Assembly: GCA_020630975.1 (NCBI GenBank)
Contig: JAHDID010000005.1
Location: 1,493 to 65,492, forward strand
DNA: 64,000 bases
Direction: 5' to 3'
Origin: Verrucomicrobiota bacterium
GTDB lineage: Bacteria > Verrucomicrobiota > Verrucomicrobiia > Verrucomicrobiales > DEV007
The position numbers were made by a program, and so were the translations under genes. Position 1 is the stretch's first letter, and every line of letters begins with the position of its first letter. Below the pieces are notes generated by a model that saw nothing but the letters and a program-made list of their open reading frames with translations, ran no database searches and was not told where the DNA came from. Shown here piece after piece: positions 1-64,000 of the stretch.

Positions 1-85
1 AGATGATGTTTGGCTTCCGCTCAGCAGCGTCGGCAGAGAGGATAGCAGTGAGTGTAAGAATCAGCAGGGATAAGATCGCTCGCAT
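1..85 (-). CDS. Secreted sulfatase, N-terminal fragment (runs off window)
   Basis: The reverse strand from an ATG at 85 encodes 28 residues up to the window edge. They form a hydrophobic signal peptide (MRAILSLLILTL...) with a small-residue cleavage region (ADAA), followed by ERKPNII. The pattern 'signal peptide, then K/R-PN-(I/V)(I/V)' is the usual start of exported type I sulfatases, and it matches the second sulfatase in this window (30562-32103), which begins HPNVIVIMADDLG after its signal peptide. Only the start is visible, so neither the formylglycine motif nor the substrate can be assessed. A purine-rich stretch (AAAGAGAA) lies just upstream of the ATG. The call is inferred from a short stretch. 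Confidence 0.5.
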   Translation of the reverse strand, partial: MRAILSLLILTLTAILSADAAERKPNII

Positions 86-211
86 TCATTCTCTTTAGGG
101 AATACGACGCGATGGTCAACCGGCGAAAAGGCGGAGCTATATTGGCTGAAGGAGGGGCTGCCTTCAGCTGCCCGGCAGGCTGAGCCATAGGTATTGGCCA
201 TTCTCGCTAGA

Positions 212-394
212 TCAGTTTTTTAAGCTGATCCAGATTGGCTTTTTCCTCAAAGACACTAGCGGTGGCAATGCAGAAATCAGGTATTGCCCGGCTGGTGATT
301 TCTCCTGCTCAACCTTTTCCTGCGAACACTCTATCGCGCGATGGATCTGCGGCGAGTGGAGTACTGGCTCAAGGATGGCCTCCAGAGTGGACAT
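212..394 (-). CDS. Possible small hypothetical protein
   Basis: A 60-codon frame between the sulfatase start and uvrB. A GGTGG sequence lies about 6 nt before its ATG. The product is a mixed, partly charged peptide with no signal peptide, membrane segment or motif that I recognise. It shares the strand with uvrB and would sit directly downstream of it, but nothing confirms that it is translated. It is the only candidate coding content between 86 and 433; otherwise that stretch shows nothing recognisable. Confidence 0.22.
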   Translation of the reverse strand: MSTLEAILEPVLHSPQIHRAIECSQEKVEQEKSPAGQYLISALPPLVSLRKKPIWISLKN

Positions 395-433
395 AGATCC
401 ACCATAGACTATTCAAGCGAGCTTTTCACCTGC

Positions 434-2599
434 TTAATACTTCACCTTCTTCCGCTTCGTCTTGCCCTTGGCCCCTGGTGTTGCTAGCTCGGGCTTGCCG
501 ATTTTCTTGCGCAGCGAATTGATCTGATCGCGGATCAGAGCCGCTCGCTCAAATTCGAGTTTGCCAGCGGCCTCGGCCATTTCTTCTTCGAGTTCTTTCA
601 GCACATTCAGATCGTCCAGCTCGGTGCCGCCGTCGGCGACCATGGCGTTTTCGATCTCTTTGCCCTCGACGAACATGCGCAGACTGCCCTGATCGCCTCG
701 CACGACACTCTGTGGGGTGATGCCGTGTTTTTCGTTGTGGGCTTTTTGCTTGTTGCGGCGGTAGTCGCTGATGTTGATCAGCGATTCGATGGATTTGGTG
801 ATTTTGTCGCAGAATAGCACCACCTCGCCATTCACGTGGCGAGCGGCACGGCCCGCGGTCTGGATCAGGCTGGTCTCGCTACGCAGGTAGCCTTCCTTGT
901 CCGCATCGAGTATGCATACTAGGCTGACCTCCGGGAGGTCGAGGCCCTCTCGCAGCAGGTTGATACCGACTAGAATGTCGAACTCTGCAGCTCTCAGCCC
1001 ACGCAGGATCTCGACACGCTCGATGGCATCGACATCGGCGTGGATGTAGCGCACCTTTAGTCCTACCTTGCGCAAGTAGTCGGTCAGATCCTCGGCGGTG
1101 CGCTTGGTCAGTGTGGTTACTAGGATTCGCTCGTTTATTTCGACTCGCTGGCGGCATAGCTCGATGGTTTCATCGATCTGGCCTTTCAGCGGCTTCATGG
1201 TGATGATCGGATCGAGTAGCCCTGTCGGGCGGATGATCTGCTCGACGATCAGGTCTGTGCCTTTCTTCCCAGGGTCAAATTTTTCGATCGCTTGTTCGGC
1301 ACCAGAGATCCGTGGTAGGCGCTCGGGAGTGGTCTCTTCTTCGCCGATTTTCTTTTTTCGATGTGGGATGAAGTCGGTATTGCCCACCACCGAGTTTTCG
1401 ATCTCCCAGCGGGCGGGAGTGGCGCTCACATAGAGCCGCTGGTGGGTGTCGCCCATGAATTCTGGAAACTTCAGGGGGCGATTGTCCAAAGCGCTCGGCA
1501 GGCGAAAGCCAAAGTCGACTAGGGTCTTTTTGCGCGAATGATCGCCCTCGTACATGCCACCGACCTGGGGTACAGTGGCGTGTGATTCGTCGATGACTAC
1601 TAGGTGCTCTTTTGGGAAAAAGTCGAGCAGGGTGCCGGGCTTCGATCCAGGCGGGCGATCGGTCAGGTGGCGAGAGTAGTTCTCGATGCCCTGGCAAAAC
1701 CCCATCTCCTTCATCATCTCCAGGTCATACTCGGTGCGTTGTTTGATGCGTTGGGCTTCGAGGTATTTTTCCTCTTTCTCAAATTTAGCCACCTGCTCTT
1801 TCATCTCGGCACGGATCTTGGAGATAGCGACGGCCATCTTTTCCTTGGGCGTGACGAACTGCTTGGCGGGGTAGAAAGTGAAGCGATCCAGCTTCATCCG
1901 GGCATTGCCCGTGAGCGGATCGATAGTCGAGATACGATCGATCTCGTCGCCGAAAAACTCGACTCGGATGGCTTCATTTTCCAGATAGGCGGGAAAGATC
2001 TCCACCACATCGCCGCGGGCGCGGAACATGCCACGGGCAAAGGCGATGTCATTGCGCTCGTACTGGATACCGACTAGCTCGCGGAGAAAATCGTCGCGGT
2101 CGCGCTCCTGCCCCACCGATACGGGGATCATCATGCCCTCGTAGTCGTCTGGGGAGCCCAGGCCGTAGATGCAGGACACACTGGCCACCACGATCACATC
2201 CTCGCGGGTCAGTAGCGAGCTCATCGCCGACAGTCGGTGGCGCTCGATCTCTTCATTGATGGAGGAGTCTTTCTCGATGTAGGTGTCGGTGCGTGGGATG
2301 TAGGCCTCTGGCTGGTAGTAGTCGAAATACGAGACAAAGTACTCCACCGCATTGTCGGGGAAAAAGCTCTTAAACTCGCTGAACAGCTGGGCGGCTAGCG
2401 TCTTGTTGTGGCTCATCACCAGCGTTGGCTTGCCCAGGTTGGCGATGATGTTGGCCACGGTGAAGGTCTTTCCCGAGCCGGTCACTCCGAGCAGCGTCTG
2501 GTGGCGATTGCCCTCCAGCAGAGATTTGGTGAGCTTGGCGATCGCTTGGGCTTGGTCGCCCTGTGGAGTATATTTGGATCTGAGGTTAAAATCTGGCAC
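434..2599 (-). CDS. uvrB: UvrABC excinuclease subunit B
   Basis: UvrB is the damage-verifying helicase of nucleotide excision repair. UvrA loads it on DNA and it then recruits UvrC for incision. The 721-residue product has Walker A GVTGSGKT at about residues 38-45, the downstream MSHNKTLAAQLF segment, the Y-rich beta-hairpin region (YFVSYFDYYQPEAY) that clamps DNA, a DEAD-type motif (VVIDESH), the GRAARH motif VI, and a C-terminal UVR domain (LEEEMAEAAGKLEFERAALIRDQI) that contacts UvrC. It is slightly longer than the usual ~670 residues because of a lysine-rich tail. The start is GTG with no clear Shine-Dalgarno. A copy of the ATTGTACCCTATT repeat lies 28 nt upstream, between this gene and the divergent hydrolase. 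Confidence 0.97.
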   Translation of the reverse strand: MPDFNLRSKYTPQGDQAQAIAKLTKSLLEGNRHQTLLGVTGSGKTFTVANIIANLGKPTLVMSHNKTLAAQLFSEFKSFFPDNAVEYFVSYFDYYQPEAYIPRTDTYIEKDSSINEEIERHRLSAMSSLLTREDVIVVASVSCIYGLGSPDDYEGMMIPVSVGQERDRDDFLRELVGIQYERNDIAFARGMFRARGDVVEIFPAYLENEAIRVEFFGDEIDRISTIDPLTGNARMKLDRFTFYPAKQFVTPKEKMAVAISKIRAEMKEQVAKFEKEEKYLEAQRIKQRTEYDLEMMKEMGFCQGIENYSRHLTDRPPGSKPGTLLDFFPKEHLVVIDESHATVPQVGGMYEGDHSRKKTLVDFGFRLPSALDNRPLKFPEFMGDTHQRLYVSATPARWEIENSVVGNTDFIPHRKKKIGEEETTPERLPRISGAEQAIEKFDPGKKGTDLIVEQIIRPTGLLDPIITMKPLKGQIDETIELCRQRVEINERILVTTLTKRTAEDLTDYLRKVGLKVRYIHADVDAIERVEILRGLRAAEFDILVGINLLREGLDLPEVSLVCILDADKEGYLRSETSLIQTAGRAARHVNGEVVLFCDKITKSIESLINISDYRRNKQKAHNEKHGITPQSVVRGDQGSLRMFVEGKEIENAMVADGGTELDDLNVLKELEEEMAEAAGKLEFERAALIRDQINSLRKKIGKPELATPGAKGKTKRKKVKY

Positions 2600-2626
2600 G
2601 TTACGCTTTTTGTAGCACCGTTTTTG

Positions 2627-2639
2627 ATTGTACCCTATT
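2627..2639 (+). repeat. Dispersed 13-mer ATTGTACCCTATT, single copy
   Basis: An exact copy of the 13-mer lies in the short divergent gap between uvrB (GTG at 2599, reverse) and the metallo-hydrolase (ATG at 2654, forward). The positions 21 bp on either side hold no second copy. Read on the reverse strand it is AATAGGGTACAAT, whose TACAAT resembles a -10 box 28 nt from the uvrB start. That promoter reading does not fit all other copies. See the related entries at 6146, 35131, 36665 and 46444. Confidence 0.7.
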
Positions 2640-2653
2640 GAAAAATCAGACTC

Positions 2654-3442
2654 ATGGACACTTCCACCGCAGAGATCACTTTTCTAGGCACTGGCACCTC
2701 GATCGGCGTGCCAGTGATAGGCTGCGACTGTGCGGTGTGTTCCTCTGATGATCCGCGAAACAAGCGGCTGCGTGCCTCTATCGTGGTCCGTACCGAGGAG
2801 AGCACCATCCTCGTAGATGCCGGGCCAGATCTCCGCCAGCAGGCGCTGCGCGATGGGCTGACCGAGCTGGATGCAGTAGTTTTTACGCATGCCCATAGCG
2901 ACCATGTGATGGGTTTTGACGATCTGCGGCGCTTCACGGTAGGGGAGGATGCTCTGCTCGATATCTATGCCAATGCATCGACCCTAGAGAGATTACAGGT
3001 CGCTTTTGAGTATGCTTTCAATGGGCAGAATCGATACTATGGTTATCTGAAACCTAAGTCACATCTGATCGATGGGCCATTCGAGGTAGGCGGGTGGCAG
3101 ATCACTCCGCTACCTGTCACCCATGGGAAAGTCGATACCATTGGGTTCCTTTTTAGTAAAGCTGGAGAGCGGCGTTTCGCCTACATACCCGATGCCAAGA
3201 CGCTATCGATAGAGGCGATGAATCATATACAGGGTATCCCTCTATTGATCATCGATGGTCTACAGCCGATGCATCACTACACGCATTTATCCATACCGGA
3301 GGCTATCGAGGTGGCGCAGCAGTCAGGGGCTAAACAAACTTGGCTTACCCATTGCTCATGCCGGGTGGACTATGCACAGACAGAGGCTGATTTACCCGAT
3401 GGGATTTCACTATCCTGGGATGGGTTAAAGCTTCAATGCTAG
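2654..3442 (+). CDS. PhnP-like MBL-fold metallo-hydrolase
   Basis: A 262-residue cytoplasmic metallo-beta-lactamase-fold hydrolase. The zinc-binding signature THAHSDH is at about residues 78-84, and later histidines (VTHGK, HHYTH, THCSC) complete the site. The N-terminal segment GTGTSIGVP followed by CDCAVC (Cys 24, 26, 29) is typical of the PhnP / phosphoribosyl cyclic phosphodiesterase branch, where those cysteines form a structural zinc site. In that family PhnP hydrolyses 5-phosphoribosyl-1,2-cyclic phosphate, but no phn genes are nearby, so the substrate here is open. The gene is divergent from uvrB with a 54-bp gap. Confidence 0.8.
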   Translation: MDTSTAEITFLGTGTSIGVPVIGCDCAVCSSDDPRNKRLRASIVVRTEESTILVDAGPDLRQQALRDGLTELDAVVFTHAHSDHVMGFDDLRRFTVGEDALLDIYANASTLERLQVAFEYAFNGQNRYYGYLKPKSHLIDGPFEVGGWQITPLPVTHGKVDTIGFLFSKAGERRFAYIPDAKTLSIEAMNHIQGIPLLIIDGLQPMHHYTHLSIPEAIEVAQQSGAKQTWLTHCSCRVDYAQTEADLPDGISLSWDGLKLQC

Positions 3443-3548
3443 CTTATTGGTTAGGTTTTGTTGAATAGATAGCAAAGGCTTTCTTTATAAAAATTTAAAA
3501 AACTTACTTTTTTATGAACTAAAGTGGGGTATTGTGAGTCTAGTACAT

Positions 3549-3632
3549 AAGGAACAATTGCAACGTCTAAGCAATAAGTCCACTCTTCATTACCAAATAC
3601 ATTAATATCCAGAAGACGCTGCGTTGTTCCTT
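3549..3632. promoter_or_regulatory. Inverted repeat upstream of the patatin gene
   Basis: The left arm AAGGAACAATTGCAACGTC (3549-3567) and right arm GACGCTGCGTTGTTCCTT (3615-3632) are near-perfect inverted repeats separated by about 47 nt. The right arm ends about 20 nt before the patatin start. The arms could pair in the leader RNA or form two half-sites for a dimeric regulator of the lipid operon. The surrounding gap 3443-3653 is AT-rich and otherwise shows nothing recognisable. Confidence 0.4.
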
Positions 3633-3653
3633 AACCTAGAAAGGCACAACCCT

Positions 3654-4664
3654 ATGACAAACCTCATTTCCAAATTACTCATGCGAGAGTTTGGTGTGGG
3701 TAAGAGGACAGCTCTAAGGGACGATGTAGCACTGTCTCATCAGACGATAGAACGCCCCCGTCCGCGTGTCGGTCTAGCTTTATCATCGGGAGCTGCAAAA
3801 GGTCTGGCTCACATCGGCGTTATTCAGGTGCTCGAGGAGCATGGCATAGAGATCGATGCGATCGCTGGGTCTAGTATGGGGGCCTATGTGGGTTCGATCT
3901 GGGCCTGTGGCAACCATGGTGAACGTCTCGAGGAACTGGCAGCCACGGTCAGGAGCAAGAAAGATACCTTAGCTCTGTTGGATCCGGTCTTTCCGCCGCG
4001 CAGAGGCTTTGTAAAAGGCGAAAAAGTTCGCCAAAGATTGGCCAAATCGATCGGGGAGTACACGTTTGAATCTTTAGAGAAAGAGCTACATGTGGTCACC
4101 ACCGAGCTGGATACATTGAGGCGTGTCACGTTCAGCTCGGGTCCGATTTTGGATGCTGTTCACGCCAGTATTGCGATACCTGGCTTCTGCGAACCGGTCA
4201 CCATCGATGGGGTGGAGTATACTGATGGCGGTGTCTCGGATCCGCTCCCTGTGAATATTTTGAAAGACCGAGGCGTCGATATCGTCATCGCCGTCTGCGT
4301 GATGCCTACTGCCACTGAATTACTTTATAAAAAACGGAAATTAGCGAAAACCGAGCCTAAAGGCTGGAGAAGCTGGGCTAATAAACACCTAAACTATTGG
4401 GCCGAAGGAAATATCTTTAACATACAACGCAGCTCGGATTTTGGTAGTCAGATGCGCCTGGCCGAGCTGTCTATGAAGTCTGCAGACATCAAGATCCGAC
4501 CGATCGTCTGCGATGCCAAGTGGCACGACTATGCTGGCTATCAGAAGTACATAGCAGTCGGTCGCGAGGCAACACTTTCGAAGATAGGAGAGATAAAGGC
4601 TCTCATTGGTTCCAAACAGAAAGGTGAAAATATACATGACGAAATTGCATGCCCGTTGGGATAG
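3654..4664 (+). CDS. Patatin-like phospholipase (RssA/NTE type)
   Basis: A serine lipid acyl hydrolase expected to release fatty acids from phospholipids or other lipids. From the ATG at 3654 (AGAAAGG about 9 nt upstream; an in-frame start at 3624 lacks this support) the 336-residue product shows GSSMG at about 72-76 with nucleophile Ser74, the oxyanion-type stretch SSGAAKGLAHIG at about 44-55, and the catalytic-dyad DGG at about 191-193. This is the full patatin core. It has no signal peptide, so it acts in the cytoplasm or at the inner membrane. It overlaps the next gene by about 29 nt and heads an acyl-CoA ligase/beta-oxidation run, so it plausibly supplies that pathway with fatty acids. 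Confidence 0.85.
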   Translation: MTNLISKLLMREFGVGKRTALRDDVALSHQTIERPRPRVGLALSSGAAKGLAHIGVIQVLEEHGIEIDAIAGSSMGAYVGSIWACGNHGERLEELAATVRSKKDTLALLDPVFPPRRGFVKGEKVRQRLAKSIGEYTFESLEKELHVVTTELDTLRRVTFSSGPILDAVHASIAIPGFCEPVTIDGVEYTDGGVSDPLPVNILKDRGVDIVIAVCVMPTATELLYKKRKLAKTEPKGWRSWANKHLNYWAEGNIFNIQRSSDFGSQMRLAELSMKSADIKIRPIVCDAKWHDYAGYQKYIAVGREATLSKIGEIKALIGSKQKGENIHDEIACPLG

Positions 4665-6132
4665 CTTGGATCGCGGTCAGCGTGAAAAGCTTCAGCTCGC
4701 TCGACTCAGATCATTCTTAGATAAAAAGGTCATTCCTTTTTCCAAGCACTACCGAGAGGCATTTAGTGAGATAGGGGTGACAGCTCAGGACATCCAAAGT
4801 CTGGAAGACTGGGCACAGATACCTTTTACCTCGAAGGTGGATCTATTACCCACTGAAGATGGGCAGTCTCCTGCTCGTGATTTCGTCTTGATACCAGATG
4901 AGGCAGTGCTGCGGTCACAGCCTGCTGTGTTGGCTCGAGGTATTCTGAGAGGGAAAAAGAATCTCCGCAAGGAGCTAGCCGAAGAGTTTCGCCCCATCAT
5001 GATGACTAGCACCACAGGTCGCTCGACCGAGTCGGTGCCATTTCTTTACACCCAGCACGATCTGGATAATCTCGCGATCACAGGTGAGCGCACCATGCTG
5101 CTAGGCGAGTCGGCTCAGGAGTATCGGCATATCAATATGTTTCCCTACGCGCCGCACCTAGCCTACTGGCAGACCTATTATTCCGGTATCGGGCACAATA
5201 CCTTTATGGTTGGCTCGGGTGGTGGCAAGGTGATGGGCACCACCGGGAATGTCACTATAGCTTCGAAGATCGATCCAGATGTGTTGATCGGTATGCCCAC
5301 TTTTATCTATCATGTCTTGCAGGTGGCGCTGGAGGATGGCGTGCGCCTACGGAATCTCAAGACCATCGTGCTAGGTGGCGAGAAGGTGCCCGATGGCATG
5401 CGCCGAAAGCTCCGGGCTATGGCGAAAGAACTGGGTGCAGTGGATCAGGTGGCAATCATCTCGACCTACGGATTCACCGAGGCGAAGATGGCTTTTCCAG
5501 AGTGCGTGGCGAAAGATGGTTCGAGTTCGGGCTTTCACCTGTTTCCAGACTTGGCTTTAGTCGAGATCGTAGACCCTGTGACGGGCAAGCCTGTCGGCGA
5601 GGGTGAGCCTGGTGAGATAGTCTACACCTCTCTAGATAGTCGAGGCTCGGTAGTGATGCGCTACCGGACTGGTGATCAGATCGAGCATGGGATCCATCAT
5701 GGAGTCTGTGATCACTGTGGACGACATATTCCTAGATTGATGGGTAAAATCTCTCGTGTCAGCGATGTGCGAGAGGTCGATCTCGGCAAGATCAAAGGCA
5801 CGTTGGTCAACTTTAGTGAGTTGGAGCATATACTCGATGACTTCGATGATATCGGCTCCTGGCAGATCGAGCTTCGCAAGCGAGATGACGATCCCTATGA
5901 GACCGACGAGCTACATGTGCACTTGCACTGCATCACTACAGTGAGTCGCTCGCATCTTGAAGTGAGGGTCGATGAGCGGTTCCTGGCGACGGCAGAGATC
6001 AAGCCCAATGAGATCCATTTCCATACCGGCGCCGAGATGCGAGAGCGCCAGGGGGTGGGAGTGGAGCTGAAGGAGCAGCGCTTTGTCGATAATCGTGCCA
6101 AGCCTGAAGTCGATCAGTCGGCCGTCTACTAA
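4636..6132 (+). CDS. AMP-forming acyl-CoA ligase, PaaK-like
   Basis: A roughly 498-residue adenylate-forming enzyme that would activate a carboxylic acid to its CoA thioester. The ATP-binding loop appears as TSTTGRSTESVPF, followed by STYGFTE (A5-like), VYTSLDSRG and YRTGD motifs, as in the phenylacetate-CoA ligase branch. A CDHCGRHIPRLMGKISR segment supplies the cysteine pair and core K/R region typical of that branch. The ATG at 4636 is preferred over an upstream in-frame start because AAAGGTGAA precedes it; it overlaps the patatin gene by 29 nt. Given its neighbours the substrate may be a fatty or aryl-alkyl acid rather than phenylacetate, since no paa oxygenase genes are present. Confidence 0.75.
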   Translation: MTKLHARWDSLDRGQREKLQLARLRSFLDKKVIPFSKHYREAFSEIGVTAQDIQSLEDWAQIPFTSKVDLLPTEDGQSPARDFVLIPDEAVLRSQPAVLARGILRGKKNLRKELAEEFRPIMMTSTTGRSTESVPFLYTQHDLDNLAITGERTMLLGESAQEYRHINMFPYAPHLAYWQTYYSGIGHNTFMVGSGGGKVMGTTGNVTIASKIDPDVLIGMPTFIYHVLQVALEDGVRLRNLKTIVLGGEKVPDGMRRKLRAMAKELGAVDQVAIISTYGFTEAKMAFPECVAKDGSSSGFHLFPDLALVEIVDPVTGKPVGEGEPGEIVYTSLDSRGSVVMRYRTGDQIEHGIHHGVCDHCGRHIPRLMGKISRVSDVREVDLGKIKGTLVNFSELEHILDDFDDIGSWQIELRKRDDDPYETDELHVHLHCITTVSRSHLEVRVDERFLATAEIKPNEIHFHTGAEMRERQGVGVELKEQRFVDNRAKPEVDQSAVY

Positions 6133-6145
6133 CAAAACAAGGAGG

Positions 6146-6179
6146 ATTGTACCCTATTTAATATTTTCTAAACCCTATT
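6146..6179 (+). repeat. ATTGTACCCTATT repeat plus a degenerate second copy
   Basis: An exact 13-mer lies at 6146-6158. Exactly 21 bp later, at 6167-6179, TCTAAACCCTATT matches nine of 13 positions and is followed by CAATG, just before the thiolase ATG at 6181. The block sits between the stop of the acyl-CoA ligase and the thiolase start, overlapping where a ribosome-binding site would lie (GGAGGA at 6141-6146 abuts the first copy). The 21-bp phase matches the multi-copy blocks at 36665 and 46444. Confidence 0.7.
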
Positions 6180-6180
6180 C

Positions 6181-7438
6181 AATGACGGAAAAAGAATCGA
6201 AAGAAATTGTAATTATTGATGGCACTAGGACGCCCTTTGCCAAGATGGGCACCGATCTGGCTGCTTTTGACGCAGTCGAACTAGGTAGAAGCGCAGCGCA
6301 GAGCCTAATGACTAGAACCGGCATCGATCCTGAGATGATCGATGAAACGGTATTTGGTTGTGTGTCGCAGCCTGCGGATTCAGCCAATGTGGCTCGTGTG
6401 ATAGCGATGCACGCTGGGGTGCCACAGGATAAGCCTGCATTCACAGTGCATCGCAACTGTGCATCGGGACTGGAAGCGATCACGACGGCTGCAGATCGGA
6501 TCCTGACAGGTAGAGGGGAAGTCTATCTAGTCGGAGGGACTGAGAGCATGTCCCGAGTGCCGTTATTGTTTCGACATAGAACGGCAATGAAGTTCGCTGC
6601 TTTGGCACGCTGTCGCTCTTTCGGGAGTAGACTTAGGCAGTTGGCCAAATTTAGGATCAAAGACCTATCACCAGTGGTCGGCCTGAAGCTAGGCCTATCG
6701 GACCCGATTTCGGGTTTGAATATGGGTCAGACAGCCGAGGTGTTAGCACGCGAGTTTGATATATCGCGGGCGGAGCAGGATGAGTTTGCCCTACGATCCC
6801 ACCACATGGCCATAAAAGGGCGAGAGAGGCTGGAGGATGAGATATCGTCTTTCATTCACCCAGATAAAGGCATGGCCCTGCGCACCGATAATGGAGTGCG
6901 CGATGGTCAGACCGAGGAGGCACTGGCGAAGCTAAGGCCCGTCTTCGAGCGTGATACGGGTACGGTCACTGCGGGGAATGCCTCGCAGATCACGGATGGG
7001 GCGGTCGCTCTGCTGATGATGTCTCGGGGTAAAGCCGAGGACTTAGGCCTCAGACCGCTTGGCCGCTTGGTGGACTATCAGTATGTGGGTTGCGATCCTA
7101 AAAAGATGGGACTGGGGCCTGCCTATGCGATTTCGAAATTGTGCGATCGAGTCGGTGAGAAGCCTGACGATGCCGACCTAGTAGAAATCAATGAGGCGTT
7201 TGCTGTGCAGGTGCTCGCTTGCGCTAAGATGCTCGCCGAAATGGGTGCTGATGTACCGATGGATCGCCTAAATGTAAACGGTGGGGCAATCGCTCTCGGC
7301 CACCCAGTGGGTGCTAGCGGAGCGCGGATCGTGCTGACTGCTCTGAAGGAGCTGGAGCGCCGCGATGCCTCAAAAGCTTTAATCTCGCTGTGCATTGGCG
7401 GGGGGCAGGGAGGTGCTGCCTGGATAGAAAGGATATAA
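6181..7438 (+). CDS. fadI: Acetyl-CoA C-acyltransferase (3-ketoacyl-CoA thiolase)
   Basis: Performs the final thiolytic step of beta-oxidation. The 419-residue protein from the ATG at 6181 has HRNCASG with acyl-accepting Cys93, NEAFA, the GHPVGASG histidine motif and the C-terminal CIGGGQGG cysteine motif, which together form a complete catalytic set. An in-frame start at 6083 would prepend 33 residues running through the 13-mer repeat and would overlap the ligase gene, so it was not used. The following gene is the FadJ-like alpha subunit, the order expected for a fadI-fadJ pair. The symbol is given for the type; fadA-type specificity cannot be excluded. Confidence 0.88.
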
Positions 7439-7462
7439 CCAACAACACCCAGATAAAGAAAT

Positions 7463-9445
7463 ATGACTAAACCTCTAGATTTACCTACACTCAATCACAT
7501 CGACTATTCGGTCGATAGTCAAGGCTGTGCCCTCGTTTGCTTTGATCGACCGAAATCGGCTGCGAATATTTTCGACCTCGCAGCATTGAGTGAACTGAAT
7601 TCTATTTTAGAAGATCTCGAATCGAGCACGACGATTCAGTCAGTCATATTTTCGAGCAGCAAACCGGGGATCTTCATAGCCGGAGCCGATATATCTACTC
7701 TTGCTAGCGCAAAGGGTGATGAGCTAGACACTTTCATCAAAATGGGGCAGAGCCTCTTTGATCGTATAGCCGCGCTGCCTATGCCGACAGCGGCGGCCAT
7801 TCATGGTGCCTGTGTCGGCGGCGGGATGGAGATGGCTCTGGCCTGCGACATCCGGGTGGCGAGCGATGCGAAAGCGACCAAACTCGGTCTACCTGAGACT
7901 TTGCTAGGTATAGTGCCGGCGTGGGGCGGCTCGACTCGGATGCCGAGATTGATCGGTGTGCCAAAGGCCTTGTCGCTAATTCTCGCAGGAAAGTTGGTAG
8001 CTGCCAAATACGCCAAAAAGATAGGCCTGGTGGATGCCGTGACACCTAGAGAGAGGCTAGAGGAGCGGTGCCTACAGCTGATGGCGAGTCCGCCCACGCG
8101 GAAGCGGTTCTATCTAGAGAACTCGTGGCCAGCTCGAGTCATAGCAAAGAGCAAGGCACGAAAGGCTACTCGAGCCAAGACTAGGGGTAACTATCCGGCG
8201 CTGGAGTATGCGATAGATCTGGTATGCGCAGCGCCGGGACGTAGCGTAGAGGCCTCTTTGGCTGGAGAAAGATCAGCGGTAGGGGCGCTAGCGGAATTGC
8301 CGGTCACAAAACAGTTGATCCGCCTTTTCTTCTTATCAGAGGCGGCCAAAAAGAAACGCATCGATGGGGTGAAAGGAATAAAGCCTATCGAGTATACCAA
8401 TGTGATCGGCGCGGGTGTGATGGGCGCTGGGATCGCCCACTGGACTTCGAGTCGAGGTATGTCCGTGCTGCTAAAGGATATCGATGATACTGCGGTAGCG
8501 CGAGGTATGCGTACCGTGAAGTCGCGGTTCGATGAGGCTGTGGGACGGCGATTGATCACTCCAGTAGAGGCTAAGCGAGCTTACCAACTGGTAGCACCGA
8601 CCGCGGAAGATGTGCCGATGAATCATATCGACTTGGTGATCGAGGCGGCCGTGGAGAACATGGATATCAAGAAGAGGATCTTCTCGGATCTCGCATCTCG
8701 GACGCGAGAGGATACTGTATTGGCGACTAATACCTCAGCTCTATCGATAACAGAGCTGGCGGAGTCCATTAAGCACCCACAGAGGGTGGTCGGGATACAT
8801 TTTTTCAATCCCGTTCACCGGATGAAGCTGGTAGAGGTCATCTATACCGATAAAACTAGCGATGAGGTGAAGCAGGCTTGTTTGAAGTTTGTGCAGAAGT
8901 TGGGGAAAACTCCTGTGCTAGTGAAAGATAGTCCCGGGTTTTTGGTGAATCGAATTCTGATGCCTTATCTTCTAGAAACTGGTCACCTGCTCGAGCGGGG
9001 TATAGCGCCACGCGATATTGATGAGGCAATGCTCGATTTTGGTATGCCAGTAGGGCCGGTTCGGTTGCTGGATGATATCGGTTTGGATGTGGCTCTACAC
9101 GTCGCAGAGACGATGGTCGATGCCTTTCCTCATCGCATGAAAGTCCCTCAGCTGCTGGAGAAAATGGTCGAAGCCGGCTGTCTGGGGCGAAAGTCAGGAG
9201 GCGGGATCTACAAGGGTGACAATATGAATGCTGAGCTCAACTCTCATATCCAACCCGAAGGGCTGACGATGTCTCGCTCGGACATCGCTGATAGGTTATC
9301 CACCCTGATGGTGTCGGAAAGCTACCGCTGCCTCGATGAGCGAATCGTCGAATCTCCAGACGATATCGACTTGGCGATGATCTTGGGGACGGGTTGGGCT
9401 CCGTTTCGAGGAGGTCCGATGGCATACTCCAAATCCAAAAACTAA
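7463..9445 (+). CDS. fadJ: Enoyl-CoA hydratase / 3-hydroxyacyl-CoA dehydrogenase fusion
   Basis: A multifunctional beta-oxidation enzyme of 660 residues. The N-terminal crotonase domain has SSKPGIFIAGADI and the oxyanion region HGACVGGGMEMALACD, with glutamates in GLPETLLGIVPAWGG. The C-terminal dehydrogenase has the Rossmann motif GAGVMGAGIAHW, NTSALSI, and HFFNPVHRMKLVEV with the catalytic His. It ends shortly after the GGP motif of the second dehydrogenase domain, so it lacks the last ~40-50 residues usual in FadJ/FadB. The ending is a clean TAA with the next gene starting 9 bp later, so this is probably a natural short form. It lies between the thiolase and acyl-CoA dehydrogenase genes in one operon. 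Confidence 0.9.
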   Translation: MTKPLDLPTLNHIDYSVDSQGCALVCFDRPKSAANIFDLAALSELNSILEDLESSTTIQSVIFSSSKPGIFIAGADISTLASAKGDELDTFIKMGQSLFDRIAALPMPTAAAIHGACVGGGMEMALACDIRVASDAKATKLGLPETLLGIVPAWGGSTRMPRLIGVPKALSLILAGKLVAAKYAKKIGLVDAVTPRERLEERCLQLMASPPTRKRFYLENSWPARVIAKSKARKATRAKTRGNYPALEYAIDLVCAAPGRSVEASLAGERSAVGALAELPVTKQLIRLFFLSEAAKKKRIDGVKGIKPIEYTNVIGAGVMGAGIAHWTSSRGMSVLLKDIDDTAVARGMRTVKSRFDEAVGRRLITPVEAKRAYQLVAPTAEDVPMNHIDLVIEAAVENMDIKKRIFSDLASRTREDTVLATNTSALSITELAESIKHPQRVVGIHFFNPVHRMKLVEVIYTDKTSDEVKQACLKFVQKLGKTPVLVKDSPGFLVNRILMPYLLETGHLLERGIAPRDIDEAMLDFGMPVGPVRLLDDIGLDVALHVAETMVDAFPHRMKVPQLLEKMVEAGCLGRKSGGGIYKGDNMNAELNSHIQPEGLTMSRSDIADRLSTLMVSESYRCLDERIVESPDDIDLAMILGTGWAPFRGGPMAYSKSKN

Positions 9446-9454
9446 TCACGCGAC

Positions 9455-11269
9455 ATGAATAATCCTACGACAGAAAGCGAAGTCATCTATTCGACCTGGG
9501 CAGAAGTCCTAAAGAGGTATCTGGACTCGCCCAATAAATCAACACGACAGCGAGTGCGTAGATTGCTGGCTGGTGGGATGAACTCCACACTGCGTGTCGA
9601 TGACTATCGCGATGATGTCTGGGAAAAACTAGGCGAGGTGGCCGCAGCTGGTATCGGCAAGATCGGTATTCCTGAGGACTTAGGTGGAGAGGGGGATTCT
9701 CATGCATTTCTAGCTGCATTCGAGACGATGGCGGAGGGTGATCTATCGCTATTAATTAAGTTCGGTGTTCAGTTCGGTTTGTTTGGCGGCAGTATTCAAA
9801 ATCTGGGGACTGCCCATCATCATAGAAAATACCTAGCGGATGCGATGTCGGCTCGCTTGCCTGGATGCTTTGCGATGACGGAGGGAGATCACGGGTCGAA
9901 TGTGGCAGGTCTGGAGACGACTATTACCTACTCGGCTGAGGATGATACTTACACGGTAGATACGCCCCACGAGGGCGCTGGCAAAGACTACATAGGCAAT
10001 GCGGCGCAACATGGCCGTATGGCCAGTGTGTTTGGTCAGCTATATGTCGACGAGGTGTGCCATGGGGTACACTGCGTCCTCGTGCCGATACGGGATGTGG
10101 AAGGAAACGCCATGCCGGGCGTGAGGATAGCGGACGATGGTCATAAGATGGGGCTCAATGGTGTGGATAATGGCAGGCTGTGGTTCGATGCGGTGAAAGT
10201 ACCGCGCGAGCATTTGTTGGACCGGTTTGGCGGTGTGAATGCAAAGGGTAAATACACAAGCCCGATTGCTAAAGAATCGGCGCGCTTTTTTATTATGCTA
10301 GGCACGCTGGTGGGAGGTAGGGTCAGTATCGGATTGGGAGGGCTGACAGCTGCCAAGCGGGCGCTGAAGATTGCGATCGATCACGCTCATCGCAGGCGGC
10401 AGTTTGGCGAAGGGAGTGGACCTGAGACCCTGCTGATGGACTATCGCTTGCATCAGATGAGATTGATCCCGCCTTTGGCAGATACCTACGCTCTGCATTT
10501 CGCTTTGCGAGGATTGGTAGCGAGGTATGGAGAAAACTCCAGAGCCTACGAGAGACATGCGGCAGCTCTAAAATCTGCAGCTACCTGGCATGCCACATCT
10601 ACGATTCAGGCTTGTCGAGAGGCGTGTGGAGGAGCCGGATACCTATCCAAGATGGGCTTTACCGATCTGAAAAACGATACGGATATTTTCGCTACCTTTG
10701 AGGGGGACAATACGGTGCTACAGCTCCTAGTCGCTAAAGAGATGGTCAAAGATCTCGGCCAGTCCTTCAAATCCAAAGGTGTATGGGGTGTGATCAGGCA
10801 TCGGTTATCGCTGTACAGTCGGCGCTTTCGGTTGGGCTATTCCCTCACCGATCTATCCGTGGATGCGATAGAGGAGCGCCTCAGTCTACGAGAGGATTGG
10901 TTGGCCTATAAATGTGCTATGGTCTTGCGCCGTAGGATCAAAGATGAAGGGCAGTCGGCTGCCTCGGCTTTCAATGATGAAGGCCCGATACTCAAAGCGC
11001 TGGCTGTCGCTTACACGGATCGGATCGTGTTTCGTTCCTTTCGCGAAGCGGTCACTAGCATGGGCGATAGCCGTGTCAGAGCTAAGTTGCAGCCGGTCTT
11101 ACGGCTGCACGGCCTGAGTACACTACAGCGGCATGCGGCCTGGCTGGTAGCTCATAGGATGTTATCGAGATCTATGGCCAAGCGCGGTCTCGGGAAGGAA
11201 ATCGAGCGGCTGGTCGTGAAGCTGAGATCTGATACCCAGACTCTGGCTAATGCGTTGATCGAACGTTAG
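9455..11269 (+). CDS. Acyl-CoA dehydrogenase / acyl-CoA oxidase-like flavoprotein
   Basis: Catalyses the first oxidation of beta-oxidation, producing the 2-enoyl-CoA. The 604-residue protein carries CFAMTEGDHGSN (FAD/substrate motif), MGLNGVDNGRLWFD, a region around RRQFG, and the C-terminal CREACGGAGYL and TFEGDNTVLQLLVA segments. GLNGVDNGRLWFD together with EGDNTVL is more like the acyl-CoA oxidase (ACOX) lineage than short-chain dehydrogenases, and the length lies between the two. Whether it passes electrons to ETF or to O2 cannot be told from sequence; no etf genes are nearby. It is the last gene of the lipid operon. Confidence 0.85.
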   Translation: MNNPTTESEVIYSTWAEVLKRYLDSPNKSTRQRVRRLLAGGMNSTLRVDDYRDDVWEKLGEVAAAGIGKIGIPEDLGGEGDSHAFLAAFETMAEGDLSLLIKFGVQFGLFGGSIQNLGTAHHHRKYLADAMSARLPGCFAMTEGDHGSNVAGLETTITYSAEDDTYTVDTPHEGAGKDYIGNAAQHGRMASVFGQLYVDEVCHGVHCVLVPIRDVEGNAMPGVRIADDGHKMGLNGVDNGRLWFDAVKVPREHLLDRFGGVNAKGKYTSPIAKESARFFIMLGTLVGGRVSIGLGGLTAAKRALKIAIDHAHRRRQFGEGSGPETLLMDYRLHQMRLIPPLADTYALHFALRGLVARYGENSRAYERHAAALKSAATWHATSTIQACREACGGAGYLSKMGFTDLKNDTDIFATFEGDNTVLQLLVAKEMVKDLGQSFKSKGVWGVIRHRLSLYSRRFRLGYSLTDLSVDAIEERLSLREDWLAYKCAMVLRRRIKDEGQSAASAFNDEGPILKALAVAYTDRIVFRSFREAVTSMGDSRVRAKLQPVLRLHGLSTLQRHAAWLVAHRMLSRSMAKRGLGKEIERLVVKLRSDTQTLANALIER

Positions 11270-11277
11270 GCAGGGTT

Positions 11278-12036
11278 TTATTTCCTGAGGAATCTTTTTC
11301 CCATTCCCAGCGCTAGCCGGATCGTCGCTAGCTTGGCACCAGATTTTCCCTCGTAGGGGCGATCAGGCAGGATGGTTGACCAGCCTTTTTTTTCGGCAGT
11401 AGCGGCGAGCTTTTCTCCGGGATGAATGACCACGCCGTGTTCGGCGATCGATAGCATAGGGATGTCGGCAGAGCTATCGGAGAAAGCCCAGCTGTCTGGA
11501 ATGGTCTCGCCGCTTTCTGGATCGAAGTTTTCTGGTAGCCAGCCGCGCTCTTTCATGGTGCGGACCTTAGCGGCTTGTTTGTTATTGGGGCCAGAGATTT
11601 TGGGGATCCATGGCATGCGAGCACCCAGCTGCATGTCGGTGCCCTGGTATTTGTCGAAGCCGAAGTGCTCGGCGATATGGCGGACATACCACTCGGGGCT
11701 AGCGCTGTTTAGGATGAGCTGGTAGCCCTCGGCGCGCAGGCGCTCGATCTCGGCGACTACGCTGGGGTAGGAGATAGCTGGCACAGTCTGTGTGGCAAAG
11801 TCGCGGGCATAGGTCTCTAGCTTCTCCTTTGGCATGCCGGCGAGGTAGCTGAAGAAAATCTGCTTCATTTTGCGCAGATCGAAAATCTTCAGCGCAGCAA
11901 AGAGTAGGCATGGGGTAAACCACAGCAGATAAATACGCCGCCACGGCTCGCGCTCGAACACGTATTGGGCAAAGGCGGCCTGGGTGTCCTGGGGCAGTAC
12001 GGTGTGGTCTAGGTCAAAGAAAGCGAGTTTTTCCAT
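11278..12036 (-). CDS. HAD-IB family phosphatase (SerB-like)
   Basis: A 252-residue haloacid-dehalogenase-fold phosphatase. Motif I is FFDLDHTVLPQD with the Asp nucleophile, motif II lies in LNSASPEWYV, and motif III/IV is FSDSSADIPML. The HAD-IB arrangement with a helical cap resembles phosphoserine-phosphatase-like enzymes acting on small phosphomonoesters. The ATG at 12036 was chosen because the in-frame extension to 12231 has no family similarity and overlaps the upstream gph-like gene. It converges with the acyl-CoA dehydrogenase gene, 8 bp away, and is probably co-transcribed with the next gene upstream, 26 bp away. Confidence 0.82.
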   Translation of the reverse strand: MEKLAFFDLDHTVLPQDTQAAFAQYVFEREPWRRIYLLWFTPCLLFAALKIFDLRKMKQIFFSYLAGMPKEKLETYARDFATQTVPAISYPSVVAEIERLRAEGYQLILNSASPEWYVRHIAEHFGFDKYQGTDMQLGARMPWIPKISGPNNKQAAKVRTMKERGWLPENFDPESGETIPDSWAFSDSSADIPMLSIAEHGVVIHPGEKLAATAEKKGWSTILPDRPYEGKSGAKLATIRLALGMGKRFLRK

Positions 12037-12062
12037 GGCTCTCGGGTAGTTCAGAAAAAAAG

Positions 12063-12728
12063 TTAGCGGCTCATCCACTCGATCAAATCGATGGGATTTT
12101 CCAGAATGGTCTCGGCACCGTGCTCGCGCAGCTCCTCGACTGAGCGAAAGCCCCAGGTGACGCCGATCGGATGCATCGTGGCATTCACAGCGGTGAGCAT
12201 GTCCACATCGGAGTCGCCGATAAAATAGCACTCGGCAGGATCGGTGCCCATTTCTCGTGCGGCGAGCACAGCGCCTGCTGGGTCGGGTTTTTTAGCCACC
12301 CCATCTCGAGCCCCATAGATCGCGTCCCACTGCCAGTCGGCGAGAAAGGCCTCCACACACTTCACGGTGAAGTCGTGGGCCTTATTCGAGAGCACTCCGA
12401 TGGGGATCTGAGCGGCTTTCAGACTGTCGAGGAGGTCTGCTATGCCCGGAAAGAGGCAGGTCGTATCCTGCCAGTGTCGATCGTAGGCCGCTCGGTACTC
12501 GGCCAAAATGGCATCTGTCTCTGGGCCATCGGCTGGCCGATGCTCTTCGGGAAAGATGCGCTGCACTAGGCTGGCCATGCCATCTCCGATGAAGGTACGG
12601 TAGGATTCTACCGGGTGAGTCGGCATGCCGTGCTGAGTGAGCACCTCATTTCCAGAGGTCGCGAGATCTGCCAGAGTGTCTAGCAGAGTGCCGTCTAGGT
12701 CGAAAATAACCGCCTGAGGTCGATCCAT
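12063..12728 (-). CDS. gph: Phosphoglycolate phosphatase-type HAD hydrolase
   Basis: A 221-residue HAD phosphatase of the Gph/PGP type, which clears 2-phosphoglycolate arising from DNA repair or oxygenase chemistry. It has motif I FDLDGTLLDTL at the N-terminus, motif II VLSNK, a lysine in KKPDPAG, and motif IV GDSDVDMLTA. The ATG at 12728 sits directly before DRPQAVIFDLDG; the upstream in-frame extension to 12767 adds only 13 unlikely residues. It is paired with the second HAD phosphatase gene downstream. Family membership is clear; the exact substrate is inferred. Confidence 0.78.
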   Translation of the reverse strand: MDRPQAVIFDLDGTLLDTLADLATSGNEVLTQHGMPTHPVESYRTFIGDGMASLVQRIFPEEHRPADGPETDAILAEYRAAYDRHWQDTTCLFPGIADLLDSLKAAQIPIGVLSNKAHDFTVKCVEAFLADWQWDAIYGARDGVAKKPDPAGAVLAAREMGTDPAECYFIGDSDVDMLTAVNATMHPIGVTWGFRSVEELREHGAETILENPIDLIEWMSR

Positions 12729-12865
12729 GGCGCCACTTGAGCATCGACCGGGATAAAAACAAAGCACTTTACACCCCTCTCGGATCGGGCTTTAACTGTC
12801 TACTCGTGGAGTAGCTCTGTGATCTACCCCAAAAACCTCTGCAGACTACCCGCCAACACCGCCGC

Positions 12866-13588
12866 ATGAGATACGCTATCTTTGGAGACATACATGCTAA
12901 TCTAGAAGCACTGGAGACAGTGCTATACGACGCTTCGCAGGCTGGCTGCACGGAGTTCGTCTGCATGGGAGACATCGTCGGCTACAATGCCAATCCTGTG
13001 GAGTGCCTCAATAAGGTCCGCGACATGGGCTGTCCTGTGGTGAAGGGTAATCACGACGAGGAAGCGATCCAGGATACTTCTCTGGAGGGACTGAATCCGC
13101 TGGCCAAGCGCGCTATGGAGTGGACACGGGCTCAGCTCAATGAGGTCGACCGCCAGTGGCTAGGGGATCTGAAGTTTGTCCGCCAGGTGCGCGATTTCAC
13201 CGTGGTGCATGCGACTCTCGATACTCCAGGAGGCTGGACTTATGTCACCAATAAGTTCGATGCTATGGCTAGCTTCAGCTATCAGTTCACTCAGCTGTGT
13301 TTCTACGGGCACACGCACACCCCAAAGATCTACACCAAGGCCGACCGCGTCGAAGAGTACGACGGCCTCTCTGTGGTCATGGAGGATGGTGTGAAATATT
13401 TCGTCAACTGTGGCAGTGTCGGTCAGCCTCGTGATGGAGACTGGCGCTCCTCCTATGCCATCTACGACGATGAGGCCCGTCAGATCGAGATCCGCCGCCT
13501 CGAGTACGACATCGCCACAGCACAGCAGAAGATAATCGATGCTGGACTGCCAGAAATGCTTGCTCATCGCCTCGCTTTGGGCAAATAA
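12866..13588 (+). CDS. Calcineurin-like metallophosphoesterase
   Basis: A 240-residue phosphoesterase with the full dinuclear metal signature: GDIHANLEAL at about residues 8-17, GDIVGYNANP, GNHDEEA, and GHTHTPKIY near residue 155. This is the YfcE/serine-threonine phosphatase-like superfamily common as stand-alone cytosolic enzymes; the physiological substrate is unknown. The gene is divergent from the gph-like gene across a 137-bp gap containing a short hairpin (CTACTCGTGGAGTAG). The next gene begins with a GTG right after this stop codon, so the two are probably translationally linked. Confidence 0.85.
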   Translation: MRYAIFGDIHANLEALETVLYDASQAGCTEFVCMGDIVGYNANPVECLNKVRDMGCPVVKGNHDEEAIQDTSLEGLNPLAKRAMEWTRAQLNEVDRQWLGDLKFVRQVRDFTVVHATLDTPGGWTYVTNKFDAMASFSYQFTQLCFYGHTHTPKIYTKADRVEEYDGLSVVMEDGVKYFVNCGSVGQPRDGDWRSSYAIYDDEARQIEIRRLEYDIATAQQKIIDAGLPEMLAHRLALGK

Positions 13589-13589
13589 A

Positions 13590-14669
13590 GTGGCCAAACC
13601 CCGTCCGACCCGTTCCCATAAAGTATCCGTCTTGAATCTCGCTGATTGTCAGAAAATCTTAGTCGTGAAGCCCAGTGCTCTCGGCGACGTCATTCACACG
13701 CTGCCCGCCGTGCACGCGCTGCATCTGGCTGCTCCGCAGGCATCGATCAGCTGGGTGGTGAATACCGAGTGGGCTCCTATCCTGGAGGGCATCCCTCACA
13801 TCCAAAATCGTATCCTCTTTCCGCGCCGCGACTGGAATGGCTGGCGCGATATCCTGAAAGCTCGTGAGTGGGCTCGCGAGGCCATCGGGCCGATTCAGCC
13901 CGATCTGACTGTGGATTTTCAGGGGCTACTGCGCAGCGGCCTCATGGTGCGCCGTGCTGGGGCCAAACACTCCGTAGGTTTTCTCAAAAGCCGCGAGGGG
14001 GCATCCCGATTTTACGATCAGAAAGTCGATATCCCTAACTGGGAAAACACCCATGCGGTCGACCGTTACCTAGCTCTGGCTAGGGCCTGTGGGGCTGATA
14101 GTATCGGCGATGCCGAGTTTTCTATCGCTAAAGGGGAGGCGGTCGATCCAGAGCTACTGCCTCCAGAGGACGAGCCTTTTGTGCTGCTGCACCCTTTCTC
14201 CGCCGGTATTGGCAAATCGTTTTCAGGGAATGAAGTGATCGACATGATCAACCATTTCTCTCCGCTGCCAGTGGTAGTGGTGGGCACAGGCGACCACCTA
14301 GATCACCGCCATCTGCCCTACAATGGCTACAATCTGATGAATCAGACCAGCCTGCGTCAGCTCATCTGGCTCATCCAGCAGGCGGGCTGGACACTGAGCG
14401 TCGATAGTGGCCCTATGCACCTCGCTGCAGCGATCACTCACAAGCTCATATCCATTCACACCTGGACCAATCCTAAAATGGTCGGCCCGTGGAATAAGGA
14501 TGCCTACGTGTGGCGCGACTCGAATATCCTCAAAGTATCCGAGATCAAGCCGCTCGACTTCAAAGAAGATCGCTTTCGCCGTAGTGAATTCGCCGATCGT
14601 CGGGATCTACTGGGACTTGAAGATCGCGAAGAAATCGCTCGATTTGTGAAAGTGCAGGTTCAGGCGTAG
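13590..14669 (+). CDS. Glycosyltransferase family 9 (heptosyltransferase-like)
   Basis: A 359-residue GT9 enzyme expected to transfer heptose or a related sugar to the lipopolysaccharide core at the cytoplasmic face. It has the N-terminal KILVVKPSALGDVIHTLPAV motif, the acceptor region VDFQGLLRSGLM, LLHPFSAGIGKSF, and the C-terminal nucleotide-sugar motif SVDSGPMHLAAA followed by IHTWTNPKMVGPW. I chose the GTG at 13590, immediately after the previous stop; an in-frame ATG at 13539 would overlap the phosphoesterase gene by 50 nt. Its presence supports an LPS-bearing outer membrane. Confidence 0.85.
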   Translation: MAKPRPTRSHKVSVLNLADCQKILVVKPSALGDVIHTLPAVHALHLAAPQASISWVVNTEWAPILEGIPHIQNRILFPRRDWNGWRDILKAREWAREAIGPIQPDLTVDFQGLLRSGLMVRRAGAKHSVGFLKSREGASRFYDQKVDIPNWENTHAVDRYLALARACGADSIGDAEFSIAKGEAVDPELLPPEDEPFVLLHPFSAGIGKSFSGNEVIDMINHFSPLPVVVVGTGDHLDHRHLPYNGYNLMNQTSLRQLIWLIQQAGWTLSVDSGPMHLAAAITHKLISIHTWTNPKMVGPWNKDAYVWRDSNILKVSEIKPLDFKEDRFRRSEFADRRDLLGLEDREEIARFVKVQVQA

Positions 14670-14689
14670 TCTCTAGCCAGACGACGATT

Positions 14690-14887
14690 ATGAAATACCT
14701 CTGGCTCCTAGCTTTTCTAGTGCCTTGCGCATTCATCGGTTGCGCCCCATCCGAGAGCTCGCAAAGCTCTGCCTACGATGCGCCTGCTGCCTACATCCCT
14801 CCACCGGAGAATGGCCCTGAGGCTCCAGCAGCCGATAGTGGTCAGTGGATCGGCCCACAGGGCTATCAGGGCCCAGCTAGCCAGTAG
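14690..14887 (+). CDS. Small proline-rich lipoprotein
   Basis: A 65-residue protein with a lipoprotein signal peptide: MKYLWLLAFLVPCAF followed by the lipobox IGC at about residues 16-18. The mature part is short and rich in Pro, Ala, Ser and Gly (PPPENGPEAP, GPQGYQGPAS), with no fold that I recognise. It lies 20 bp after the glycosyltransferase gene on the same strand and so may share its transcript. The likely location is membrane-anchored, facing the periplasm. Confidence 0.7.
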   Translation: MKYLWLLAFLVPCAFIGCAPSESSQSSAYDAPAAYIPPPENGPEAPAADSGQWIGPQGYQGPASQ

Positions 14888-14953
14888 CGCTAGGCAAGAA
14901 TGCAGGGGCGACATACCTGTTGTTGCCCGATCGCTGAAGCAAAGAGCCGCCAA

Positions 14954-16009
14954 ATGAGCCGTATTTCACCTGAGCAGCGAGAGGTATTCATGCGAGCTGC
15001 TCTCGAGCAGGGGCATAAAGGACTAGGCCAGACCTCGCCCAATCCACCTGTAGGCGCCATCGTCGTAGCGCCAGATGGGAGCAGCATCCTCGGTCGTGGC
15101 TATCACCATCGTGCAGGGCAGCCTCACGCCGAGGTCGAGGCGATAGCAGATGCCCATCGGCAGCATGGCGCTGACTGCACCCAGGGGGCTGCCATATTCG
15201 TCACACTCGAGCCATGCTCCACTCATGGGCGCACGCCACCGTGCTGCGATGCCATCCAGGCAGCCGGCATCGCCCAGGTCTACGTCGGTGCTACCGATCC
15301 CTTTCCCGGTCACCAGGGCGGTGCTCAGCAGCTACTAGAGGCGGCAGGCATCTCCTACACGTCAGGTATCTGCGAGCCCGAGGCACAGCATCTGATCCGC
15401 TTTTTCACTCATCACATCCACACCGGTCTACCCCGAGTCATCGCCAAGACAGCTGTCACTCTCGATGGCCGTGCTACCCTAGGCGAAGGCCGAAGCCAGT
15501 GGATTTCCAGCCCAGAGAGCCGCGAGGACGTCCAGCGCATCCGCCGCGAGTGCGATGCCATCCTCATCGGAGGCGAGACCCTCCGCGCCGACGATCCGAG
15601 ACTGACTCTCCGTGGCCAGTGGGCAGAGGGCAGATCGCAGCAGCCGCTCCGAGTCGTCGTCAGCCGGTCAGGCGATTTACCAGAGCATTCCCAGCTTTTC
15701 ACCGATGAGCACGCCGATCGCACTCTCCGCTACGTCGGCCAAAGCCTCACCGATGTACTCACCGACCTAGCGACCCATCACGACGTCCGCTCCATCCTGA
15801 TTGAGTCAGGGGGCCGACTACTAGCCCATGCCCTAGATCAGGGGCACGTCGATGAGATGATTTACTACATCGCGCCGCTTATGGGTGGTGGAGCCACTGT
15901 GCCGATGCCTGAGACGGCTGCGATCTCGGAGTTGGAAGGTCTGGAAGTGGTGCAGATCGGTGGTGATACTCGTATTTCTGGGGTGGTGAAGAAGATTGGT
16001 AATATCTAG
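14954..16009 (+). CDS. ribD: Riboflavin biosynthesis deaminase/reductase
   Basis: A bifunctional enzyme for the second and third steps of riboflavin synthesis from GTP: pyrimidine deamination, then ribosyl reduction with NADPH. The N-terminal zinc deaminase domain shows PHAEVEA (zinc His and proton-shuttle Glu) and PCSTHGRTPPCCDA (zinc Cys pair). The C-terminal reductase domain begins near PRVIAKTAVTLDGRATL and includes IGGETLRADDP and ILIESGGRLL. The ATG at 14954 gives 351 residues, the normal RibD length; an in-frame start at 14900 adds 18 residues unlike the family. No FMN riboswitch-like leader is evident in the 66-bp gap upstream, and no other rib gene is adjacent. Confidence 0.93.
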   Translation: MSRISPEQREVFMRAALEQGHKGLGQTSPNPPVGAIVVAPDGSSILGRGYHHRAGQPHAEVEAIADAHRQHGADCTQGAAIFVTLEPCSTHGRTPPCCDAIQAAGIAQVYVGATDPFPGHQGGAQQLLEAAGISYTSGICEPEAQHLIRFFTHHIHTGLPRVIAKTAVTLDGRATLGEGRSQWISSPESREDVQRIRRECDAILIGGETLRADDPRLTLRGQWAEGRSQQPLRVVVSRSGDLPEHSQLFTDEHADRTLRYVGQSLTDVLTDLATHHDVRSILIESGGRLLAHALDQGHVDEMIYYIAPLMGGGATVPMPETAAISELEGLEVVQIGGDTRISGVVKKIGNI

Positions 16010-16126
16010 AGGTAAAATATTGCCGTAGCCCACAAATCTTTGTTATTCTCTGCCCGCTTCCCTTATTTCTAAAGTTATTATCTGACGACTTGAGACGTTG
16101 GCAGGTAGAGTTATTTTCGCTTGTTT

Positions 16127-19100
16127 ATGAGACACTTTCTATTGTGGGTTCTACTATTTCTGCTATCTCAGACCGGTTTGGAGGCTAAAGAGATTGCTAT
16201 AATACCTTCAAAGGGTTGCGAGGATTTAGCGGCTTTGATTCAGGTGGAACTATCGCAATACCCAGAGATTTCGATTCTTGAGAGAGGAGATATAGATTTA
16301 CTGACGAAGGAAGTGTCTCTTCGCAGGTTCTTCGATGAATCGTTTCTTTCGAATCTTCAACTTCAAGGTGCCCAAGCTATTTTGTTGCTAGACACGGAGG
16401 TTGACTTAAAAGGAAAGTCTCAGGGGTTACAATTTCGTTTGCTCGATTGTAAGTCGGCTGAGATTATATCGGCCCTAGACCTTTCTGAGATCGATCATGA
16501 GTATGTGACTGAGAAGGGTTGTGCGATATTGATACAGAAAATTCGCGACAACATTTCTAAGATTGGGCGAGTTGATAAATTACCAACAGTAAGTGTTAAT
16601 CGGTTTAGAGCGTCGTCTTCTGGAAATAGTGAAGCGCTAAAGCGTGCTCGGGTCCTGAGTTCGCACGTGGAGCGGCTTCTTAGTGCGCAGCCTGATTTAA
16701 TCGTTTTAGAGAGGTCTGGGCTTACCAATCTTCAATTTGAGAATTTATTTGCGGTCGAGCAGTCTCAGTTTCTATCGAGTTCATTTGTGGTTGATGGATT
16801 TTTAGATACGGATGCCGATGAGTTTAAGATTGATGTGAATAATGGTAATCGGCCATCACTGCGTATGTCCTCAAATATGGAGTTATCGGATCTGGCTGAA
16901 TCGATTGTGGCAGAGGTTTTTGCTGCGATGAGGTTTAGTGAGGTGCAGGTGGTGGCTCCTGAAAAAGAGGCTGCAAATCTACTGCGGGAGGCGAAGTGGG
17001 CCTACGCAGCGGGCATGCTTTGGGAGTCGATTGATTACGCGACTTCCGCCGAGTTGATCAACCCTAAGTTGAAAGACAGTACTGCCCATTTTGTTTATCA
17101 GGTCCGTTGCGAAATAGCGGAGCAGTTTGGGGTTAACAAAAAGTACTCCCGCCATTTAGATTTGATATTGGAATCAATGGTTGAGCTGTGTCGCTTCCAT
17201 GATGTGTCTTCCATGCCTGCTGGATTAGTTAGTCAGGAGCTTTCATTCCTGAAAGAGCACATTTCTACGGCCTATTTTCTAAATCTTCATCTTTCCGAGA
17301 AGTATCGTCCATATATTGTTTCCTTGAGAAGAGAAGGACGCCAGCGGGTCGAGCGAGCAAAGGATTTGTTGCGAGCCCACCCATCTGAAACTTGGAACAC
17401 GCAGCTCGAAACGAGGAATTTAATTTTAGCGACTCAGGATTTTGGAGGTTTGTTTTTTGATAGCCCTTTAGAGTGTCGAGAATTTTATCGGCTATGGTTT
17501 GATGAATTTCCACAGATTTTGCCGATGGCTTATGTTCACAACTATTACGGTCACCCTTTTCAGACTGAGTTGGTTCCACTTGATATCGATTGGCACATGG
17601 CTTTTTCTCTTAAAAATAGTTTGGAGGCCTGGCAGAAGGTAGTGTCTAGACGGCGACAGGATGGCTGGATTGGTGAGCTGCAGGCACTCTCAATAGAAGC
17701 AGTTTTGAGAGAGTGGATCGATCGGTATGGCCTAACTAGCACTTCTAGGTCTAGATCTAAGGCTCTAACATCGTATGTTGAGTCACTGGGTCTTGTATCG
17801 CAGAGTCTTGGTTTTTTGGATTTTGTAGAGCTGCATTTGTCCGATCTGACTGTTCGTGGAGATTTGCAGTTTTACCATCGGTTTTTACTTAATGATTTAA
17901 TGGAGTCTAGAAACAAGAGAACAGAAGATTTTTGGTGTTCAACAGATGAGAAAAATCGGCTGCTCTCGGTCTATGAGAGACTTTTGGAGGGTGGTTCAGC
18001 ATACATTGAGCCGATTTACGAGGTGTTTTTGCGCACTCATGACCCCGTTTTTCATAAGTTTCTACCCGGTCCTGCAATTGATGCTGTGGATAGGAAGCGA
18101 ATAACGTCTTTGATGGCTGTGCACGGTAATAAGGTGAAAAAGAGATTTCCTGATATCGATTCAACAGCATTTATTGAAATCGTGCGTCGAACCGAGGTTA
18201 GGGCACATAAAGAACGGGTGGCGAAGCAGGGTGACAGGGGAAGAGGGGTAGCTTTGGGTCAGAGTTTTTATCACGGATTACCTCTCGAGGTGAAGCCACG
18301 TTCTATATTGCCAAGGTTTGCCCCGTTTGATGAGAAGGGTTCGTTTTATGCCCATTTGACACTTCACCGAAATAGTAAGCACGGTCCCGTAAAGAGAGAT
18401 CCTGTGAAGGGGCTAGTGATGTGGCGTCCGGGAGATCCAGTTGTGCCAGCTAAGTTAGAGATTGCGATTTCTTGTTTTGATTTTTTGGATCTCAGGTGCT
18501 CTAACCACTTAGCTTTTGTAGGTGAGGAGGAACTTGGTATGGAAAATCCTCGAATTTATGCCTCAGTGGTAAGGAGGCGAGGCGATCATCATTATGTATT
18601 TTTTCACGCTATCAGCAAGGGAGAGGAGAGACGCGCGTTTTTGTTTTACTATAATATCAAGACTAAGGACCAAAAACTAGTCAATGTGGCTGACGATCGT
18701 GTTTCAATTTTAGCCGAAGTAGATAAAACTGGAGAATTGGTGATTGTGAGCAGTTTGTCCAGGTCTAGGAAAGGTGAAATATGGAGTGAGATGTTTAAGA
18801 AGCCATCTCAAGGATATGTAAAAGTATACCGATATCGCCCAGGCTCGTCTGGGTTAGAGTTGATTAGTAATACGTTAAGGGAGACAGGGACGAATTTTCT
18901 GGATAATCGTGAAGCATTTTTTCCGATTGCTTTGAGTTTTAGCTCGGTAGGAAGACCTATTTTATCGGGATGGTTTCGTAATCCTCAAAATGACCTTCCG
19001 ATTTACAAAGCTTTAGAGTGGGATGGTTCGAGTAACAGATGGCTAGAGCCAGAATATGATAGTAAAATCTGGAACTCGCTTCCAATGTCTGTGATAGGTG

Positions 19101-20011
19101 TGGAAGAAACTAATGTGGTGAGTTTACCAGACTCGGAGCTGACTTTGATTCAGAGGGGGCACGTTTCGAAACTTGTTTCTCGTCCAAAACCGGAAGCTTT
19201 ACAAGCGCCTCTATGTGATTTCAGTTCGATGCGAAAGGGATTGCTTTATGGTAAATCGCTTCGGTATGCTGTAGCTTCAAATCTCGAAGTTTTTACCCTA
19301 GTTCCACGCAATGGTAGCGAAATTTTTATACGCTGTTTTCTGCTAGAAGGTGAGAGTGCTCACTATGATGTAAAGCTAGATTTCGGTGTTCTTCCTGAGG
19401 TGAATAATAATGTGGGTAAAGTACTCAACTCCGACTATGCGGGAGGGGCTGAGTACGCGTACTATTGGCGTCTGACTGCAGTTGGAGATTATTTGATTAT
19501 TCATTCTGACGATTTTGAAGGTAGAGTTTTCTATCGTATTGCGATTAGCGATCTGAGAGAGGCAATTGATAGTGGTGTTGGAGATTCATTTGCTAGGGGT
19601 GAAGAGGTTCCTGATTGGTTATCAGTCCGAGATGTCGCTGTTTCAGGGGATCTAGACCGTTTAAAGAGTTTGGTTGCCCTAGAGCCTAGGGTGTTGGCAG
19701 TGCCTAGCACTTCGCTAGAGCCTTCGGTGCTGTTATCTGCCATGCGTTCTGGGAATACTCATATGATTAAGTGGGTGTTAACAGAGTCAGGGTATCTGTC
19801 GGAGGTAGAGACAGGGGGATTACAGGTGCCTGTTCTATGGCAGGCCTTACGAAATCAGGATAAAGATATGGTTGAATTAGTCCTAAGGGCAATGGGTGGT
19901 GATCGAGAGGTTAATTTGCGTAAGGCTTATGCAGAAACCTATGCTGCAGGTATGGTCGGAGCGAGTAGATTCTGTCAGGAACTGGTAAGTATGTCAGATA
20001 ATGAGATTTGA
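16127..20011 (+). CDS. Very large secreted protein, unknown, with ankyrin-like C-terminus
   Basis: About 1294 residues. The N-terminus is a clear signal peptide (MRHFLLWVLLFLLSQTGLEA) followed by KEIAIIPS. The first ~250 residues (IAIIPSKGCEDLAALIQVEL, SILERGDIDLL, and a second LSSHVERLLSAQPDLIVLERSGL copy) look like two repeats of a domain resembling the curli-assembly (CsgG)-like nucleotide-free fold in which 'ERGDIDLL' is typical; this is inference. The C-terminal ~120 residues (DVAVSGDLDRLKSLVALEP, LLSAMRSGNTHMIKWVL) look like degenerate ankyrin repeats. The middle has no family that I recognise. A TTG at 16121 with AGGTAGAG upstream is an alternative start. Codon use is AT-richer than in the flanking genes. 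The next gene starts within about 10 nt, so the two form a pair. Confidence 0.75.
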   Translation: MRHFLLWVLLFLLSQTGLEAKEIAIIPSKGCEDLAALIQVELSQYPEISILERGDIDLLTKEVSLRRFFDESFLSNLQLQGAQAILLLDTEVDLKGKSQGLQFRLLDCKSAEIISALDLSEIDHEYVTEKGCAILIQKIRDNISKIGRVDKLPTVSVNRFRASSSGNSEALKRARVLSSHVERLLSAQPDLIVLERSGLTNLQFENLFAVEQSQFLSSSFVVDGFLDTDADEFKIDVNNGNRPSLRMSSNMELSDLAESIVAEVFAAMRFSEVQVVAPEKEAANLLREAKWAYAAGMLWESIDYATSAELINPKLKDSTAHFVYQVRCEIAEQFGVNKKYSRHLDLILESMVELCRFHDVSSMPAGLVSQELSFLKEHISTAYFLNLHLSEKYRPYIVSLRREGRQRVERAKDLLRAHPSETWNTQLETRNLILATQDFGGLFFDSPLECREFYRLWFDEFPQILPMAYVHNYYGHPFQTELVPLDIDWHMAFSLKNSLEAWQKVVSRRRQDGWIGELQALSIEAVLREWIDRYGLTSTSRSRSKALTSYVESLGLVSQSLGFLDFVELHLSDLTVRGDLQFYHRFLLNDLMESRNKRTEDFWCSTDEKNRLLSVYERLLEGGSAYIEPIYEVFLRTHDPVFHKFLPGPAIDAVDRKRITSLMAVHGNKVKKRFPDIDSTAFIEIVRRTEVRAHKERVAKQGDRGRGVALGQSFYHGLPLEVKPRSILPRFAPFDEKGSFYAHLTLHRNSKHGPVKRDPVKGLVMWRPGDPVVPAKLEIAISCFDFLDLRCSNHLAFVGEEELGMENPRIYASVVRRRGDHHYVFFHAISKGEERRAFLFYYNIKTKDQKLVNVADDRVSILAEVDKTGELVIVSSLSRSRKGEIWSEMFKKPSQGYVKVYRYRPGSSGLELISNTLRETGTNFLDNREAFFPIALSFSSVGRPILSGWFRNPQNDLPIYKALEWDGSSNRWLEPEYDSKIWNSLPMSVIGVEETNVVSLPDSELTLIQRGHVSKLVSRPKPEALQAPLCDFSSMRKGLLYGKSLRYAVASNLEVFTLVPRNGSEIFIRCFLLEGESAHYDVKLDFGVLPEVNNNVGKVLNSDYAGGAEYAYYWRLTAVGDYLIIHSDDFEGRVFYRIAISDLREAIDSGVGDSFARGEEVPDWLSVRDVAVSGDLDRLKSLVALEPRVLAVPSTSLEPSVLLSAMRSGNTHMIKWVLTESGYLSEVETGGLQVPVLWQALRNQDKDMVELVLRAMGGDREVNLRKAYAETYAAGMVGASRFCQELVSMSDNEI

Positions 20012-20018
20012 GATTTTG

Positions 20019-21086
20019 ATGAAGCAGCGATTGGCATTATTGTGTTTTTTTGTATTTCAAGTTTATTTTGGGTTAGGCTATTGCCAGGTTCAGCGAAGGG
20101 GGGCGCCTGTTGAGATTGAGAAAGGGACTGATTTTAGCCAAGAACTAGTAGAGCGGGCTCAGCAATTGGTAAGAGGATCTGTCGTTGATGAGGATTCGAT
20201 GGTTTTCGGATCTATTAGCGCTCCTAAAGTGCTAATGACAGTACAAGCGGAGGACTGGCATACAATAGGGGAGTATCACGTTTATCCTGTACCAATGAAA
20301 TTGAATACAAGGTGGCGAGTGCCTTTTAAGGGAGGTGTTACAATCCAGTGTGCGCTTGATTCTGGATTCCTTGGGTGTATTGCTGTCAGTCGCGATGCGG
20401 AGGTGGAGCGAAGCTGTAATTATTGTGTAAAGGGTGAAAGCACGTTTGTATTATCGGTCATACTGTCTTCAAATAGTGATGGGCAGTTTACTTGTTGGCT
20501 CGTGAGTGAGGTGGCCGAACAGCTCAAGTTTTCTATTTCGACTAGACCTTACCCTATCGTACGAAGGGTTCTCGCGTTATGCGATTCGTTGTTTTATGGT
20601 GAGTCCTTAAAGGGGAGGCAACTAAGGGCTGCAGTATCTAAGGATGCTAATTACCGGCATGTTCTTTCCGAGTTCGATTCGGTTGTGGTGGGTGATAAGC
20701 ATTTTTCCGTCGCGAAGATAGTAGTCCCTGAAGAAAGTCAAGGTGATCTGGTGGGTTGGTATTTTTCCGATAATGAGACACCTGATTTTAAAAACTTCGT
20801 AGTGTTAGATGGGGGCTTTGTGGAGCTAGATAAAAGCAGGTCTAGCGTTCTTATGGATACTTCTAAAAGGTCGCTTTGGCGAGAAACATTCCCCGATAAC
20901 CGAGATACTCATTCGTATCTATTTCAGGTAAGACGGGATCAGTTCGGCGATGCCAATGAGATTTATTTACTGCAAAGGTCGGATCCCGGTACGAATTTGT
21001 TTTTTTATCATGCATTTACCGATGGTTTTGATAATGAGTTTTCTACGAATTTACCTCTTCAGCTGCGATCTGGCTTGTTGGATTGA
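20019..21086 (+). CDS. Secreted hypothetical protein, partner of the preceding giant gene
   Basis: About 355 residues with a signal peptide (MKQRLALLCFFVFQVYFGLGYC) and no recognisable domain. Four cysteines (e.g. RSCNYC) hint at disulfides after export. An in-frame ATG at 20001 overlaps the previous stop by 11 nt; I prefer the ATG at 20019 because it gives a conventional signal peptide, but either is possible. Tight coupling to the upstream 1294-residue gene and shared AT-rich composition suggest a two-gene unit. The 159-bp gap that follows, up to 21245, is AT-rich and shows no other gene. Confidence 0.65.
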   Translation: MKQRLALLCFFVFQVYFGLGYCQVQRRGAPVEIEKGTDFSQELVERAQQLVRGSVVDEDSMVFGSISAPKVLMTVQAEDWHTIGEYHVYPVPMKLNTRWRVPFKGGVTIQCALDSGFLGCIAVSRDAEVERSCNYCVKGESTFVLSVILSSNSDGQFTCWLVSEVAEQLKFSISTRPYPIVRRVLALCDSLFYGESLKGRQLRAAVSKDANYRHVLSEFDSVVVGDKHFSVAKIVVPEESQGDLVGWYFSDNETPDFKNFVVLDGGFVELDKSRSSVLMDTSKRSLWRETFPDNRDTHSYLFQVRRDQFGDANEIYLLQRSDPGTNLFFYHAFTDGFDNEFSTNLPLQLRSGLLD

Positions 21087-21245
21087 TGTTTGATCATGTG
21101 TCCTGGAGTCGAACGTTTGTAATTCGATTGTGTTTAAATATATAGATACGGTAGGTGCCTTTATTGGGTTTTTTGGTAGTCCTGTGATATGTTTGATGTC
21201 GTTTGTGTTCTTACCAATTGGATATTTTAGAGATTTTTTGTTAGT

Positions 21246-22160
21246 ATGTCGCTGGAGAACGCTAAAGTTGCCCTCGATGGGATCTCAGTAGGTGATGCAT
21301 TTGGGCAGATGTTTTTCATTCGGGAAAACGAAGCTCGGGAGAGGATCAGGGCTAGAGCGCTTCCTCCTAGTCCGTGGTATCTGACGGATGATTCGATAAT
21401 GTCGTTGGCTATAGTGGAGACTCTTGAAGAGTGTGGTGAGATTGATCCGGATTTCTTGGCAGATCAGTTCGCTAAGAATTATACTAAGAATCCGCGTCGT
21501 GGGTATGGGGGCATGGCTCATCATCTTCTCCAAGCTTTTGTGCGTGGGGAAGATTGGAGGGAGGTGGCTCCTAAGGTGTTCGATGGGAGTGGTTCGTACG
21601 GAAACGGAGCTGCAATGCGAGCAGCACCAATTGGAGCATTCTTTGCGAATGAACCTGATATGATAATTCTGCAAACGGAGTTATCTGCATCAGTCACTCA
21701 TTCTCATCCAGATGGAATCGCTGGTGCGGTAGCTGTGGCTGCGGCAGCCGGTTGGATTGCGCGGAACAGTCCGGTAAGGTCAGAAGATGGAATGAAAATG
21801 CTAGAGTATGTTTTCGATGTTACAGGAGTTGGCGCAACCAGAGATGGTTTGTCCAAAGCATTGGGGCTTCCACTGGATTACTCGATCGAGACTGCCGTTT
21901 CAGTACTTGGGAATGGGCATGAGTTGGCTGCATTTGATACGGTGCCGCTGTCGCTGTGGTGTGTTGCTCGGCATATTACTGATTATTCCGAGGCATTATG
22001 GACGACTGTGAGTGCACTAGGAGATCGCGATACCACTTGCGCTATTGTTGGCGGGTTGGTAGCGCTGAACGTAGGTGCTTCCGGTATTCCTAGCGATTGG
22101 CTGGTGTCTAGAGAGTCACTTACTGATTGGGAGACGAGTGACGAAAAGTGGGGTGATTAG
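21246..22160 (+). CDS. ADP-ribosylglycohydrolase family protein
   Basis: A 304-residue DraG/ARH-fold hydrolase, which removes ADP-ribose from proteins, nucleic acids or small molecules using two Mg2+ ions. Visible family motifs are ALDGISVGDAFG at the N-terminus, LTDDSIMSLA (metal-binding Asp-Asp), YGNGAAMRAAPIG, THSHPDGIAGAVAVA, and GDRDTTCAIVGGLVAL (second metal site; the usual GGDTDT appears as LGDRDT, keeping both aspartates). No nitrogenase or ADP-ribosyltransferase gene is nearby, so the target is unknown. Composition is AT-richer than in flanking housekeeping genes, like the two secreted-protein genes before it. Confidence 0.88.
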   Translation: MSLENAKVALDGISVGDAFGQMFFIRENEARERIRARALPPSPWYLTDDSIMSLAIVETLEECGEIDPDFLADQFAKNYTKNPRRGYGGMAHHLLQAFVRGEDWREVAPKVFDGSGSYGNGAAMRAAPIGAFFANEPDMIILQTELSASVTHSHPDGIAGAVAVAAAAGWIARNSPVRSEDGMKMLEYVFDVTGVGATRDGLSKALGLPLDYSIETAVSVLGNGHELAAFDTVPLSLWCVARHITDYSEALWTTVSALGDRDTTCAIVGGLVALNVGASGIPSDWLVSRESLTDWETSDEKWGD

Positions 22161-22197
22161 GAATGCAAAGTTTCTGATGAAGGGAGTGTTTTGAAGC

Positions 22198-24528
22198 TTA
22201 GCGAAACTCTTCTAGTGTTAAAAACTTGTCTGTGTCTTTATCGAGGGAGCGGAATTCTCTTTCAGTTTTTCCTTTGAATTCCCATTTGTCGACTCGGCCG
22301 TCGCCGTTCTTGTCGTTTTGCTTCACGACTGGTGTGTGGTATTCGCCTGCGTCTAGAAAGTTATCATCATTGGTGTCTAGTTTGTAGAAGTTCTCATAGT
22401 GAGGCTCTACAAATTCTCGTTCTGAAATTTTGCCGTCCTTATTGACATCGAAAGATAGGAATCTTTCCTTTGTTTGTGGGTCGAGGCTAGTGATCACTTT
22501 GGAAAAATTGGTGCGGGCTGTTGTGCGAGTCGCTATGCCAATTTGCGATGGTGTGATGGGGTATTGGAAAGTCATCTTGGGTTGGTGCTTACCGTTGATA
22601 TAGACCTGAAATTGTTTGGATCGATTATCATATCTTATCCTCAGTTCGTTGGCCTGAGTGGCAGATATCGAGCAGGGTACATGATGGATTTTTCTGAATG
22701 GGGCCAAGAATACGGGACGGTTTGGGATATAGCTGTCCGTTACTTCGTAGGCAGCGAAAGCTGCTGACGGTCCGTTGAACTCGAAGCCCATTAGAAGGTT
22801 GGAACTTGGGTTCTTCTCGTTGTTCAGGACTAAGAATCCGTTTTTTGCCGAGCTACCTTTGGCGTGGCCGATGGAGGTCGATAGTTCGATGCCTCGATTT
22901 GGCGGTGGAAAAGTAGAATGCCAATGGATCGCATAGGCGCTCGCATTTTCCAAAGAGCGCATCTGGGTGGTATTGCCCTGATTCTCTATATGGTAGAGAT
23001 GGCTGCGGTCTATCAGGCCTGGTGAAAGGTTGCCGACTTGGAAAGACTGATCGCTTCGATTGTGTAGTCGCCATTGTTCTCCCCACTCGATATCGGCAAA
23101 TGTTGTGCCTACGACCTGGTTGTTGGCTAGCAGGGCGGCTCGTTTGTGGATGTGGTGGTATTCGAATTGTAGATTTAGCTGGCGACTCCAGTCTACTTTA
23201 TCTAGGAGTAGAGCAGAGGCTTGATTGCCACCGATCATGATTCTAGCGGTATTTCGTGCGCCATCGATTTGTAGGCTCAGATTTTCTTTGTTTGGGAGTC
23301 TTTTGTCGTGATGCTCAAATGCGGCGTTTTGAAATTCGATTTCGAAATACCTGTCTTTCTTCTCGCCAGGTTTGACCTTTAGATCAATTCGGAGAGTCTG
23401 GATCGGGTGTTTCTTGCTGAGTTTGGGCAGGTTTTTCCAGGGGCCAAACTCCGGCTTGGTAGCAGGCCTTTGAGCCTCAGTGATGACGACGGGAGAAGCT
23501 GCTTCGGCGTCGTTGGGAGCCACTGGGACTAGGTGACTGTTATCTTCAGCAGACAGTTGGCCATCTCCCTCTCGGGAGGTGAACCAATAATAGGCAGCGC
23601 TGACAAGGGTTAGTGCTAGTAAGCATAGTGTCAGTAGCAGGTGAGGGCTGCGCTTTTTGGGTGCGGATTTTTGAAGGTTTGTCATACCTTCGGTGCCAAC
23701 GGATGTTCGCAAGGTTTTTTTCGGTATCGTTTGAATCTCGTCTTTTAGCTCGATGATGTTGGTATAGCGGTGTGCTGGTTCGGTGTGGAGAGCCTGCCCT
23801 ATGATGCCGTCCCATTTAGGGCTGATACCTGGGCGCACCGTGCTCGGGGATTGCCAGACTTCGCCAGGCAATGATCCGGTGAGCATCTCGTATATGACGA
23901 TGCCGAGGCTATAGATATCGCATCGTTGGTCTACGTGTTCGAAGTTATGGAATAGCTCTGGTGCCGCATAGTCAGGGGTACCGTAAGCAGATTCTTCGGA
24001 TTGGTCTTGATCGGTTATCCGGACCAATCCGAAGTCGGCAATCTTTACGACACCGTCTTGAGTTACCATAATGTTGGATGGCTTGATGTCTCGATGTACC
24101 AGTCCTTTAGCATGGGCGTAATGGAGGCCATCGCAGATTTGTGGGAGCCAAGAGAATAGATCTTTTTCTGTGATATCTCTAGATCTGATCCGATCGTAGA
24201 AATTGAGGCCATCCACTAATTCCATGACGAAGTAGAAAAGCCCGCTGCTAGTGGTGCCAAACTCATAGACACTGACGATATTGTGGTGGTCAAGTCTAGC
24301 CATAGCGGTAGCTTCTCGCTTGAAGCTGGTTTGCCATTGGCCATCTGGATCATCCACAGGCTGTAGTACTTTGATGGCAATAGGGCGGTCTAGGTTTACC
24401 TGAGTACCTTGATACACGGCTCCCATCCCTCCGATCCTGAGCAATCGCTCTATGCTGAGGGCGGGACCTATGTCCTGATCTAGCACTGAGGGATCTGGAG
24501 CATCGAAGGCGGAATGTTCGTCGGACAT
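22198..24528 (-). CDS. Membrane Ser/Thr protein kinase with four EF-hand motifs
   Basis: A 776-residue Hanks-type kinase. The kinase domain spans about residues 25-270: GGMGAVYQG loop (33-41), Lys53, HRDIKPSN (145-152), DFG (165-167), APE. A single membrane segment lies at about 296-316 (LLLTLCLLALTLVSAAYYW). The extracytoplasmic part has a lectin-like or LamG-like beta-rich stretch (inference) and, in the last ~100 residues, four EF-hand loops with DxDxDG-type calcium ligands: DVNKDGKISEREF, DTNDDNFLDAGEY, DKNGDGRVDKWEF and DKDTDKFLTLEEF. It could sense calcium outside and signal inside. The final protein residues lie next to the convergent ADP-ribosylglycohydrolase gene. Confidence 0.92.
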   Translation of the reverse strand: MSDEHSAFDAPDPSVLDQDIGPALSIERLLRIGGMGAVYQGTQVNLDRPIAIKVLQPVDDPDGQWQTSFKREATAMARLDHHNIVSVYEFGTTSSGLFYFVMELVDGLNFYDRIRSRDITEKDLFSWLPQICDGLHYAHAKGLVHRDIKPSNIMVTQDGVVKIADFGLVRITDQDQSEESAYGTPDYAAPELFHNFEHVDQRCDIYSLGIVIYEMLTGSLPGEVWQSPSTVRPGISPKWDGIIGQALHTEPAHRYTNIIELKDEIQTIPKKTLRTSVGTEGMTNLQKSAPKKRSPHLLLTLCLLALTLVSAAYYWFTSREGDGQLSAEDNSHLVPVAPNDAEAASPVVITEAQRPATKPEFGPWKNLPKLSKKHPIQTLRIDLKVKPGEKKDRYFEIEFQNAAFEHHDKRLPNKENLSLQIDGARNTARIMIGGNQASALLLDKVDWSRQLNLQFEYHHIHKRAALLANNQVVGTTFADIEWGEQWRLHNRSDQSFQVGNLSPGLIDRSHLYHIENQGNTTQMRSLENASAYAIHWHSTFPPPNRGIELSTSIGHAKGSSAKNGFLVLNNEKNPSSNLLMGFEFNGPSAAFAAYEVTDSYIPNRPVFLAPFRKIHHVPCSISATQANELRIRYDNRSKQFQVYINGKHQPKMTFQYPITPSQIGIATRTTARTNFSKVITSLDPQTKERFLSFDVNKDGKISEREFVEPHYENFYKLDTNDDNFLDAGEYHTPVVKQNDKNGDGRVDKWEFKGKTEREFRSLDKDTDKFLTLEEFR

Positions 24529-24626
24529 GTCTCAAATGGGGTGTGAAATGATACTGAATTACCGAGAGAGGGTATATCAGTAAATCCAGTTCAGATAAAT
24601 CTAAAAATAGGGTCGTCTGAGCTACT

Positions 24627-24639
24627 ATCACATTGTGAT
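24627..24639. promoter_or_regulatory. Palindrome ATCACATTGTGAT upstream of the kinase gene
   Basis: A perfect 6-1-6 palindrome about 100 bp upstream of the kinase start (24528, reverse strand), inside the 120-bp gap before the YiiX-like gene. TGTGA/TCACA half-sites are those used by CRP/FNR-family regulators, although the usual CRP site has a 6-bp spacer and this has one base. It may be an operator or chance. Confidence 0.25.
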
Positions 24640-24648
24640 GAGGCGAGC

Positions 24649-26946
24649 CTACTTCATATAAGTAAACCGAGACCGCTCCAGGGTCTCGACTAGGGTCTTT
24701 GCATCGGATTCTACGGCTATTCCTTGACCTTCGTCGAAGTCGTAGAAACGGATCAATTTGAGTTGGGGAGTGTCAGATTCTTGGCCATCTGCCCACATGC
24801 GTACGTAGTCGCTGGCGGCGATTCGCTTTTTGCCGGCGATGGTGCGCATCTCGGGGATGTCGAGGATGGGGGCGTAGGTGCGGTAGACGAGCTCGGTGCA
24901 GACGAGACGATCTGGGGTCTCAAAATCGAAGTCAAAATCATAGCCTTTGCCGCGGTGACTGAGGGCCCGGCATAGGGCTTCGCCGAGATCGCTATCGGAT
25001 AAGGTAGGGCGTAGGATGACTACGGCATCTGACTCGCCGACAGAGCGCTCTAGACTGGTAAAGATGACGCCTTCGCCCACGGCTTCGATGATAGCGTAGT
25101 CGTGGCCATTCGCATCTTGGCCCTGAAAGTCGGCCATGTGAGGTGCCACTCGAGGATCCTCGGTCACGCCGAGTGCTGCGAGCTGGTCGCGCGAGCCTAG
25201 GTATAGTGCGGCGTGTGGCCAAAAGCCTGGGAGGACACAGTTGCTGATATACCAATTGCGTCTTTCTATCAAGATATCGCCTGGCTTTAGTATGGGTCGC
25301 AATTCGTCTAGCTGGGCGGGGCTGACTAGACCACGGTGGGGTGGGCGCTCTTTGAAACGAAAACGGCTGACGGTAACGGATACGGTCGGGGTGACGGCAT
25401 CGGCAGAGTTTTCGATTTGTTTCTGCATTTCTTTGACTGCCCGGTTCAGTGTCCGGGTGCCGATACCGGCAAAGGCTTTTTTCACACTAGGCAGAGAGCG
25501 TTTGGACCGCTCAGCTAGCTGGATCCAGGGAGTCTCCTGAGGGAAGCGGTTGGCAGCCAGGTCGCGCTCGAATCGGTGAGTAGCGATCTGTAGCTCTGCC
25601 ATCGCTGTGCGATTGGTCAGGCTGTTGACGATGTGGCTATAGGTATGGTCAGGTATACCCCAGGCGAGATCGCCTAAATCTAACTGTCTACGGATGTCGG
25701 GCTGGTCGTGGTAGTTATCGTAGATGAGCCAGGCTTTTTCGGTGAGTAGCGATGCGGCTGAGTAGGAGGTCAAAAAAGCGGTGTGCCTGATGTCATCTGC
25801 TGTCGTAGCGGGGGACTCTGGTGCATTGTCTCGATACATCCAGATGGTTTTCAGTAACATGGCGCGTAAGTCTACATAGGCCAGTAGTAGAGCGCGGAAT
25901 TCATCCTGATCATTTTGTTCGAGAAAGCTGCGCCGACCAGACTGAAAATCATCTGCCAGAACAGCCATGCGCTTTTGCATCTCGTCTAGCTGTTGCCCAG
26001 CTATGAGTACGCCTCTGGCATCGCGGAGTAGGTGCTGCCTGGCTTGCTCGGGATTGGCTTTTACCATCGTCGGCCAAGGAGAGGGTCCGACTCGCAGGCC
26101 TTGGATGGGTTTTTCGCGGTAGCCCTCTAGAAACATCAATCCACCTGCGACAGCTAGTGCGATGAGGAGCACGCGGATCAGGGCTGCTCGAGTGGCCTTG
26201 GGGCGAGAGTGTTTTTTGAGTGGTGCCCAGCCTAGGACCTCCTGTCGGTACTGGTTGCGCATCTTGTCTAGGCGCCCGACTAGCTGGTCCTGAGCCTGTC
26301 GGACTCGAGCTACGGCTCCTAGCTTGAACCAAGATGCGGTGCGATCGCCGATATGAGCCACGATCGTTCGGACGCGTTTGAAATAAGTGAGCGCAAAGGC
26401 TGAGGTAACAATGAGTATCACGATGAAGGCGATGGTGGCCTGGTCTGAGTAAGTCTTGGCCACAAAAGAAATGAGCAACGCGTAGTAGCCTACAAAAATC
26501 GTAGCCACGATCAGGAGCTGTGGGCGTGTGAGATCTTGTATACCGCTTTTCTGGATGCACTTGCCATAGGCGCGAGCCAGCAGATAGGGGACTAGACCGA
26601 GGAGTAGCCCGATCAAAGTGGGGATCGCACCCAGTACAATTTCGAGAATACCCTGGATGTGGCCGAGGACGCCAGGCAGCAGTCGCGATGGCTGCTCCAG
26701 CAGTCTACGATTTAGTCCGGCAGCTTTGCGCAGTCGGTCGTAGCGGTCTAGATCGCGTTTTAGTTCGGTGACTTCATCCGGAGCCTCAGCTTCAAAGTGC
26801 TCGATACATTGGCTCACGCGCTCTCGCAGTTCGCCTAGCATGGCACGGTCCTGAGCCTCGCCGAGGCCGGTGTCTTTGACTCGTAGCCAGTAGATTTCGG
26901 TGATTCTTTCGGCGAACGAATGGGCGGTGGAGTCTTGGTCTTTCAC
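24649..26946 (-). CDS. Membrane protein with C-terminal YiiX-like NlpC/P60 domain
   Basis: A 765-residue protein. The N-terminal ~120 residues are helical and charged, followed by several membrane segments at about 90-130, 145-185 and near 255-275. A long helical region follows. The C-terminal ~230 residues contain KPGDILIERRNWYIS, PGFWPHAALYLG (catalytic His), AIIEAVGEGVIF and DRLVCTELVYR (catalytic Cys). This is the permuted NlpC/P60 arrangement of the YiiX/YebB family, whose members act on lipid or peptide amides or esters. The orientation predicts a catalytic domain on the far side of the membrane or in the cytosol; I cannot tell which. It lies upstream of the kinase gene on the same strand. 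Confidence 0.75.
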   Translation of the reverse strand: MKDQDSTAHSFAERITEIYWLRVKDTGLGEAQDRAMLGELRERVSQCIEHFEAEAPDEVTELKRDLDRYDRLRKAAGLNRRLLEQPSRLLPGVLGHIQGILEIVLGAIPTLIGLLLGLVPYLLARAYGKCIQKSGIQDLTRPQLLIVATIFVGYYALLISFVAKTYSDQATIAFIVILIVTSAFALTYFKRVRTIVAHIGDRTASWFKLGAVARVRQAQDQLVGRLDKMRNQYRQEVLGWAPLKKHSRPKATRAALIRVLLIALAVAGGLMFLEGYREKPIQGLRVGPSPWPTMVKANPEQARQHLLRDARGVLIAGQQLDEMQKRMAVLADDFQSGRRSFLEQNDQDEFRALLLAYVDLRAMLLKTIWMYRDNAPESPATTADDIRHTAFLTSYSAASLLTEKAWLIYDNYHDQPDIRRQLDLGDLAWGIPDHTYSHIVNSLTNRTAMAELQIATHRFERDLAANRFPQETPWIQLAERSKRSLPSVKKAFAGIGTRTLNRAVKEMQKQIENSADAVTPTVSVTVSRFRFKERPPHRGLVSPAQLDELRPILKPGDILIERRNWYISNCVLPGFWPHAALYLGSRDQLAALGVTEDPRVAPHMADFQGQDANGHDYAIIEAVGEGVIFTSLERSVGESDAVVILRPTLSDSDLGEALCRALSHRGKGYDFDFDFETPDRLVCTELVYRTYAPILDIPEMRTIAGKKRIAASDYVRMWADGQESDTPQLKLIRFYDFDEGQGIAVESDAKTLVETLERSRFTYMK

Positions 26947-27081
26947 AGATAGAGGCAGGGTAGTCGGAATGTCGGGCCGGGTAAGAGCCCACGACTACAA
27001 TACCACCTAGACCGAGGTCTGATCTAGTGAATTGCGATCTCGTATCGAAAGCGAGGTCGAGTCGCTCAGGAAAAGCTAGAT

Positions 27082-27120
27082 GGCGGCTAGTGCAAACGAG
27101 ACTCGTTTACACTAGCCGCC
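27082..27120. repeat. 39-nt near-perfect palindrome (19-bp arms, 1-nt loop)
   Basis: The left arm 27082-27100 (GGCGGCTAGTGCAAACGAG) and right arm 27102-27120 (CTCGTTTACACTAGCCGCC) are complementary at 18 of 19 positions around a single central A. It lies in the gene-free gap 26947-27238 between two reverse-strand genes. There is no U-tract on either side, so a simple intrinsic terminator is unlikely. It could be a binding site, a structured RNA element or a repeat remnant. The rest of the gap shows only the smaller hairpin at 27213 and no convincing gene. Confidence 0.6.
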
Positions 27121-27212
27121 ACATACCAGGGATCGGAGGATCGCGGAAAGGAGCAAACGCCTGCGAGTGGAGAGGATCCGTGTAGGGCACTCGCTTTATA
27201 GGCTTTGCTACT

Positions 27213-27236
27213 GAGTGGCTGATGATCAGCCAACTC
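27213..27236 (-). terminator. Hairpin just past the stop of the 27239 gene
   Basis: GAGTGGCTGA TGA TCAGCCAACTC forms a 10-bp stem with one bulge directly downstream of the reverse-strand gene ending at 27239. The position suits transcription termination or mRNA 3'-end protection, but no run of U follows, so termination would be Rho-assisted or weak. Confidence 0.35.
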
Positions 27237-27238
27237 GG

Positions 27239-27793
27239 TTAGTTCACGCAGAAACGCTCGGTCACTTCGGGGCGCTCGGCGGTAAAGATGTGAGTCTGAG
27301 CTCCCAGTGTACCTTCCTCAGCGGCTAGATCCTTCCAGTGAAAGGAATAAGCGATGAGGCGACCATTCTGGGGGCGGAAGCGATGTGGCGTGCGGCCATC
27401 GAATGATAGTTCGACTAGGCAGGGGCCTTCTGAGACAAATTCCTCATGTTCCTGATTGGGGCTGATGAAAGATAGCGTCATGCCCTGATCAGCTGCCATT
27501 AGGATGCGACGGTAAGATAGTGTCTCATTCTCACTGGTATCACCGTAGTCATGCCAGTGAAATTCATCCGTCGGGTAGCACTCCAGCACCCAAGCACTGC
27601 CATCGATCAAATCCTGCTCTCGTTGGCAGTTATTGGTGCGCACGTATTTTTCATTCGTGCACTGGAGAGGATTATTTTTTGTGATGAACTCGCCAAGTTC
27701 GCTGATCAATCCCTCTAACACATTACGATTATCAGAGATCGAGACGACACTCGCTAATTTTCCACTATGAACTGAGCCTATTTGCATTTTCAT
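27239..27793 (-). CDS. Hypothetical cytoplasmic protein
   Basis: A 184-residue soluble protein, no signal peptide or membrane segment. Visible features: histidines and aromatics around EFHWHDYGD and YSFHWKDLA, a mainly beta-like second half (PCLVELSFDGRTPHRF), and cysteines at LQCTNE, NNCQRE and ECYPT. The HWHDYGD/SFHW pattern might suggest a cupin-like barrel, but this is speculation and no family is recognised. It stands alone between two palindromes and an AT-rich upstream gap. Confidence 0.6.
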   Translation of the reverse strand: MKMQIGSVHSGKLASVVSISDNRNVLEGLISELGEFITKNNPLQCTNEKYVRTNNCQREQDLIDGSAWVLECYPTDEFHWHDYGDTSENETLSYRRILMAADQGMTLSFISPNQEHEEFVSEGPCLVELSFDGRTPHRFRPQNGRLIAYSFHWKDLAAEEGTLGAQTHIFTAERPEVTERFCVN

Positions 27794-28103
27794 GGGTAAG
27801 AATCGTATTTAGGAAAATTACAATAATTGGATAAAATTTGCAAATTATTTTCTGAAAATTATTAAATTGTGAGTCTATAAGGCTATTTCTGGCTAGAGAT
27901 AGCTGTAATGGCGCGAAGTAAGGGGGCTGCCTCATGTCGGGCAGCTCGCTGGGCAGTGGCGAATGCCTGCGGCAAAAGCCTAGAAAGAGCTGAGAAGTTG
28001 GCATCCGGTCTGTGCTTGCTGCTCGTACTGCTTGGATTTGCCCTCTTCTATTTGAGTGTTTGCATGAAAGAAGGGAGCCAGCTGTGGAGTATGAGTAGGG
28101 CGT
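27794..28103. other. Gene-free gap, AT-rich promoter half
   Basis: The first ~110 bp are strongly AT-rich and probably hold the promoter of the reverse-strand gene ending at 27239. The remainder is covered by a forward 95-codon frame (27908-28195) with one hydrophobic stretch that overlaps the next gene in another frame. Nothing shows it is translated, and I do not call it a gene. Confidence 0.4.
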
Positions 28104-28700
28104 ATGGTCAGGATCGCTTTTCAGTTTTGTGTGGCCCACTGGTGGCACTTGTTACTGCTAGTCCCGGGTGCTCTGTTGGTTACGATATTGCATGAGGCGG
28201 CTCATGCACTGCTAGTGCTGATACAGGGTGGCACGGTGCATGAGTTTCGCTTTTTGCCCGGTGTTGGTTTCTGGGGCTATGTGCAGTATTCCTTCCCGGT
28301 GGGGGAGGTGTATTCGAGCTTTGCGATCAGTATTGCCCCTTATGTGATGTGGCTTGTCTTTTGTCTGCTCGCAACAGGTTTGTGTGTGGCTAGGCGTTTC
28401 AGGTTTGGGCTGGCGAGTCTGATTTACATTTGGCTTTTCGTCGTACCGCTAGCAGATATCGCCAATGCGGCTTTCCCATGGTTGCTCCATCACAAGGACA
28501 ATGACTTTTTCAGCGCGTTCGGAGAGCCGGTGGCTATGCAGGCATGGTCAGTTCTACTGGTGGTGATAGGGGTGGCGTACGGCTGGGGCTATTGGACGCA
28601 GAGTCGGCTCTACGCGCAGAAGAGGCTGCCATGGCCAGCCTACTCGATACTGTTTGTGGGGGCGCTTGTGGCGATTGTCTGGCTGAGTAGCCTTAGTTAG
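28104..28700 (+). CDS. M50-like membrane protein with HEAAH motif
   Basis: A 198-residue polytopic membrane protein with about five hydrophobic segments. HEAAHALLVLIQGG at about residues 30-43 matches the HExxH zinc motif of site-2-protease-like (M50) and related membrane metallo-proteins, placed in a transmembrane helix as expected. A second zinc ligand motif of the NPDG type is not obvious, although PLADIANAAFPW at about 118 offers an Asp in a later helix. It may be an active intramembrane protease or an inactive relative. The ATG at 28104 is the first possible start in frame after a stop. Confidence 0.6.
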   Translation: MVRIAFQFCVAHWWHLLLLVPGALLVTILHEAAHALLVLIQGGTVHEFRFLPGVGFWGYVQYSFPVGEVYSSFAISIAPYVMWLVFCLLATGLCVARRFRFGLASLIYIWLFVVPLADIANAAFPWLLHHKDNDFFSAFGEPVAMQAWSVLLVVIGVAYGWGYWTQSRLYAQKRLPWPAYSILFVGALVAIVWLSSLS

Positions 28701-28836
28701 AAGGGGGGGGCGGCAGGCCCAGAGGGTATCTGCCCAGCAGCTGCGTGTTGCGTAAACGGTGGAGGTTGACCTTTCTCTTCATTTCCTGTTAGTCTGGTCA
28801 GTGGAGCCGTCTGAACCGTCTAGTTACCAATCACCT

Positions 28837-29253
28837 ATGAAAAAACTAATTAATCTTTTCACCCGAGTCGGAAACCACGATCGCCTGAGTTCTTTCGGGC
28901 TGCTCATCATGAGACTAGCGATCGGCGGTATGATGATCTACGCCCACGGCTGGGGCAAGCTGATGAATTTTGGCGACAAGAGTGGCAGTTTCGCTGATCC
29001 GTTTGGGATCGGTAGTGCGCCCAGCCTCGGGTTGGTGGTCTTTGCCGAGGTGATCTGTGCGGCACTGATTATGATCGGCCTTTTCACCAGAGCCGCGGCG
29101 ATTCCGCTTTTGATCACGATGCTGGTGGCGGCATTTATGATCCATGGCGATGACCCGTTTGCGAAGCAGGAGTTTGCTCTGCTCTATGCCGTGCCGTGCC
29201 TGACGTTGATCTTTACAGGGGCCGGTTCATTCTCCGTGGATCGGAAGATCTAA
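28837..29253 (+). CDS. DoxX family membrane protein
   Basis: A 138-residue inner-membrane protein with four hydrophobic helices. [17 protein letters not shown] near the N-terminus, [23 protein letters not shown], and the C-terminal [28 protein letters not shown] are typical of the DoxX/DoxD-like family, whose members are implicated in redox or membrane stress but are poorly characterised. The ATG at 28837 was used; the in-frame extension to 28759 is unlike the family. A strong bidirectional terminator follows at 29322. Confidence 0.85.
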
Positions 29254-29321
29254 AAAGGAGTAGGGATTTGGCGAGCTCGTAGCGAAGAGCCCCGTGGGCC
29301 TTATTTATCATCTAGCCACAA

Positions 29322-29351
29322 AAAAGCCCGAGGCAATCGCCTCGGGCTTTT
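29322..29351. terminator. Bidirectional intrinsic terminator
   Basis: AAAAGCCCGAGGC AATC GCCTCGGGCTTTT: a perfect 13-bp stem with a tetraloop, A-rich on the left and T-rich on the right. It lies between the convergent DoxX gene (ends 29253) and gap (ends 29388), so it can terminate both. Confidence 0.93.
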
Positions 29352-29387
29352 CGTAAAGTATTGGTCTCTCTAGCGAGAGGACTGGGC

Positions 29388-30395
<1,008 letters not shown>

Positions 30396-30561
30396 TCAAG
30401 TAGTTGTATTACTGAATGTTACGACGGCTGTGCATTACTGCCCAACCTGAAGCTCCACCCAGAGGCGGACGCGCGGGAATATCGGTGTGCATCTGAGCCC
30501 GTCAAACGGAGTTTTTGCGTCCCAATTTTAGTGGAAATAGCCTTTTTAAACCATTGATCCT

Positions 30562-32103
30562 CTACCTCGACCGGCCACTCTCCACGATCTCGGTTAGCAT
30601 CTTCTTCAGCTCTTCGGCCTTTTCAGGGTGCTGATCGATCACGTTTTTCTCTTCCTTAGGATCGTTAGCTAGATCGATCAGTTGGTATTTTGGCACTTTG
30701 GGGCTGGCGAGTAGCTGCTCTACGACGACGTTTCTGGCGGTGCCTTTGCTGTGGTGCAGGAGTTTCCAGTCGCCTACGCGGAGGCTTAGGTTGTCGGCGC
30801 GGTTGCCTTGCTGCACGAGGTGCTCGCGACCTTTGGCGTCTTTCTCGCCGATCAGGGCTCCCATCACGTCGTGGCTGTCTAGGGCGACTCCCTCGGGCAG
30901 GTCGACGCCGATGTAGTTGGCTAGACTGTGGGCGAGGTCGATGGTGCAGACGACTTCGTCGGAGACTTGGCCAGGAGCGATTTTGCCTTTCCAGCGGGTG
31001 ATGAATGGGGTGCGGGTGCCGCCCTCGTAGATGCTGTATTTGCCGCCGGTGAAGGGGCCGCCTGCGCGGTGGTCACCGAGTTTTTCCAGAGCGTGGTCGG
31101 CATAGCCATCGTCCATCACGGGGCCATTGTCGGAGCAAAAGACGATCAGAGTGTCTTCTGCGATGCCTTGCTCATCGAGAGTTTTCATGATCTCGCCGAC
31201 ACACCAGTCGAGCTGGATGATGCAGTCGCCACGGTAGCCGAGATCGGTAGCGCCCATGAACCTTTCGTGCGGGATGCGTGGCACATGGATGTCGTGTGAG
31301 GCAAAGAAAAGGAAGAAAGGATTGTCTTTGTGGTCAGCGATCCATTTTTTCGATTGTTTTACCCACTCGTCGGCGAGGTCTTCGTCGCGAAAGCGGGCGG
31401 CATGGCCCCCAGTGTAAAAGCCGATACGTGAGATCCCATTGTGGATGGTACTGTTGTGCCCATGGGTCCAGTCCATCTTCAGCGTGTCGCGATGGGTGAT
31501 ACCGGTGGGATGGTCTTCACTGGGCTTTTTATTGCCCACCCAGAGAGGATCAGCAGGGTCGAGATTGAGTACTCGGCTGTTTTCCACGTAGACCTGTGGT
31601 ACGCGATCGTTGGTAGTCGGTAGCAGGTAGTGGTAGTCAAATCCGATCTCGGCAGGGCCAGGGCGTAGCTCGCCATTCCAGTCGGGGCCACCAGGGCCGC
31701 CGAGTCCGAGGTGCCATTTGCCGATCACAGCGGTCTGGTAGCCGCCTTTTTTCAGCAGATCGGGCAGGGTGGTGACTTCGTCTTTGATGATGGCGGGGCC
31801 ATTGGGCGGAGCGATGCCTGTATTGGGGAAACGGAAAGCGTAATTGCCAGTGAGGAAAGAGTAGCGGGTCGGTGTACAAGTGGAGGCCGAGCAGTAGCCG
31901 CTGGTGAAACGAATCCCCTCGGCGGCTAGCTGGTCGATGTGGGGTGTCTCGAAAGAGTGCGCACCGTAGCAGGAGAGGTCTCCGTACCCCAGATCATCTG
32001 CCATGATCACGATCACATTGGGGTGTTTGTCTCCTGGGGCTGCAGAAGAGATGCCCACTGATAGTGCGATAGCCGTGAGAGTGGAATAGAGTAATTTTGT
32101 CAT
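30562..32103 (-). CDS. Secreted type I sulfatase
   Basis: An exported arylsulfatase-family enzyme of 513 residues that hydrolyses sulfate esters, probably of algal or animal polysaccharides. The signal peptide (MTKLLYSTLTAIALSVGISSA) is followed by NVIVIMADDLGYGD with metal-binding Asp pair. The formylglycine motif is CTPTR within SASTCTPTRYSFLTG, where the Cys is converted to formylglycine by an anaerobic or FGE-type enzyme not in this window. SDNGPV and the AGGPFTGGKYSIYEGGTR region complete the active site. The ATG at 32103 gives a proper signal peptide; the longer frame to 32169 does not. It is the second sulfatase in the window after the fragment at 1-85. Confidence 0.93.
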   Translation of the reverse strand: MTKLLYSTLTAIALSVGISSAAPGDKHPNVIVIMADDLGYGDLSCYGAHSFETPHIDQLAAEGIRFTSGYCSASTCTPTRYSFLTGNYAFRFPNTGIAPPNGPAIIKDEVTTLPDLLKKGGYQTAVIGKWHLGLGGPGGPDWNGELRPGPAEIGFDYHYLLPTTNDRVPQVYVENSRVLNLDPADPLWVGNKKPSEDHPTGITHRDTLKMDWTHGHNSTIHNGISRIGFYTGGHAARFRDEDLADEWVKQSKKWIADHKDNPFFLFFASHDIHVPRIPHERFMGATDLGYRGDCIIQLDWCVGEIMKTLDEQGIAEDTLIVFCSDNGPVMDDGYADHALEKLGDHRAGGPFTGGKYSIYEGGTRTPFITRWKGKIAPGQVSDEVVCTIDLAHSLANYIGVDLPEGVALDSHDVMGALIGEKDAKGREHLVQQGNRADNLSLRVGDWKLLHHSKGTARNVVVEQLLASPKVPKYQLIDLANDPKEEKNVIDQHPEKAEELKKMLTEIVESGRSR

Positions 32104-32426
32104 TTTTGTTTTAATTCTTCTTATTGCGAGACGTATGTTACACTTGCATAGATCTCTCAGGGCACGCAAGCCCTCTGATCGCGCCTCGGAAGCTTCTAAG
32201 TTATGGCGCCTCTTGATTTCTCAGTATTGATAGTGGTATTAGAAAATTTTAAATTTTTCAATAAAAGCATTTGCACCACTAAAATAATCAAGATATACTA
32301 TTACCAGTGATTGAGTTAGCAATAATGAGATCACTGCCTAGTTGAAAACACAGTTCTGTGCATGGTGCCTTCCAAGTCGTGTTCGGGACTTTCAACCAGG
32401 GTTTTTTGGGTTTCTTGGGGGATACG

Positions 32427-32464
32427 GAAGAGGAGTCAGGGTTGGGGGACCCAGGCTCCTCTTC
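32427..32464 (+). ncRNA. Strong hairpin in a gene-free gap, possible small RNA 3' end
   Basis: GAAGAGGAG (32427-32435) pairs perfectly with CTCCTCTTC (32456-32464), with an inner GGGT/ACCC helix, followed on the forward strand by TTCTTTAT. This resembles an intrinsic terminator, yet no forward gene precedes it: the gap 32104-32564 lies between a reverse sulfatase start and a reverse receiver-protein stop. A forward small RNA of up to about 150 nt could end here. The only other identifiable feature in the gap is the reverse terminator at 32503. Confidence 0.3.
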
Positions 32465-32502
32465 TTCTTTATAGGGATAACCGCTTCGAGATGGCTGGAT
32501 AC

Positions 32503-32530
32503 AAAAAACCAGCGACAGGGGCCGCTGGTC
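32503..32530 (-). terminator. Intrinsic terminator of the receiver-protein gene
   Basis: On the reverse strand ACCAGCGGCCCCTGTCGCTGGT is followed by TTTTTTG: a 7-bp GC-rich stem and a U-run, 35 bp past the stop of the gene at 32565. Confidence 0.8.
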
Positions 32531-32564
32531 TTAAATGTTCTAATGATCGATGGTTCCTATACCA

Positions 32565-33077
32565 CTAGCGGATGCGAGTGCGCAGCTCGTTGAGCTCAGG
32601 TTTGGTGCTGCGAGAGCTACCAGAGCCTTGTTGGATACGCTTTTCTCGGCGCAGTGCAGTAGCCACCTCGTCGCGGAGCGCAGCTAGATCGAATGGCTTG
32701 CTCATGAAGAGATCAGCCCCAGCCTCGTAGGCGGATAGCTCCATCGCATCATCCGGATTACCCGAAGCCACGATGATTGGTACATTGGCCACTGGCCCAT
32801 TTTGATGGCGCACCGCTTCGGTAAAGGCGATACCGTCTAAGGAACCGGGCATCTCCACATCGCTGACGATCACGTCCGGACGGACTTCACCTGCCTCGAT
32901 CATCTCGATGGCTTCCTCACCACTTTCTGCCTCGACGACTGCGTAGCCTGCTGTGCCAAAGACTTTGTTCAGCAGCACGCGGTTCACAGGCATGTCATCT
33001 ACTACGAGGACCACATACTGATTGGTCTTGGGGGCCAAGTGAGTTGGGAGAAAGTGATGTGTCTTGGATTTGATCAT
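32565..33077 (-). CDS. Single-domain response regulator (CheY-like)
   Basis: A 170-residue protein with one receiver domain at about residues 20-140: acidic pocket VVLVVDDMP, phospho-acceptor Asp73 in VSDVEMPG, a switch residue in IIVASGNPDD, and the conserved lysine in MSKPF. The ~25 residues after it (RREKRIQQGSGSSRS) are basic and disordered, with no DNA-binding or enzymatic output. It probably relays phosphate or controls a partner protein by binding. No cognate kinase is adjacent; the nearest is the PAS kinase at 33629 on the opposite strand. The gap up to cutA (33078-33239) is AT-rich. Confidence 0.88.
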   Translation of the reverse strand: MIKSKTHHFLPTHLAPKTNQYVVLVVDDMPVNRVLLNKVFGTAGYAVVEAESGEEAIEMIEAGEVRPDVIVSDVEMPGSLDGIAFTEAVRHQNGPVANVPIIVASGNPDDAMELSAYEAGADLFMSKPFDLAALRDEVATALRREKRIQQGSGSSRSTKPELNELRTRIR

Positions 33078-33239
33078 TACTTAGCGGAGTTTCCAATTAA
33101 GGAGTGGAAGTATTTAAATATGTTTAAGGATTGATGGTTAAAGGTTCAAACGGTTTTTTCTCAATTTTGAAAAAACGCTGTTCTCATAAGGTATGTGTCT
33201 TAGACGTTTAAGAAACCTGAAATGTTCAGAAATTTTAAC

Positions 33240-33599
33240 TTATTTAGAAACTTTTGCTCCTTCTGAAGAATCTGTGACCCATTTTAGGTAACTTTTTAGT
33301 CCGTCTGATAGTTCCAGGACCAAGCACTCGGGCACATCGTAGGGGTGCAGATCGGTGATGGATTCGACTAGCTGCGCGGCGTTTTTCGCGGTGGTCTTGG
33401 CGATGGCCAGCACTTCTGTCTCGCTTTGTACCTTTCCCTCCCACTGGTAGATGGACTCGATAGTGGGTACCAGATTGATGCAGGCGATTAGTTGCGACTC
33501 GACGAGATGTGTGCCAATTTGGCGCGCTGCTTCGAGATTGGGAAAGGTCATCAGCACTACTCTGACCTCGCTGACCAGCTCATTAATTTCTGTCTTCAT
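33240..33599 (-). CDS. cutA: Divalent-cation tolerance protein CutA
   Basis: A 119-residue protein of the CutA1 family, a PII-like trimeric fold associated with copper and other metal tolerance. Matching segments: VVLMTFPNLEAARQIG, LIACINLVPTIESIYQWEGKV, EVLAIAKTTA, and LHPYDVPECLVLEL. The family length is about 105-115 residues. It is divergent from the sensor kinase gene with only 29 bp between starts, so the two promoters must overlap. Confidence 0.92.
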   Translation of the reverse strand: MKTEINELVSEVRVVLMTFPNLEAARQIGTHLVESQLIACINLVPTIESIYQWEGKVQSETEVLAIAKTTAKNAAQLVESITDLHPYDVPECLVLELSDGLKSYLKWVTDSSEGAKVSK

Positions 33600-33628
33600 A
33601 CCACCACCCCTGCTGCGATAGTTCGCTG

Positions 33629-34819
33629 ATGAAAAGCGGTTTTCTCGACAAGCTCATAGATAATCTCGATCGGGTCGATCCCGAGGAGGTGCAGCGCTAT
33701 GTGCTGAAGGCGGTGCAGGAGAAGGGCTTTTTGGAGAAGGTCTTTGATGCGCTACAGGAGGGTGTGGTGGTGGTGGGCGCTCATGGTACGATCCACTATG
33801 TGAACCGCTGTGCGCTCGACTTTTTCGGCTTTGATCGACAGGAGCTGATCGGGCAGAGTCTGAGCGATCAGTTCCCCGGTATCGAGTGGCAGGAGATCAG
33901 CAATAGCCAGCGCTCGATCAACCGTGATCTCGAGGTGTTTTACCCCGAGCACCGGTACTTAAATTTTTACATTTCTCCTCTGGAGGATAGTGGCGACGAC
34001 TCGAGTGGCTACGTGATCATTCTCCGGGATGATACTCAGACTCGTCAGGTGCAGCGCGAGGAGCTGGAGAGTGAGCGGATCGCTGCGCTCACCATGATGG
34101 CAGCTGGGGTCGCCCACGAGCTGGGCAATCCGCTGAATTCGCTAAATATCCACCTGCAGCTGGTCGAGCGAAAGGTGAAGAAGCATGCCCCGGCGGATTT
34201 GGCCAGCGATCTGCTGGAGTCGCTCGATGTGACTCGTAGCGAGATCAAGCGGCTCAACTTCATCATCGAAAAATTCCTCGGTGCCGTGCGTCCTTCCAAG
34301 CCTAATCTCGAGCCTGTCGATCTCAATGATCTGGTGGCTGCTGCGGTCGCCTTTTTGGCGCCAGAAGTGCAGGATCGGAATGTCACCATTACCCTGCAGC
34401 TGAATCCCGATGTGCCCAAACTCTCGGTCGATGCTGATCAGATGAAGCAGGTGTTTTACAATCTGATCCGCAACAGTGCGCAGGCGATCGGAGCGGATGG
34501 TAGCATCATCGTCAGCACGACATATGACGACTACAGTGTCTCGATCGCCTTTGCTGACGATGGGCACGGCATCGCATCGGATCAGGTGGGGCAGGTATTT
34601 GAGCCCTATTTCACTACCAAAAAGACGGGTTCGGGGCTGGGCCTGCTGGTGGTACACCGCATCGTGCGTGAGCACGGCGGGCAGGTGGAATTTGAGAGTA
34701 GAGAAAGTGAAGGCACGACGGTCACGATCAATCTACCGAGAGCGGAGCGGCAGGTGCGGCTATTGCCTGAGGGTGGAGCTGCCGATGTGATCGAGGTGGA
34801 TGCGGTGGAGAGTGAGTGA
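33629..34819 (+). CDS. PAS-domain sensor histidine kinase (NtrB/AtoS-like)
   Basis: A 396-residue soluble kinase. The PAS domain is at about residues 36-140 (ALQEGVVVVGAHGTIHYVNRCA). The dimerisation domain has phospho-acceptor His163 in AAGVAHELGNPLNSL, then the ATPase domain with N box (NLIRNSAQAI), G1 (ADDGHGI), F box (FEPYFTTK) and G2 (GSGLGLLVVHRIV). No membrane segments, so the signal is cytoplasmic. The downstream sigma-54 activator at 35229 is the expected partner, but a small membrane-protein gene is inserted between them. Confidence 0.9.
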   Translation: MKSGFLDKLIDNLDRVDPEEVQRYVLKAVQEKGFLEKVFDALQEGVVVVGAHGTIHYVNRCALDFFGFDRQELIGQSLSDQFPGIEWQEISNSQRSINRDLEVFYPEHRYLNFYISPLEDSGDDSSGYVIILRDDTQTRQVQREELESERIAALTMMAAGVAHELGNPLNSLNIHLQLVERKVKKHAPADLASDLLESLDVTRSEIKRLNFIIEKFLGAVRPSKPNLEPVDLNDLVAAAVAFLAPEVQDRNVTITLQLNPDVPKLSVDADQMKQVFYNLIRNSAQAIGADGSIIVSTTYDDYSVSIAFADDGHGIASDQVGQVFEPYFTTKKTGSGLGLLVVHRIVREHGGQVEFESRESEGTTVTINLPRAERQVRLLPEGGAADVIEVDAVESE

Positions 34820-34827
34820 CACGCAAT

Positions 34828-35220
34828 ATGAAAACAGTTCTGATGTTAATATTGCCTGTTGTGATCGTCGTGGTGTGGGTGCAGAGCTACTTCTGCATAC
34901 CTGGATGCGCGCTGCAAAGTAGGGTAGGTGGATTTGTCTTGTTATCTGGAATTGGGTCTTTAACGCTTTCCGTACACATCGAATCAACTAAATTGTCTTT
35001 TTACACAGCTAATTTACCTATTGATGCTGCGGGGCAAAATTTCGAGTTTCCCGAGCGAACTATAGCAAATACGATAAAGGGAAAGCTTTATTTCGGACCG
35101 AGGCCTTCAGAGCATTTAATAAAAATAGCGATTGTACCCTATTGGGTCTTCTTCCTTATGTCAGTTGTTTTCATTGGGTGCTTTTTCTATCGGATTCGAC
35201 AGGGACAGATCAAAGAGTAG
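34828..35220 (+). CDS. Small membrane protein between kinase and regulator genes
   Basis: About 130 residues with two hydrophobic segments: near the N-terminus (MLILPVVIVVVWVQSYF) and the C-terminus (VFFLMSVVFIGCFFYR), with a ~60-residue loop of no known family between them. A GTG at 34816 overlapping the kinase stop is an alternative start. The second helix begins with IVPY, encoded by a copy of the 13-mer ATTGTACCCTATT (35131-35143). Its position, 8 bp before the regulator gene, suggests a role as signal input or modulator for the two-component pair. Confidence 0.6.
   Translation: MKTVLMLILPVVIVVVWVQSYFCIPGCALQSRVGGFVLLSGIGSLTLSVHIESTKLSFYTANLPIDAAGQNFEFPERTIANTIKGKLYFGPRPSEHLIKIAIVPYWVFFLMSVVFIGCFFYRIRQGQIKE
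35131..35143 (+). repeat. Dispersed 13-mer ATTGTACCCTATT inside a coding region
   Basis: An exact copy within the small membrane-protein gene, encoding Ile-Val-Pro-Tyr at the entry to its second hydrophobic segment. It lies 86 bp upstream of the sigma-54 activator start at 35229. No second copy lies 21 bp on either side. Confidence 0.6.
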
Positions 35221-35228
35221 GGAAACGT

Positions 35229-36665
35229 ATGGATTTTTTCGACAAAGTCGTACTCATCGTAGATGACGAAAAGCATACTCGCGATGGCCTCCGCCTATCA
35301 CTGGAGGATGAATTCGATATCTACACCGCGGCCAGTATCCGCGAGGCGGCAGAGGTGCTGAAGAGCGAAAGTGTCGACGTGATGGTGACCGACCTGCGTC
35401 TCGGTGGTGAGAGTGGTATGGACCTGATCGAGCAGGCGCTATCCATACCTCGGCCGCCGACTTGTCTGCTGATGACGGCATTTGGCTCCGAGGATGTCGC
35501 AGTCGAGGCGATGAAGCGCGGTGCCTACGATTACGTGAGCAAGCCGCTGAATATCGATGAGCTGGAGCTGGTGATCAAACGAGCGATTCAGAGCCGCTCG
35601 ACGCAGGAGGAGGTACAGGCACTAAAGGTGCAGGTCGACCAGAAGTTTGGCCTAGAGAATATCATCGGCCATTCGATGGCGATGGAGCCGGTATTCGAGA
35701 CCGTGCGCCAAGTGGCCCCGACCAAGGCGACGGTGTTGATCGAGGGCGAGAGCGGTACGGGTAAGGAACTGATCAGTCGAGCTATCCACAATCTCAGTGG
35801 TCGACCTCGGGCAAAGATGGTCACCGTGCACTGCGCGGCGCTCAGCGAGCAGCTGCTGGAGAGCGAGCTATTTGGTCATGAGCGAGGTGCTTTCACTGGC
35901 GCGACAGAGCGACGGGTGGGCCGATTCGAGGAGGCCAATGGGGGCACGCTTTTCCTTGATGAGATCGGCGAGATCGATAGCTCTACCCAGGTGAAGCTAC
36001 TGCGCGCCATCGGCGAGCGCACCATCGAGAGGCTGGGCAGTAATAAGGCGATTTCCATCGATGTGCGAGTGGTCGCCGCTACCAATAAGAACCTGATGGA
36101 AATGGTGCAGGAGGGCACCTTTCGCGACGATCTCTATTTCCGCCTGAATGTGGTCTCCATCCAGATGCCGCCCCTGCGCGAGCGAAAGGAAGACATCGTG
36201 CTCCTAGTCGATTCGTTTCTCGATGAATTTTGCCGAGAGAATAACAAGAGCCGCATGGAGCTGACCACCGATGCGCTGCAGCGCATGCTGGAGTACAACT
36301 GGCCGGGTAATGTGCGTGAGCTGCGCACGGCGGTGGAGCACGGGGTGGTCATGTGCAGTAGCGGCAAGATCGGTATCCGCCATCTGCCGCCATTTCTCCG
36401 CGAGCCGACGGGCAATGAGATGCTGCTCCTGCCGAGCTCCAGTGTGGCGGCTCGTGCGGCCGATGCAAAGCCATCGGCGCCAGCGGCCTTGCCGAATGAT
36501 ACCTTCGTCGATCTGAATCTGGAGAATATGGAGCGCCGCTACATCCGAGTGGCTCTAGAGCGCACCGATGGCAATCGTACCGAGGCGGCCAAGCTGTTAG
36601 GCATCTCCCGGCGCACGATGCAGCGCAAAATCAAGGAGATGGAGGAGGCTGGAGCGCTCGATTGA
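35229..36665 (+). CDS. Sigma-54-dependent response regulator (NtrC family)
   Basis: A 478-residue activator. It has a receiver domain with acidic pair VDDE, phospho-acceptor Asp55 and Lys in SKPL; an AAA+ domain with Walker A GESGTGKE (173-180), GAFTGA (220-225) that contacts sigma-54, and GGTLFLDEIGE Walker B; and a C-terminal Fis-type helix-turn-helix (NRTEAAKLLGISRRTMQRKI). The presence of GAFTGA means it drives sigma-54 promoters. The ATG at 35229 was used; the frame to 35142 overlaps the previous gene. Its stop codon overlaps the first of three 21-bp-spaced 13-mer repeats before kdsD. Confidence 0.95.
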   Translation: MDFFDKVVLIVDDEKHTRDGLRLSLEDEFDIYTAASIREAAEVLKSESVDVMVTDLRLGGESGMDLIEQALSIPRPPTCLLMTAFGSEDVAVEAMKRGAYDYVSKPLNIDELELVIKRAIQSRSTQEEVQALKVQVDQKFGLENIIGHSMAMEPVFETVRQVAPTKATVLIEGESGTGKELISRAIHNLSGRPRAKMVTVHCAALSEQLLESELFGHERGAFTGATERRVGRFEEANGGTLFLDEIGEIDSSTQVKLLRAIGERTIERLGSNKAISIDVRVVAATNKNLMEMVQEGTFRDDLYFRLNVVSIQMPPLRERKEDIVLLVDSFLDEFCRENNKSRMELTTDALQRMLEYNWPGNVRELRTAVEHGVVMCSSGKIGIRHLPPFLREPTGNEMLLLPSSSVAARAADAKPSAPAALPNDTFVDLNLENMERRYIRVALERTDGNRTEAAKLLGISRRTMQRKIKEMEEAGALD

Positions 36666-36719
36666 ATAGGGTACAATAAAAATTCAATAGGGTACAATTT
36701 GAATTCAATAGGGTACAAT
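36665..36719 (-). repeat. Three ATTGTACCCTATT copies at exact 21-bp spacing
   Basis: The reverse complement AATAGGGTACAAT occurs at 36665-36677, 36686-36698 and 36707-36719, starting exactly 21 bp apart, each copy flanked by TTGAA or TTCAA. The array fills the gap between the sigma-54 activator and kdsD, ending 41 bp before the kdsD start. Two-helical-turn spacing puts all copies on one DNA face, as in operator or iteron arrays. Orientation is opposite to the other four loci relative to the downstream gene. Confidence 0.8.
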
Positions 36720-36760
36720 GGACTATACCAGCCATCCCTGCCGCTACAGACCTAGAAACT

Positions 36761-37735
36761 ATGGATCACATCGCCAAAGCCCAGACGGTAATCTCTCTCG
36801 AAATCGCAGAGCTGCAGCGACTCCACGATCGTGTCGGCTCAGCCTTTGAGGAGGCGGTCGAGCTACTGATGGCCTGCCTAGAGGGGCAGCGCAAGATCGT
36901 GGTGGCCGGTGTCGGCAAATCGGGCAATGTCGGGCAAAAGCTGGTGGCGACCTTTAACTCGACTGGCGCACCGGCAGTGGCGCTGAACTGCCAGGACGCG
37001 CTGCATGGTGATCTAGGCCTGGTCGAGGAGGGCGATGTGGTGCTGGCGCTCAGCTACACCGGTGAGACGAGCGAGCTACTGGCTCTCATGCCACATCTGA
37101 AGCGCCGTGGTGTGAAGCTGATCGCGATCACTGGCAAAGCGCAGAGCTCGCTGGCACAGCATGCCGACTGTCTGCTCGACATCGCTGTCGAGCGAGAGGC
37201 TTGCCCGCTGAATCTAGCGCCGACCTCCAGTACCACCTGCACGCTGGTGATGGGCGATGCTCTAGCCATGGTACTGCTTGAGGCGCGTGGCTTTCAGAAA
37301 GAAAACTTTGCCCAGCTCCATCCGGGAGGTTCGCTGGGGCACCAGCTGCTGACACGGGCGGAGGACATCATGCGTAGTGGTGAGTCTCTGGTGCTAGTCG
37401 GGCGCGACGAGCCGATCACAGCGGTGATTCGACAAATGACCGAGGCTCGCTGTGGAGCGGTGATCGTGGTGACGGCTGAGGGCAAGATAGAGGGTATCTT
37501 TTCCCAGGGCGACTTTGCCCGCGCTTTCCAGGAAAATTCCGAGGCTATCGGTGGTGAGCCTGTGGGCCGCTACATGACGGCCTCGCCAAAGACCGTCTAC
37601 AAAGATCAGCTGGTAGGTGAGGTGCTGCACTTCCTCGAGCAAGTGGCGATCGATGATCTGCCCGTGATCGATGCCGAGGGGTATCCTGTGGGTATGATCG
37701 ATACGCAGGACCTGACCAGGCTGAAGCTGTTTTGA
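36761..37735 (+). CDS. kdsD: D-arabinose-5-phosphate isomerase (KdsD/KpsF)
   Basis: Isomerises ribulose-5-phosphate to arabinose-5-phosphate, the precursor of Kdo for lipopolysaccharide. 324 residues, the normal length: an N-terminal SIS domain (VVAGVGKSGNVGQKLVATF, HGDLGLVEEGDVVLALSYTGET), followed by LHPGGSLGHQLL and two CBS domains at about 205-324. Kdo synthesis fits the GT9 enzyme in this window and a Gram-negative envelope. Upstream lies the three-copy 21-bp repeat array, the best candidate for its control region. Confidence 0.92.
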   Translation: MDHIAKAQTVISLEIAELQRLHDRVGSAFEEAVELLMACLEGQRKIVVAGVGKSGNVGQKLVATFNSTGAPAVALNCQDALHGDLGLVEEGDVVLALSYTGETSELLALMPHLKRRGVKLIAITGKAQSSLAQHADCLLDIAVEREACPLNLAPTSSTTCTLVMGDALAMVLLEARGFQKENFAQLHPGGSLGHQLLTRAEDIMRSGESLVLVGRDEPITAVIRQMTEARCGAVIVVTAEGKIEGIFSQGDFARAFQENSEAIGGEPVGRYMTASPKTVYKDQLVGEVLHFLEQVAIDDLPVIDAEGYPVGMIDTQDLTRLKLF

Positions 37736-37795
37736 TGGTTTTGGGCGGAAAGAGTGGCCAGTGCTTCACTCTCGGGCTAGGATGAAAGCAGCGAA

Positions 37796-38641
37796 ATGCG
37801 GTTTATCAGCCCCAAAACAGACTTTGCCTTCAAAAAGATCTTCGGCTCTAAGAATAGTGAGCCGATCTTGCGATCTTTTCTGAATGCTATCCTCTACGGA
37901 GGGCAGCCTACTATCGTCTCGCTAGACATTTTGGATCCTTACTCGGTGCCGCGGCTCGAGGGGATGAAAGATACTTATCTCGATGTACGCGCTCAGCTCG
38001 ATAGTGGCGAGACTGTGCTCATCGAGATGCAGGTGCTGAATATCGAGGGCTTTGAAAAACGAGTCCTCTACAATGCGGCTAAGGAGTATGCCAATCAGCT
38101 GCAGAAAGCTGCCGATTATGACACGCTGCGGCCAGTGATCGCGCTTACGATCACTGATTTTGTGATGTTTGCGGAGGAAGAGCTAGCTGATCGCATCATC
38201 AATCGCTTTGCCCTGATCGAGAAGGAGCAGTTCATCCACTATCCAGATGGGGATGTGGAGTTGGTCTTTGTGGAGCTGCCAAAATTCGGCATGGAGGTGG
38301 ATGCTCTGCAGACTGCGACTGAGAAGTGGCTCTATTTTTTGAAGCAAGCAGGCAGTCTGGAAGTGGCGCCAGACACGCTCACCGAGATTCCCGAGATCGA
38401 GCGTGCATTCAGCATGGCAGAGCATGCCAAGCTATCTCGCGACGAGGAGCGTGCTTTGGACAAAAAGCTACAGTGGCTGGCTGATCAGCGCTCGCTGAAG
38501 AAGACTAACCGGAAGCTAGCTGCTGAGCTGGAAGCGCGTCAGAGTGAACTGGATCGGAGCCGAGATGAGCTAGAAAAGGCAAAAGCGTTGCTTAGAGAGG
38601 CGGGGCTGACTGAAGAGCAGATTGACGAAAAACTGGGTTAG
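37796..38641 (+). CDS. Rpn-family recombination-promoting nuclease (PD-(D/E)XK)
   Basis: A 281-residue member of the RpnA-E/PDDEXK-2 family. The N-terminal FISPKTDFAFKKIFGSKNSE is the family hallmark, followed by the nuclease core with ERLEG-like region, YLDVRAQLDSGETVLIEMQV (D..E-x-Q catalytic ribbon) and KRVLYNAAKEYANQL. The C-terminal ~60 residues form a charged coiled coil. These proteins are often associated with phage defence or mobile elements, and copies vary in number between strains. Here it stands alone among housekeeping genes with no terminal repeats seen. Confidence 0.88.
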   Translation: MRFISPKTDFAFKKIFGSKNSEPILRSFLNAILYGGQPTIVSLDILDPYSVPRLEGMKDTYLDVRAQLDSGETVLIEMQVLNIEGFEKRVLYNAAKEYANQLQKAADYDTLRPVIALTITDFVMFAEEELADRIINRFALIEKEQFIHYPDGDVELVFVELPKFGMEVDALQTATEKWLYFLKQAGSLEVAPDTLTEIPEIERAFSMAEHAKLSRDEERALDKKLQWLADQRSLKKTNRKLAAELEARQSELDRSRDELEKAKALLREAGLTEEQIDEKLG

Positions 38642-38682
38642 CGGCACTGGCCAAGAGGCCTAGCATCTGCCATGCTGCGAGC

Positions 38683-40032
38683 ATGGTACTCAACTACATC
38701 TGGGTGGGCTTCTTTGTGATCGGATGTCTCGTGGCATTGGTGAAATTGCTGCAGGGCGATATCTCGATTTTTCCAGCGATGGTCGATTCGCTGAATTCGA
38801 TGGCCAAGGTTTCGGTGAATATCTGTATCGGTCTGATTGGGGTAATGGCTCTGTGGTTGGGGATCATGAAGATCGGTGAACGCGGAGGAGCGATTAATAT
38901 TCTGACTCGTCTGGTGTCGCCGTTTTTCTCGAGACTTTTCCCTGAGATACCAAAGGATCATCCGGCTATGGGCTCGATGATGATGAATTTTGCGGCGAAT
39001 ATGCTGGGCTTAGATAATGCAGCCACACCTCTTGGATTGACGGCTATCAAGCAGCTGCAGGAGGTAAACCCCGATAAGGATACTGCCAGCAATGCGCAGA
39101 TCATGTTTCTCGTCCTAAATACCTCGGGCCTTACTCTGATCCCGGTTTCGATTATTGCTTTGCGTCTAGCGAATGGGGCGGCTGCTCCTACAGATATCTT
39201 TATACCAATTTTGGTAGCTACATTTTTCTCGACGGTGGTCGGTCTGGTCACGGTGAGTATCATCCAGCGGATCAATTTGTTTCAGCCGGTAGTACTCGCT
39301 TATCTCGGAGGTGCTGCAGCTATTGTAGGGGGGCTGATCTATTACTTCCTAGAGCTGGATAGGAAATGGGCACCTACTCGCGAGAAACTCTTGTCCGAGC
39401 TGGGTGAGCTAAAGGCGCTGGGTGATGCTGCTACCGCAGATCAGCTTAGTCGAATAAAAGCGATCACGGCCGAGATACCTGGACCGATGGGTGAGCAATC
39501 GCAGTTCTTCGGGGCGATCATTATCTTTACGATCATTATTAGTTTTATCCTATTGGCCATGCGCCGCCGGGTGAATGTATATGAAACCTTTGTAGAAGGA
39601 GCAAAAGAAGGCTTTACCGTAGCTGTGCAGATCATTCCCTATCTCGTAGCTATGCTGGTGGCGATTGGAGTGTTTCGCGCATCGGGCGCGATGGCTTATC
39701 TGATGAATGGTTTCCGTTGGGCTTTCAGTCCGTTGGGCGATACTCGCTGGGTAGAGGCTCTGCCTGTCGCATTGATGAAGCCGCTGAGTGGTTCGGGCGC
39801 TCGGGGGGCTGCTGTAGATGCTATGCAGGCTCATGGTGTAGACTCCTTTGTCGGGACTCTGGCCTGTACTATGCAAGGTTCGACTGAGACGACTTTCTAT
39901 ACCCTAGCCGTCTACTTTGGCGCAGTCGGTGTCGTGCGTACGCGTTACACTATCGTCGCGGGGCTTATTGCTGATATTGCAGGAGTGGTCGGGGCGATCA
40001 TCATGGCCTACATCTTTTTCGGGAGTCGCTAA
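38683..40032 (+). CDS. Fused SpmA/SpmB-like nucleoside-recognition membrane protein
   Basis: A 449-residue polytopic membrane protein. The first half (NYIWVGFFVIGCLVALVKLL, MNFAANMLGLDNAATPLGL) matches the SpmA spore-maturation type; the second half (GAKEGFTVAVQIIPYLVAMLVAIGVFRASGA, MKPLSGSGARG) matches SpmB. Both contain the gate or nucleoside-recognition fold. In sporulating Firmicutes they are two genes; a single fusion is common in non-sporulating Gram-negatives, where the function is unknown and probably transport. Confidence 0.88.
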   Translation: MVLNYIWVGFFVIGCLVALVKLLQGDISIFPAMVDSLNSMAKVSVNICIGLIGVMALWLGIMKIGERGGAINILTRLVSPFFSRLFPEIPKDHPAMGSMMMNFAANMLGLDNAATPLGLTAIKQLQEVNPDKDTASNAQIMFLVLNTSGLTLIPVSIIALRLANGAAAPTDIFIPILVATFFSTVVGLVTVSIIQRINLFQPVVLAYLGGAAAIVGGLIYYFLELDRKWAPTREKLLSELGELKALGDAATADQLSRIKAITAEIPGPMGEQSQFFGAIIIFTIIISFILLAMRRRVNVYETFVEGAKEGFTVAVQIIPYLVAMLVAIGVFRASGAMAYLMNGFRWAFSPLGDTRWVEALPVALMKPLSGSGARGAAVDAMQAHGVDSFVGTLACTMQGSTETTFYTLAVYFGAVGVVRTRYTIVAGLIADIAGVVGAIIMAYIFFGSR

Positions 40033-40062
40033 AAATCGGTGCTCGCTGAGGCCGGATGTTTT

Positions 40063-40752
40063 CTATTCTTTAGCCTTTACCGTGATAGATGCGCTGAATG
40101 TTAGGTTTCTCGGGGAGTCTTGGAGTAGATCTTCTGTGATGGTGTAGTTGCCTGCTTTGGGAAAGATCAAGGTGAAGTAGCGCATTCGATACCACAGTTT
40201 ATCGCCGTTGCTGTCGGTGGTAGAGCTTGTGTTACCGCCATGGCCAAAAACTTTGAATGGGATGTCAGGCCGGAAATCCAAATCATAGAGCTCTCTTTCT
40301 CGCTTGCGATACTGATAGATGACGAGACCTACGCGGTCATCAGTCACGCACTCGCTGGGAATGATATAGGCGCGAGTCCCACGAAAAGAATCGATCGGTG
40401 GCAAGACTTGTACTTCCAATTGGTTCGAGACATAGTCTTTACCCGCAAAGTTCAGCTCGAGTGGGCCAAGTGTGTGTCTTCCTTCTGGTAGTTTGTTTTC
40501 GAAGTTGCGCAGTTTGTAACGAAATTCTTTTACGATCTTGGAGTCACCCCATTCTTCGAATCCGAAATTCTCTCCTTTGATATCGCCCCAATATCGCATA
40601 GTGAGCTCGATCTGTTGAGAGATACCGGATTTATCAAAATGCCAGACGGGTGGCCGTGCTCTCAATACCAATTCGTTCTTCAGATCGGTATCTGCAGCTT
40701 TCGGCTCGCTAGCAGAAAGCAGGACGCAGCATAGGACAAACAGGTACTTCAT
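40063..40752 (-). CDS. Secreted hypothetical protein
   Basis: A 229-residue protein with a signal peptide (MKYLFVLCCVLLSASEPKAA). The mature part is beta-rich with segments such as LPEGRHTLGPLELNFAG and NQLEVQVLPP, and FPKAGNYTITED near the C-terminus. These resemble immunoglobulin-like stretches of BatD-type periplasmic proteins, but I do not recognise a full family. It converges with the SpmA/B gene across 30 bp. Confidence 0.65.
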   Translation of the reverse strand: MKYLFVLCCVLLSASEPKAADTDLKNELVLRARPPVWHFDKSGISQQIELTMRYWGDIKGENFGFEEWGDSKIVKEFRYKLRNFENKLPEGRHTLGPLELNFAGKDYVSNQLEVQVLPPIDSFRGTRAYIIPSECVTDDRVGLVIYQYRKRERELYDLDFRPDIPFKVFGHGGNTSSTTDSNGDKLWYRMRYFTLIFPKAGNYTITEDLLQDSPRNLTFSASITVKAKE

Positions 40753-40809
40753 GGCCTGAGATTAACAGGCCAAAGAAACATGCCAAGCTTTTGCGCTGAG
40801 TGTTCCCAG

Positions 40810-41262
40810 TTATTCTTCGGGTTTTGAACTCTCACTTGTAGGCTCCGAGCTCGTCTCGGCTTCAGCCTCAGGCGCTTGCTCTTGGCGTCTACGCCGGTGC
40901 TGGACCACCTCATCGGCGGCCCTAGCACCGGCGTCGCTGCCACGGGCGAAGCCATTGTTGACGTCGTCTGGGGAGAATTCTTTGAGTAGGGTCGAGCCAA
41001 AAGAAAAGGCGTAACCCAATGCGTAGGAAATGTCTTTTACCCCTTCGCCTAGTTCTTGCGATAGATCGGGTAGCTTCTGCTCAAAAGCGCTTTTGGCTTC
41101 TTCGGTACCTTTGCGAAAGGCTTCGGAGGCTCGGTCTTTCCACTCCTGGATCTGCTCGTTGGGATCGTTGGGCGAAGTGGGTGCCTCCGGCATGGGATCG
41201 CCACCGGCTTGGCTGTCGGGGTGTTGCTGCTCGTCGTCGCTCGGAGGTGGTGTCGTCATCAT
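40810..41262 (-). CDS. Hypothetical acidic protein with disordered tails
   Basis: A 150-residue protein. The first ~35 and last ~35 residues are low-complexity (Pro, Asp, Gln; then Glu, Ser). The middle ~70 residues (EWKDRASEAFRKGTEEAKSAFEQKL, GVKDISYALGYAFSFGSTLLKEF) are amphipathic and helical. No family recognised. It lies downstream of the membrane-tethered receiver gene on the same strand, 45 bp away. Confidence 0.6.
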   Translation of the reverse strand: MMTTPPPSDDEQQHPDSQAGGDPMPEAPTSPNDPNEQIQEWKDRASEAFRKGTEEAKSAFEQKLPDLSQELGEGVKDISYALGYAFSFGSTLLKEFSPDDVNNGFARGSDAGARAADEVVQHRRRRQEQAPEAEAETSSEPTSESSKPEE

Positions 41263-41306
41263 GGGTAAGATAGTCCCACTTCTGCCACCGAGCTGCGATT
41301 ACAAAG

Positions 41307-42056
41307 CTACTCGGGGTTTGTAGCGGGTAGCGCCTCGCGCCACGGTGCTGTCTCTAGGTATTCGAGACCACGCTCCACCCAGCCCTGAGACAGAGCGAAA
41401 TAGACGATAGCAGTGATCACGGCTAGCTTGAAGACAGTTTTGATCAGCCACCAGATTGGATTGGCGCGCTTCTTTTTGGTAGCGGCCTGCAGTTTTTCCT
41501 CGGTATCGACCAGACGTTTCTCCAGCATATCGATGCGATCTGCCAGCTGTCGGTCCATACGGTAGGAGGCTTCTAGAAATTGATTGGGCTCGTCTGGCTC
41601 AGCCTCGTGGGCCGTCACGATGATTGATTCGAGTGCCTCGTAGTCGAATGGCTTCTGCAGCGCATCCACAGCAGTGAGTGGCGAGTGAGCACAGGCGCGG
41701 TCGAAGTCGTCGCGCAGGCGAGAGGTGAGAGAGCTGGTGGTCAGGATGATCTTGAGCGGGCGGCCGACCTGGTCGGCCAGATCCTGGATCAGGTCGACTC
41801 CGGAGCGGCCCTGCAGGTCGTCATCGATGATCAGCATGTCGATCGAGCTGTCTTTCTCCACTCTTACCAGAGCTTCCTCGGCGCTGCGCACAGTGGTGAC
41901 ATTTAGCATGCCGATGTATTCCGCGAGAAAGCTTTTCAGGCTGAGCTGAAATCTCGAGTCGGTGTCTACGATCAGCACGCCGACCTCCGACAGGCTGATT
42001 TCTTCGCTGTCTGCTTCTGCGGGTGATGGGGCGGGTAGGGTAGACAGTCGACTCAT
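41307..42056 (-). CDS. Response-regulator receiver domain tethered by a C-terminal helix
   Basis: A 249-residue protein: a receiver domain at about residues 26-150 (VGVLIVDTDS acidic pocket, phospho-acceptor Asp78 in LIIDDDLQGRSG, TTSS switch, QKPF lysine), then a coiled coil (IDMLEKRLVDTEEKLQAATKKK), and a single transmembrane segment near residues 205-225 (IKTVFKLAVITAIVYFALS). There is no DNA-binding or enzymatic output domain. The conserved receiver Pro after the acceptor is Gln. A receiver anchored by its C-terminus suggests local signalling at the membrane. Confidence 0.82.
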   Translation of the reverse strand: MSRLSTLPAPSPAEADSEEISLSEVGVLIVDTDSRFQLSLKSFLAEYIGMLNVTTVRSAEEALVRVEKDSSIDMLIIDDDLQGRSGVDLIQDLADQVGRPLKIILTTSSLTSRLRDDFDRACAHSPLTAVDALQKPFDYEALESIIVTAHEAEPDEPNQFLEASYRMDRQLADRIDMLEKRLVDTEEKLQAATKKKRANPIWWLIKTVFKLAVITAIVYFALSQGWVERGLEYLETAPWREALPATNPE

Positions 42057-42163
42057 GGCACCAACATTGTTGCATAAACTTCCTATCTAATGCGAGCTGA
42101 AATTTAACTATTGCCGCACATACGCCCTGCGTACTGGAGCTTGGACCCCCGCTCGAAAATCTT

Positions 42164-43282
42164 ATGAAGCCATTTCTCGTCCACACTTTGCTACTCCTCA
42201 GTCTGCCTGCGCTGTGCCTCGCAGACGTGACATCGAAGAATCTCGAAATCATCTCCGGCAAAAGCCACAGTTCCGATATCCGCACCGCTACCCAGTCGGG
42301 GACTTACATCGAGTCGATGACTATCCATCGGCCAAAGGCCAATACCTCGGCCGATGCGCTGGCCAGGGTGAATCCACACCTGCGCACGCTACTGAGGGAC
42401 TATGACAAACTCATCGATACCGCGCAGGTATCGTCGCGCTTCGAGGAGCTGTACGATCGCAAGATATCGCTGCTGAAAAGAGGCAGCTACCCCACCGAGC
42501 ACAACTACTGCGACTGCGAGACGATTCTCCGACTCGAGCACCCGACCACAGGCAAGATCGCGCTCTGGGTGCAGGGCGATATGGATGTGGTGACCGATGG
42601 TTCGGACCCCGTGCGCTCGCCGAGTATCGACGACTATGATCTGGCACGCACCTCCGACTGGTACCTGCCCGAGACCTCCTACTCCTGGAGGCTGAAGAGT
42701 GGCGACCCGAAAAACCCCTTTCTGGACTACTACCCTGGCACCAAGAAAGACCTGCAGGAAGTGCGGGCTTTCATCGAGAGAAAAGCTGAGAAAGACCCAG
42801 GCATAGTCTGGCGCGATGTCCTGAAGTCGATCGACTCACAGATCTATCGTGTCGAGCAGCGGGGGCTGAAAAGCTACACTCGAGAGGGGCTGAGCCAGCG
42901 TAGGAATCTACTCGCTACACACGATCCATTTGTAGTGCTGCCAGTCCCTTGGGTGAACAAAAGCGCCAAGTGGGGACCGCAGATCGGGGACTATGCCGCC
43001 GTCATCTACAAAGATCGCATCTACCCTGCGATCTTGGGCGATGCCGGTCCTAGTGACAAGGTGGGCGAGGCCTCGCTACGCATCGCGCGCGCTATCAATC
43101 CCGAGGCATCGGGGAAAAACCGCGCTGTCGAGGATGTCACTGTCACCTATCTTTTCTTCCCACGATCAAAGGAGAAGTATCGCTCTGCGCCTGACTACGC
43201 TTTGTGGCGCAGTCGAGTGGCATCTCTACTGGATGGTATCGGTGGCATTTCTTCGCCTGCGGCGCTGCATAGCTGGGAGTAG
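42164..43282 (+). CDS. Secreted glycoside hydrolase family 75 chitosanase-like
   Basis: A 372-residue exported protein with signal peptide MKPFLVHTLLLLSLPALCLA. GH75 enzymes cleave chitosan by an inverting mechanism. Key matches are the catalytic-site region WVQGDMDVVTDGSDPVRSPS (acidic residues and DGSD), LPVPWV, GDYAAVIYKDRIYPAI, and GDAGPSDKVGEASLRIA, the last being the family's most recognisable motif. The N-terminal ~100 residues are extra. The family call is from motif recognition. It lies 81 bp upstream of the candidate selenoprotein gene. Confidence 0.75.
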   Translation: MKPFLVHTLLLLSLPALCLADVTSKNLEIISGKSHSSDIRTATQSGTYIESMTIHRPKANTSADALARVNPHLRTLLRDYDKLIDTAQVSSRFEELYDRKISLLKRGSYPTEHNYCDCETILRLEHPTTGKIALWVQGDMDVVTDGSDPVRSPSIDDYDLARTSDWYLPETSYSWRLKSGDPKNPFLDYYPGTKKDLQEVRAFIERKAEKDPGIVWRDVLKSIDSQIYRVEQRGLKSYTREGLSQRRNLLATHDPFVVLPVPWVNKSAKWGPQIGDYAAVIYKDRIYPAILGDAGPSDKVGEASLRIARAINPEASGKNRAVEDVTVTYLFFPRSKEKYRSAPDYALWRSRVASLLDGIGGISSPAALHSWE

Positions 43283-43363
43283 GTGTGAAAGTTCGCTCCT
43301 TCAGGAAGCCCTAGTTGGTAGATTTTTGCTCGCATTTTCAGTCTAGCTAGCCATCCTACAGCC

Positions 43364-43585
43364 ATGGATATCACCATCGAATACTGAGGCATGTGAAACT
43401 ATCTGCCTCATGCCGCCAGTTTGGCGGAAGAACTGAAGGAAAATCTAGGAGTCGAGGCCACACTCATCAAAGGGACTGGCGGAATATTTGAAGTGATCGC
43501 CGATGGTGAGATGGTCTTCAAAAAGATGAAATCAGGCGACTTTCCTGAGAAAGGGCTTGTTACTGAACGGCTTAAGGCAAGATAA
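43364..43585 (+). CDS. Candidate Rdx/SelW-family selenoprotein with UxxU motif (two in-frame TGA)
   Basis: Read with TGA as selenocysteine (U), this 73-codon frame encodes MDITIEYUGMUNYLPHAA, then a LAEEL helix, GTGGIFEVIADGEMVFKKMK and SGDFPEKG, and ends at TAA 43583-43585. This is a complete thioredoxin-like Rdx/SelW/SelT-family protein: the IEYCxxCNY redox motif and the G-G-FEV-DG-VF-K-FPE tail are family hallmarks. Both motif cysteines are TGA (43385-43387, 43394-43396) and no other in-frame stop occurs. A stem-loop at 43413-43427 fits a bacterial SECIS. The ribosome-binding site is weak. Standard ORF calling misses this gene. The alternative is a pseudogene, but two stops exactly at the two redox Cys codons with an otherwise intact frame argues against it. 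Confidence 0.72.
43413..43427 (+). promoter_or_regulatory. Candidate bacterial SECIS hairpin
   Basis: CCGCC (43413-43417) pairs with GGCGG (43423-43427) around loop AGTTT; A-T closure would make a 6-bp stem with loop GTT. A G in the first two loop positions followed by U is the known requirement for SelB recognition. The loop begins 21 nt after the second TGA and 30 nt after the first, both within the 16-37 nt range described for bacterial SECIS elements. A second stem (TGAGGCA 43385-43391 with TGCCTCA 43404-43410) encloses both TGAs and could compete with it. Confidence 0.55.
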
Positions 43586-43658
43586 AAGATGACTTGTTAG
43601 TCAATTTCTCTTAGCAATTAGCCCAAATTAGACGACATTTAGCTCATCTCTAACCCAG

Positions 43659-44597
43659 ATGAGATATCTCTTCACTCTACTATCATATCTCTTTCTCTAT
43701 AACGGACCGCTCTACGCTCAGGTGAGTATCGATGCAGATAATATCGCCGAGGCTATTAGCAATGATTCAGGCTTTCCTGCATCAAATTATCGTCGTTACA
43801 GCAGAAAACTGAACAAGACGCTCAGTATGCTCTCACCTGAGCAGTTGGACCGAGTATTTACGCCTACGGATAATCCTGGGCCGATCAACTCTGCAGCGCC
43901 GAACAATCCGACGACGCCGAGCAATCCAACGACGCCAAACAACCCAACGACGCCAAACAATCCGACGACGCCGAGCAACCCAACGACGCCGAGCAACCCA
44001 ACGACGCCGAGTAACCCAACGACGCCGAGCAACCCAACGACGCCGAGTAACCCAACGACGCCGAGTAACCCAACGACGCCGAGTAACCCAACGACGCCGA
44101 GCAATCCAACGACGCCGAGCAATCCAACGACGCCGAGCAATCCAGCGGCGCCGAGCAACCCAACGACGCCGAGCAACCCAGCGGTGCCGAGCAACCCAGC
44201 GGCGCCGAGCAATCCAACGACGCCGACCAATCCAACGACGCCGACCAATCCAACGACGGCTGGTCAGCCTCCTGCTCCGTTCCCTGTCTTAGGTGCCATG
44301 CGTTTCGGCTTTGGGAGCCATATTTTACAATCGGCAACTAAAACGGAGCTTAACAAGGTCGCCGCTTATATGAAACAGAATCCTGATGTTAGGATCAGAA
44401 TCACCGGGCATGGCTCTTTAGATGTACCCAATGTTTATGAGGTGAGTTTGAACCGCGCTAGGTCGGGGAAATCATATCTCGTATCTCAGGGCATCGCTGG
44501 TAGTCGGATAGAGACGAAAAGCAAAGGGGTGCAAGACCTCATTGCTGAAATGGGAAATCCATCAAATCAGAGGATCGAAGTGACTCCGATCAATTAA
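43659..44597 (+). CDS. OmpA-like protein with a proline-rich repeat linker
   Basis: A 312-residue exported protein. Signal peptide MRYLFTLLSYLFLYNGPLYA, a ~60-residue region, then about 20 tandem hexapeptides of the type SNPTTP (residues ~82-200), then a C-terminal OmpA-like domain: KTELNKVAAYMKQNPDVRIRITGHG, SLNRARSGKSYLVSQGI and NQRIEV. The domain is of the peptidoglycan-binding superfamily, although the usual TD..G motif appears as TGHGSLD, so binding should be tested. The Pro/Thr linker would span the periplasm or cell surface. The 18-bp repeats could change length by slippage. Confidence 0.85.
   Translation: MRYLFTLLSYLFLYNGPLYAQVSIDADNIAEAISNDSGFPASNYRRYSRKLNKTLSMLSPEQLDRVFTPTDNPGPINSAAPNNPTTPSNPTTPNNPTTPNNPTTPSNPTTPSNPTTPSNPTTPSNPTTPSNPTTPSNPTTPSNPTTPSNPTTPSNPTTPSNPAAPSNPTTPSNPAVPSNPAAPSNPTTPTNPTTPTNPTTAGQPPAPFPVLGAMRFGFGSHILQSATKTELNKVAAYMKQNPDVRIRITGHGSLDVPNVYEVSLNRARSGKSYLVSQGIAGSRIETKSKGVQDLIAEMGNPSNQRIEVTPIN
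43902..44259 (+). repeat. 18-bp coding tandem repeat, about 20 units
   Basis: Units of the form AGCAATCCAACGACGCCG encode SNPTTP. Variation is mostly AAC/AAT and CCA/CCG third-base or Asn/Ser/Thr changes; a block of GCGGCG (Ala-Ala) units appears in the second half. Each unit is a multiple of three, so gain or loss keeps the frame. Its opposite strand shows open frames that are shadows. Confidence 0.9.
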
Positions 44598-44617
44598 GTG
44601 AAACCCTCGCCTTGCCT

Positions 44618-45325
44618 TTAGGCCAGAGGCTCACTGCAGATCTCCCAGTCAGCTAGGTATTGGGCGCTGCCGCCACTTTTCAGGCGGAGCACAGGGATCA
44701 TGTGGGTCGCGCCTGCTTCTTTCTCCCACTGGTAGAGCTCGCGGTGGCGTTTGGGTGGGGTCTTCTCCATGTAGAGGGCGATCAGGTCAAAGACCAGCAT
44801 CAGTGCTTCGCCCTCGGCGCGGTAGAGCCGATCCGATACCTGCCCTGGTCGGTAGCTGCGCAGTGCGGGCACGCCGTTTCGCTTGCGGGATATCTTTCGG
44901 TACTTGCCCATGCGCGCGAGATCGGCAGCATCGGCTTTGTCTTTGGTGAAAAACTCGCAGCTGGTGATGGTGATCGAGCTGGGGCGCTCTTCGCTGCTGC
45001 CAGTGGCGTGCTGCCAAAAAGGCACTGCGTATGGTGGGTGAAAGTAGTGCACCGCATACATCTCGGCACCGCGCCCTAGGATCGATATGATGCCCAGCTG
45101 CCCCGTCTCGGGATCGCGTAGGCCGATGGGGTGATTTTCGCGGACTTTCTCCCAGGGCGCTAGCTCACGGATCAGCACGGCCTGCTCGACCAGTCGGCGC
45201 TCCACAGCCGCGGGTAGTGGCTGATCACAGGTAGCCGCCGCCTGTGCCTCCGACTGCAGGGGTGCGGTCGGTAGGGAGGGGGCATGCGGTCTGGGCTCGA
45301 AGGTGAAGTCCGAAAACAGTTCCAT
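44618..45325 (-). CDS. Hypothetical cytoplasmic protein
   Basis: A 235-residue protein with no signal peptide or clear membrane segment. The N-terminal ~45 residues are low-complexity. Then VEQAVLIRELAPWEKVRENHP, LGIISILGRGAEMYAVHYFHP, and a C-terminal part with basic patches and LVFDLIALYMEKTPPKRHR. The last part ends VLRLKSGGSAQYLADWEI. It is not recognised as a known family. It stands between the convergent OmpA-like gene and a co-directional metallo-hydrolase gene. Confidence 0.6.
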   Translation of the reverse strand: MELFSDFTFEPRPHAPSLPTAPLQSEAQAAATCDQPLPAAVERRLVEQAVLIRELAPWEKVRENHPIGLRDPETGQLGIISILGRGAEMYAVHYFHPPYAVPFWQHATGSSEERPSSITITSCEFFTKDKADAADLARMGKYRKISRKRNGVPALRSYRPGQVSDRLYRAEGEALMLVFDLIALYMEKTPPKRHRELYQWEKEAGATHMIPVLRLKSGGSAQYLADWEICSEPLA

Positions 45326-45388
45326 AAGGCGCTCGCTTCATAGCGAACCCGCAGAAAAGGTCAACCTTTCTTAGAAAGATAAACGGGC

Positions 45389-46309
45389 TCACTTCACCAT
45401 CACCCGCTCGCCGACTCGTGGCGTGAGCACCGCATTTTCAGACAGAGTCGTGCTGCTAGCGACAGCCTCGCGTAGGCGCATGAGCGGCTCGTCGGCAGCC
45501 TCCATACTGATGGGAAAGGTGCCAAAGTGCATGGGGATCATCTGGCGAGCGGATAGGTCGTGGTAGGCTAGTAGAGCCTCTTCGGGATTCATGTGGGTCT
45601 CGCGGCCGCTAGGGGTATCGTAGGCCCCGATAGGCAGTAGGGCTGTATCGATCTGGCTGCGAGCACCGATCTCGGCAAAGCCATCGAAGTAAGCCGTATC
45701 TCCTGAGTGATAGAGCGTATGCCCAGCAGAGTCGATCAGGAATCCGCCAAAACCTTTCTCGTGATCGGTGATGTAGCGCGCCCCCCAGTGGTGACACGGG
45801 GTAAAGGTGATCTGCAGATCGCCGCCATCTAGCGAGACTTCCTGCCACTCCGACATTTCGCATAGAGAGGCGTGTGGGATGCCTTTGAGCACCGAGGACA
45901 CGCCTTCTGGCACGAGGATGGTTTCCTGCCCGCAGCAGATCTTGCGGAGGGTCTTCATCGAGAGGTGGTCGAAGTGCGCGTGACTGATCAGGATCACATC
46001 GATATGGGGCAGTAGGTCGATCGGTATGCCGGGGTCTTGCCTGCGTTTGATCGGGCCGATCCAGCCATCCCAGACGGGATCGATCAGGATATTGTGGGTG
46101 GCCGTCCGTATGAAGAAGCTGGCATGCCCGATCCATACGACCTCCATCTGGCCAGCAGGGATCGGCCGGTAAAAATCGGTCTCAAAATCGAAATGGGCAG
46201 GCTCTTTGCGCTGCACCATGGTCGGCAGTAGAGAGTGGCAGACGTACCGATAGTTGCGACGTGCCCAGCCTTTTTTAGGGCGCAGTCCTACACTGTGAGA
46301 GCTCGGCAT
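45389..46309 (-). CDS. MBL-fold metallo-hydrolase (UlaG/NAPE-PLD-like)
   Basis: A 306-residue metallo-beta-lactamase-fold enzyme. The metal motif is ISHAHFDHLS, with later ligands in CHHWGAR, YHSGDTAYFDGF and PMHFGTF. The N-terminal extension with WIGHASFFIRT preceding NILIDPVWD is typical of the L-ascorbate-6-phosphate lactonase / N-acyl phosphatidylethanolamine phospholipase D-like branch. The substrate cannot be assigned from sequence. No signal peptide. It is divergent from the esterase gene, whose repeat-containing start lies about 115 bp away. Confidence 0.82.
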   Translation of the reverse strand: MPSSHSVGLRPKKGWARRNYRYVCHSLLPTMVQRKEPAHFDFETDFYRPIPAGQMEVVWIGHASFFIRTATHNILIDPVWDGWIGPIKRRQDPGIPIDLLPHIDVILISHAHFDHLSMKTLRKICCGQETILVPEGVSSVLKGIPHASLCEMSEWQEVSLDGGDLQITFTPCHHWGARYITDHEKGFGGFLIDSAGHTLYHSGDTAYFDGFAEIGARSQIDTALLPIGAYDTPSGRETHMNPEEALLAYHDLSARQMIPMHFGTFPISMEAADEPLMRLREAVASSTTLSENAVLTPRVGERVMVK

Positions 46310-46425
46310 AGGTATTAGGGTAGTGCTGATATGGGCGAAATTCTAGCCATTTCAGGGCCGCGATAGGGCGGGGTATCGGGTCTAACTTGGCTCGCCCACA
46401 GATCGTGGTACAGTCTACCGACTCC

Positions 46426-47349
46426 ATGACCTTATTCAGACAGATTGTACCCTATTCACTCAAAATTGTACCCTATTCAATCTTAGTGCTTTGTGCCCTG
46501 TGGGGCAGTGCACAGGAGCCGACTCCCAAAAAGAAAAAAGCTCCCGCTGTGCCAGAGGGTGTGGAGGTGATCCGCGATATCGAGTACGCTGTCCACGAGG
46601 GACATTCGCTGACACTCGATGTCTATCGTCCCATGGACTGGGCCGACTACGATAGCACGCCAGTGGTCATCTGGATCCACGGTGGTGGCTGGAAAAATGG
46701 CAGCAAAGAGCGCTGTCTGGCGACCTATCTGGCCCAGGACAATCTCGCTGTGGTCAGTATCAACTATCGGCTCATCGATAAAGGCCAGTGGCCAGACCAG
46801 ATCGACGACTGCTATGCGGCTGTGCGCTGGGTGCGCGAGCATGCGGCTACCTACGGCTTTGGCGAAAAGATCGGTGTCTGGGGCAGCTCGGCCGGAGGCC
46901 ATCTGGCGGCTCTGGTGGGCACTCGTCGCTATCCTGGAGAGGAGACGATCTCTAGCCAGGTGCAGGCCGTCTGCGATTTCTTTGGCCCGAGCGATCTGCT
47001 GACCATGCCCTACAATATGGTCTCCGAGACTCGCACGCGCGAGCAGGTCGCCCAGTCGAATGGTGCCAAGCTGCTGGGCGCTCCTGTGCCCGATGTCCCA
47101 GAGCTGGCCCACGATGCCAGTGCGCTACATCAGGTGAGCGCAGATGATCCGCCTTTTCTCATCATCCATGGCGACCAAGATCCCGGTGTGCCTATCGAGC
47201 AGAGCCGTAGGCTAGATGAGGCGCTGCGGGCTGCAGGTGTCGACTCCACCTTTATCCCACTGGAGGGGGCAAAGCATGGCGGCGAAGAATTTAAGACCGA
47301 ACAGGTAAGAGGGCTGGTAAAAGCTTTCTTTCAGATGCATCTGCTATAG
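46426..47349 (+). CDS. Secreted alpha/beta hydrolase (esterase/lipase)
   Basis: A 307-residue serine hydrolase. The oxyanion-hole motif is WIHGGGWKNG, the nucleophile lies in GVWGSSAGGHLAALVG (GxSxG), and the acid and His appear in HGDQDPGVPIEQS and GAKHGGEEF. This is a carboxylesterase of the bacterial hormone-sensitive-lipase-like type. The N-terminal MTLFRQIVPYSLKIVPYSILV and ALWGSAQ look like a signal peptide, and it is in this stretch that two 13-mer repeats are embedded. A TTG start at 46387 is also possible. Promoter elements are not clear. Confidence 0.85.
   Translation: MTLFRQIVPYSLKIVPYSILVLCALWGSAQEPTPKKKKAPAVPEGVEVIRDIEYAVHEGHSLTLDVYRPMDWADYDSTPVVIWIHGGGWKNGSKERCLATYLAQDNLAVVSINYRLIDKGQWPDQIDDCYAAVRWVREHAATYGFGEKIGVWGSSAGGHLAALVGTRRYPGEETISSQVQAVCDFFGPSDLLTMPYNMVSETRTREQVAQSNGAKLLGAPVPDVPELAHDASALHQVSADDPPFLIIHGDQDPGVPIEQSRRLDEALRAAGVDSTFIPLEGAKHGGEEFKTEQVRGLVKAFFQMHLL
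46444..46477 (+). repeat. Two ATTGTACCCTATT copies, 21 bp apart, inside a signal peptide
   Basis: Exact copies at 46444-46456 and 46465-46477, starting exactly 21 bp apart, in the esterase gene's 5' end. Because 21 is a multiple of 3 both are read in the same frame, encoding IVPYS twice. They fill most of the hydrophobic core of the signal peptide. Confidence 0.8.
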
Positions 47350-47381
47350 CGTCGCTATACAATAGACCGCTATCGACTACG

Positions 47382-47981
47382 ATGAAGATAAAGACTGCCG
47401 ATTTTGAGACCAGTGCCAGCTCTCTCGATACCTGTCCTGCACCGACCCTGCCCGAACTCGCCTTTATCGGCAGATCGAATGTGGGCAAATCCTCTTTGAT
47501 CAACATGCTATCAGGCCGCCGTGGTCAACTAGCGAAAGTATCGAGTACTCCAGGTAAGACTAGGCTGATCAATTTTTTCCAAATCGATGGACTCTGGCGT
47601 CTCGTCGATCTACCCGGCTACGGCTACGCCAAGCTATCGAAGAAAACGCGCGATATCTTTAGAGACTTCGTCACTGAGTACCTGACTCAGCGCGAGAATT
47701 TACTAGGTGTCCTAGTGCTCATCGACTCCCGCATACCACCGCAGGAGCTCGATCTCGACTACATCACCTGGCTAGGCGAGGTAGAGGTACCCTTTGCCCT
47801 AGTTTTCACCAAAGCGGATAAGCTAAGCAAATCCGCCACAGAGAAAACCGTAAAGAAATTCTTCACCGCACTGGCTGAGAGAATCGAAGGTCAGCCCGAC
47901 TACTTTATTACTTCATCGAAAGACGGCACAGGTAAGTCCGAGCTGCTGGGGTATATCGGTGAGAACTTGTGGGGCAATTGA
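47382..47981 (+). CDS. engB: Ribosome-biogenesis GTP-binding protein EngB/YsxC
   Basis: An essential TRAFAC-class GTPase assisting large-subunit assembly. 199 residues, family length. G1 GRSNVGKSSLI at about 30-40, G2 SSTPGKT, G3 LVDLPGYGYAK, G4 FTKADK, G5 TSSKDGTG. No operon partner is evident; it lies 32 bp after the esterase stop. It is followed by the convergent helicase gene. Confidence 0.96.
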   Translation: MKIKTADFETSASSLDTCPAPTLPELAFIGRSNVGKSSLINMLSGRRGQLAKVSSTPGKTRLINFFQIDGLWRLVDLPGYGYAKLSKKTRDIFRDFVTEYLTQRENLLGVLVLIDSRIPPQELDLDYITWLGEVEVPFALVFTKADKLSKSATEKTVKKFFTALAERIEGQPDYFITSSKDGTGKSELLGYIGENLWGN

Positions 47982-48046
47982 TTCCGTGGAAGGGGCGATT
48001 TGCTATCGTCTGTAGGCTGAGCCGAAGCTATCGGGGGCTTGTTTAC

Positions 48047-50539
48047 TCACTTCTCTAGCCAAGTGATTCGTTTTTCAGTGCGGTATTCAAATTGGTTCAG
48101 TAGTTGCTCTTTCTTAGCCTTTAGCAAATCGATCTGACCTTCAGCACTTGGGGTGTAAATTAATCGATGTCTACCAAATCCTCGGTCTCTCAGGCAGTTT
48201 GAGAAACGTTCTGCGGTAGCTAGTCGTCTTCCGAACAGCTTCGGGGTTGCATAGTAGCGGTTACCTTTCTGTATCAGGAAACGCGGATTGTTTAGCACGT
48301 TGAAAAAATCGTCGAGGGCATTGAGTAGGCTTTCCTGATCTCTGGGGCTGAGTGTGGGTGTAGATACTTGGCAGCTGGTATCTGTGATCGAAATGTGAAA
48401 AATGGGAGGGCTAGGCTCTGCCCAGTGTATGACACCCTCAAGTAATAGACTATCGAATATCGCACGAGTGAGCCGCCGCATGTGACGAGACTCCAGCCAC
48501 ATGGCATAGCGAGAAAGTAGTCGGCGTGGTTTGTTACCAATGAGTTTGATGGCAAATTTAGCGGCGACTATCTGGCGAGGCGCTTTCCACTCCTGCACGG
48601 GCCGCAGGAATCTCCCTTCGGAGATAGGGGCGATGGCACGTTGCCAAAGTTGGGCGATTTCGTCGCGACGCTCAGTGAGCTGAAACATTCGTTGATTGTG
48701 AATTGGCACGATGGCTGGAGCAGTGTTTTCCGAGGACAGTCCCATTCTCTGGATTCCGCTGGTCACGTGTGGGGATAGCATTCCGTCTTCGTCCAGTCCA
48801 ATACCATGAAATACGGTGAATCTACGGCTAAGTGTATCGAAGTCTGCTCCTGCAGAGTAGCGAGAGAGCTGATCGATCGGCGATATCGTCGCCAAATGCC
48901 AGATATTCGCGACTTTTTCTGGGCGGTCCGGATCGGTGCGTATGGCTCTACCTCGCATCTGATTTGACATGACAAAGGATCCGATGACCGAGGCTAGGAT
49001 CAGTGTATTCAGGGCTGGCGCATCCCATCCCTCTCCGAGTAGAGCAGCCGTACCTACTAGGCAGCAGATATCGCCAGATTGGAAGATATCTGTGATAGCA
49101 GCTGTGAGTCGCTGTCGATCGGCATCGCGCACGCTCAGCTGTAGGTAGTCGGGTGCGTGTGCCAGAGGCCGCATATCGATATCGGATAGAGATATCCCTC
49201 TGCTGTTAGCTGCCAAACGGAAGGCCGATTTAGCGCTGTCGGGTATGATCACCAGTGAGCCTGTGAGTGCGCCTAGGCTGAGCAGCGGCAGGCTGCTTCT
49301 GCGCAGCCTTTCGAATATCGGGACGACCCCTAACTTTACCATAGGAGCATCGATTTCGCCCGGTGTGGGAAAAGCGTCTTTACGCACGTAGTCCGTCAGT
49401 ACCACTGACCGCAGGAGCACGCCCTGCTGAGCGAGCTCATGCTCGATGATTTCGGCTATGCTCTGCAGTTTTGCAGTAGAGTCTCGCAGCAGCTTCTGGT
49501 TTTGCTCACAGGTTTTGAGGACGACTTTTTTCTTCTCTACCGCACCTAGGTCATGCAAGCGGATTTTCAGGGCGCTCAACTGGCCATTTATCTCGTCCGA
49601 ACAAAGCTGTAGGTATTCGTAGAGATCGAATAGTAGCCCCTGTAGTAGAGTTTCTGCCCAATTGATGTCGAAATCGGGTAGCTCAGGCCCCTCGACTTCT
49701 AGGGAATCTTGTAGGGTGAGGGGGATATAGCCTCCTACCTGTTGGCAATAAATCACTAAGGCGAGGTAAAATGTATGATGTGCTTTCAGTGTTTGAGTAT
49801 CGAGAGGCCAGTCGACGGTCGACAGGGATTCAGCTAGAGAGATATCGAGCTGTAGATCTAGTAGGAAACGCTCCACACCTTGAGCGTAGCGCTGCAGCTC
49901 TTCCACGTCTTTGCCGGTAGGAGTGCTCAGGTGGATGAAGTCTTGGTGCGGACACAGATTTTTTTCAGCCACCAGCTCTGGCACGCCCACTTCGATGTCG
50001 ACCGGCCCGCAGAATGTCGAGTAGCGTCGCCATTCACTGGCCGATACATCGATAGGGGGTGTCGCAGTGAGAGCTACTATTGTCGGTTGGTCCAGACTCT
50101 CTCGTACCGCGGTCATACACTGCCACCATGTCGCTCTCAGGTGATGCGCCTCATCCACTACTAGGGTTGAGACGCCAGCTCGTTTTAAAGCGGCGATGAC
50201 GGTATCTGGACCATCTGCCTTTCGGAAAGCAGAGCTCAGAGCCTGATAGGTCAGAAAGGTAAGTTCAGCAGGGTACTCCACATCGCGCGAGATCCATGTG
50301 GGTTCTTCGGTAGTGGGTAAGAAATCGATAATCAGGCGTTCGATCCATTGTTCGCGGATGGCTATCGTAGGAGCTAAAATCAATGTAGGTTTCCCTATCC
50401 TCCTCAGTACTTCGAGCCCAGTCACCGTTTTTCCTGATCCTGGTGCTGACACCAGGTGAAACATACTATCCTCTAGCATGTCGTCCAGCTGATCGAGTAC
50501 CTCAGCCTGATAGGGTCGCCAAGGCTTGGCGAAACTCAT
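48047..50539 (-). CDS. SF2 DEAD/DEAH-box helicase, possible defence gene
   Basis: An 830-residue helicase of the restriction-type (ResIII/UvsW-like) group. Motif I is SAPGSGKT at 31-38, motif II VVDEAHH, motif III LTATPP, and motifs V-VI in the second lobe LLGEGWDAP and QMRGRAIRTD. A ~180-residue helical insert lies between the two lobes and a ~270-residue C-terminal extension is unrecognised. Proteins of this organisation occur in defence systems. It lies 88 bp downstream of the AbiE pair on the same strand. Confidence 0.85.
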   Translation of the reverse strand: MSFAKPWRPYQAEVLDQLDDMLEDSMFHLVSAPGSGKTVTGLEVLRRIGKPTLILAPTIAIREQWIERLIIDFLPTTEEPTWISRDVEYPAELTFLTYQALSSAFRKADGPDTVIAALKRAGVSTLVVDEAHHLRATWWQCMTAVRESLDQPTIVALTATPPIDVSASEWRRYSTFCGPVDIEVGVPELVAEKNLCPHQDFIHLSTPTGKDVEELQRYAQGVERFLLDLQLDISLAESLSTVDWPLDTQTLKAHHTFYLALVIYCQQVGGYIPLTLQDSLEVEGPELPDFDINWAETLLQGLLFDLYEYLQLCSDEINGQLSALKIRLHDLGAVEKKKVVLKTCEQNQKLLRDSTAKLQSIAEIIEHELAQQGVLLRSVVLTDYVRKDAFPTPGEIDAPMVKLGVVPIFERLRRSSLPLLSLGALTGSLVIIPDSAKSAFRLAANSRGISLSDIDMRPLAHAPDYLQLSVRDADRQRLTAAITDIFQSGDICCLVGTAALLGEGWDAPALNTLILASVIGSFVMSNQMRGRAIRTDPDRPEKVANIWHLATISPIDQLSRYSAGADFDTLSRRFTVFHGIGLDEDGMLSPHVTSGIQRMGLSSENTAPAIVPIHNQRMFQLTERRDEIAQLWQRAIAPISEGRFLRPVQEWKAPRQIVAAKFAIKLIGNKPRRLLSRYAMWLESRHMRRLTRAIFDSLLLEGVIHWAEPSPPIFHISITDTSCQVSTPTLSPRDQESLLNALDDFFNVLNNPRFLIQKGNRYYATPKLFGRRLATAERFSNCLRDRGFGRHRLIYTPSAEGQIDLLKAKKEQLLNQFEYRTEKRITWLEK

Positions 50540-50627
50540 CGCTGTGGGGAATGACAGGATATTGGGCGTCGGGTCGATTGAGTTTCATAGCCTAAGCAGT
50601 GCCTTTTAGCACTAGCTTTTATTGGCT

Positions 50628-51503
50628 CTACAAATGGGATTTTGATAAAAGTCGATTGAGCAAGGACTCAAAAAATTCGAGGTTCCAGAGAGTAACAGAA
50701 TCCGGGTCTTCTAGAAATGGCAGTACATCGTCTTTGGCCTGCTCGAAGTCCACTGTAGCGAATTTGTCTTTCAGTAGGTTCTTTACAGCATCTAGAGATA
50801 GCTCGTCTTCAGCAGCCCAGTGACTCGTTTGGACCATTCTAGCCTTCAGATGATCGATGTCGAAGGTTACACCTCGGCCTAGATACCAGACGAGATCATA
50901 GTAGTCTCTACCCTTTACGCGATTCTTCCAATTGCGACATAGCACGGCGTGTAGTTTTCCTGCGAATAGGCTCGGTAAATCAAATAGCCGAACTTGGAAT
51001 GGGATGGGGACGAGAATGGTTTCGACGACATAGTTGGCACCAGGTGGAGGGATGGTGTCCACTTCTAGTTTGATCTTTAGGTTTTGACTGGCTGGGAATC
51101 TATCCTGCAGGTTTTTTGGAGCGCCGATTTCTATCAGATTAATCCTAGTGCTCCCTTTGATAAATGCCGAATCGATAGCGGTATCGATTTGTTTGGATTT
51201 TTGTTCGACTATGAAAGTAAAATCGAATGCGGCCAATTCTTTGCGAATCGCCTCTAAATAGGGTGAGAGATCGAATGCTCCATCCTGTGTGAGTAGAGAG
51301 AAATCGAGATCTTCTGAAAAGCGGTTTAGTCCGTGGAAGATTCGTAGAGCTGTGCCTCCATAGAAGGCGGCATGCTCATAGAATCTGGCTCTCCAGAGAC
51401 CAAGTAATGCCAACTCCTGAATGACTTCACGTAACGCATTCACCCACTCATCTGATGTGGTGGGATCGTACTTGGCGATCATGCTGTCTAGAGCTGCATT
51501 CAT
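50628..51503 (-). CDS. AbiEii-family nucleotidyltransferase toxin
   Basis: The toxin of a type IV toxin-antitoxin / abortive infection system. The 291-residue product has the GNT motif FYGGTALR at about 47-54 and downstream RFSEDLDF (61-68) carrying the metal-binding Asp pair; the C-terminal VKGRDYYDLVWYLGRG is the family's second conserved block. AbiEii proteins transfer nucleotides to targets such as tRNA and stop growth. It lies 6 bp after the antitoxin stop, so the two are coupled. Confidence 0.9.
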   Translation of the reverse strand: MNAALDSMIAKYDPTTSDEWVNALREVIQELALLGLWRARFYEHAAFYGGTALRIFHGLNRFSEDLDFSLLTQDGAFDLSPYLEAIRKELAAFDFTFIVEQKSKQIDTAIDSAFIKGSTRINLIEIGAPKNLQDRFPASQNLKIKLEVDTIPPPGANYVVETILVPIPFQVRLFDLPSLFAGKLHAVLCRNWKNRVKGRDYYDLVWYLGRGVTFDIDHLKARMVQTSHWAAEDELSLDAVKNLLKDKFATVDFEQAKDDVLPFLEDPDSVTLWNLEFFESLLNRLLSKSHL

Positions 51504-51509
51504 AGGGCG

Positions 51510-52145
51510 CTAGCCAAACTCCCGCTGAAACCAGCGCGAGAAAAGCTTGAGGTTATTTTTGCGATAGCGCGCGGCTATTTCTTGAATGAAGTCGCTGCGC
51601 AATGACTTCAATGAGTCGGGGGCGATGCGTAGATCTTCGAACAGAAGTGCTGGCACTTCTTTCATCGCAGTGAGTCCTTTCACTCGGGCGATTCGGTCGC
51701 AGAGGGCTTTTTCCGGTTCAGCGATCAGATAATTCCCCTGAGCACTAGGCTCTGACCGATAGCCAAAACTAAATGCTTCATCATTCAGGGGGAAGTAGCG
51801 GAATCGACCTAGTGGTGTGTCGTAGTATTTTGCCCGCTTAGATGTGGTGCATGTGATCTCTGCGACTCGCTCGGGGATTATGCCATAGTGTGCCAGAGCG
51901 GTCTCGTGGCTGACGTAGGACGGCCCATAGACCAGCGGTGCGAGCACCATAGGAGTCTCAAGCTGGTCGCGAGCCCACGAAGAGAGGTAGAGGCCTCGCC
52001 GGACTTGGTAAATCAAGCCCTGCTCACACATGCGGCGCAGCTTATCGCGAGGCGCAGCGTACTGAGCCAAACCATCCATCGCGAATTGATAATCGAACGG
52101 ATGTCTGGTGGTTTCTAGAGCGTTAAATTTATCTGGTTTTGTCAA
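51510..52145 (-). CDS. AbiEi-family antitoxin/transcriptional regulator
   Basis: The cognate antitoxin and probable autorepressor. The N-terminal winged HTH appears as FDYQFAMDGLAQYAAPRDKL and MCEQGLIYQVRRGLYL. The C-terminal antitoxin domain has AHYGIIPE, TTSKRAKYYDTPLG and AEPEKALCDRI. Start uncertain: the frame is open to a TTG at 52226, the only ATG is at 52079 (loses HTH helix 1), and a TTG at 52145 best matches the family's N-terminus and is used here. An inverted repeat directly upstream is the likely autoregulatory site. Confidence 0.85.
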   Translation of the reverse strand: MTKPDKFNALETTRHPFDYQFAMDGLAQYAAPRDKLRRMCEQGLIYQVRRGLYLSSWARDQLETPMVLAPLVYGPSYVSHETALAHYGIIPERVAEITCTTSKRAKYYDTPLGRFRYFPLNDEAFSFGYRSEPSAQGNYLIAEPEKALCDRIARVKGLTAMKEVPALLFEDLRIAPDSLKSLRSDFIQEIAARYRKNNLKLFSRWFQREFG

Positions 52146-52146
52146 T

Positions 52147-52167
52147 ATGTCGTAAAATATTCGACAT
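52147..52167. promoter_or_regulatory. Candidate AbiE operator and promoter
   Basis: ATGTCG (reverse strand) and CGACAT are perfect inverted 6-mers separated by 9 AT-rich bases (ATGTCGAATATTTTACGACAT). The spacer contains TATTTT, 16 bp after a TTGATT, forming a plausible -10/-35 pair for the AbiEi-AbiEii operon. A palindrome over the -10 box is what AbiEi-type autorepression would predict. Confidence 0.5.
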
Positions 52168-52243
52168 GGTGGCAAAATCAAGGAGTAACAGCTGTTGTCA
52201 GGTAAGGTTTGTTCATTCGGAAACAACCAGCCAATTTTATCCG

Positions 52244-53812
52244 TTAATCAGCTGATTGAATCTCATTCACAGTCATGTAATGAAAATCTCCACCTCCAAC
52301 TCCAAAATCAATGGTTTGAATGTGAAGATAGGAAGCCTCTCTCTGGAAGATTGTCTCCAAAACCTTAAACTGATTTTTGCCGGAAGTCAGTACTCCACTT
52401 TGGTGCCTCACATGATTGGGTTGAGTGCGACTAGAATCAAATTTTGAATTATTTTCATCAATTTCAAGGCTGACGAATTTCCGAGTTGTTCTTAGAGGTG
52501 ATATTTTCAGGTAGGCTTCTATACCTGGGTCTGTGATGAAATCCACAGATGAGACTGTCATATAGTAGCTTTTTCCTTTTACCTCAAATGCAGTACAGTG
52601 GGTGATGTTTTCGTACGAGTGGCGTGGATAAGTTAAGTCGACTGGTTGTGGGGATTTGTGGAGAGGGATAACTAAATTCTGCAGTTTAATTTGATGCCAT
52701 TTTCTAGACGATTTTGGCATATCTACCTCTAGTCTATTAAAGACTGTATCGTAAGATTGAACAAAGAAAGATAGCTCTTTGCTGATTAGACCATGGGAAA
52801 GTTCTTGGTTAATGATTTGTTTGCCTTTTAGGGGTAGTTGGGAGCGTATACACAAGTCTAACGTTCGAACTAAGACGTCACTCCGTAGTCTGTCATTATC
52901 TAAATTTACGTTTAACAGTGCTATAACGTAATCTGCTATTTTAGCATCGACATTGTCGATGCCTGATTCTGAAAGGAGTAATGCCTGGCGAGCGCAATAT
53001 TTATCTTGATCGTCATTATTGCTTAGGCGGGCAGTACTTGCTTCGTCAAAAAACTTATTCAGCCATTTTAAAGCTCGTTTTTCTTTCTGAAGAGGGCCTC
53101 GGTAGCTAAAAGTCGCAGCGGTAGCAATTCCAAATTCACGTAAACCACATCCTTTTGGAAGGTTGCCTACGAATTGAACGTATCCATCAATGAAAGCGGG
53201 GCGATCTAGAAGTAGGAAGGGGCAATTACTTTGTGACTCTCCAATTTGACCTGCTGAGTTCATATACATGGGTGACCATCTTAATAACTCTGCAGAAAGC
53301 GCCATTGACTGACATACTTGTGCCGTATCTGATCCCCTGTATTCCAGCAATGCTTTGGCTTCTTCTACCGTTGCTAATGATGTCAAAAATTCATCAGTTG
53401 GTTTGGATTTCAGGTTTACTGAGAATTGGGTCCAAAAACTATTCCAGTTTTCATCGGCATGGTCCCAGTACTCAATAAGCTCTTCATTCGAATGATAAGC
53501 GACAAACTGATGAAGTTTGCTCAGGCTTGAGTTGTTGTCAGTGGCCACTTTTTTACCTTGTGCCCGTATTGTAGCAACGATCTTTAGCACGCTATCTCGA
53601 TTGCCCTGGTTTAAGGCGAGATAGAGAGCGTGAGTTAGGAAGTTGACGTCATTTTCTCCTAAAGAATCCGGTTTTATGGAAGAAGCGAGTTCTATTGCTA
53701 AGGGGAAGTTCTTCACTCCCCACGCAACTTTTGCTTGCTGTATCGGATCTTCTTGGGCCCTAGAGTAGCAACTAAAAAACACCAGAAGACAGGTAAGAAA
53801 TCTAACTTTCAT
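52244..53812 (-). CDS. Secreted hypothetical protein
   Basis: A 522-residue protein with signal peptide MKVRFLTCLLVFFSCYSRA (ATG at 53812; an in-frame ATG at 53818 is the alternative). Residues ~25-120 are helical and reminiscent of TPR-like repeats (AKVAWGVKNFPLAIELA, LYLALNQGNRDSVLKIV). The C-terminal ~150 residues are beta-rich with no family recognised. Composition is AT-richer than in valS. The gene lies between the AbiE antitoxin and valS, which starts only about 10 bp from its start on the same strand. Confidence 0.7.
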   Translation of the reverse strand: MKVRFLTCLLVFFSCYSRAQEDPIQQAKVAWGVKNFPLAIELASSIKPDSLGENDVNFLTHALYLALNQGNRDSVLKIVATIRAQGKKVATDNNSSLSKLHQFVAYHSNEELIEYWDHADENWNSFWTQFSVNLKSKPTDEFLTSLATVEEAKALLEYRGSDTAQVCQSMALSAELLRWSPMYMNSAGQIGESQSNCPFLLLDRPAFIDGYVQFVGNLPKGCGLREFGIATAATFSYRGPLQKEKRALKWLNKFFDEASTARLSNNDDQDKYCARQALLLSESGIDNVDAKIADYVIALLNVNLDNDRLRSDVLVRTLDLCIRSQLPLKGKQIINQELSHGLISKELSFFVQSYDTVFNRLEVDMPKSSRKWHQIKLQNLVIPLHKSPQPVDLTYPRHSYENITHCTAFEVKGKSYYMTVSSVDFITDPGIEAYLKISPLRTTRKFVSLEIDENNSKFDSSRTQPNHVRHQSGVLTSGKNQFKVLETIFQREASYLHIQTIDFGVGGGDFHYMTVNEIQSAD

Positions 53813-53822
53813 ATACAATCTT

Positions 53823-56513
53823 TTACCCCAGCCCGTCGATCATGCCCTTCAGCTCATCCACGCGACCAGCCCAGTGCTCTTTGCGCTCGCGCATTTCGCC
53901 GATGACTTTCTCTGGTGCGTTATTGACGAACTTGTCGTTGCTCAGCTTGGCTTCGACTTTCTCCAGCTCTTTCTCGGCTTTGCCTAGCTCTTTCCCCAGA
54001 CGTTCGCGCTCGGCATCGACGTCGATCAGACCATCGAGTGGCATGTAGACCTTGCCGATCGAGCAGATCGCTACGGGCACGCCTTTTTCAGCAGTGTAGC
54101 CAGCTTCCACTTTCACCTCTTTGGCACCGGCTAGCTTGCCGAATACCTCGAGGGCGGACTCCACGTCGCCCTCGGGATCGATGATGAAGGTGATGTCTTT
54201 GCTCGCACCTAGCTGGTAGGTCGCTTTGAGATTTCGCGCGCGGCCGACGGCCTCGTAGATGGCAGCTACCTGGGTCTGAGCGGCCTCGACATCGGTGGCG
54301 GAGATATCGCCAAGCACCGAGTCGGTCGGGATCGCCGTATTCATGAGGAAGGTGCCCTCCTCGCCAAAGCTGAAGCGGTCCCACAGCTCCTCGGTGAGGT
54401 GTGGCATGTAGGGGTGCAGCAGCATCAGGTAGCGGCGCAGCACCACATCCATAGTGGCGCAGGTAGCGGCTTTGGCTGCTGGGTCGGCATCGTCGGCGAA
54501 GTCGCCTTTGGCAGACTCGAGAAACCAATCGCAGTAGTTACTCCAGAAAAAGTCGTAGAGACGCTGGGCCACTTCGTTGAATTTGTACTCGCCGTAAGAT
54601 TCCTCCAGGTCCTTCTGCAGCTGGTCTAGCTTGGCCAGAATGTCGATCGCGAAGATCGATGGATTTTCCACGGTGGTGACGTCGCTAGTCACCTCGCCCT
54701 GCATCTCGCGGTAGCGGGCGGCATTCCACAGCTTGGTGGCGAAGTTGCGGCCTTCTTTGACTTGGTTTTCATCGTATTTCACGTCGGTACCGCTTGGGGC
54801 GATGCGCAGCAGGCCAAAGCGCAAAGCGTCTGCACCGTAGTCTGCGATGAGATCGAGAGGATCTGGTGAATTACCTTTCGACTTCGACATTTTATCGCCC
54901 TTTTTATCACGAACGATAGAGGTGAAATAAACATTCTTAAACGGCAGCTCACCCTGCCAGCGGTAGCCAGCCATGATCATCCGGGCGACCCAGAAAAACA
55001 GAATATCCGGCCCAGTGACCAGATCGGCTGTCGGGTAAAATTTGGCCAGCGTGTCGGTGCTGTCCTCCTCGCAGCTGCGCATGGTGGCGAATGGCCACAG
55101 CCAGCTGGAGAACCAAGTGTCGAGCACGTCCTCGTCGCGCACCCACTCGCTTTCGTCGCTAGGCGGCTCCACGGCTACGTAGATGTCGTCGCCAGCGATG
55201 TCGGCGCTCAGGCTCTCCATGGCCTGCAGCTCTTCGGCTTTGTCTTTTTTGTACCACACCGGGATCTGGTGGCCCCACCATAGCTGGCGGCTGATGCACC
55301 AGTCCTGGATGCCATCCATCCAGTTGGCGAAGGTCTTCTTGTGGTGCACAGGGCGAAAGGCGATTTCGTCATTGGCCACAGCAGCCTTTGCCTCGTCGGT
55401 GCAGGGGTATTTCATAAACCACTGCATCGAGATGCGTGGCTCGATCGGTACATCGGCGCGCTCCGAGTATCCCACGGCGTTTTCGTAGTCCTCTACTTTC
55501 ACCAGCTGGCCCATCTCGTCGAGCTTTTCAGCGGCAGCCTCGCGAGCTTTGAAGCGATCCATACCCTCGAAGTCGGGTCCAGCTAGCTCATTGAGCGTGC
55601 CGTCTGGATTAAAGACATCGATGATCTCCAGATCGTTCTTTTGGCCGATCTCAAAGTCGTTTTTGTCGTGAGCTGGAGTCACCTTCAGCACACCCGTTCC
55701 AAATTCAGGGTCGATGTGATCATCGGCGATCACTGGGATCTCGGCCTCGGGGAAAGGGCGGATCGCCTTCTTGCCGACCAGGTCAGCGTAGCGCTCGTCC
55801 TTCGGATTCACAGCGATGGCGGTATCGCCCATCAGTGTCTCCGGGCGAGTGGTGGCTATCTCTACCCAGCGGTCGTCCTCGCCAGCGATGCGGTAGCGCA
55901 TGTAGTAGAGCTTAGACTTTTTCTGCGGCTTCATGATGACCTCCTCATCACTTAGCGCGGTGAGCGATTTGGGGCACCAGTTGACCATGCGCTTACCGCG
56001 ATAGATCAGACCTTCCTCGTAGAGGTCGACGAAGATTTTCGAGATCCACTTGTAGTAGTCCTCATCCATGGTGAAGCGCTCGCGGCTCCAGTCGCAGGAG
56101 CAGCCCAGTCGCTTCAGCTGCTGGATGATGATGCCGCCGTGCTCTTCCTTCCACTCCCAGACTTTCTCCAGAAATTTCTCCCGACCCAGATCGTGGCGAG
56201 TGATCTTGTCTTCCTTGCGCAGCTTTTGCTCCACCTTCGACTGAGTGGCTATACCGGCGTGATCGGTGCCCGGTAGCCAGAGTACTTCCTTGCCCTGCAT
56301 GCGCGCGCGGCGGGCTAGGATGTCTTGGATCGTGTTGTTCAGCACGTGGCCGAGGTGCAGGATACCAGTCACATTCGGCGGTGGGATCACGATCGAGTAA
56401 GCCTCGCCGTCGCCCTTCTCATCTCCTCGAAAACAGTTCGCCTCCACCCAGCGGTCATACCACTTGGTTTCGACTTCTCCGGGTGTGTACGCCTTACTCG
56501 CTTCGTCCGCCAT
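53823..56513 (-). CDS. valS: Valyl-tRNA synthetase
   Basis: A class Ia aminoacyl-tRNA synthetase of 896 residues. The HIGH motif is in PPPNVTGILHLGHVLNNT (about 40-57), KMSKS in KGDKMSKSKGNSPDPLDLI, the CP1 editing domain in the middle (ATTRPETLMGDTAIAVNP), the anticodon domain after it, and the C-terminal coiled coil (AERERLGKELGKAEKELEKVEAKL). All parts are present. It lies downstream of a palindromic repeat and a group II intron insertion, neither of which interrupts it. Confidence 0.98.
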   Translation of the reverse strand: MADEASKAYTPGEVETKWYDRWVEANCFRGDEKGDGEAYSIVIPPPNVTGILHLGHVLNNTIQDILARRARMQGKEVLWLPGTDHAGIATQSKVEQKLRKEDKITRHDLGREKFLEKVWEWKEEHGGIIIQQLKRLGCSCDWSRERFTMDEDYYKWISKIFVDLYEEGLIYRGKRMVNWCPKSLTALSDEEVIMKPQKKSKLYYMRYRIAGEDDRWVEIATTRPETLMGDTAIAVNPKDERYADLVGKKAIRPFPEAEIPVIADDHIDPEFGTGVLKVTPAHDKNDFEIGQKNDLEIIDVFNPDGTLNELAGPDFEGMDRFKAREAAAEKLDEMGQLVKVEDYENAVGYSERADVPIEPRISMQWFMKYPCTDEAKAAVANDEIAFRPVHHKKTFANWMDGIQDWCISRQLWWGHQIPVWYKKDKAEELQAMESLSADIAGDDIYVAVEPPSDESEWVRDEDVLDTWFSSWLWPFATMRSCEEDSTDTLAKFYPTADLVTGPDILFFWVARMIMAGYRWQGELPFKNVYFTSIVRDKKGDKMSKSKGNSPDPLDLIADYGADALRFGLLRIAPSGTDVKYDENQVKEGRNFATKLWNAARYREMQGEVTSDVTTVENPSIFAIDILAKLDQLQKDLEESYGEYKFNEVAQRLYDFFWSNYCDWFLESAKGDFADDADPAAKAATCATMDVVLRRYLMLLHPYMPHLTEELWDRFSFGEEGTFLMNTAIPTDSVLGDISATDVEAAQTQVAAIYEAVGRARNLKATYQLGASKDITFIIDPEGDVESALEVFGKLAGAKEVKVEAGYTAEKGVPVAICSIGKVYMPLDGLIDVDAERERLGKELGKAEKELEKVEAKLSNDKFVNNAPEKVIGEMRERKEHWAGRVDELKGMIDGLG

Positions 56514-56679
56514 AGCTCTGATTTGGATTGGTTAAAAAATCCGATAAATTCGGGCGAAATAGGTCCGGTATCCGAGGGCTTTTGTAAAACTGAAAAGCGG
56601 GCCGAAGCATAAACGCAGATGAGGGGCGCCGCACCCGATCACAGGCTGCGATATTCAAGGCGACAGAGCACAACCACTG

Positions 56680-56755
56680 GGAGCGGCGGTTTTTAACCGC
56701 CGGACAGGCTTAGGGCTCTTGCTCGGGTAGCCCAGCGGTTGCAAACCGCCGCTCC
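56680..56755. repeat. Two-hairpin palindromic (REP-like) element
   Basis: GGAGCGGCGGTTT (56680-56692) is an exact inverted repeat of AAACCGCCGCTCC (56743-56755). Each half also folds on itself: GGCGGTT-TTT-AACCGCC (56685-56701) and GCGGTT-GCA-AACCGC (56735-56749). The spacer is ~50 bp. The design resembles bacterial REP/BIME elements. No other copy is seen in this window. The group II intron starts 13 bp beyond the right arm. Confidence 0.75.
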
Positions 56756-57292
56756 GCGCGCCTAGGGCGTGTGACACTCTGTGAGGTGAAAGTCCTCACC
56801 ATGTAGGACACTGGCTGCATGTAAAACCGAAGGTTACTGCGTCGCCGTGAGGCGGGGTGGGGGGCACCGGAGGGAAGAACCAGTCTGTAAGATGATGAAC
56901 TTGATTCGGTTATATAACTTGGCGAGCCTGCGGACCACTGGCGAAGCCTCTCAAATGGCCCTCTCTCTGGAGGCGCGCTGCTGGCAGCGGTTGTGCACTC
57001 TCGGGGGTGGAAAAGACGGGTCGGGACCTACCTCTGCGCGATACAGTGAGGCATTGAGTAGGGGGTTATGTGATGGTTGGAGGCTGAATGGTTCGAAGAG
57101 TGACACGAATAACCTGGGGAGATCTCGGTGGTGGATTAAACAGCTAACTGATATGAGGCCAAGAGCAGGCACTCAGCGCTCCACTCTGAGAAGTCGGAGC
57201 CCTCATACGAGTGATGACCCAGAGCTAGCAAAACTCTGGCGAGCAAAGGGGGGCAGGAAAATGGATAGGCAATAACCCATATATCAGACAAG

Positions 57293-58681
57293 ATGGATCA
57301 GCTAGATACTGAGACGGAAAACGAGCGTAAGTGCCGAGAAAAGGCTATACAAGCTCGGGAGGCCAGGTGGTTTGATTGGAAGTACCGCTTCGCCTCGGCT
57401 GATGTGTGGACTGAGCCTATGCTCACAGGTCTCCGCGAGGGGATCAAAGGAAAGAAATGGTATAGTCTGGCAGATAAGATCTGGAGTGAGAGATCGCTCC
57501 GGTCCGCATATGCTAGAGTGAAGAAGAACAAAGGAAGTGCCGGCAGCGATGGACAAAGTATCACCGCATTTGGAGCATGTCTGGAGTCGAATGTAGGGAG
57601 ACTCACTGGAGAGCTGCAGAGCGGTCGCTACCGCAGGCAAGCCATCAAGCGAGTCGAGATACCGAAGGCCGATGGGAAACGTCGCCCTCTAGGTATCCCC
57701 AGTGTCAGAGATCGAGTCGTCGAGGCTTCTATCAAGGCTGCGATCGAGCCAATCTATGATGTCGACTTCCACCCACATAGTTTTGGCTTTAGGCCAGGGC
57801 TAGGGTGCAAGGATGCGCTCCAGGCGGTGAGAGATCATCTCGATGCTGGTCAGCCTTGGGTAGTCGATGCCGACATTCAAAGCTATTTCGACAATATCGA
57901 TCACGATATCCTGCTATCTCGTGTAGCGGATAAAGTGAACGATGGGCGAGTGATACGCTGGCTATCGAAAGCTCTGGAGACGCCTATTTTCGATGGGCTA
58001 GATCAGTGGACACCTGAAAAGGGCAGTCCACAGGGATCTATCCTGAGTCCCTTGCTAGCCAACATCTATCTAGATGACCTAGACTGGGTGCTAGAGCGAG
58101 CAGACATCACCTTTGTGAGGTACGCAGATGACTTCGTATTACTATGCGATAGTCGCGAGCAGGCCGAGGCAGGACTGGCGCTAGTGGCTAGCTGGTGTCA
58201 GGAGAATGCACTGACCCTTCACCCTGAAAAGACCCACCTACTGGAAGTGACTAGGCAGGATGGGTTTGATTTTCTGGGCTATCACTTTCGAGCTGGCAAT
58301 CACTGGCCGAGTGACAAAGGCCGAAAGAACCTGCGGACCAAACTGCGCCCTTTGACAAAGCGTAATAATGGCAAGTCGATAGAAAGGATCATCGAGGAGA
58401 TCACCCCAGTTATCAGGGGATGGTTCCATTACTTCAAATACTGCCGTAGATGGCAGTTGGAGAAGATGGACCGCTGGATCCGAGGGAGGCTGCGGAGCAT
58501 AAATCGCCGTCGCCAGAAAAAGAAAGGGAAAGCAAATGGTCACGACCACCAGCGGTGGCCGAATTCCTACTTTGAAGCTCGTGGGCTGTTTAGTTTAGTA
58601 GCGGCGCATGAGACTTTCTGTGAGTCACACGAGGAGATCCCGAGATGGCATTTGCCTGATCTCCTAAATGGACCTCATTGA
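57293..58681 (+). CDS. ltrA: Group II intron reverse transcriptase/maturase
   Basis: A 462-residue LtrA-type protein: RT0-RT7 blocks with GSAGSDGQSI, IPKADGKRRPLGIPSVRDRVV, GFRPGLGC, the PQGSILSPLLANIYLDDLD block and the catalytic YADD at residues 277-280. The maturase (X) domain is the part around TPVIRGWFHYFKYCRRW. The C-terminus (HQRWPNSYFEARGLFSLVAAHE) is a short DNA-binding type with no HNH endonuclease domain, so insertion would use nascent DNA strands as primers. It is intact, so the intron may still be mobile. An overlapping frame at 56847-57275 is part of the ribozyme region. Confidence 0.95.
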   Translation: MDQLDTETENERKCREKAIQAREARWFDWKYRFASADVWTEPMLTGLREGIKGKKWYSLADKIWSERSLRSAYARVKKNKGSAGSDGQSITAFGACLESNVGRLTGELQSGRYRRQAIKRVEIPKADGKRRPLGIPSVRDRVVEASIKAAIEPIYDVDFHPHSFGFRPGLGCKDALQAVRDHLDAGQPWVVDADIQSYFDNIDHDILLSRVADKVNDGRVIRWLSKALETPIFDGLDQWTPEKGSPQGSILSPLLANIYLDDLDWVLERADITFVRYADDFVLLCDSREQAEAGLALVASWCQENALTLHPEKTHLLEVTRQDGFDFLGYHFRAGNHWPSDKGRKNLRTKLRPLTKRNNGKSIERIIEEITPVIRGWFHYFKYCRRWQLEKMDRWIRGRLRSINRRRQKKKGKANGHDHQRWPNSYFEARGLFSLVAAHETFCESHEEIPRWHLPDLLNGPH

Positions 58682-58686
58682 CTGGA

Positions 58687-58719
58687 GAGCCGTATGCGGG
58701 AGAACCGGACGTGCGGTTC
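58687..58719 (+). ncRNA. Group II intron domain V
   Basis: GAGCCGTATGCGGG AGAA CCGGACGTGCGGTTC: a 33-nt hairpin with basal GAGCCG/CGGTTC pairing that carries the catalytic AGC triad, the two-nt bulge region and a GNRA-like cap. It is the most conserved group II intron element, positioned 6 nt after the maturase stop, as expected. Confidence 0.9.
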
Positions 58720-58808
58720 GGAGGGAGGGGCATCGTTGAAAAGGTGGTGTCCCTACCTCTACCAGTACTGAATCAGTCGTTAAGCTTCGCGAGTTGAGGA
58801 AAGCGGGC

Positions 58809-59678
58809 TCATCCCGCTTTCTTCACCACGATATGGCACTGGGTGGTCTGGTACTCGATCAACTCTTCGCCGTCTTCGGAAAAGTCTCCGGTGTAGAATC
58901 CGGCTTTCTGGAATTCCTCTGCTACGATGTGGCGATATCTTTCGCTGAACTCTTTGAGGCTCAGGTTGCTCATCTCGGTGTTGCTGAAGGTTTCGACTAC
59001 GCTTTTTGAGTAGAATAGGAATAGGTCGACGAGGACGGATTCTTTGTCCGTGAAGCTGAGGGGTTCTCTCCAGACCTCTAGCTTGAGCTGATCTGTGGTG
59101 AGATCTGGGTGGGTCTCGAAGTGCTCGATAATGTGGTTGGCCATCTGTACCTCGGGCTCGAATCTGCGATAGAAATTGCCAGATGTGGAATCGTCCGATG
59201 TCATGGTGATGACCATGGTGCCGCCTGCTGATAGAGACGTGTAGACCTGGTCGAGGACGGTGGACCATTTGTCGGGATGGAGGTACCAGAAAAACTGGGA
59301 GGCGACGAATAGGTCGACACCATCTTTGATCTGTTGGCGAAACTTGTCTTGCTGATAAAAGCGATCACAGAAAAAGTCCTCAAATATATGAGTGGTATAC
59401 CCGAGTGATTTGGCTTCTTTATCGAGCCTACGTTTCACATCTTTCACATAGAAGCTGTTGGGTTCCACTAGGATGAGTTTTTCAAAGTAGCGGCTGAGGT
59501 CGCAGACTGTGGCGCCGGGGCCAAAGCCGACCTCTAGGTAGGTCGATTTTTTTTCGCCCTCCTGCGCAAGCCGGTCGGAAAGTCTTTCTCTCAGATACTG
59601 GGAGCGTCGCTGGCTGGTTTCGTAGGTAAAATGCTTTGCGTAGGTCGCAAAATCTATCGGTGCTTTGATCTTAAACAT
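58809..59678 (-). CDS. SAM-dependent methyltransferase
   Basis: A 289-residue class I methyltransferase. Motif I is YLEVGFGPGATV at about 55-66, motif post-I ILVEPNSFYVKDV, followed by DLFVASQFFWYLHP and GGTMVITMTS. The fold is complete; the substrate is unknown. It sits 9 bp downstream of a TupA-type ATP-grasp gene on the same strand. These two, with the divergent 60687 gene, may belong to one small-molecule or cell-surface pathway (inference). Confidence 0.85.
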   Translation of the reverse strand: MFKIKAPIDFATYAKHFTYETSQRRSQYLRERLSDRLAQEGEKKSTYLEVGFGPGATVCDLSRYFEKLILVEPNSFYVKDVKRRLDKEAKSLGYTTHIFEDFFCDRFYQQDKFRQQIKDGVDLFVASQFFWYLHPDKWSTVLDQVYTSLSAGGTMVITMTSDDSTSGNFYRRFEPEVQMANHIIEHFETHPDLTTDQLKLEVWREPLSFTDKESVLVDLFLFYSKSVVETFSNTEMSNLSLKEFSERYRHIVAEEFQKAGFYTGDFSEDGEELIEYQTTQCHIVVKKAG

Positions 59679-59687
59679 GATTCCTAT

Positions 59688-60587
59688 CTAACTATTGTTT
59701 TGAGAATTGAGTGGGTAGTGCCACAGCTGGCCCATTTCGTAATCGAATCCGTTTTTGGGCCCTTCGGATCGGGTGAACTCGATCCTGCCGGCTCCGGGGA
59801 AAAATGACATTTCTCCGAAGTAGATCTGCTGCTCGGAGCTATAGATATCGATGCGCACGTAGCTGAGATCTTTCGACAGCTGCTCTGCGATATGCCTCAT
59901 CACAGGCCACAGGTCTGGCTCGGGGAAATCGGCGACGTGGAAGCCGACGAGGTCGAGAGGAGTGAGGTCTTCCTCGTGCATCGAGTAAAAGTAGTTTGAG
60001 GTGCCTCGATGCCGGTGCGCTACGACGTAGAATGTCTGAGAGCCATCCTCCTGCCTGATGCAGTAGATCTTGTATTCGTTGGGCGTAGTGCCTGTTGGTC
60101 CTGGTAGTTTTTTCTCCACCATGACGGCGGGCTCTATCCTAGAATAGAGTGGCTCGTTGACTTTGGCGCCGAAGTCTACGGCCAGAGCTTTGCGCACGTT
60201 TTCTGCGATTTCTCGGGATCTCTCCGCGGTATTTTCCTCGATGATGTAGACAGAGCCGCTGTCGTGGTTGGTTTTGACCACGATATCGTCACCTAGGGAG
60301 TGAATCTCCTCGGCTGTGATCGACGGGCCGTGGTGGAGCAGGGGAATCAAGTGCTCTTCTCCGATGCAGGATTTCACATGGTCTCGTGCTCTCAGCTTGT
60401 CGGCATACTCGGTGCGGATCTCTTGTGCCGGGTTGAGCTTACTAATCAGGATTTTTTCGTTGAAGCAGCGGGGGCTGCTCAGATTTGGCCAGTAGTTCAA
60501 CTTCAAGAAGAAAAGCAGCGACTCGGTCCACTCTGGGGAGAGGGGCAGGCTACGAAGGATCGCTATGAAGAGGTGATAAAGTTTCAT
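59688..60587 (-). CDS. TupA-like ATP-grasp protein
   Basis: A 299-residue protein of the TupA/ATP-grasp family, related to teichuronopeptide and polysaccharide-modifying amide ligases. Matching blocks: FNEKILISKLNP, YADKLRARDHVKSCIGEEHLIPLL, DIVVKTNHDSGS (ATP-binding lysine region), MVEKKLPG, NEYKIYCI and YVRIDIYSSEQQIYFGEMSFFPGAG (metal ligands). The ATG at 60587 is chosen over 60605. These enzymes ligate a carboxylate to an amine; the likely role is decoration of a surface polymer. Confidence 0.8.
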   Translation of the reverse strand: MKLYHLFIAILRSLPLSPEWTESLLFFLKLNYWPNLSSPRCFNEKILISKLNPAQEIRTEYADKLRARDHVKSCIGEEHLIPLLHHGPSITAEEIHSLGDDIVVKTNHDSGSVYIIEENTAERSREIAENVRKALAVDFGAKVNEPLYSRIEPAVMVEKKLPGPTGTTPNEYKIYCIRQEDGSQTFYVVAHRHRGTSNYFYSMHEEDLTPLDLVGFHVADFPEPDLWPVMRHIAEQLSKDLSYVRIDIYSSEQQIYFGEMSFFPGAGRIEFTRSEGPKNGFDYEMGQLWHYPLNSQNNS

Positions 60588-60686
60588 AAATGAGAAAATT
60601 ACCAAAATTAATTTTCATTTTTAATAGAAATACCACAAAAAGAATGCCAATCTAATAAAATTTCAAAAATATTTGTAAGGATGACA

Positions 60687-61793
60687 ATGAGTGTATTTGA
60701 CCGTAGGAATGTGGATCATCAGTCGGATTTGGATCGAGGAGCGGATAATCTGCTCCTCGAGGCCGCAGGCATCGGCGCAGGCGAGTCTTGTCTGCTGATT
60801 CAGGAGGAGTCCGAGGAGCTGTATCACCACAGCGTGACTTCGGTGGTGGCGGGGCGCTGTCGTGACCTTGGGATCGATGTGAAGGTCATGACCAAGCCTC
60901 TGATCGCTCATGCTGATGAATTCCCCGCAGACGTGGCTGAGCAGATGCAGATCTACGATCACACTATCTTTCTCAGTCGCTTGGGTGATTATGTGCGCTT
61001 TCTCGAGCTGCCTGGCAGTGGTAGTAAAATCACCAGCTACACCTACGACGAGTCGCTACTGGCCTCGCCCTACGCCACTATCTCTGACACTCTCATGAGG
61101 CAGCTACTGGCCAAGCTGGAGGCGGAACTGATGGCAGCAAAAACGTGGCGAATCGTCTGTCCGCTGGGCACGGATCTAGAGGGCACCTTTTGCTGGCCGA
61201 GTCAGCAGGGAGGAGCCGATGATGAGATACTGGTGGAGCTATTTCCCACCTCTACCTTCAAGCCAGTGCCCTGTGATACCGCCAGTGGCACGGTGGCTCT
61301 ATCGCGCTGGCTGATGCCTGGGGGCTCGCCTAAGGTGGAGCAGCCTGGGATAGATCTGCAGGAAACGGTGCAATGCAGAATCAAAGATGGGGTGATCCAC
61401 GACTTTGAAGGGCCGGCAGATGAGAGTCGCCGAGTGTCTGAGCACTATGACAGGATTTCTCGGCAATTGGGAATCAATCGAGACCGAGTGCACTCGTGGC
61501 ATCTTGGTATTCATCCCCAGACTTTTTTCGATCACGATGCGGATGCAGAGTTTGATCGCTGGTGTTCCGTTTCGTTTGGTAGTCCTCGCTATTTGCATTT
61601 TCATACCTGTGGTGATGAGCCTCCAGGAGAGGTGACATGGTCGTTATTTCACTGCAGCGTATTGATCGATGGTTGTCATTTTTGGGAAGATGGAGAGTTT
61701 GTCTGGCTGAGGCGTGCTGATAATCAACAGCTTATCAGGCAATACCCGGGAGCTGAGATTCTCCTCGGTCGGAGCTGTTCGATAGGCCTCTAG
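60687..61793 (+). CDS. Hypothetical protein, aminopeptidase (M29)-like
   Basis: A 368-residue soluble protein. DNLLLEAAGIGAGESCLLIQEE at the N-terminus, MTKPLIAHADEFP, and the C-terminal RVHSWHLGIHPQTFF and HFHTCG, VTWSLFHCSVLIDG. The general layout resembles thermophilic M29-type aminopeptidases, and His and Cys are frequent, but the metal ligands are not convincing, so the function is open. The ATG at 60687 has GTAAGG 6 nt upstream; the in-frame ATG at 60681 abuts it too closely. It is divergent from the ATP-grasp gene. Confidence 0.55.
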   Translation: MSVFDRRNVDHQSDLDRGADNLLLEAAGIGAGESCLLIQEESEELYHHSVTSVVAGRCRDLGIDVKVMTKPLIAHADEFPADVAEQMQIYDHTIFLSRLGDYVRFLELPGSGSKITSYTYDESLLASPYATISDTLMRQLLAKLEAELMAAKTWRIVCPLGTDLEGTFCWPSQQGGADDEILVELFPTSTFKPVPCDTASGTVALSRWLMPGGSPKVEQPGIDLQETVQCRIKDGVIHDFEGPADESRRVSEHYDRISRQLGINRDRVHSWHLGIHPQTFFDHDADAEFDRWCSVSFGSPRYLHFHTCGDEPPGEVTWSLFHCSVLIDGCHFWEDGEFVWLRRADNQQLIRQYPGAEILLGRSCSIGL

Positions 61794-61826
61794 TCCCAGT
61801 CAGAAGTGAGCTTCTGAGTTGGTTGG

Positions 61827-61864
61827 TTTAAAATTTTCACCCGATCCGGGTGTGAAATTTTAAA
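61827..61864 (+). terminator. Inverted repeat terminator-like hairpin
   Basis: TTAAAATTTTCACCCG and CGGGTGTGAAATTTTAA form a long stem with a 3-nt loop; the lower part is A-T rich, ending in a T-run on one side. It lies 33 bp after the 60687 gene's stop. The remaining sequence up to 61933 is AT-rich and holds only this element. Confidence 0.55.
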
Positions 61865-61933
61865 ATTCCTGTTGTGAAAGTGTTTTAAATACCTTAATTT
61901 TTTAAACACACGAACATTTAACAGATTTTAACC

Positions 61934-62314
61934 ATGAAGCTTTCTTCCCACCTCGGTCTATGCGCTGTGCTAGTGCTGGCTGTCTTTACTTCGTCGTGCG
62001 CGATGGGACGTAAGAAGCGCAAAAAGTTCGTAACCACGACGACTAGGACGACGACCTCGACACCTGTGGGATATGTGGGGCAGTACCAAGCGAGTCCACA
62101 AGGTTATTACCCTGTGTCAGTGCCTCAGCCGGCAGCTGTTTCGCCGCCAGTGGTAGCACCTCATCCAGTGGTGGTGCCACAGCCTACGGTCTACCCACAG
62201 ACGCCGTCTTACTCGTCGCCTTATCCCTACGGTCCTTATGCGGCAGCGTATAGTACGCCGCAAAGTGCTGCACCTCAGATACCGCCGCCACCGATCGCGT
62301 CGTATCCGCGCTAA
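61934..62314 (+). CDS. Proline-rich lipoprotein
   Basis: A 126-residue protein with lipoprotein signal peptide: MKLSSHLGLCAVLVLAVFTSSC, lipobox SSC at Cys22. The mature protein has a basic patch (GRKKRKKF), a Thr-rich segment (TTTRTTTSTP) and then Pro/Tyr/Ser/Gln-rich sequence (PQTPSYSSPYPYGPY). It is low complexity and probably disordered. Likely surface- or outer-membrane-anchored; no family recognised. Confidence 0.7.
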   Translation: MKLSSHLGLCAVLVLAVFTSSCAMGRKKRKKFVTTTTRTTTSTPVGYVGQYQASPQGYYPVSVPQPAAVSPPVVAPHPVVVPQPTVYPQTPSYSSPYPYGPYAAAYSTPQSAAPQIPPPPIASYPR

Positions 62315-62637
62315 TTTTCTGAGATCTTCTCCAAGAATTTCTGTTGGTAGGAGCGTCTGTGTATTGGTATGGCCAGTTAGTTGCGCATTCGGTATAAAAA
62401 TTTCTTTTTTGAAATATATAGTTTCCGAGCGCTGTACCTGTGTCTCAGGAAATATGCTATTTCACTTAAATGGAGGTCTGCAGCTATGGTCTGCAGATTG
62501 ATATTCTTCGTATAGATTCGGCTAATTGTGACAGCGAAGAGGGATTTTTCTCTCAATAAAATCGAAGGTATCAAATATTGAACGAAAAGTGAGTTTCCGC
62601 TTTCAATTCAGTTTCTTTTTCTGCTATACCGATCGAT
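62315..62637. other. Gene-free AT-rich gap
   Basis: Between the lipoprotein and moxR. I see no convincing gene, repeat or RNA here; a short frame at 62238-62501 overlaps the lipoprotein gene. The promoter of the MoxR operon presumably lies near the 3' end. Confidence 0.4.
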
Positions 62638-63633
62638 ATGAGTGAACCTGCCTCTCCTGACCATGAGCGCCTTTCGGCTTATTTAAAAGATATTCGCGAG
62701 CGGGTGGGAGAGATCGTCGTAGGGCAGGATGTGGTAGTCGAGCGCACCCTGATTGCACTGCTTACCTCTGGGCATTTGCTGCTCGAGGGGATGCCGGGGT
62801 TGGCGAAGACGCTTTTGGTGAATACTATCTCGAAGGCGCTGCATCTGGATTTTTCTAGGATTCAGTTCACCATCGATCTGTTGCCTTCGGATATCTTGGG
62901 CACAGAGATCCTCGATGAAAAGTCGGGCGAGTTTCGCACTCACAAAGGACCGATTTTTACCAATTTGATGCTAGCAGATGAGATCAACCGAGCGGCTCCG
63001 AAAGTGCAAGGTGCTCTGCTAGAGGCCATGCAGGAGAGGAAGGTGACACTGGGAAATCAGACCTATGCGCTACCGACGCCATTTCTCGTGATCGCCACAC
63101 AAAACCCGATCGAGCAATCTGGTACCTTTGAGCTGCCCGAGGCACAGCTCGATCGCTTTATGCTATGTCATCGGCTCGCCTATCCGACCCCTGAGGAGGA
63201 GGAGGAGATCCTGCGTAGAAACTTGAAGCTGGGTATCGAAAAGAAAGGCAAGGGTGCGGTGGCCAAGAGTGAGTTTGATATGGTGTCGGACGATGCGGTG
63301 GGCACGGAGGAAGATCTGGTGGCAGCGATAGAGGCGACTCATCAGATCCATGTGAGCGAGGTGTTTTTGAAGCATACTGTGGACATCGTCGAGCGCACTC
63401 GGCAGCATCCGGATCTGGAGTTGGGTTGCTCACCTCGAGCGGGCATCGCGCTTTTGAAAGCATCGCGAGCGCGGGCGCTCATCCATGGTAGGGATTACAC
63501 GATCCCTGAGGATATCTTTGCTCTAGCGGAGGATGTCTGTCTGCACCGTATCCGCCTATCCTACGAGGCGCTGGCCGAGGGCAAGACACCGCAGGAGATC
63601 CTCCAGCAGATTCTCAACGACTCGATATCGTAG
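62638..63633 (+). CDS. MoxR-family AAA+ ATPase
   Basis: A 331-residue MoxR ATPase. Walker A is GMPGLAKT at 51-58, Walker B is [12 protein letters not shown], sensor [12 protein letters not shown], and ARAGI-like PRAGIALL. MoxR proteins act as chaperone-like ATPases with von Willebrand factor A proteins for envelope or metal-enzyme maturation. The gene is followed 4 bp later by a DUF58 gene, the standard partner. Confidence 0.93.
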
Positions 63634-63637
63634 ACCG

Positions 63638-64000
63638 ATGCCTGAGCTGGATAACCATCGTCCCCTTGATTCGAGGCAGTTTATGCTAGCGATAAAGAAG
63701 CTGGCAGATTCGGTGTCTTACGGCACCGACAAGTCACCGTTTCTTGGCTCAGGTTTGGAGTATGTACAGTCGCGCCCGTATGTGCCAGGCGATCCGGTGA
63801 AAACCATTGATTGGCGAGTGTCTGCTAGGACGGGTGTCCCACATGTGAAGGAGTATGAATCTCCGAAATGCCTGCCAGTGTGGTTCGTCGTCGATACCTC
63901 GGCGTCGATGACGCTCAGCTCCACTGCTATATCGAAATATCAGTTAGCGGTACAGATCGCCGGCGGGCTGGCGCTGGCCTGCCTGGATAGGGTCTCGCCC
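63638..64000 (+). CDS. DUF58/VWA-like protein, N-terminal part (runs off window)
   Basis: From the ATG at 63638, 121 codons are open to the window end. [38 protein letters not shown] and VVDTSASM (MIDAS-like DxSxS) are the DUF58/BatA-like hallmarks. The gene is 4 bp after moxR, as in MoxR-DUF58-Bat operons. The 3' end is outside the window. Confidence 0.88.

Follow-up and report, generated by a model that had tools for sequence, protein, structure and literature searches.

Does a reading frame with two internal TGA codons, each at a cysteine position of a redox motif, encode a protein with two selenocysteines (Sec)? The question is raised by a gene in the window, by which we mean the whole stretch of 64,000 nucleotides analysed. 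The gene and its two TGA codons are located as follows.

43364–43585, plus strand: coding sequence of the Rdx/SelW family, 73 codons from ATG to TAA, with TGA as Sec twice.
43385–43387, plus strand: UGA as first Sec codon (U8), in place of the first Cys of the CxxC redox motif.
43394–43396, plus strand: UGA as second Sec codon (U11), in place of the second Cys, where the ordinary bacterial CxxU SelW has its Sec.

We conclude, at a probability of about 0.92, that the gene encodes a two-Sec selenoprotein and that both codons are read through via one SECIS. With TGA as Sec, the conceptual product (window 43364–43585, plus strand) is MDITIEY-U-GM-U-NYLPHAASLAEELKENLGVEATLIKGTGGIFEVIADGEMVFKKMKSGDFPEKGLVTERLKAR-stop. 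The preliminary description of this DNA had claimed a 73-codon frame that has TGA at both redox-Cys positions (UGMU) and is stop-free to TAA, and its coordinates and codons are confirmed. It had also claimed that the gene escapes ordinary ORF calling. In accordance, the in-frame listing of ORFs of at least 50 aa gives only a TTG-started ORF of 54 aa at 43421–43585; the gene is hidden because two of its codons resemble stop signals.

In keeping with the earlier assignment to Rdx/SelW, residues 3–71 match Pfam Rdx (PF10262) at E 8e-18 and 64.9 bits, with C in place of U and a cut-off of 22.6. The product also passes TIGR02174 (54.7 bits; cut-off 34.2) and scores 82.1 bits with NF041051, under the cut-off of 88 for that profile. 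Up to E 1, no Pfam domain other than Rdx is found in the window protein, including the AhpC/Prx-like domain of SelL. In a six-frame search with stops read through, this gene, with two TGAs inside, is the sole Rdx match of the host genome, a 7.14-Mb draft of 158 contigs that is 95.8% complete. Those relatives of the host that have named records are Verrucomicrobiales.

The AlphaFold model (18 rows) has a pLDDT of 92 and a pTM of 0.78, and its strands and helices follow the SelW order, in the thioredoxin-like β-α-β-β-β-α fold of Rdx/SelW. Strand 1 comprises residues 3–8 and helix 1 residues 14–28. UGMU (residues 8–11) is positioned between them, where the family has its CxxC/CxxU motif, so that both Sec residues are in the connecting loop. 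The best Foldseek matches are bacterial and SelW-related (2fa8, TM 0.92), followed by mouse SelW (2npb, 0.64) and then by thioredoxins; SelW 2npb is also among the PDB relatives found by sequence. In alignments, CxxU relatives have Cys opposite the first UGA, and CxxC relatives have Cys opposite both.

The preliminary description had named a host without selABCD as evidence against its reading, and all four genes are present. Profile searches give selA at 522.4 bits, selB at 272.6 bits (296.5 with its second in-frame piece joined), and selD at 301.1 bits. The tRNA-Sec gene (selC) scores 58.6 bits against a gathering score of 47 and is called tRNA-SeC with anticodon tca by ARAGORN. The host selD (L037:1387–3651, minus strand) is a fusion of 754 aa with a pyridine-nucleotide oxidoreductase domain in front and an AIRS-type SelD behind. 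It resembles the Ndh-SelD fusion described in PMC2398784 (papers are cited by PMC number from the accessible parts of their text).

Within the host family, 20 of the 21 genomes with Rdx have selA, versus 29 of the 53 without (Fisher p 8e-4); the count comprises 18 matches over the cut-off and two partial ones below it (G055 and G038), and leaves out a weak match in G103. No selA is found in the UxxU genome G105, which is 53% complete, nor in a named record with the same gene (L132/G737; L132 repeats L042). Among five named UxxU genomes, selA is over the cut-off in four, including the gammaproteobacterial and the ‘Chloroflexi’ one, and the fifth is the one that shares the gene of G105.

Genome-wide reassignment of UGA to a sense amino acid would account for in-frame TGAs that are otherwise hard to explain without Sec, but TGA ends 8 of the 29 long ORFs of the window, four UxxU genes appear to end in TGA themselves (L004, L041, L046, and L089), and tRNA-Sec, selA, selB, and selD are in place. 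We regard such a reassignment as barely conceivable.

The double-TGA form recurs as 17 distinct Rdx genes in 17 genomes, in records labelled as three phyla. In the 74 genomes of the host family, 21 have Rdx, with two TGAs in 12 (13 places), one TGA in nine, and zero TGA in none; the same gene on two contigs of G097 (L040 and L047) is probably one gene. Among 95 relatives including the host itself, Rdx is found in 19, with two TGAs in six, one TGA in 12, and a decayed copy in one. An even draw of the class gives matches in 69 of 384 genomes and two TGAs in two of them, the host (G000) and G399 from another family of the order. A draw of the phylum gives matches in 48 of 387 genomes and two TGAs in the host alone. 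The one-TGA places in G112, G385, and G702, from these two draws, are outside the set.

To this set we added a scan with the search pattern TAYTGANNNNNNTGAAAYTAYNNNCCNNNNGCNGNYNGKNTR, which fits 14/14 double-TGA loci and 0 of the 114 other loci then in the set. In one genome per species (84,980 species), the pattern finds 17 stretches, all of them UxxU Rdx genes: 13 repeat loci already in the set, and four are new, namely L137 (Verrucomicrobiales), L145 (Rubritalea sp.), L133 (a ‘Chloroflexi’ MAG), and L140 (a gammaproteobacterial MAG). The four pass Pfam Rdx at 67–74 bits. Estimated from base counts alone, well under one chance match is expected across the scan. The pattern undercounts UxxU genes, since it requires the hairpin loop and the NYxP context, and it has zero matches in viral contigs. 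The labels of the two MAGs are open to misbinning error; around L140, the gene order mltG-tmk-holB, read by eye, is one that we take to be gammaproteobacterial. Two of the UxxU records, with the isolate names AG-313-K16 and AG-439-D21, are presumably single-cell genomes.

Sense codons other than Cys or Sec at both sites, also named at the outset as evidence against the reading, are not what the family has: Cys or Sec is at both sites in 105 of the 106 seed-profile matches printed, and the exception, L067, had been read in the wrong frame. L019 and L086, with zero match to the seed profile, are dropped, and L067 and L048 (motif outside the stretch) are left untyped, so that 104 of 106 are typed; L047 and L092 are dropped as exact protein copies. 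Two genomes of the same order, G384 (L060 and L094) and G428 (L064 and L096), each have a CxxC Rdx of the RWLLR type and a CxxU Rdx. In the alignment of the UxxU genes, TGA/TGA is at exactly the same two columns in 17/17, and the number of all-TGA columns elsewhere is zero. This excludes chance as the source of both TGAs.

Neutral drift of the locus had been named as a further way in which the proposal could fail. Instead, the codons downstream of both TGAs are under purifying selection in the UxxU set. Past the second UGA, dN/dS has a median of 0.19 and a maximum of 0.56 (60 of 136 pairs with finite dS, 17 UxxU genes), and the lowest values, 0.04–0.07, are those of the pairs L002/L005 and L003/L043. 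Over the 12 codons that directly follow the UGA, pN is 0.14 and pS 0.58, versus 0.30 and 0.79 beyond; a reduction of both is as expected with a hairpin there. The window gene has pN below pS against 20/20 relatives (16 UxxU and 4 CxxU), a comparison that is rough owing to divergence. Its dN/dS is 0.16–0.56 against the 7 of 16 UxxU genes with finite dS, dS being saturated or large in nearly all pairs. The window protein is divergent, with 43–60% identity to the 17 others aligned, and keeps all 15 columns that are invariant in the 18 aligned proteins.

The locus could instead be a pseudogene or a sequencing error, that is, a former CxxC or CxxU gene with acquired stops. Rdx is patchy in the genus, with 2 of 33 genomes having it; it is not seen in the other 31, many of them incomplete, and we count this against the two-Sec reading. 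Moreover, an Rdx-like locus in an order relative (L019 in G066) looks like a selenoprotein gene in decay, with one TGA, two TAG, and three TAA. However, the window gene has zero internal TAA or TAG, the identical two TGAs recur in all 17 genes across records labelled as three phyla, and the invariant columns, the excess of pS over pN, and a conserved covarying hairpin are all retained. A pseudogene or error is most improbable.

How could two UGAs be read as Sec? The hairpin concerned and a second helix next to it are located as follows.

43413–43427, plus strand: shared bacterial SECIS hairpin, stem CCGCC/GGCGG, loop AGUUU at 43418–43422.
43385–43410, plus strand: extra 7-bp helix UGAGGCA/UGCCUCA, perfect, enclosing the first UGA in the predicted fold.

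The preliminary description had placed the start of a hairpin 21 nt after the second TGA and 30 nt after the first. These spacings are correct as distances from the UGAs to the apical loop (43418) and incorrect for the start of the stem (43413), which is at 16 and 25 nt. The loop AGUUU starts 21 nt past the second UGA and 30 nt past the first in 17/17 UxxU genes. Most bacterial SECIS elements have a loop of 3–9 nt, a stem of 4–16 bp, and a UGA–loop distance of 16–37 nt, and the bSECIS rules also ask for a G among the first two loop nucleotides and an energy of −7.5 kcal/mol or lower (PMC13188914). The window hairpin conforms to these rules, with its loop AGUUU, its spacings of 21 and 30 nt, and an energy of −8.6 kcal/mol (ungapped upper-stem estimate). 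Both UGAs are within the published spacing, and therefore one SECIS could serve the two. By the same ungapped estimate, −7.5 kcal/mol is reached in only 3/17 UxxU and 24/49 CxxU genes; the hairpins of L137 and L145 are the weakest because of a stem mismatch.

The hairpin covaries. Removal of identical 57-nt stretches (CxxU from 54 to 49; UxxU from 14 to 13, plus the four new genes) leaves 66 distinct rows, which score 0.393 versus 0.165 ± 0.014 when shuffled (0/500), and a slid control gives at most 0.118. The UxxU rows alone score 0.416 versus 0.209 ± 0.032. Over the 66 rows, 86.6% of cells pair, with both sides changed in 49 cells, and RNAalifold recovers the inner four pairs unaided, each with at least one double change. 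Two other measures are within what shuffling yields: as many pairs with changes on both sides occur in 102/500 shuffles of all rows and in 45/500 of UxxU, and as many further pair types in 202/500 shuffles of UxxU alone. Pair 28–44 is unformed in 31/66 rows and pair 27–45 in 21/66, indicating that the conserved helix consists of the inner five pairs. Part of the covariation could come from linked amino-acid changes of the S-L, G-L, and R-V types.

The codon choice in the loop is constrained by the RNA. The UxxU genes have AGT there in 17/17, and the 49 CxxU relatives have AGT (22), GGT (13), CGT (12), or CGG (2) at the same place. Loop Ser is AGT in 39/39 cases versus 28/237 further downstream in the same genes; similarly, loop Gly is GGT in 13/13 versus 97/452 downstream and loop Arg is CGT in 12/14 versus 25/174. 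The background is that of 68 genes, copies included and the four new UxxU genes left out, and these tests overstate the effect because the sequences are related. The best hairpin is at the shared spacing, at −3 kcal/mol or lower, in 15/17 UxxU genes versus 38/680 synonymous recodings and in 41/49 CxxU genes versus 205/1960 recodings. Without the energy limit, the counts are 16/17 versus 81/680 and 43/49 versus 339/1960. The folded stretch of the window gene is also stabler than its shuffles (z −2.5).

No separate second SECIS for the first UGA is seen. The other 16 UxxU genes lack the partner strand of the 7-bp helix (alignment by eye), so the helix is either private to the window gene or due to chance; if real, it might modulate initiation or readthrough. 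Rfam gives zero matches up to E 1 in window positions 42000–45500.

The double-Sec Rdx protein claimed by the preliminary description is thus supported by the family match, the Sec machinery, TGA/TGA in 17 genomes, downstream selection, and the covarying SECIS. We propose that the ribosome would read both UGAs as Sec with SelB, tRNA-Sec, and a single hairpin inside the coding sequence, whose apical loop would have both UGAs, 30 and 21 nt away, in its working range. The product would be a 73-residue thioredoxin-fold protein of the Rdx/SelW family with a UGMU active site in the loop between strand 1 and helix 1.

Alternatively, one UGA only might be recoded, with translation starting downstream of the first or stopping at the second and the other UGA being regulatory. 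The context of a UGA can regulate translation, and the TTG-started ORF from 43421 offers a downstream start. However, a product of 54 aa would miss the predicted strand 1 as well as the redox motif, all 18 aligned proteins keep the start codon seven codons ahead of the first UGA and the strand residues I5 and Y7, and the codons past the second UGA are under purifying selection. Recoding of a single UGA is therefore very unlikely, and we retain the reading in which both are Sec.

The probable source of the UxxU form is the common CxxU form, in which one base substitution at the first Cys would turn TGC or TGT into TGA. Such a change would need no new SECIS, because the existing one already reached the first position. 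The UxxU genes cluster in trees, which leave one versus several origins undecided. Trees of 69, 73, and 54 rows give four changes each, with bootstrap 5–95% ranges of 2–5, 3–5, and 3–5, and AU p values for one UxxU clade of 0.478, 0.167, and 0.154, from 74–78 columns, which are too few. The trees include two or three of the 36 typed CxxC rows; the 54-row tree has 22 of the 54 CxxU rows, hand-picked, plus 13 of 14 gammaproteobacterial CxxU genes (one copy dropped). In this tree, the gammaproteobacterial UxxU gene groups with the gammaproteobacterial CxxU genes at a support of 85/88, which favours separate origins, but not significantly. Among the 144 genomes around the gammaproteobacterial carrier, itself included, 38 have Rdx and only the carrier has two TGAs; nine further one-TGA places and the CxxC loci L146–L160 are left out of the gammaproteobacterial set. 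If UxxU arose repeatedly, each gain would take one base change, as the SECIS in the CxxU coding sequence would already cover a UGA 9 nt upstream.

The SelW-like fold, with both Sec residues in the strand 1–helix 1 loop, makes a small thiol/selenol oxidoreductase the most likely product, which would cycle between diselenol and diselenide. A diselenide may form between U8 and U11 by analogy with SelL, for which one was reportedly described in a 2007 PNAS paper, and the geometry would permit what it permits in the CxxC proteins of the family. Thiol redox is hinted at in one of the 17 genomes, that with L140: a gene for glutathione-disulfide reductase (NF004776, 606.7 bits) precedes the UxxU gene by 55 nt and has the same orientation. 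SelW was found to interact with glutathione, according to the Sargasso Sea paper (PMC1088965).

A different role for the two Sec residues would be metal or metalloid binding or selenium delivery, with no diselenide redox catalysis. In some other families, Sec may coordinate a metal, and the exact functions of the SELENOW-like operon genes are given as unknown in the 2026 review (PMC13188914). The thioredoxin-like fold, the CxxC position of the two residues, and the adjoining reductase gene in the gammaproteobacterial genome (1/17) argue against such a role, which we consider unlikely. It shares the two-Sec premise, and its odds are not additive with those of the other alternatives. The oxidoreductase reading can be carried further, to several independent origins of UxxU, one SECIS for two successive Sec residues, and a catalytic diselenide coupled to glutathione; this combined scenario is tentative, and we would sooner doubt than accept it as a whole.

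The gene neighbourhood of the window gene starts with the following feature.

42164–43282, plus strand: upstream neighbour of 372 aa, weak match to fungal chitosanase GH75.

A same-genus genome (L139) also has, upstream of its UxxU Rdx gene, a gene that gives the same GH75-like match and has a similar start; this suggests vertical inheritance accompanied by losses. No general operon partner is found among the 14 loci with neighbours listed. In part of the g15/g17 genomes, dihydroxy-acid dehydratase-like genes are upstream (by eye) and an Smr-like gene downstream (profile on L129 alone). Between 43200 and 43750, a promoter scan gives a single promoter-like match, at 43659–43686 inside the next gene (0.5 expected), and a terminator scan gives three terminator-like sites versus 0.5 expected, one of them downstream at 43643–43663; neither result enters the case for the gene. 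The next gene (43659–44597, plus strand) encodes an OmpA-family protein; within it, an 18-bp tandem repeat in about 20 copies (43897–44258) encodes (P)NPTTPS-like repeats and is a candidate site of length variation.

The preliminary description had known of no described UxxU Rdx protein. This does not hold for eukaryotes, since two-Sec SelW is reported from Ostreococcus lucimarinus (PMC2375036, PMC7539508) and amphioxus (PMC3473315, PMC7539508), the eukaryotic motif being given as UxxU in PMC7539508. It stands for bacteria, for which no UxxU SelW is found in the open-access literature, a scope without supplements and most subscription journals; in titles and passages of that literature, only PMC7539508 ties ‘UxxU’ to SelW, and it does so in eukaryotes. 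In their accessible parts, the prokaryotic catalogues of 2022 (PMC9312934) and 2026 (PMC13188914) have PF10262 as CxxU only, the latter with one Sec. CxxU SelW-like proteins are among the commonest marine selenoproteins, with 427 in GOS (PMC2398784) and 48 in the Sargasso Sea (PMC1088965). As far as these sources go, a bacterial UxxU SelW is new, and two-Sec SelW as such is already known from eukaryotes.

The window protein agrees with the bacterial CxxU SELENOW-like proteins (PF10262) in family, fold, gene size, position of the second Sec, and position of the hairpin, but its first redox residue is also Sec. It shares with eukaryotic two-Sec SELENOW, to go by descriptions and not sequences, the two Sec residues and the UxxU motif. 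However, the eukaryotic SECIS is in the 3′-UTR (PMC13188914), whereas the window SECIS is inside the coding sequence and must serve both UGAs. SelL has UxxU in a thioredoxin-like fold as well, but is listed as a Prx-like family (pfam00578, PMC9312934), and a UxxU Prx-like 2 is listed under pfam04592 (PMC2398784), whereas the window protein matches Rdx only. NF041115 (metal-binding/mercuric reductase-like) and the FmdB family also have two Sec residues in UxxU and are listed as other families (PMC13188914).

If the two-Sec reading is true, ORF calling with TGA as stop loses the whole gene, and the prokaryotic selenoprotein catalogues, as far as accessible, overlook that a common bacterial selenoprotein recurs with two Sec residues. 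The gene would be a natural test of whether one bacterial SECIS serves two UGAs spaced by 9 nt efficiently enough to be useful, as after the first Sec SelB must reload with the hairpin three codons nearer. In addition, the presence of CxxU and UxxU relatives in one bacterial family would allow diselenide to be tested versus selenenylsulfide in the same small fold.
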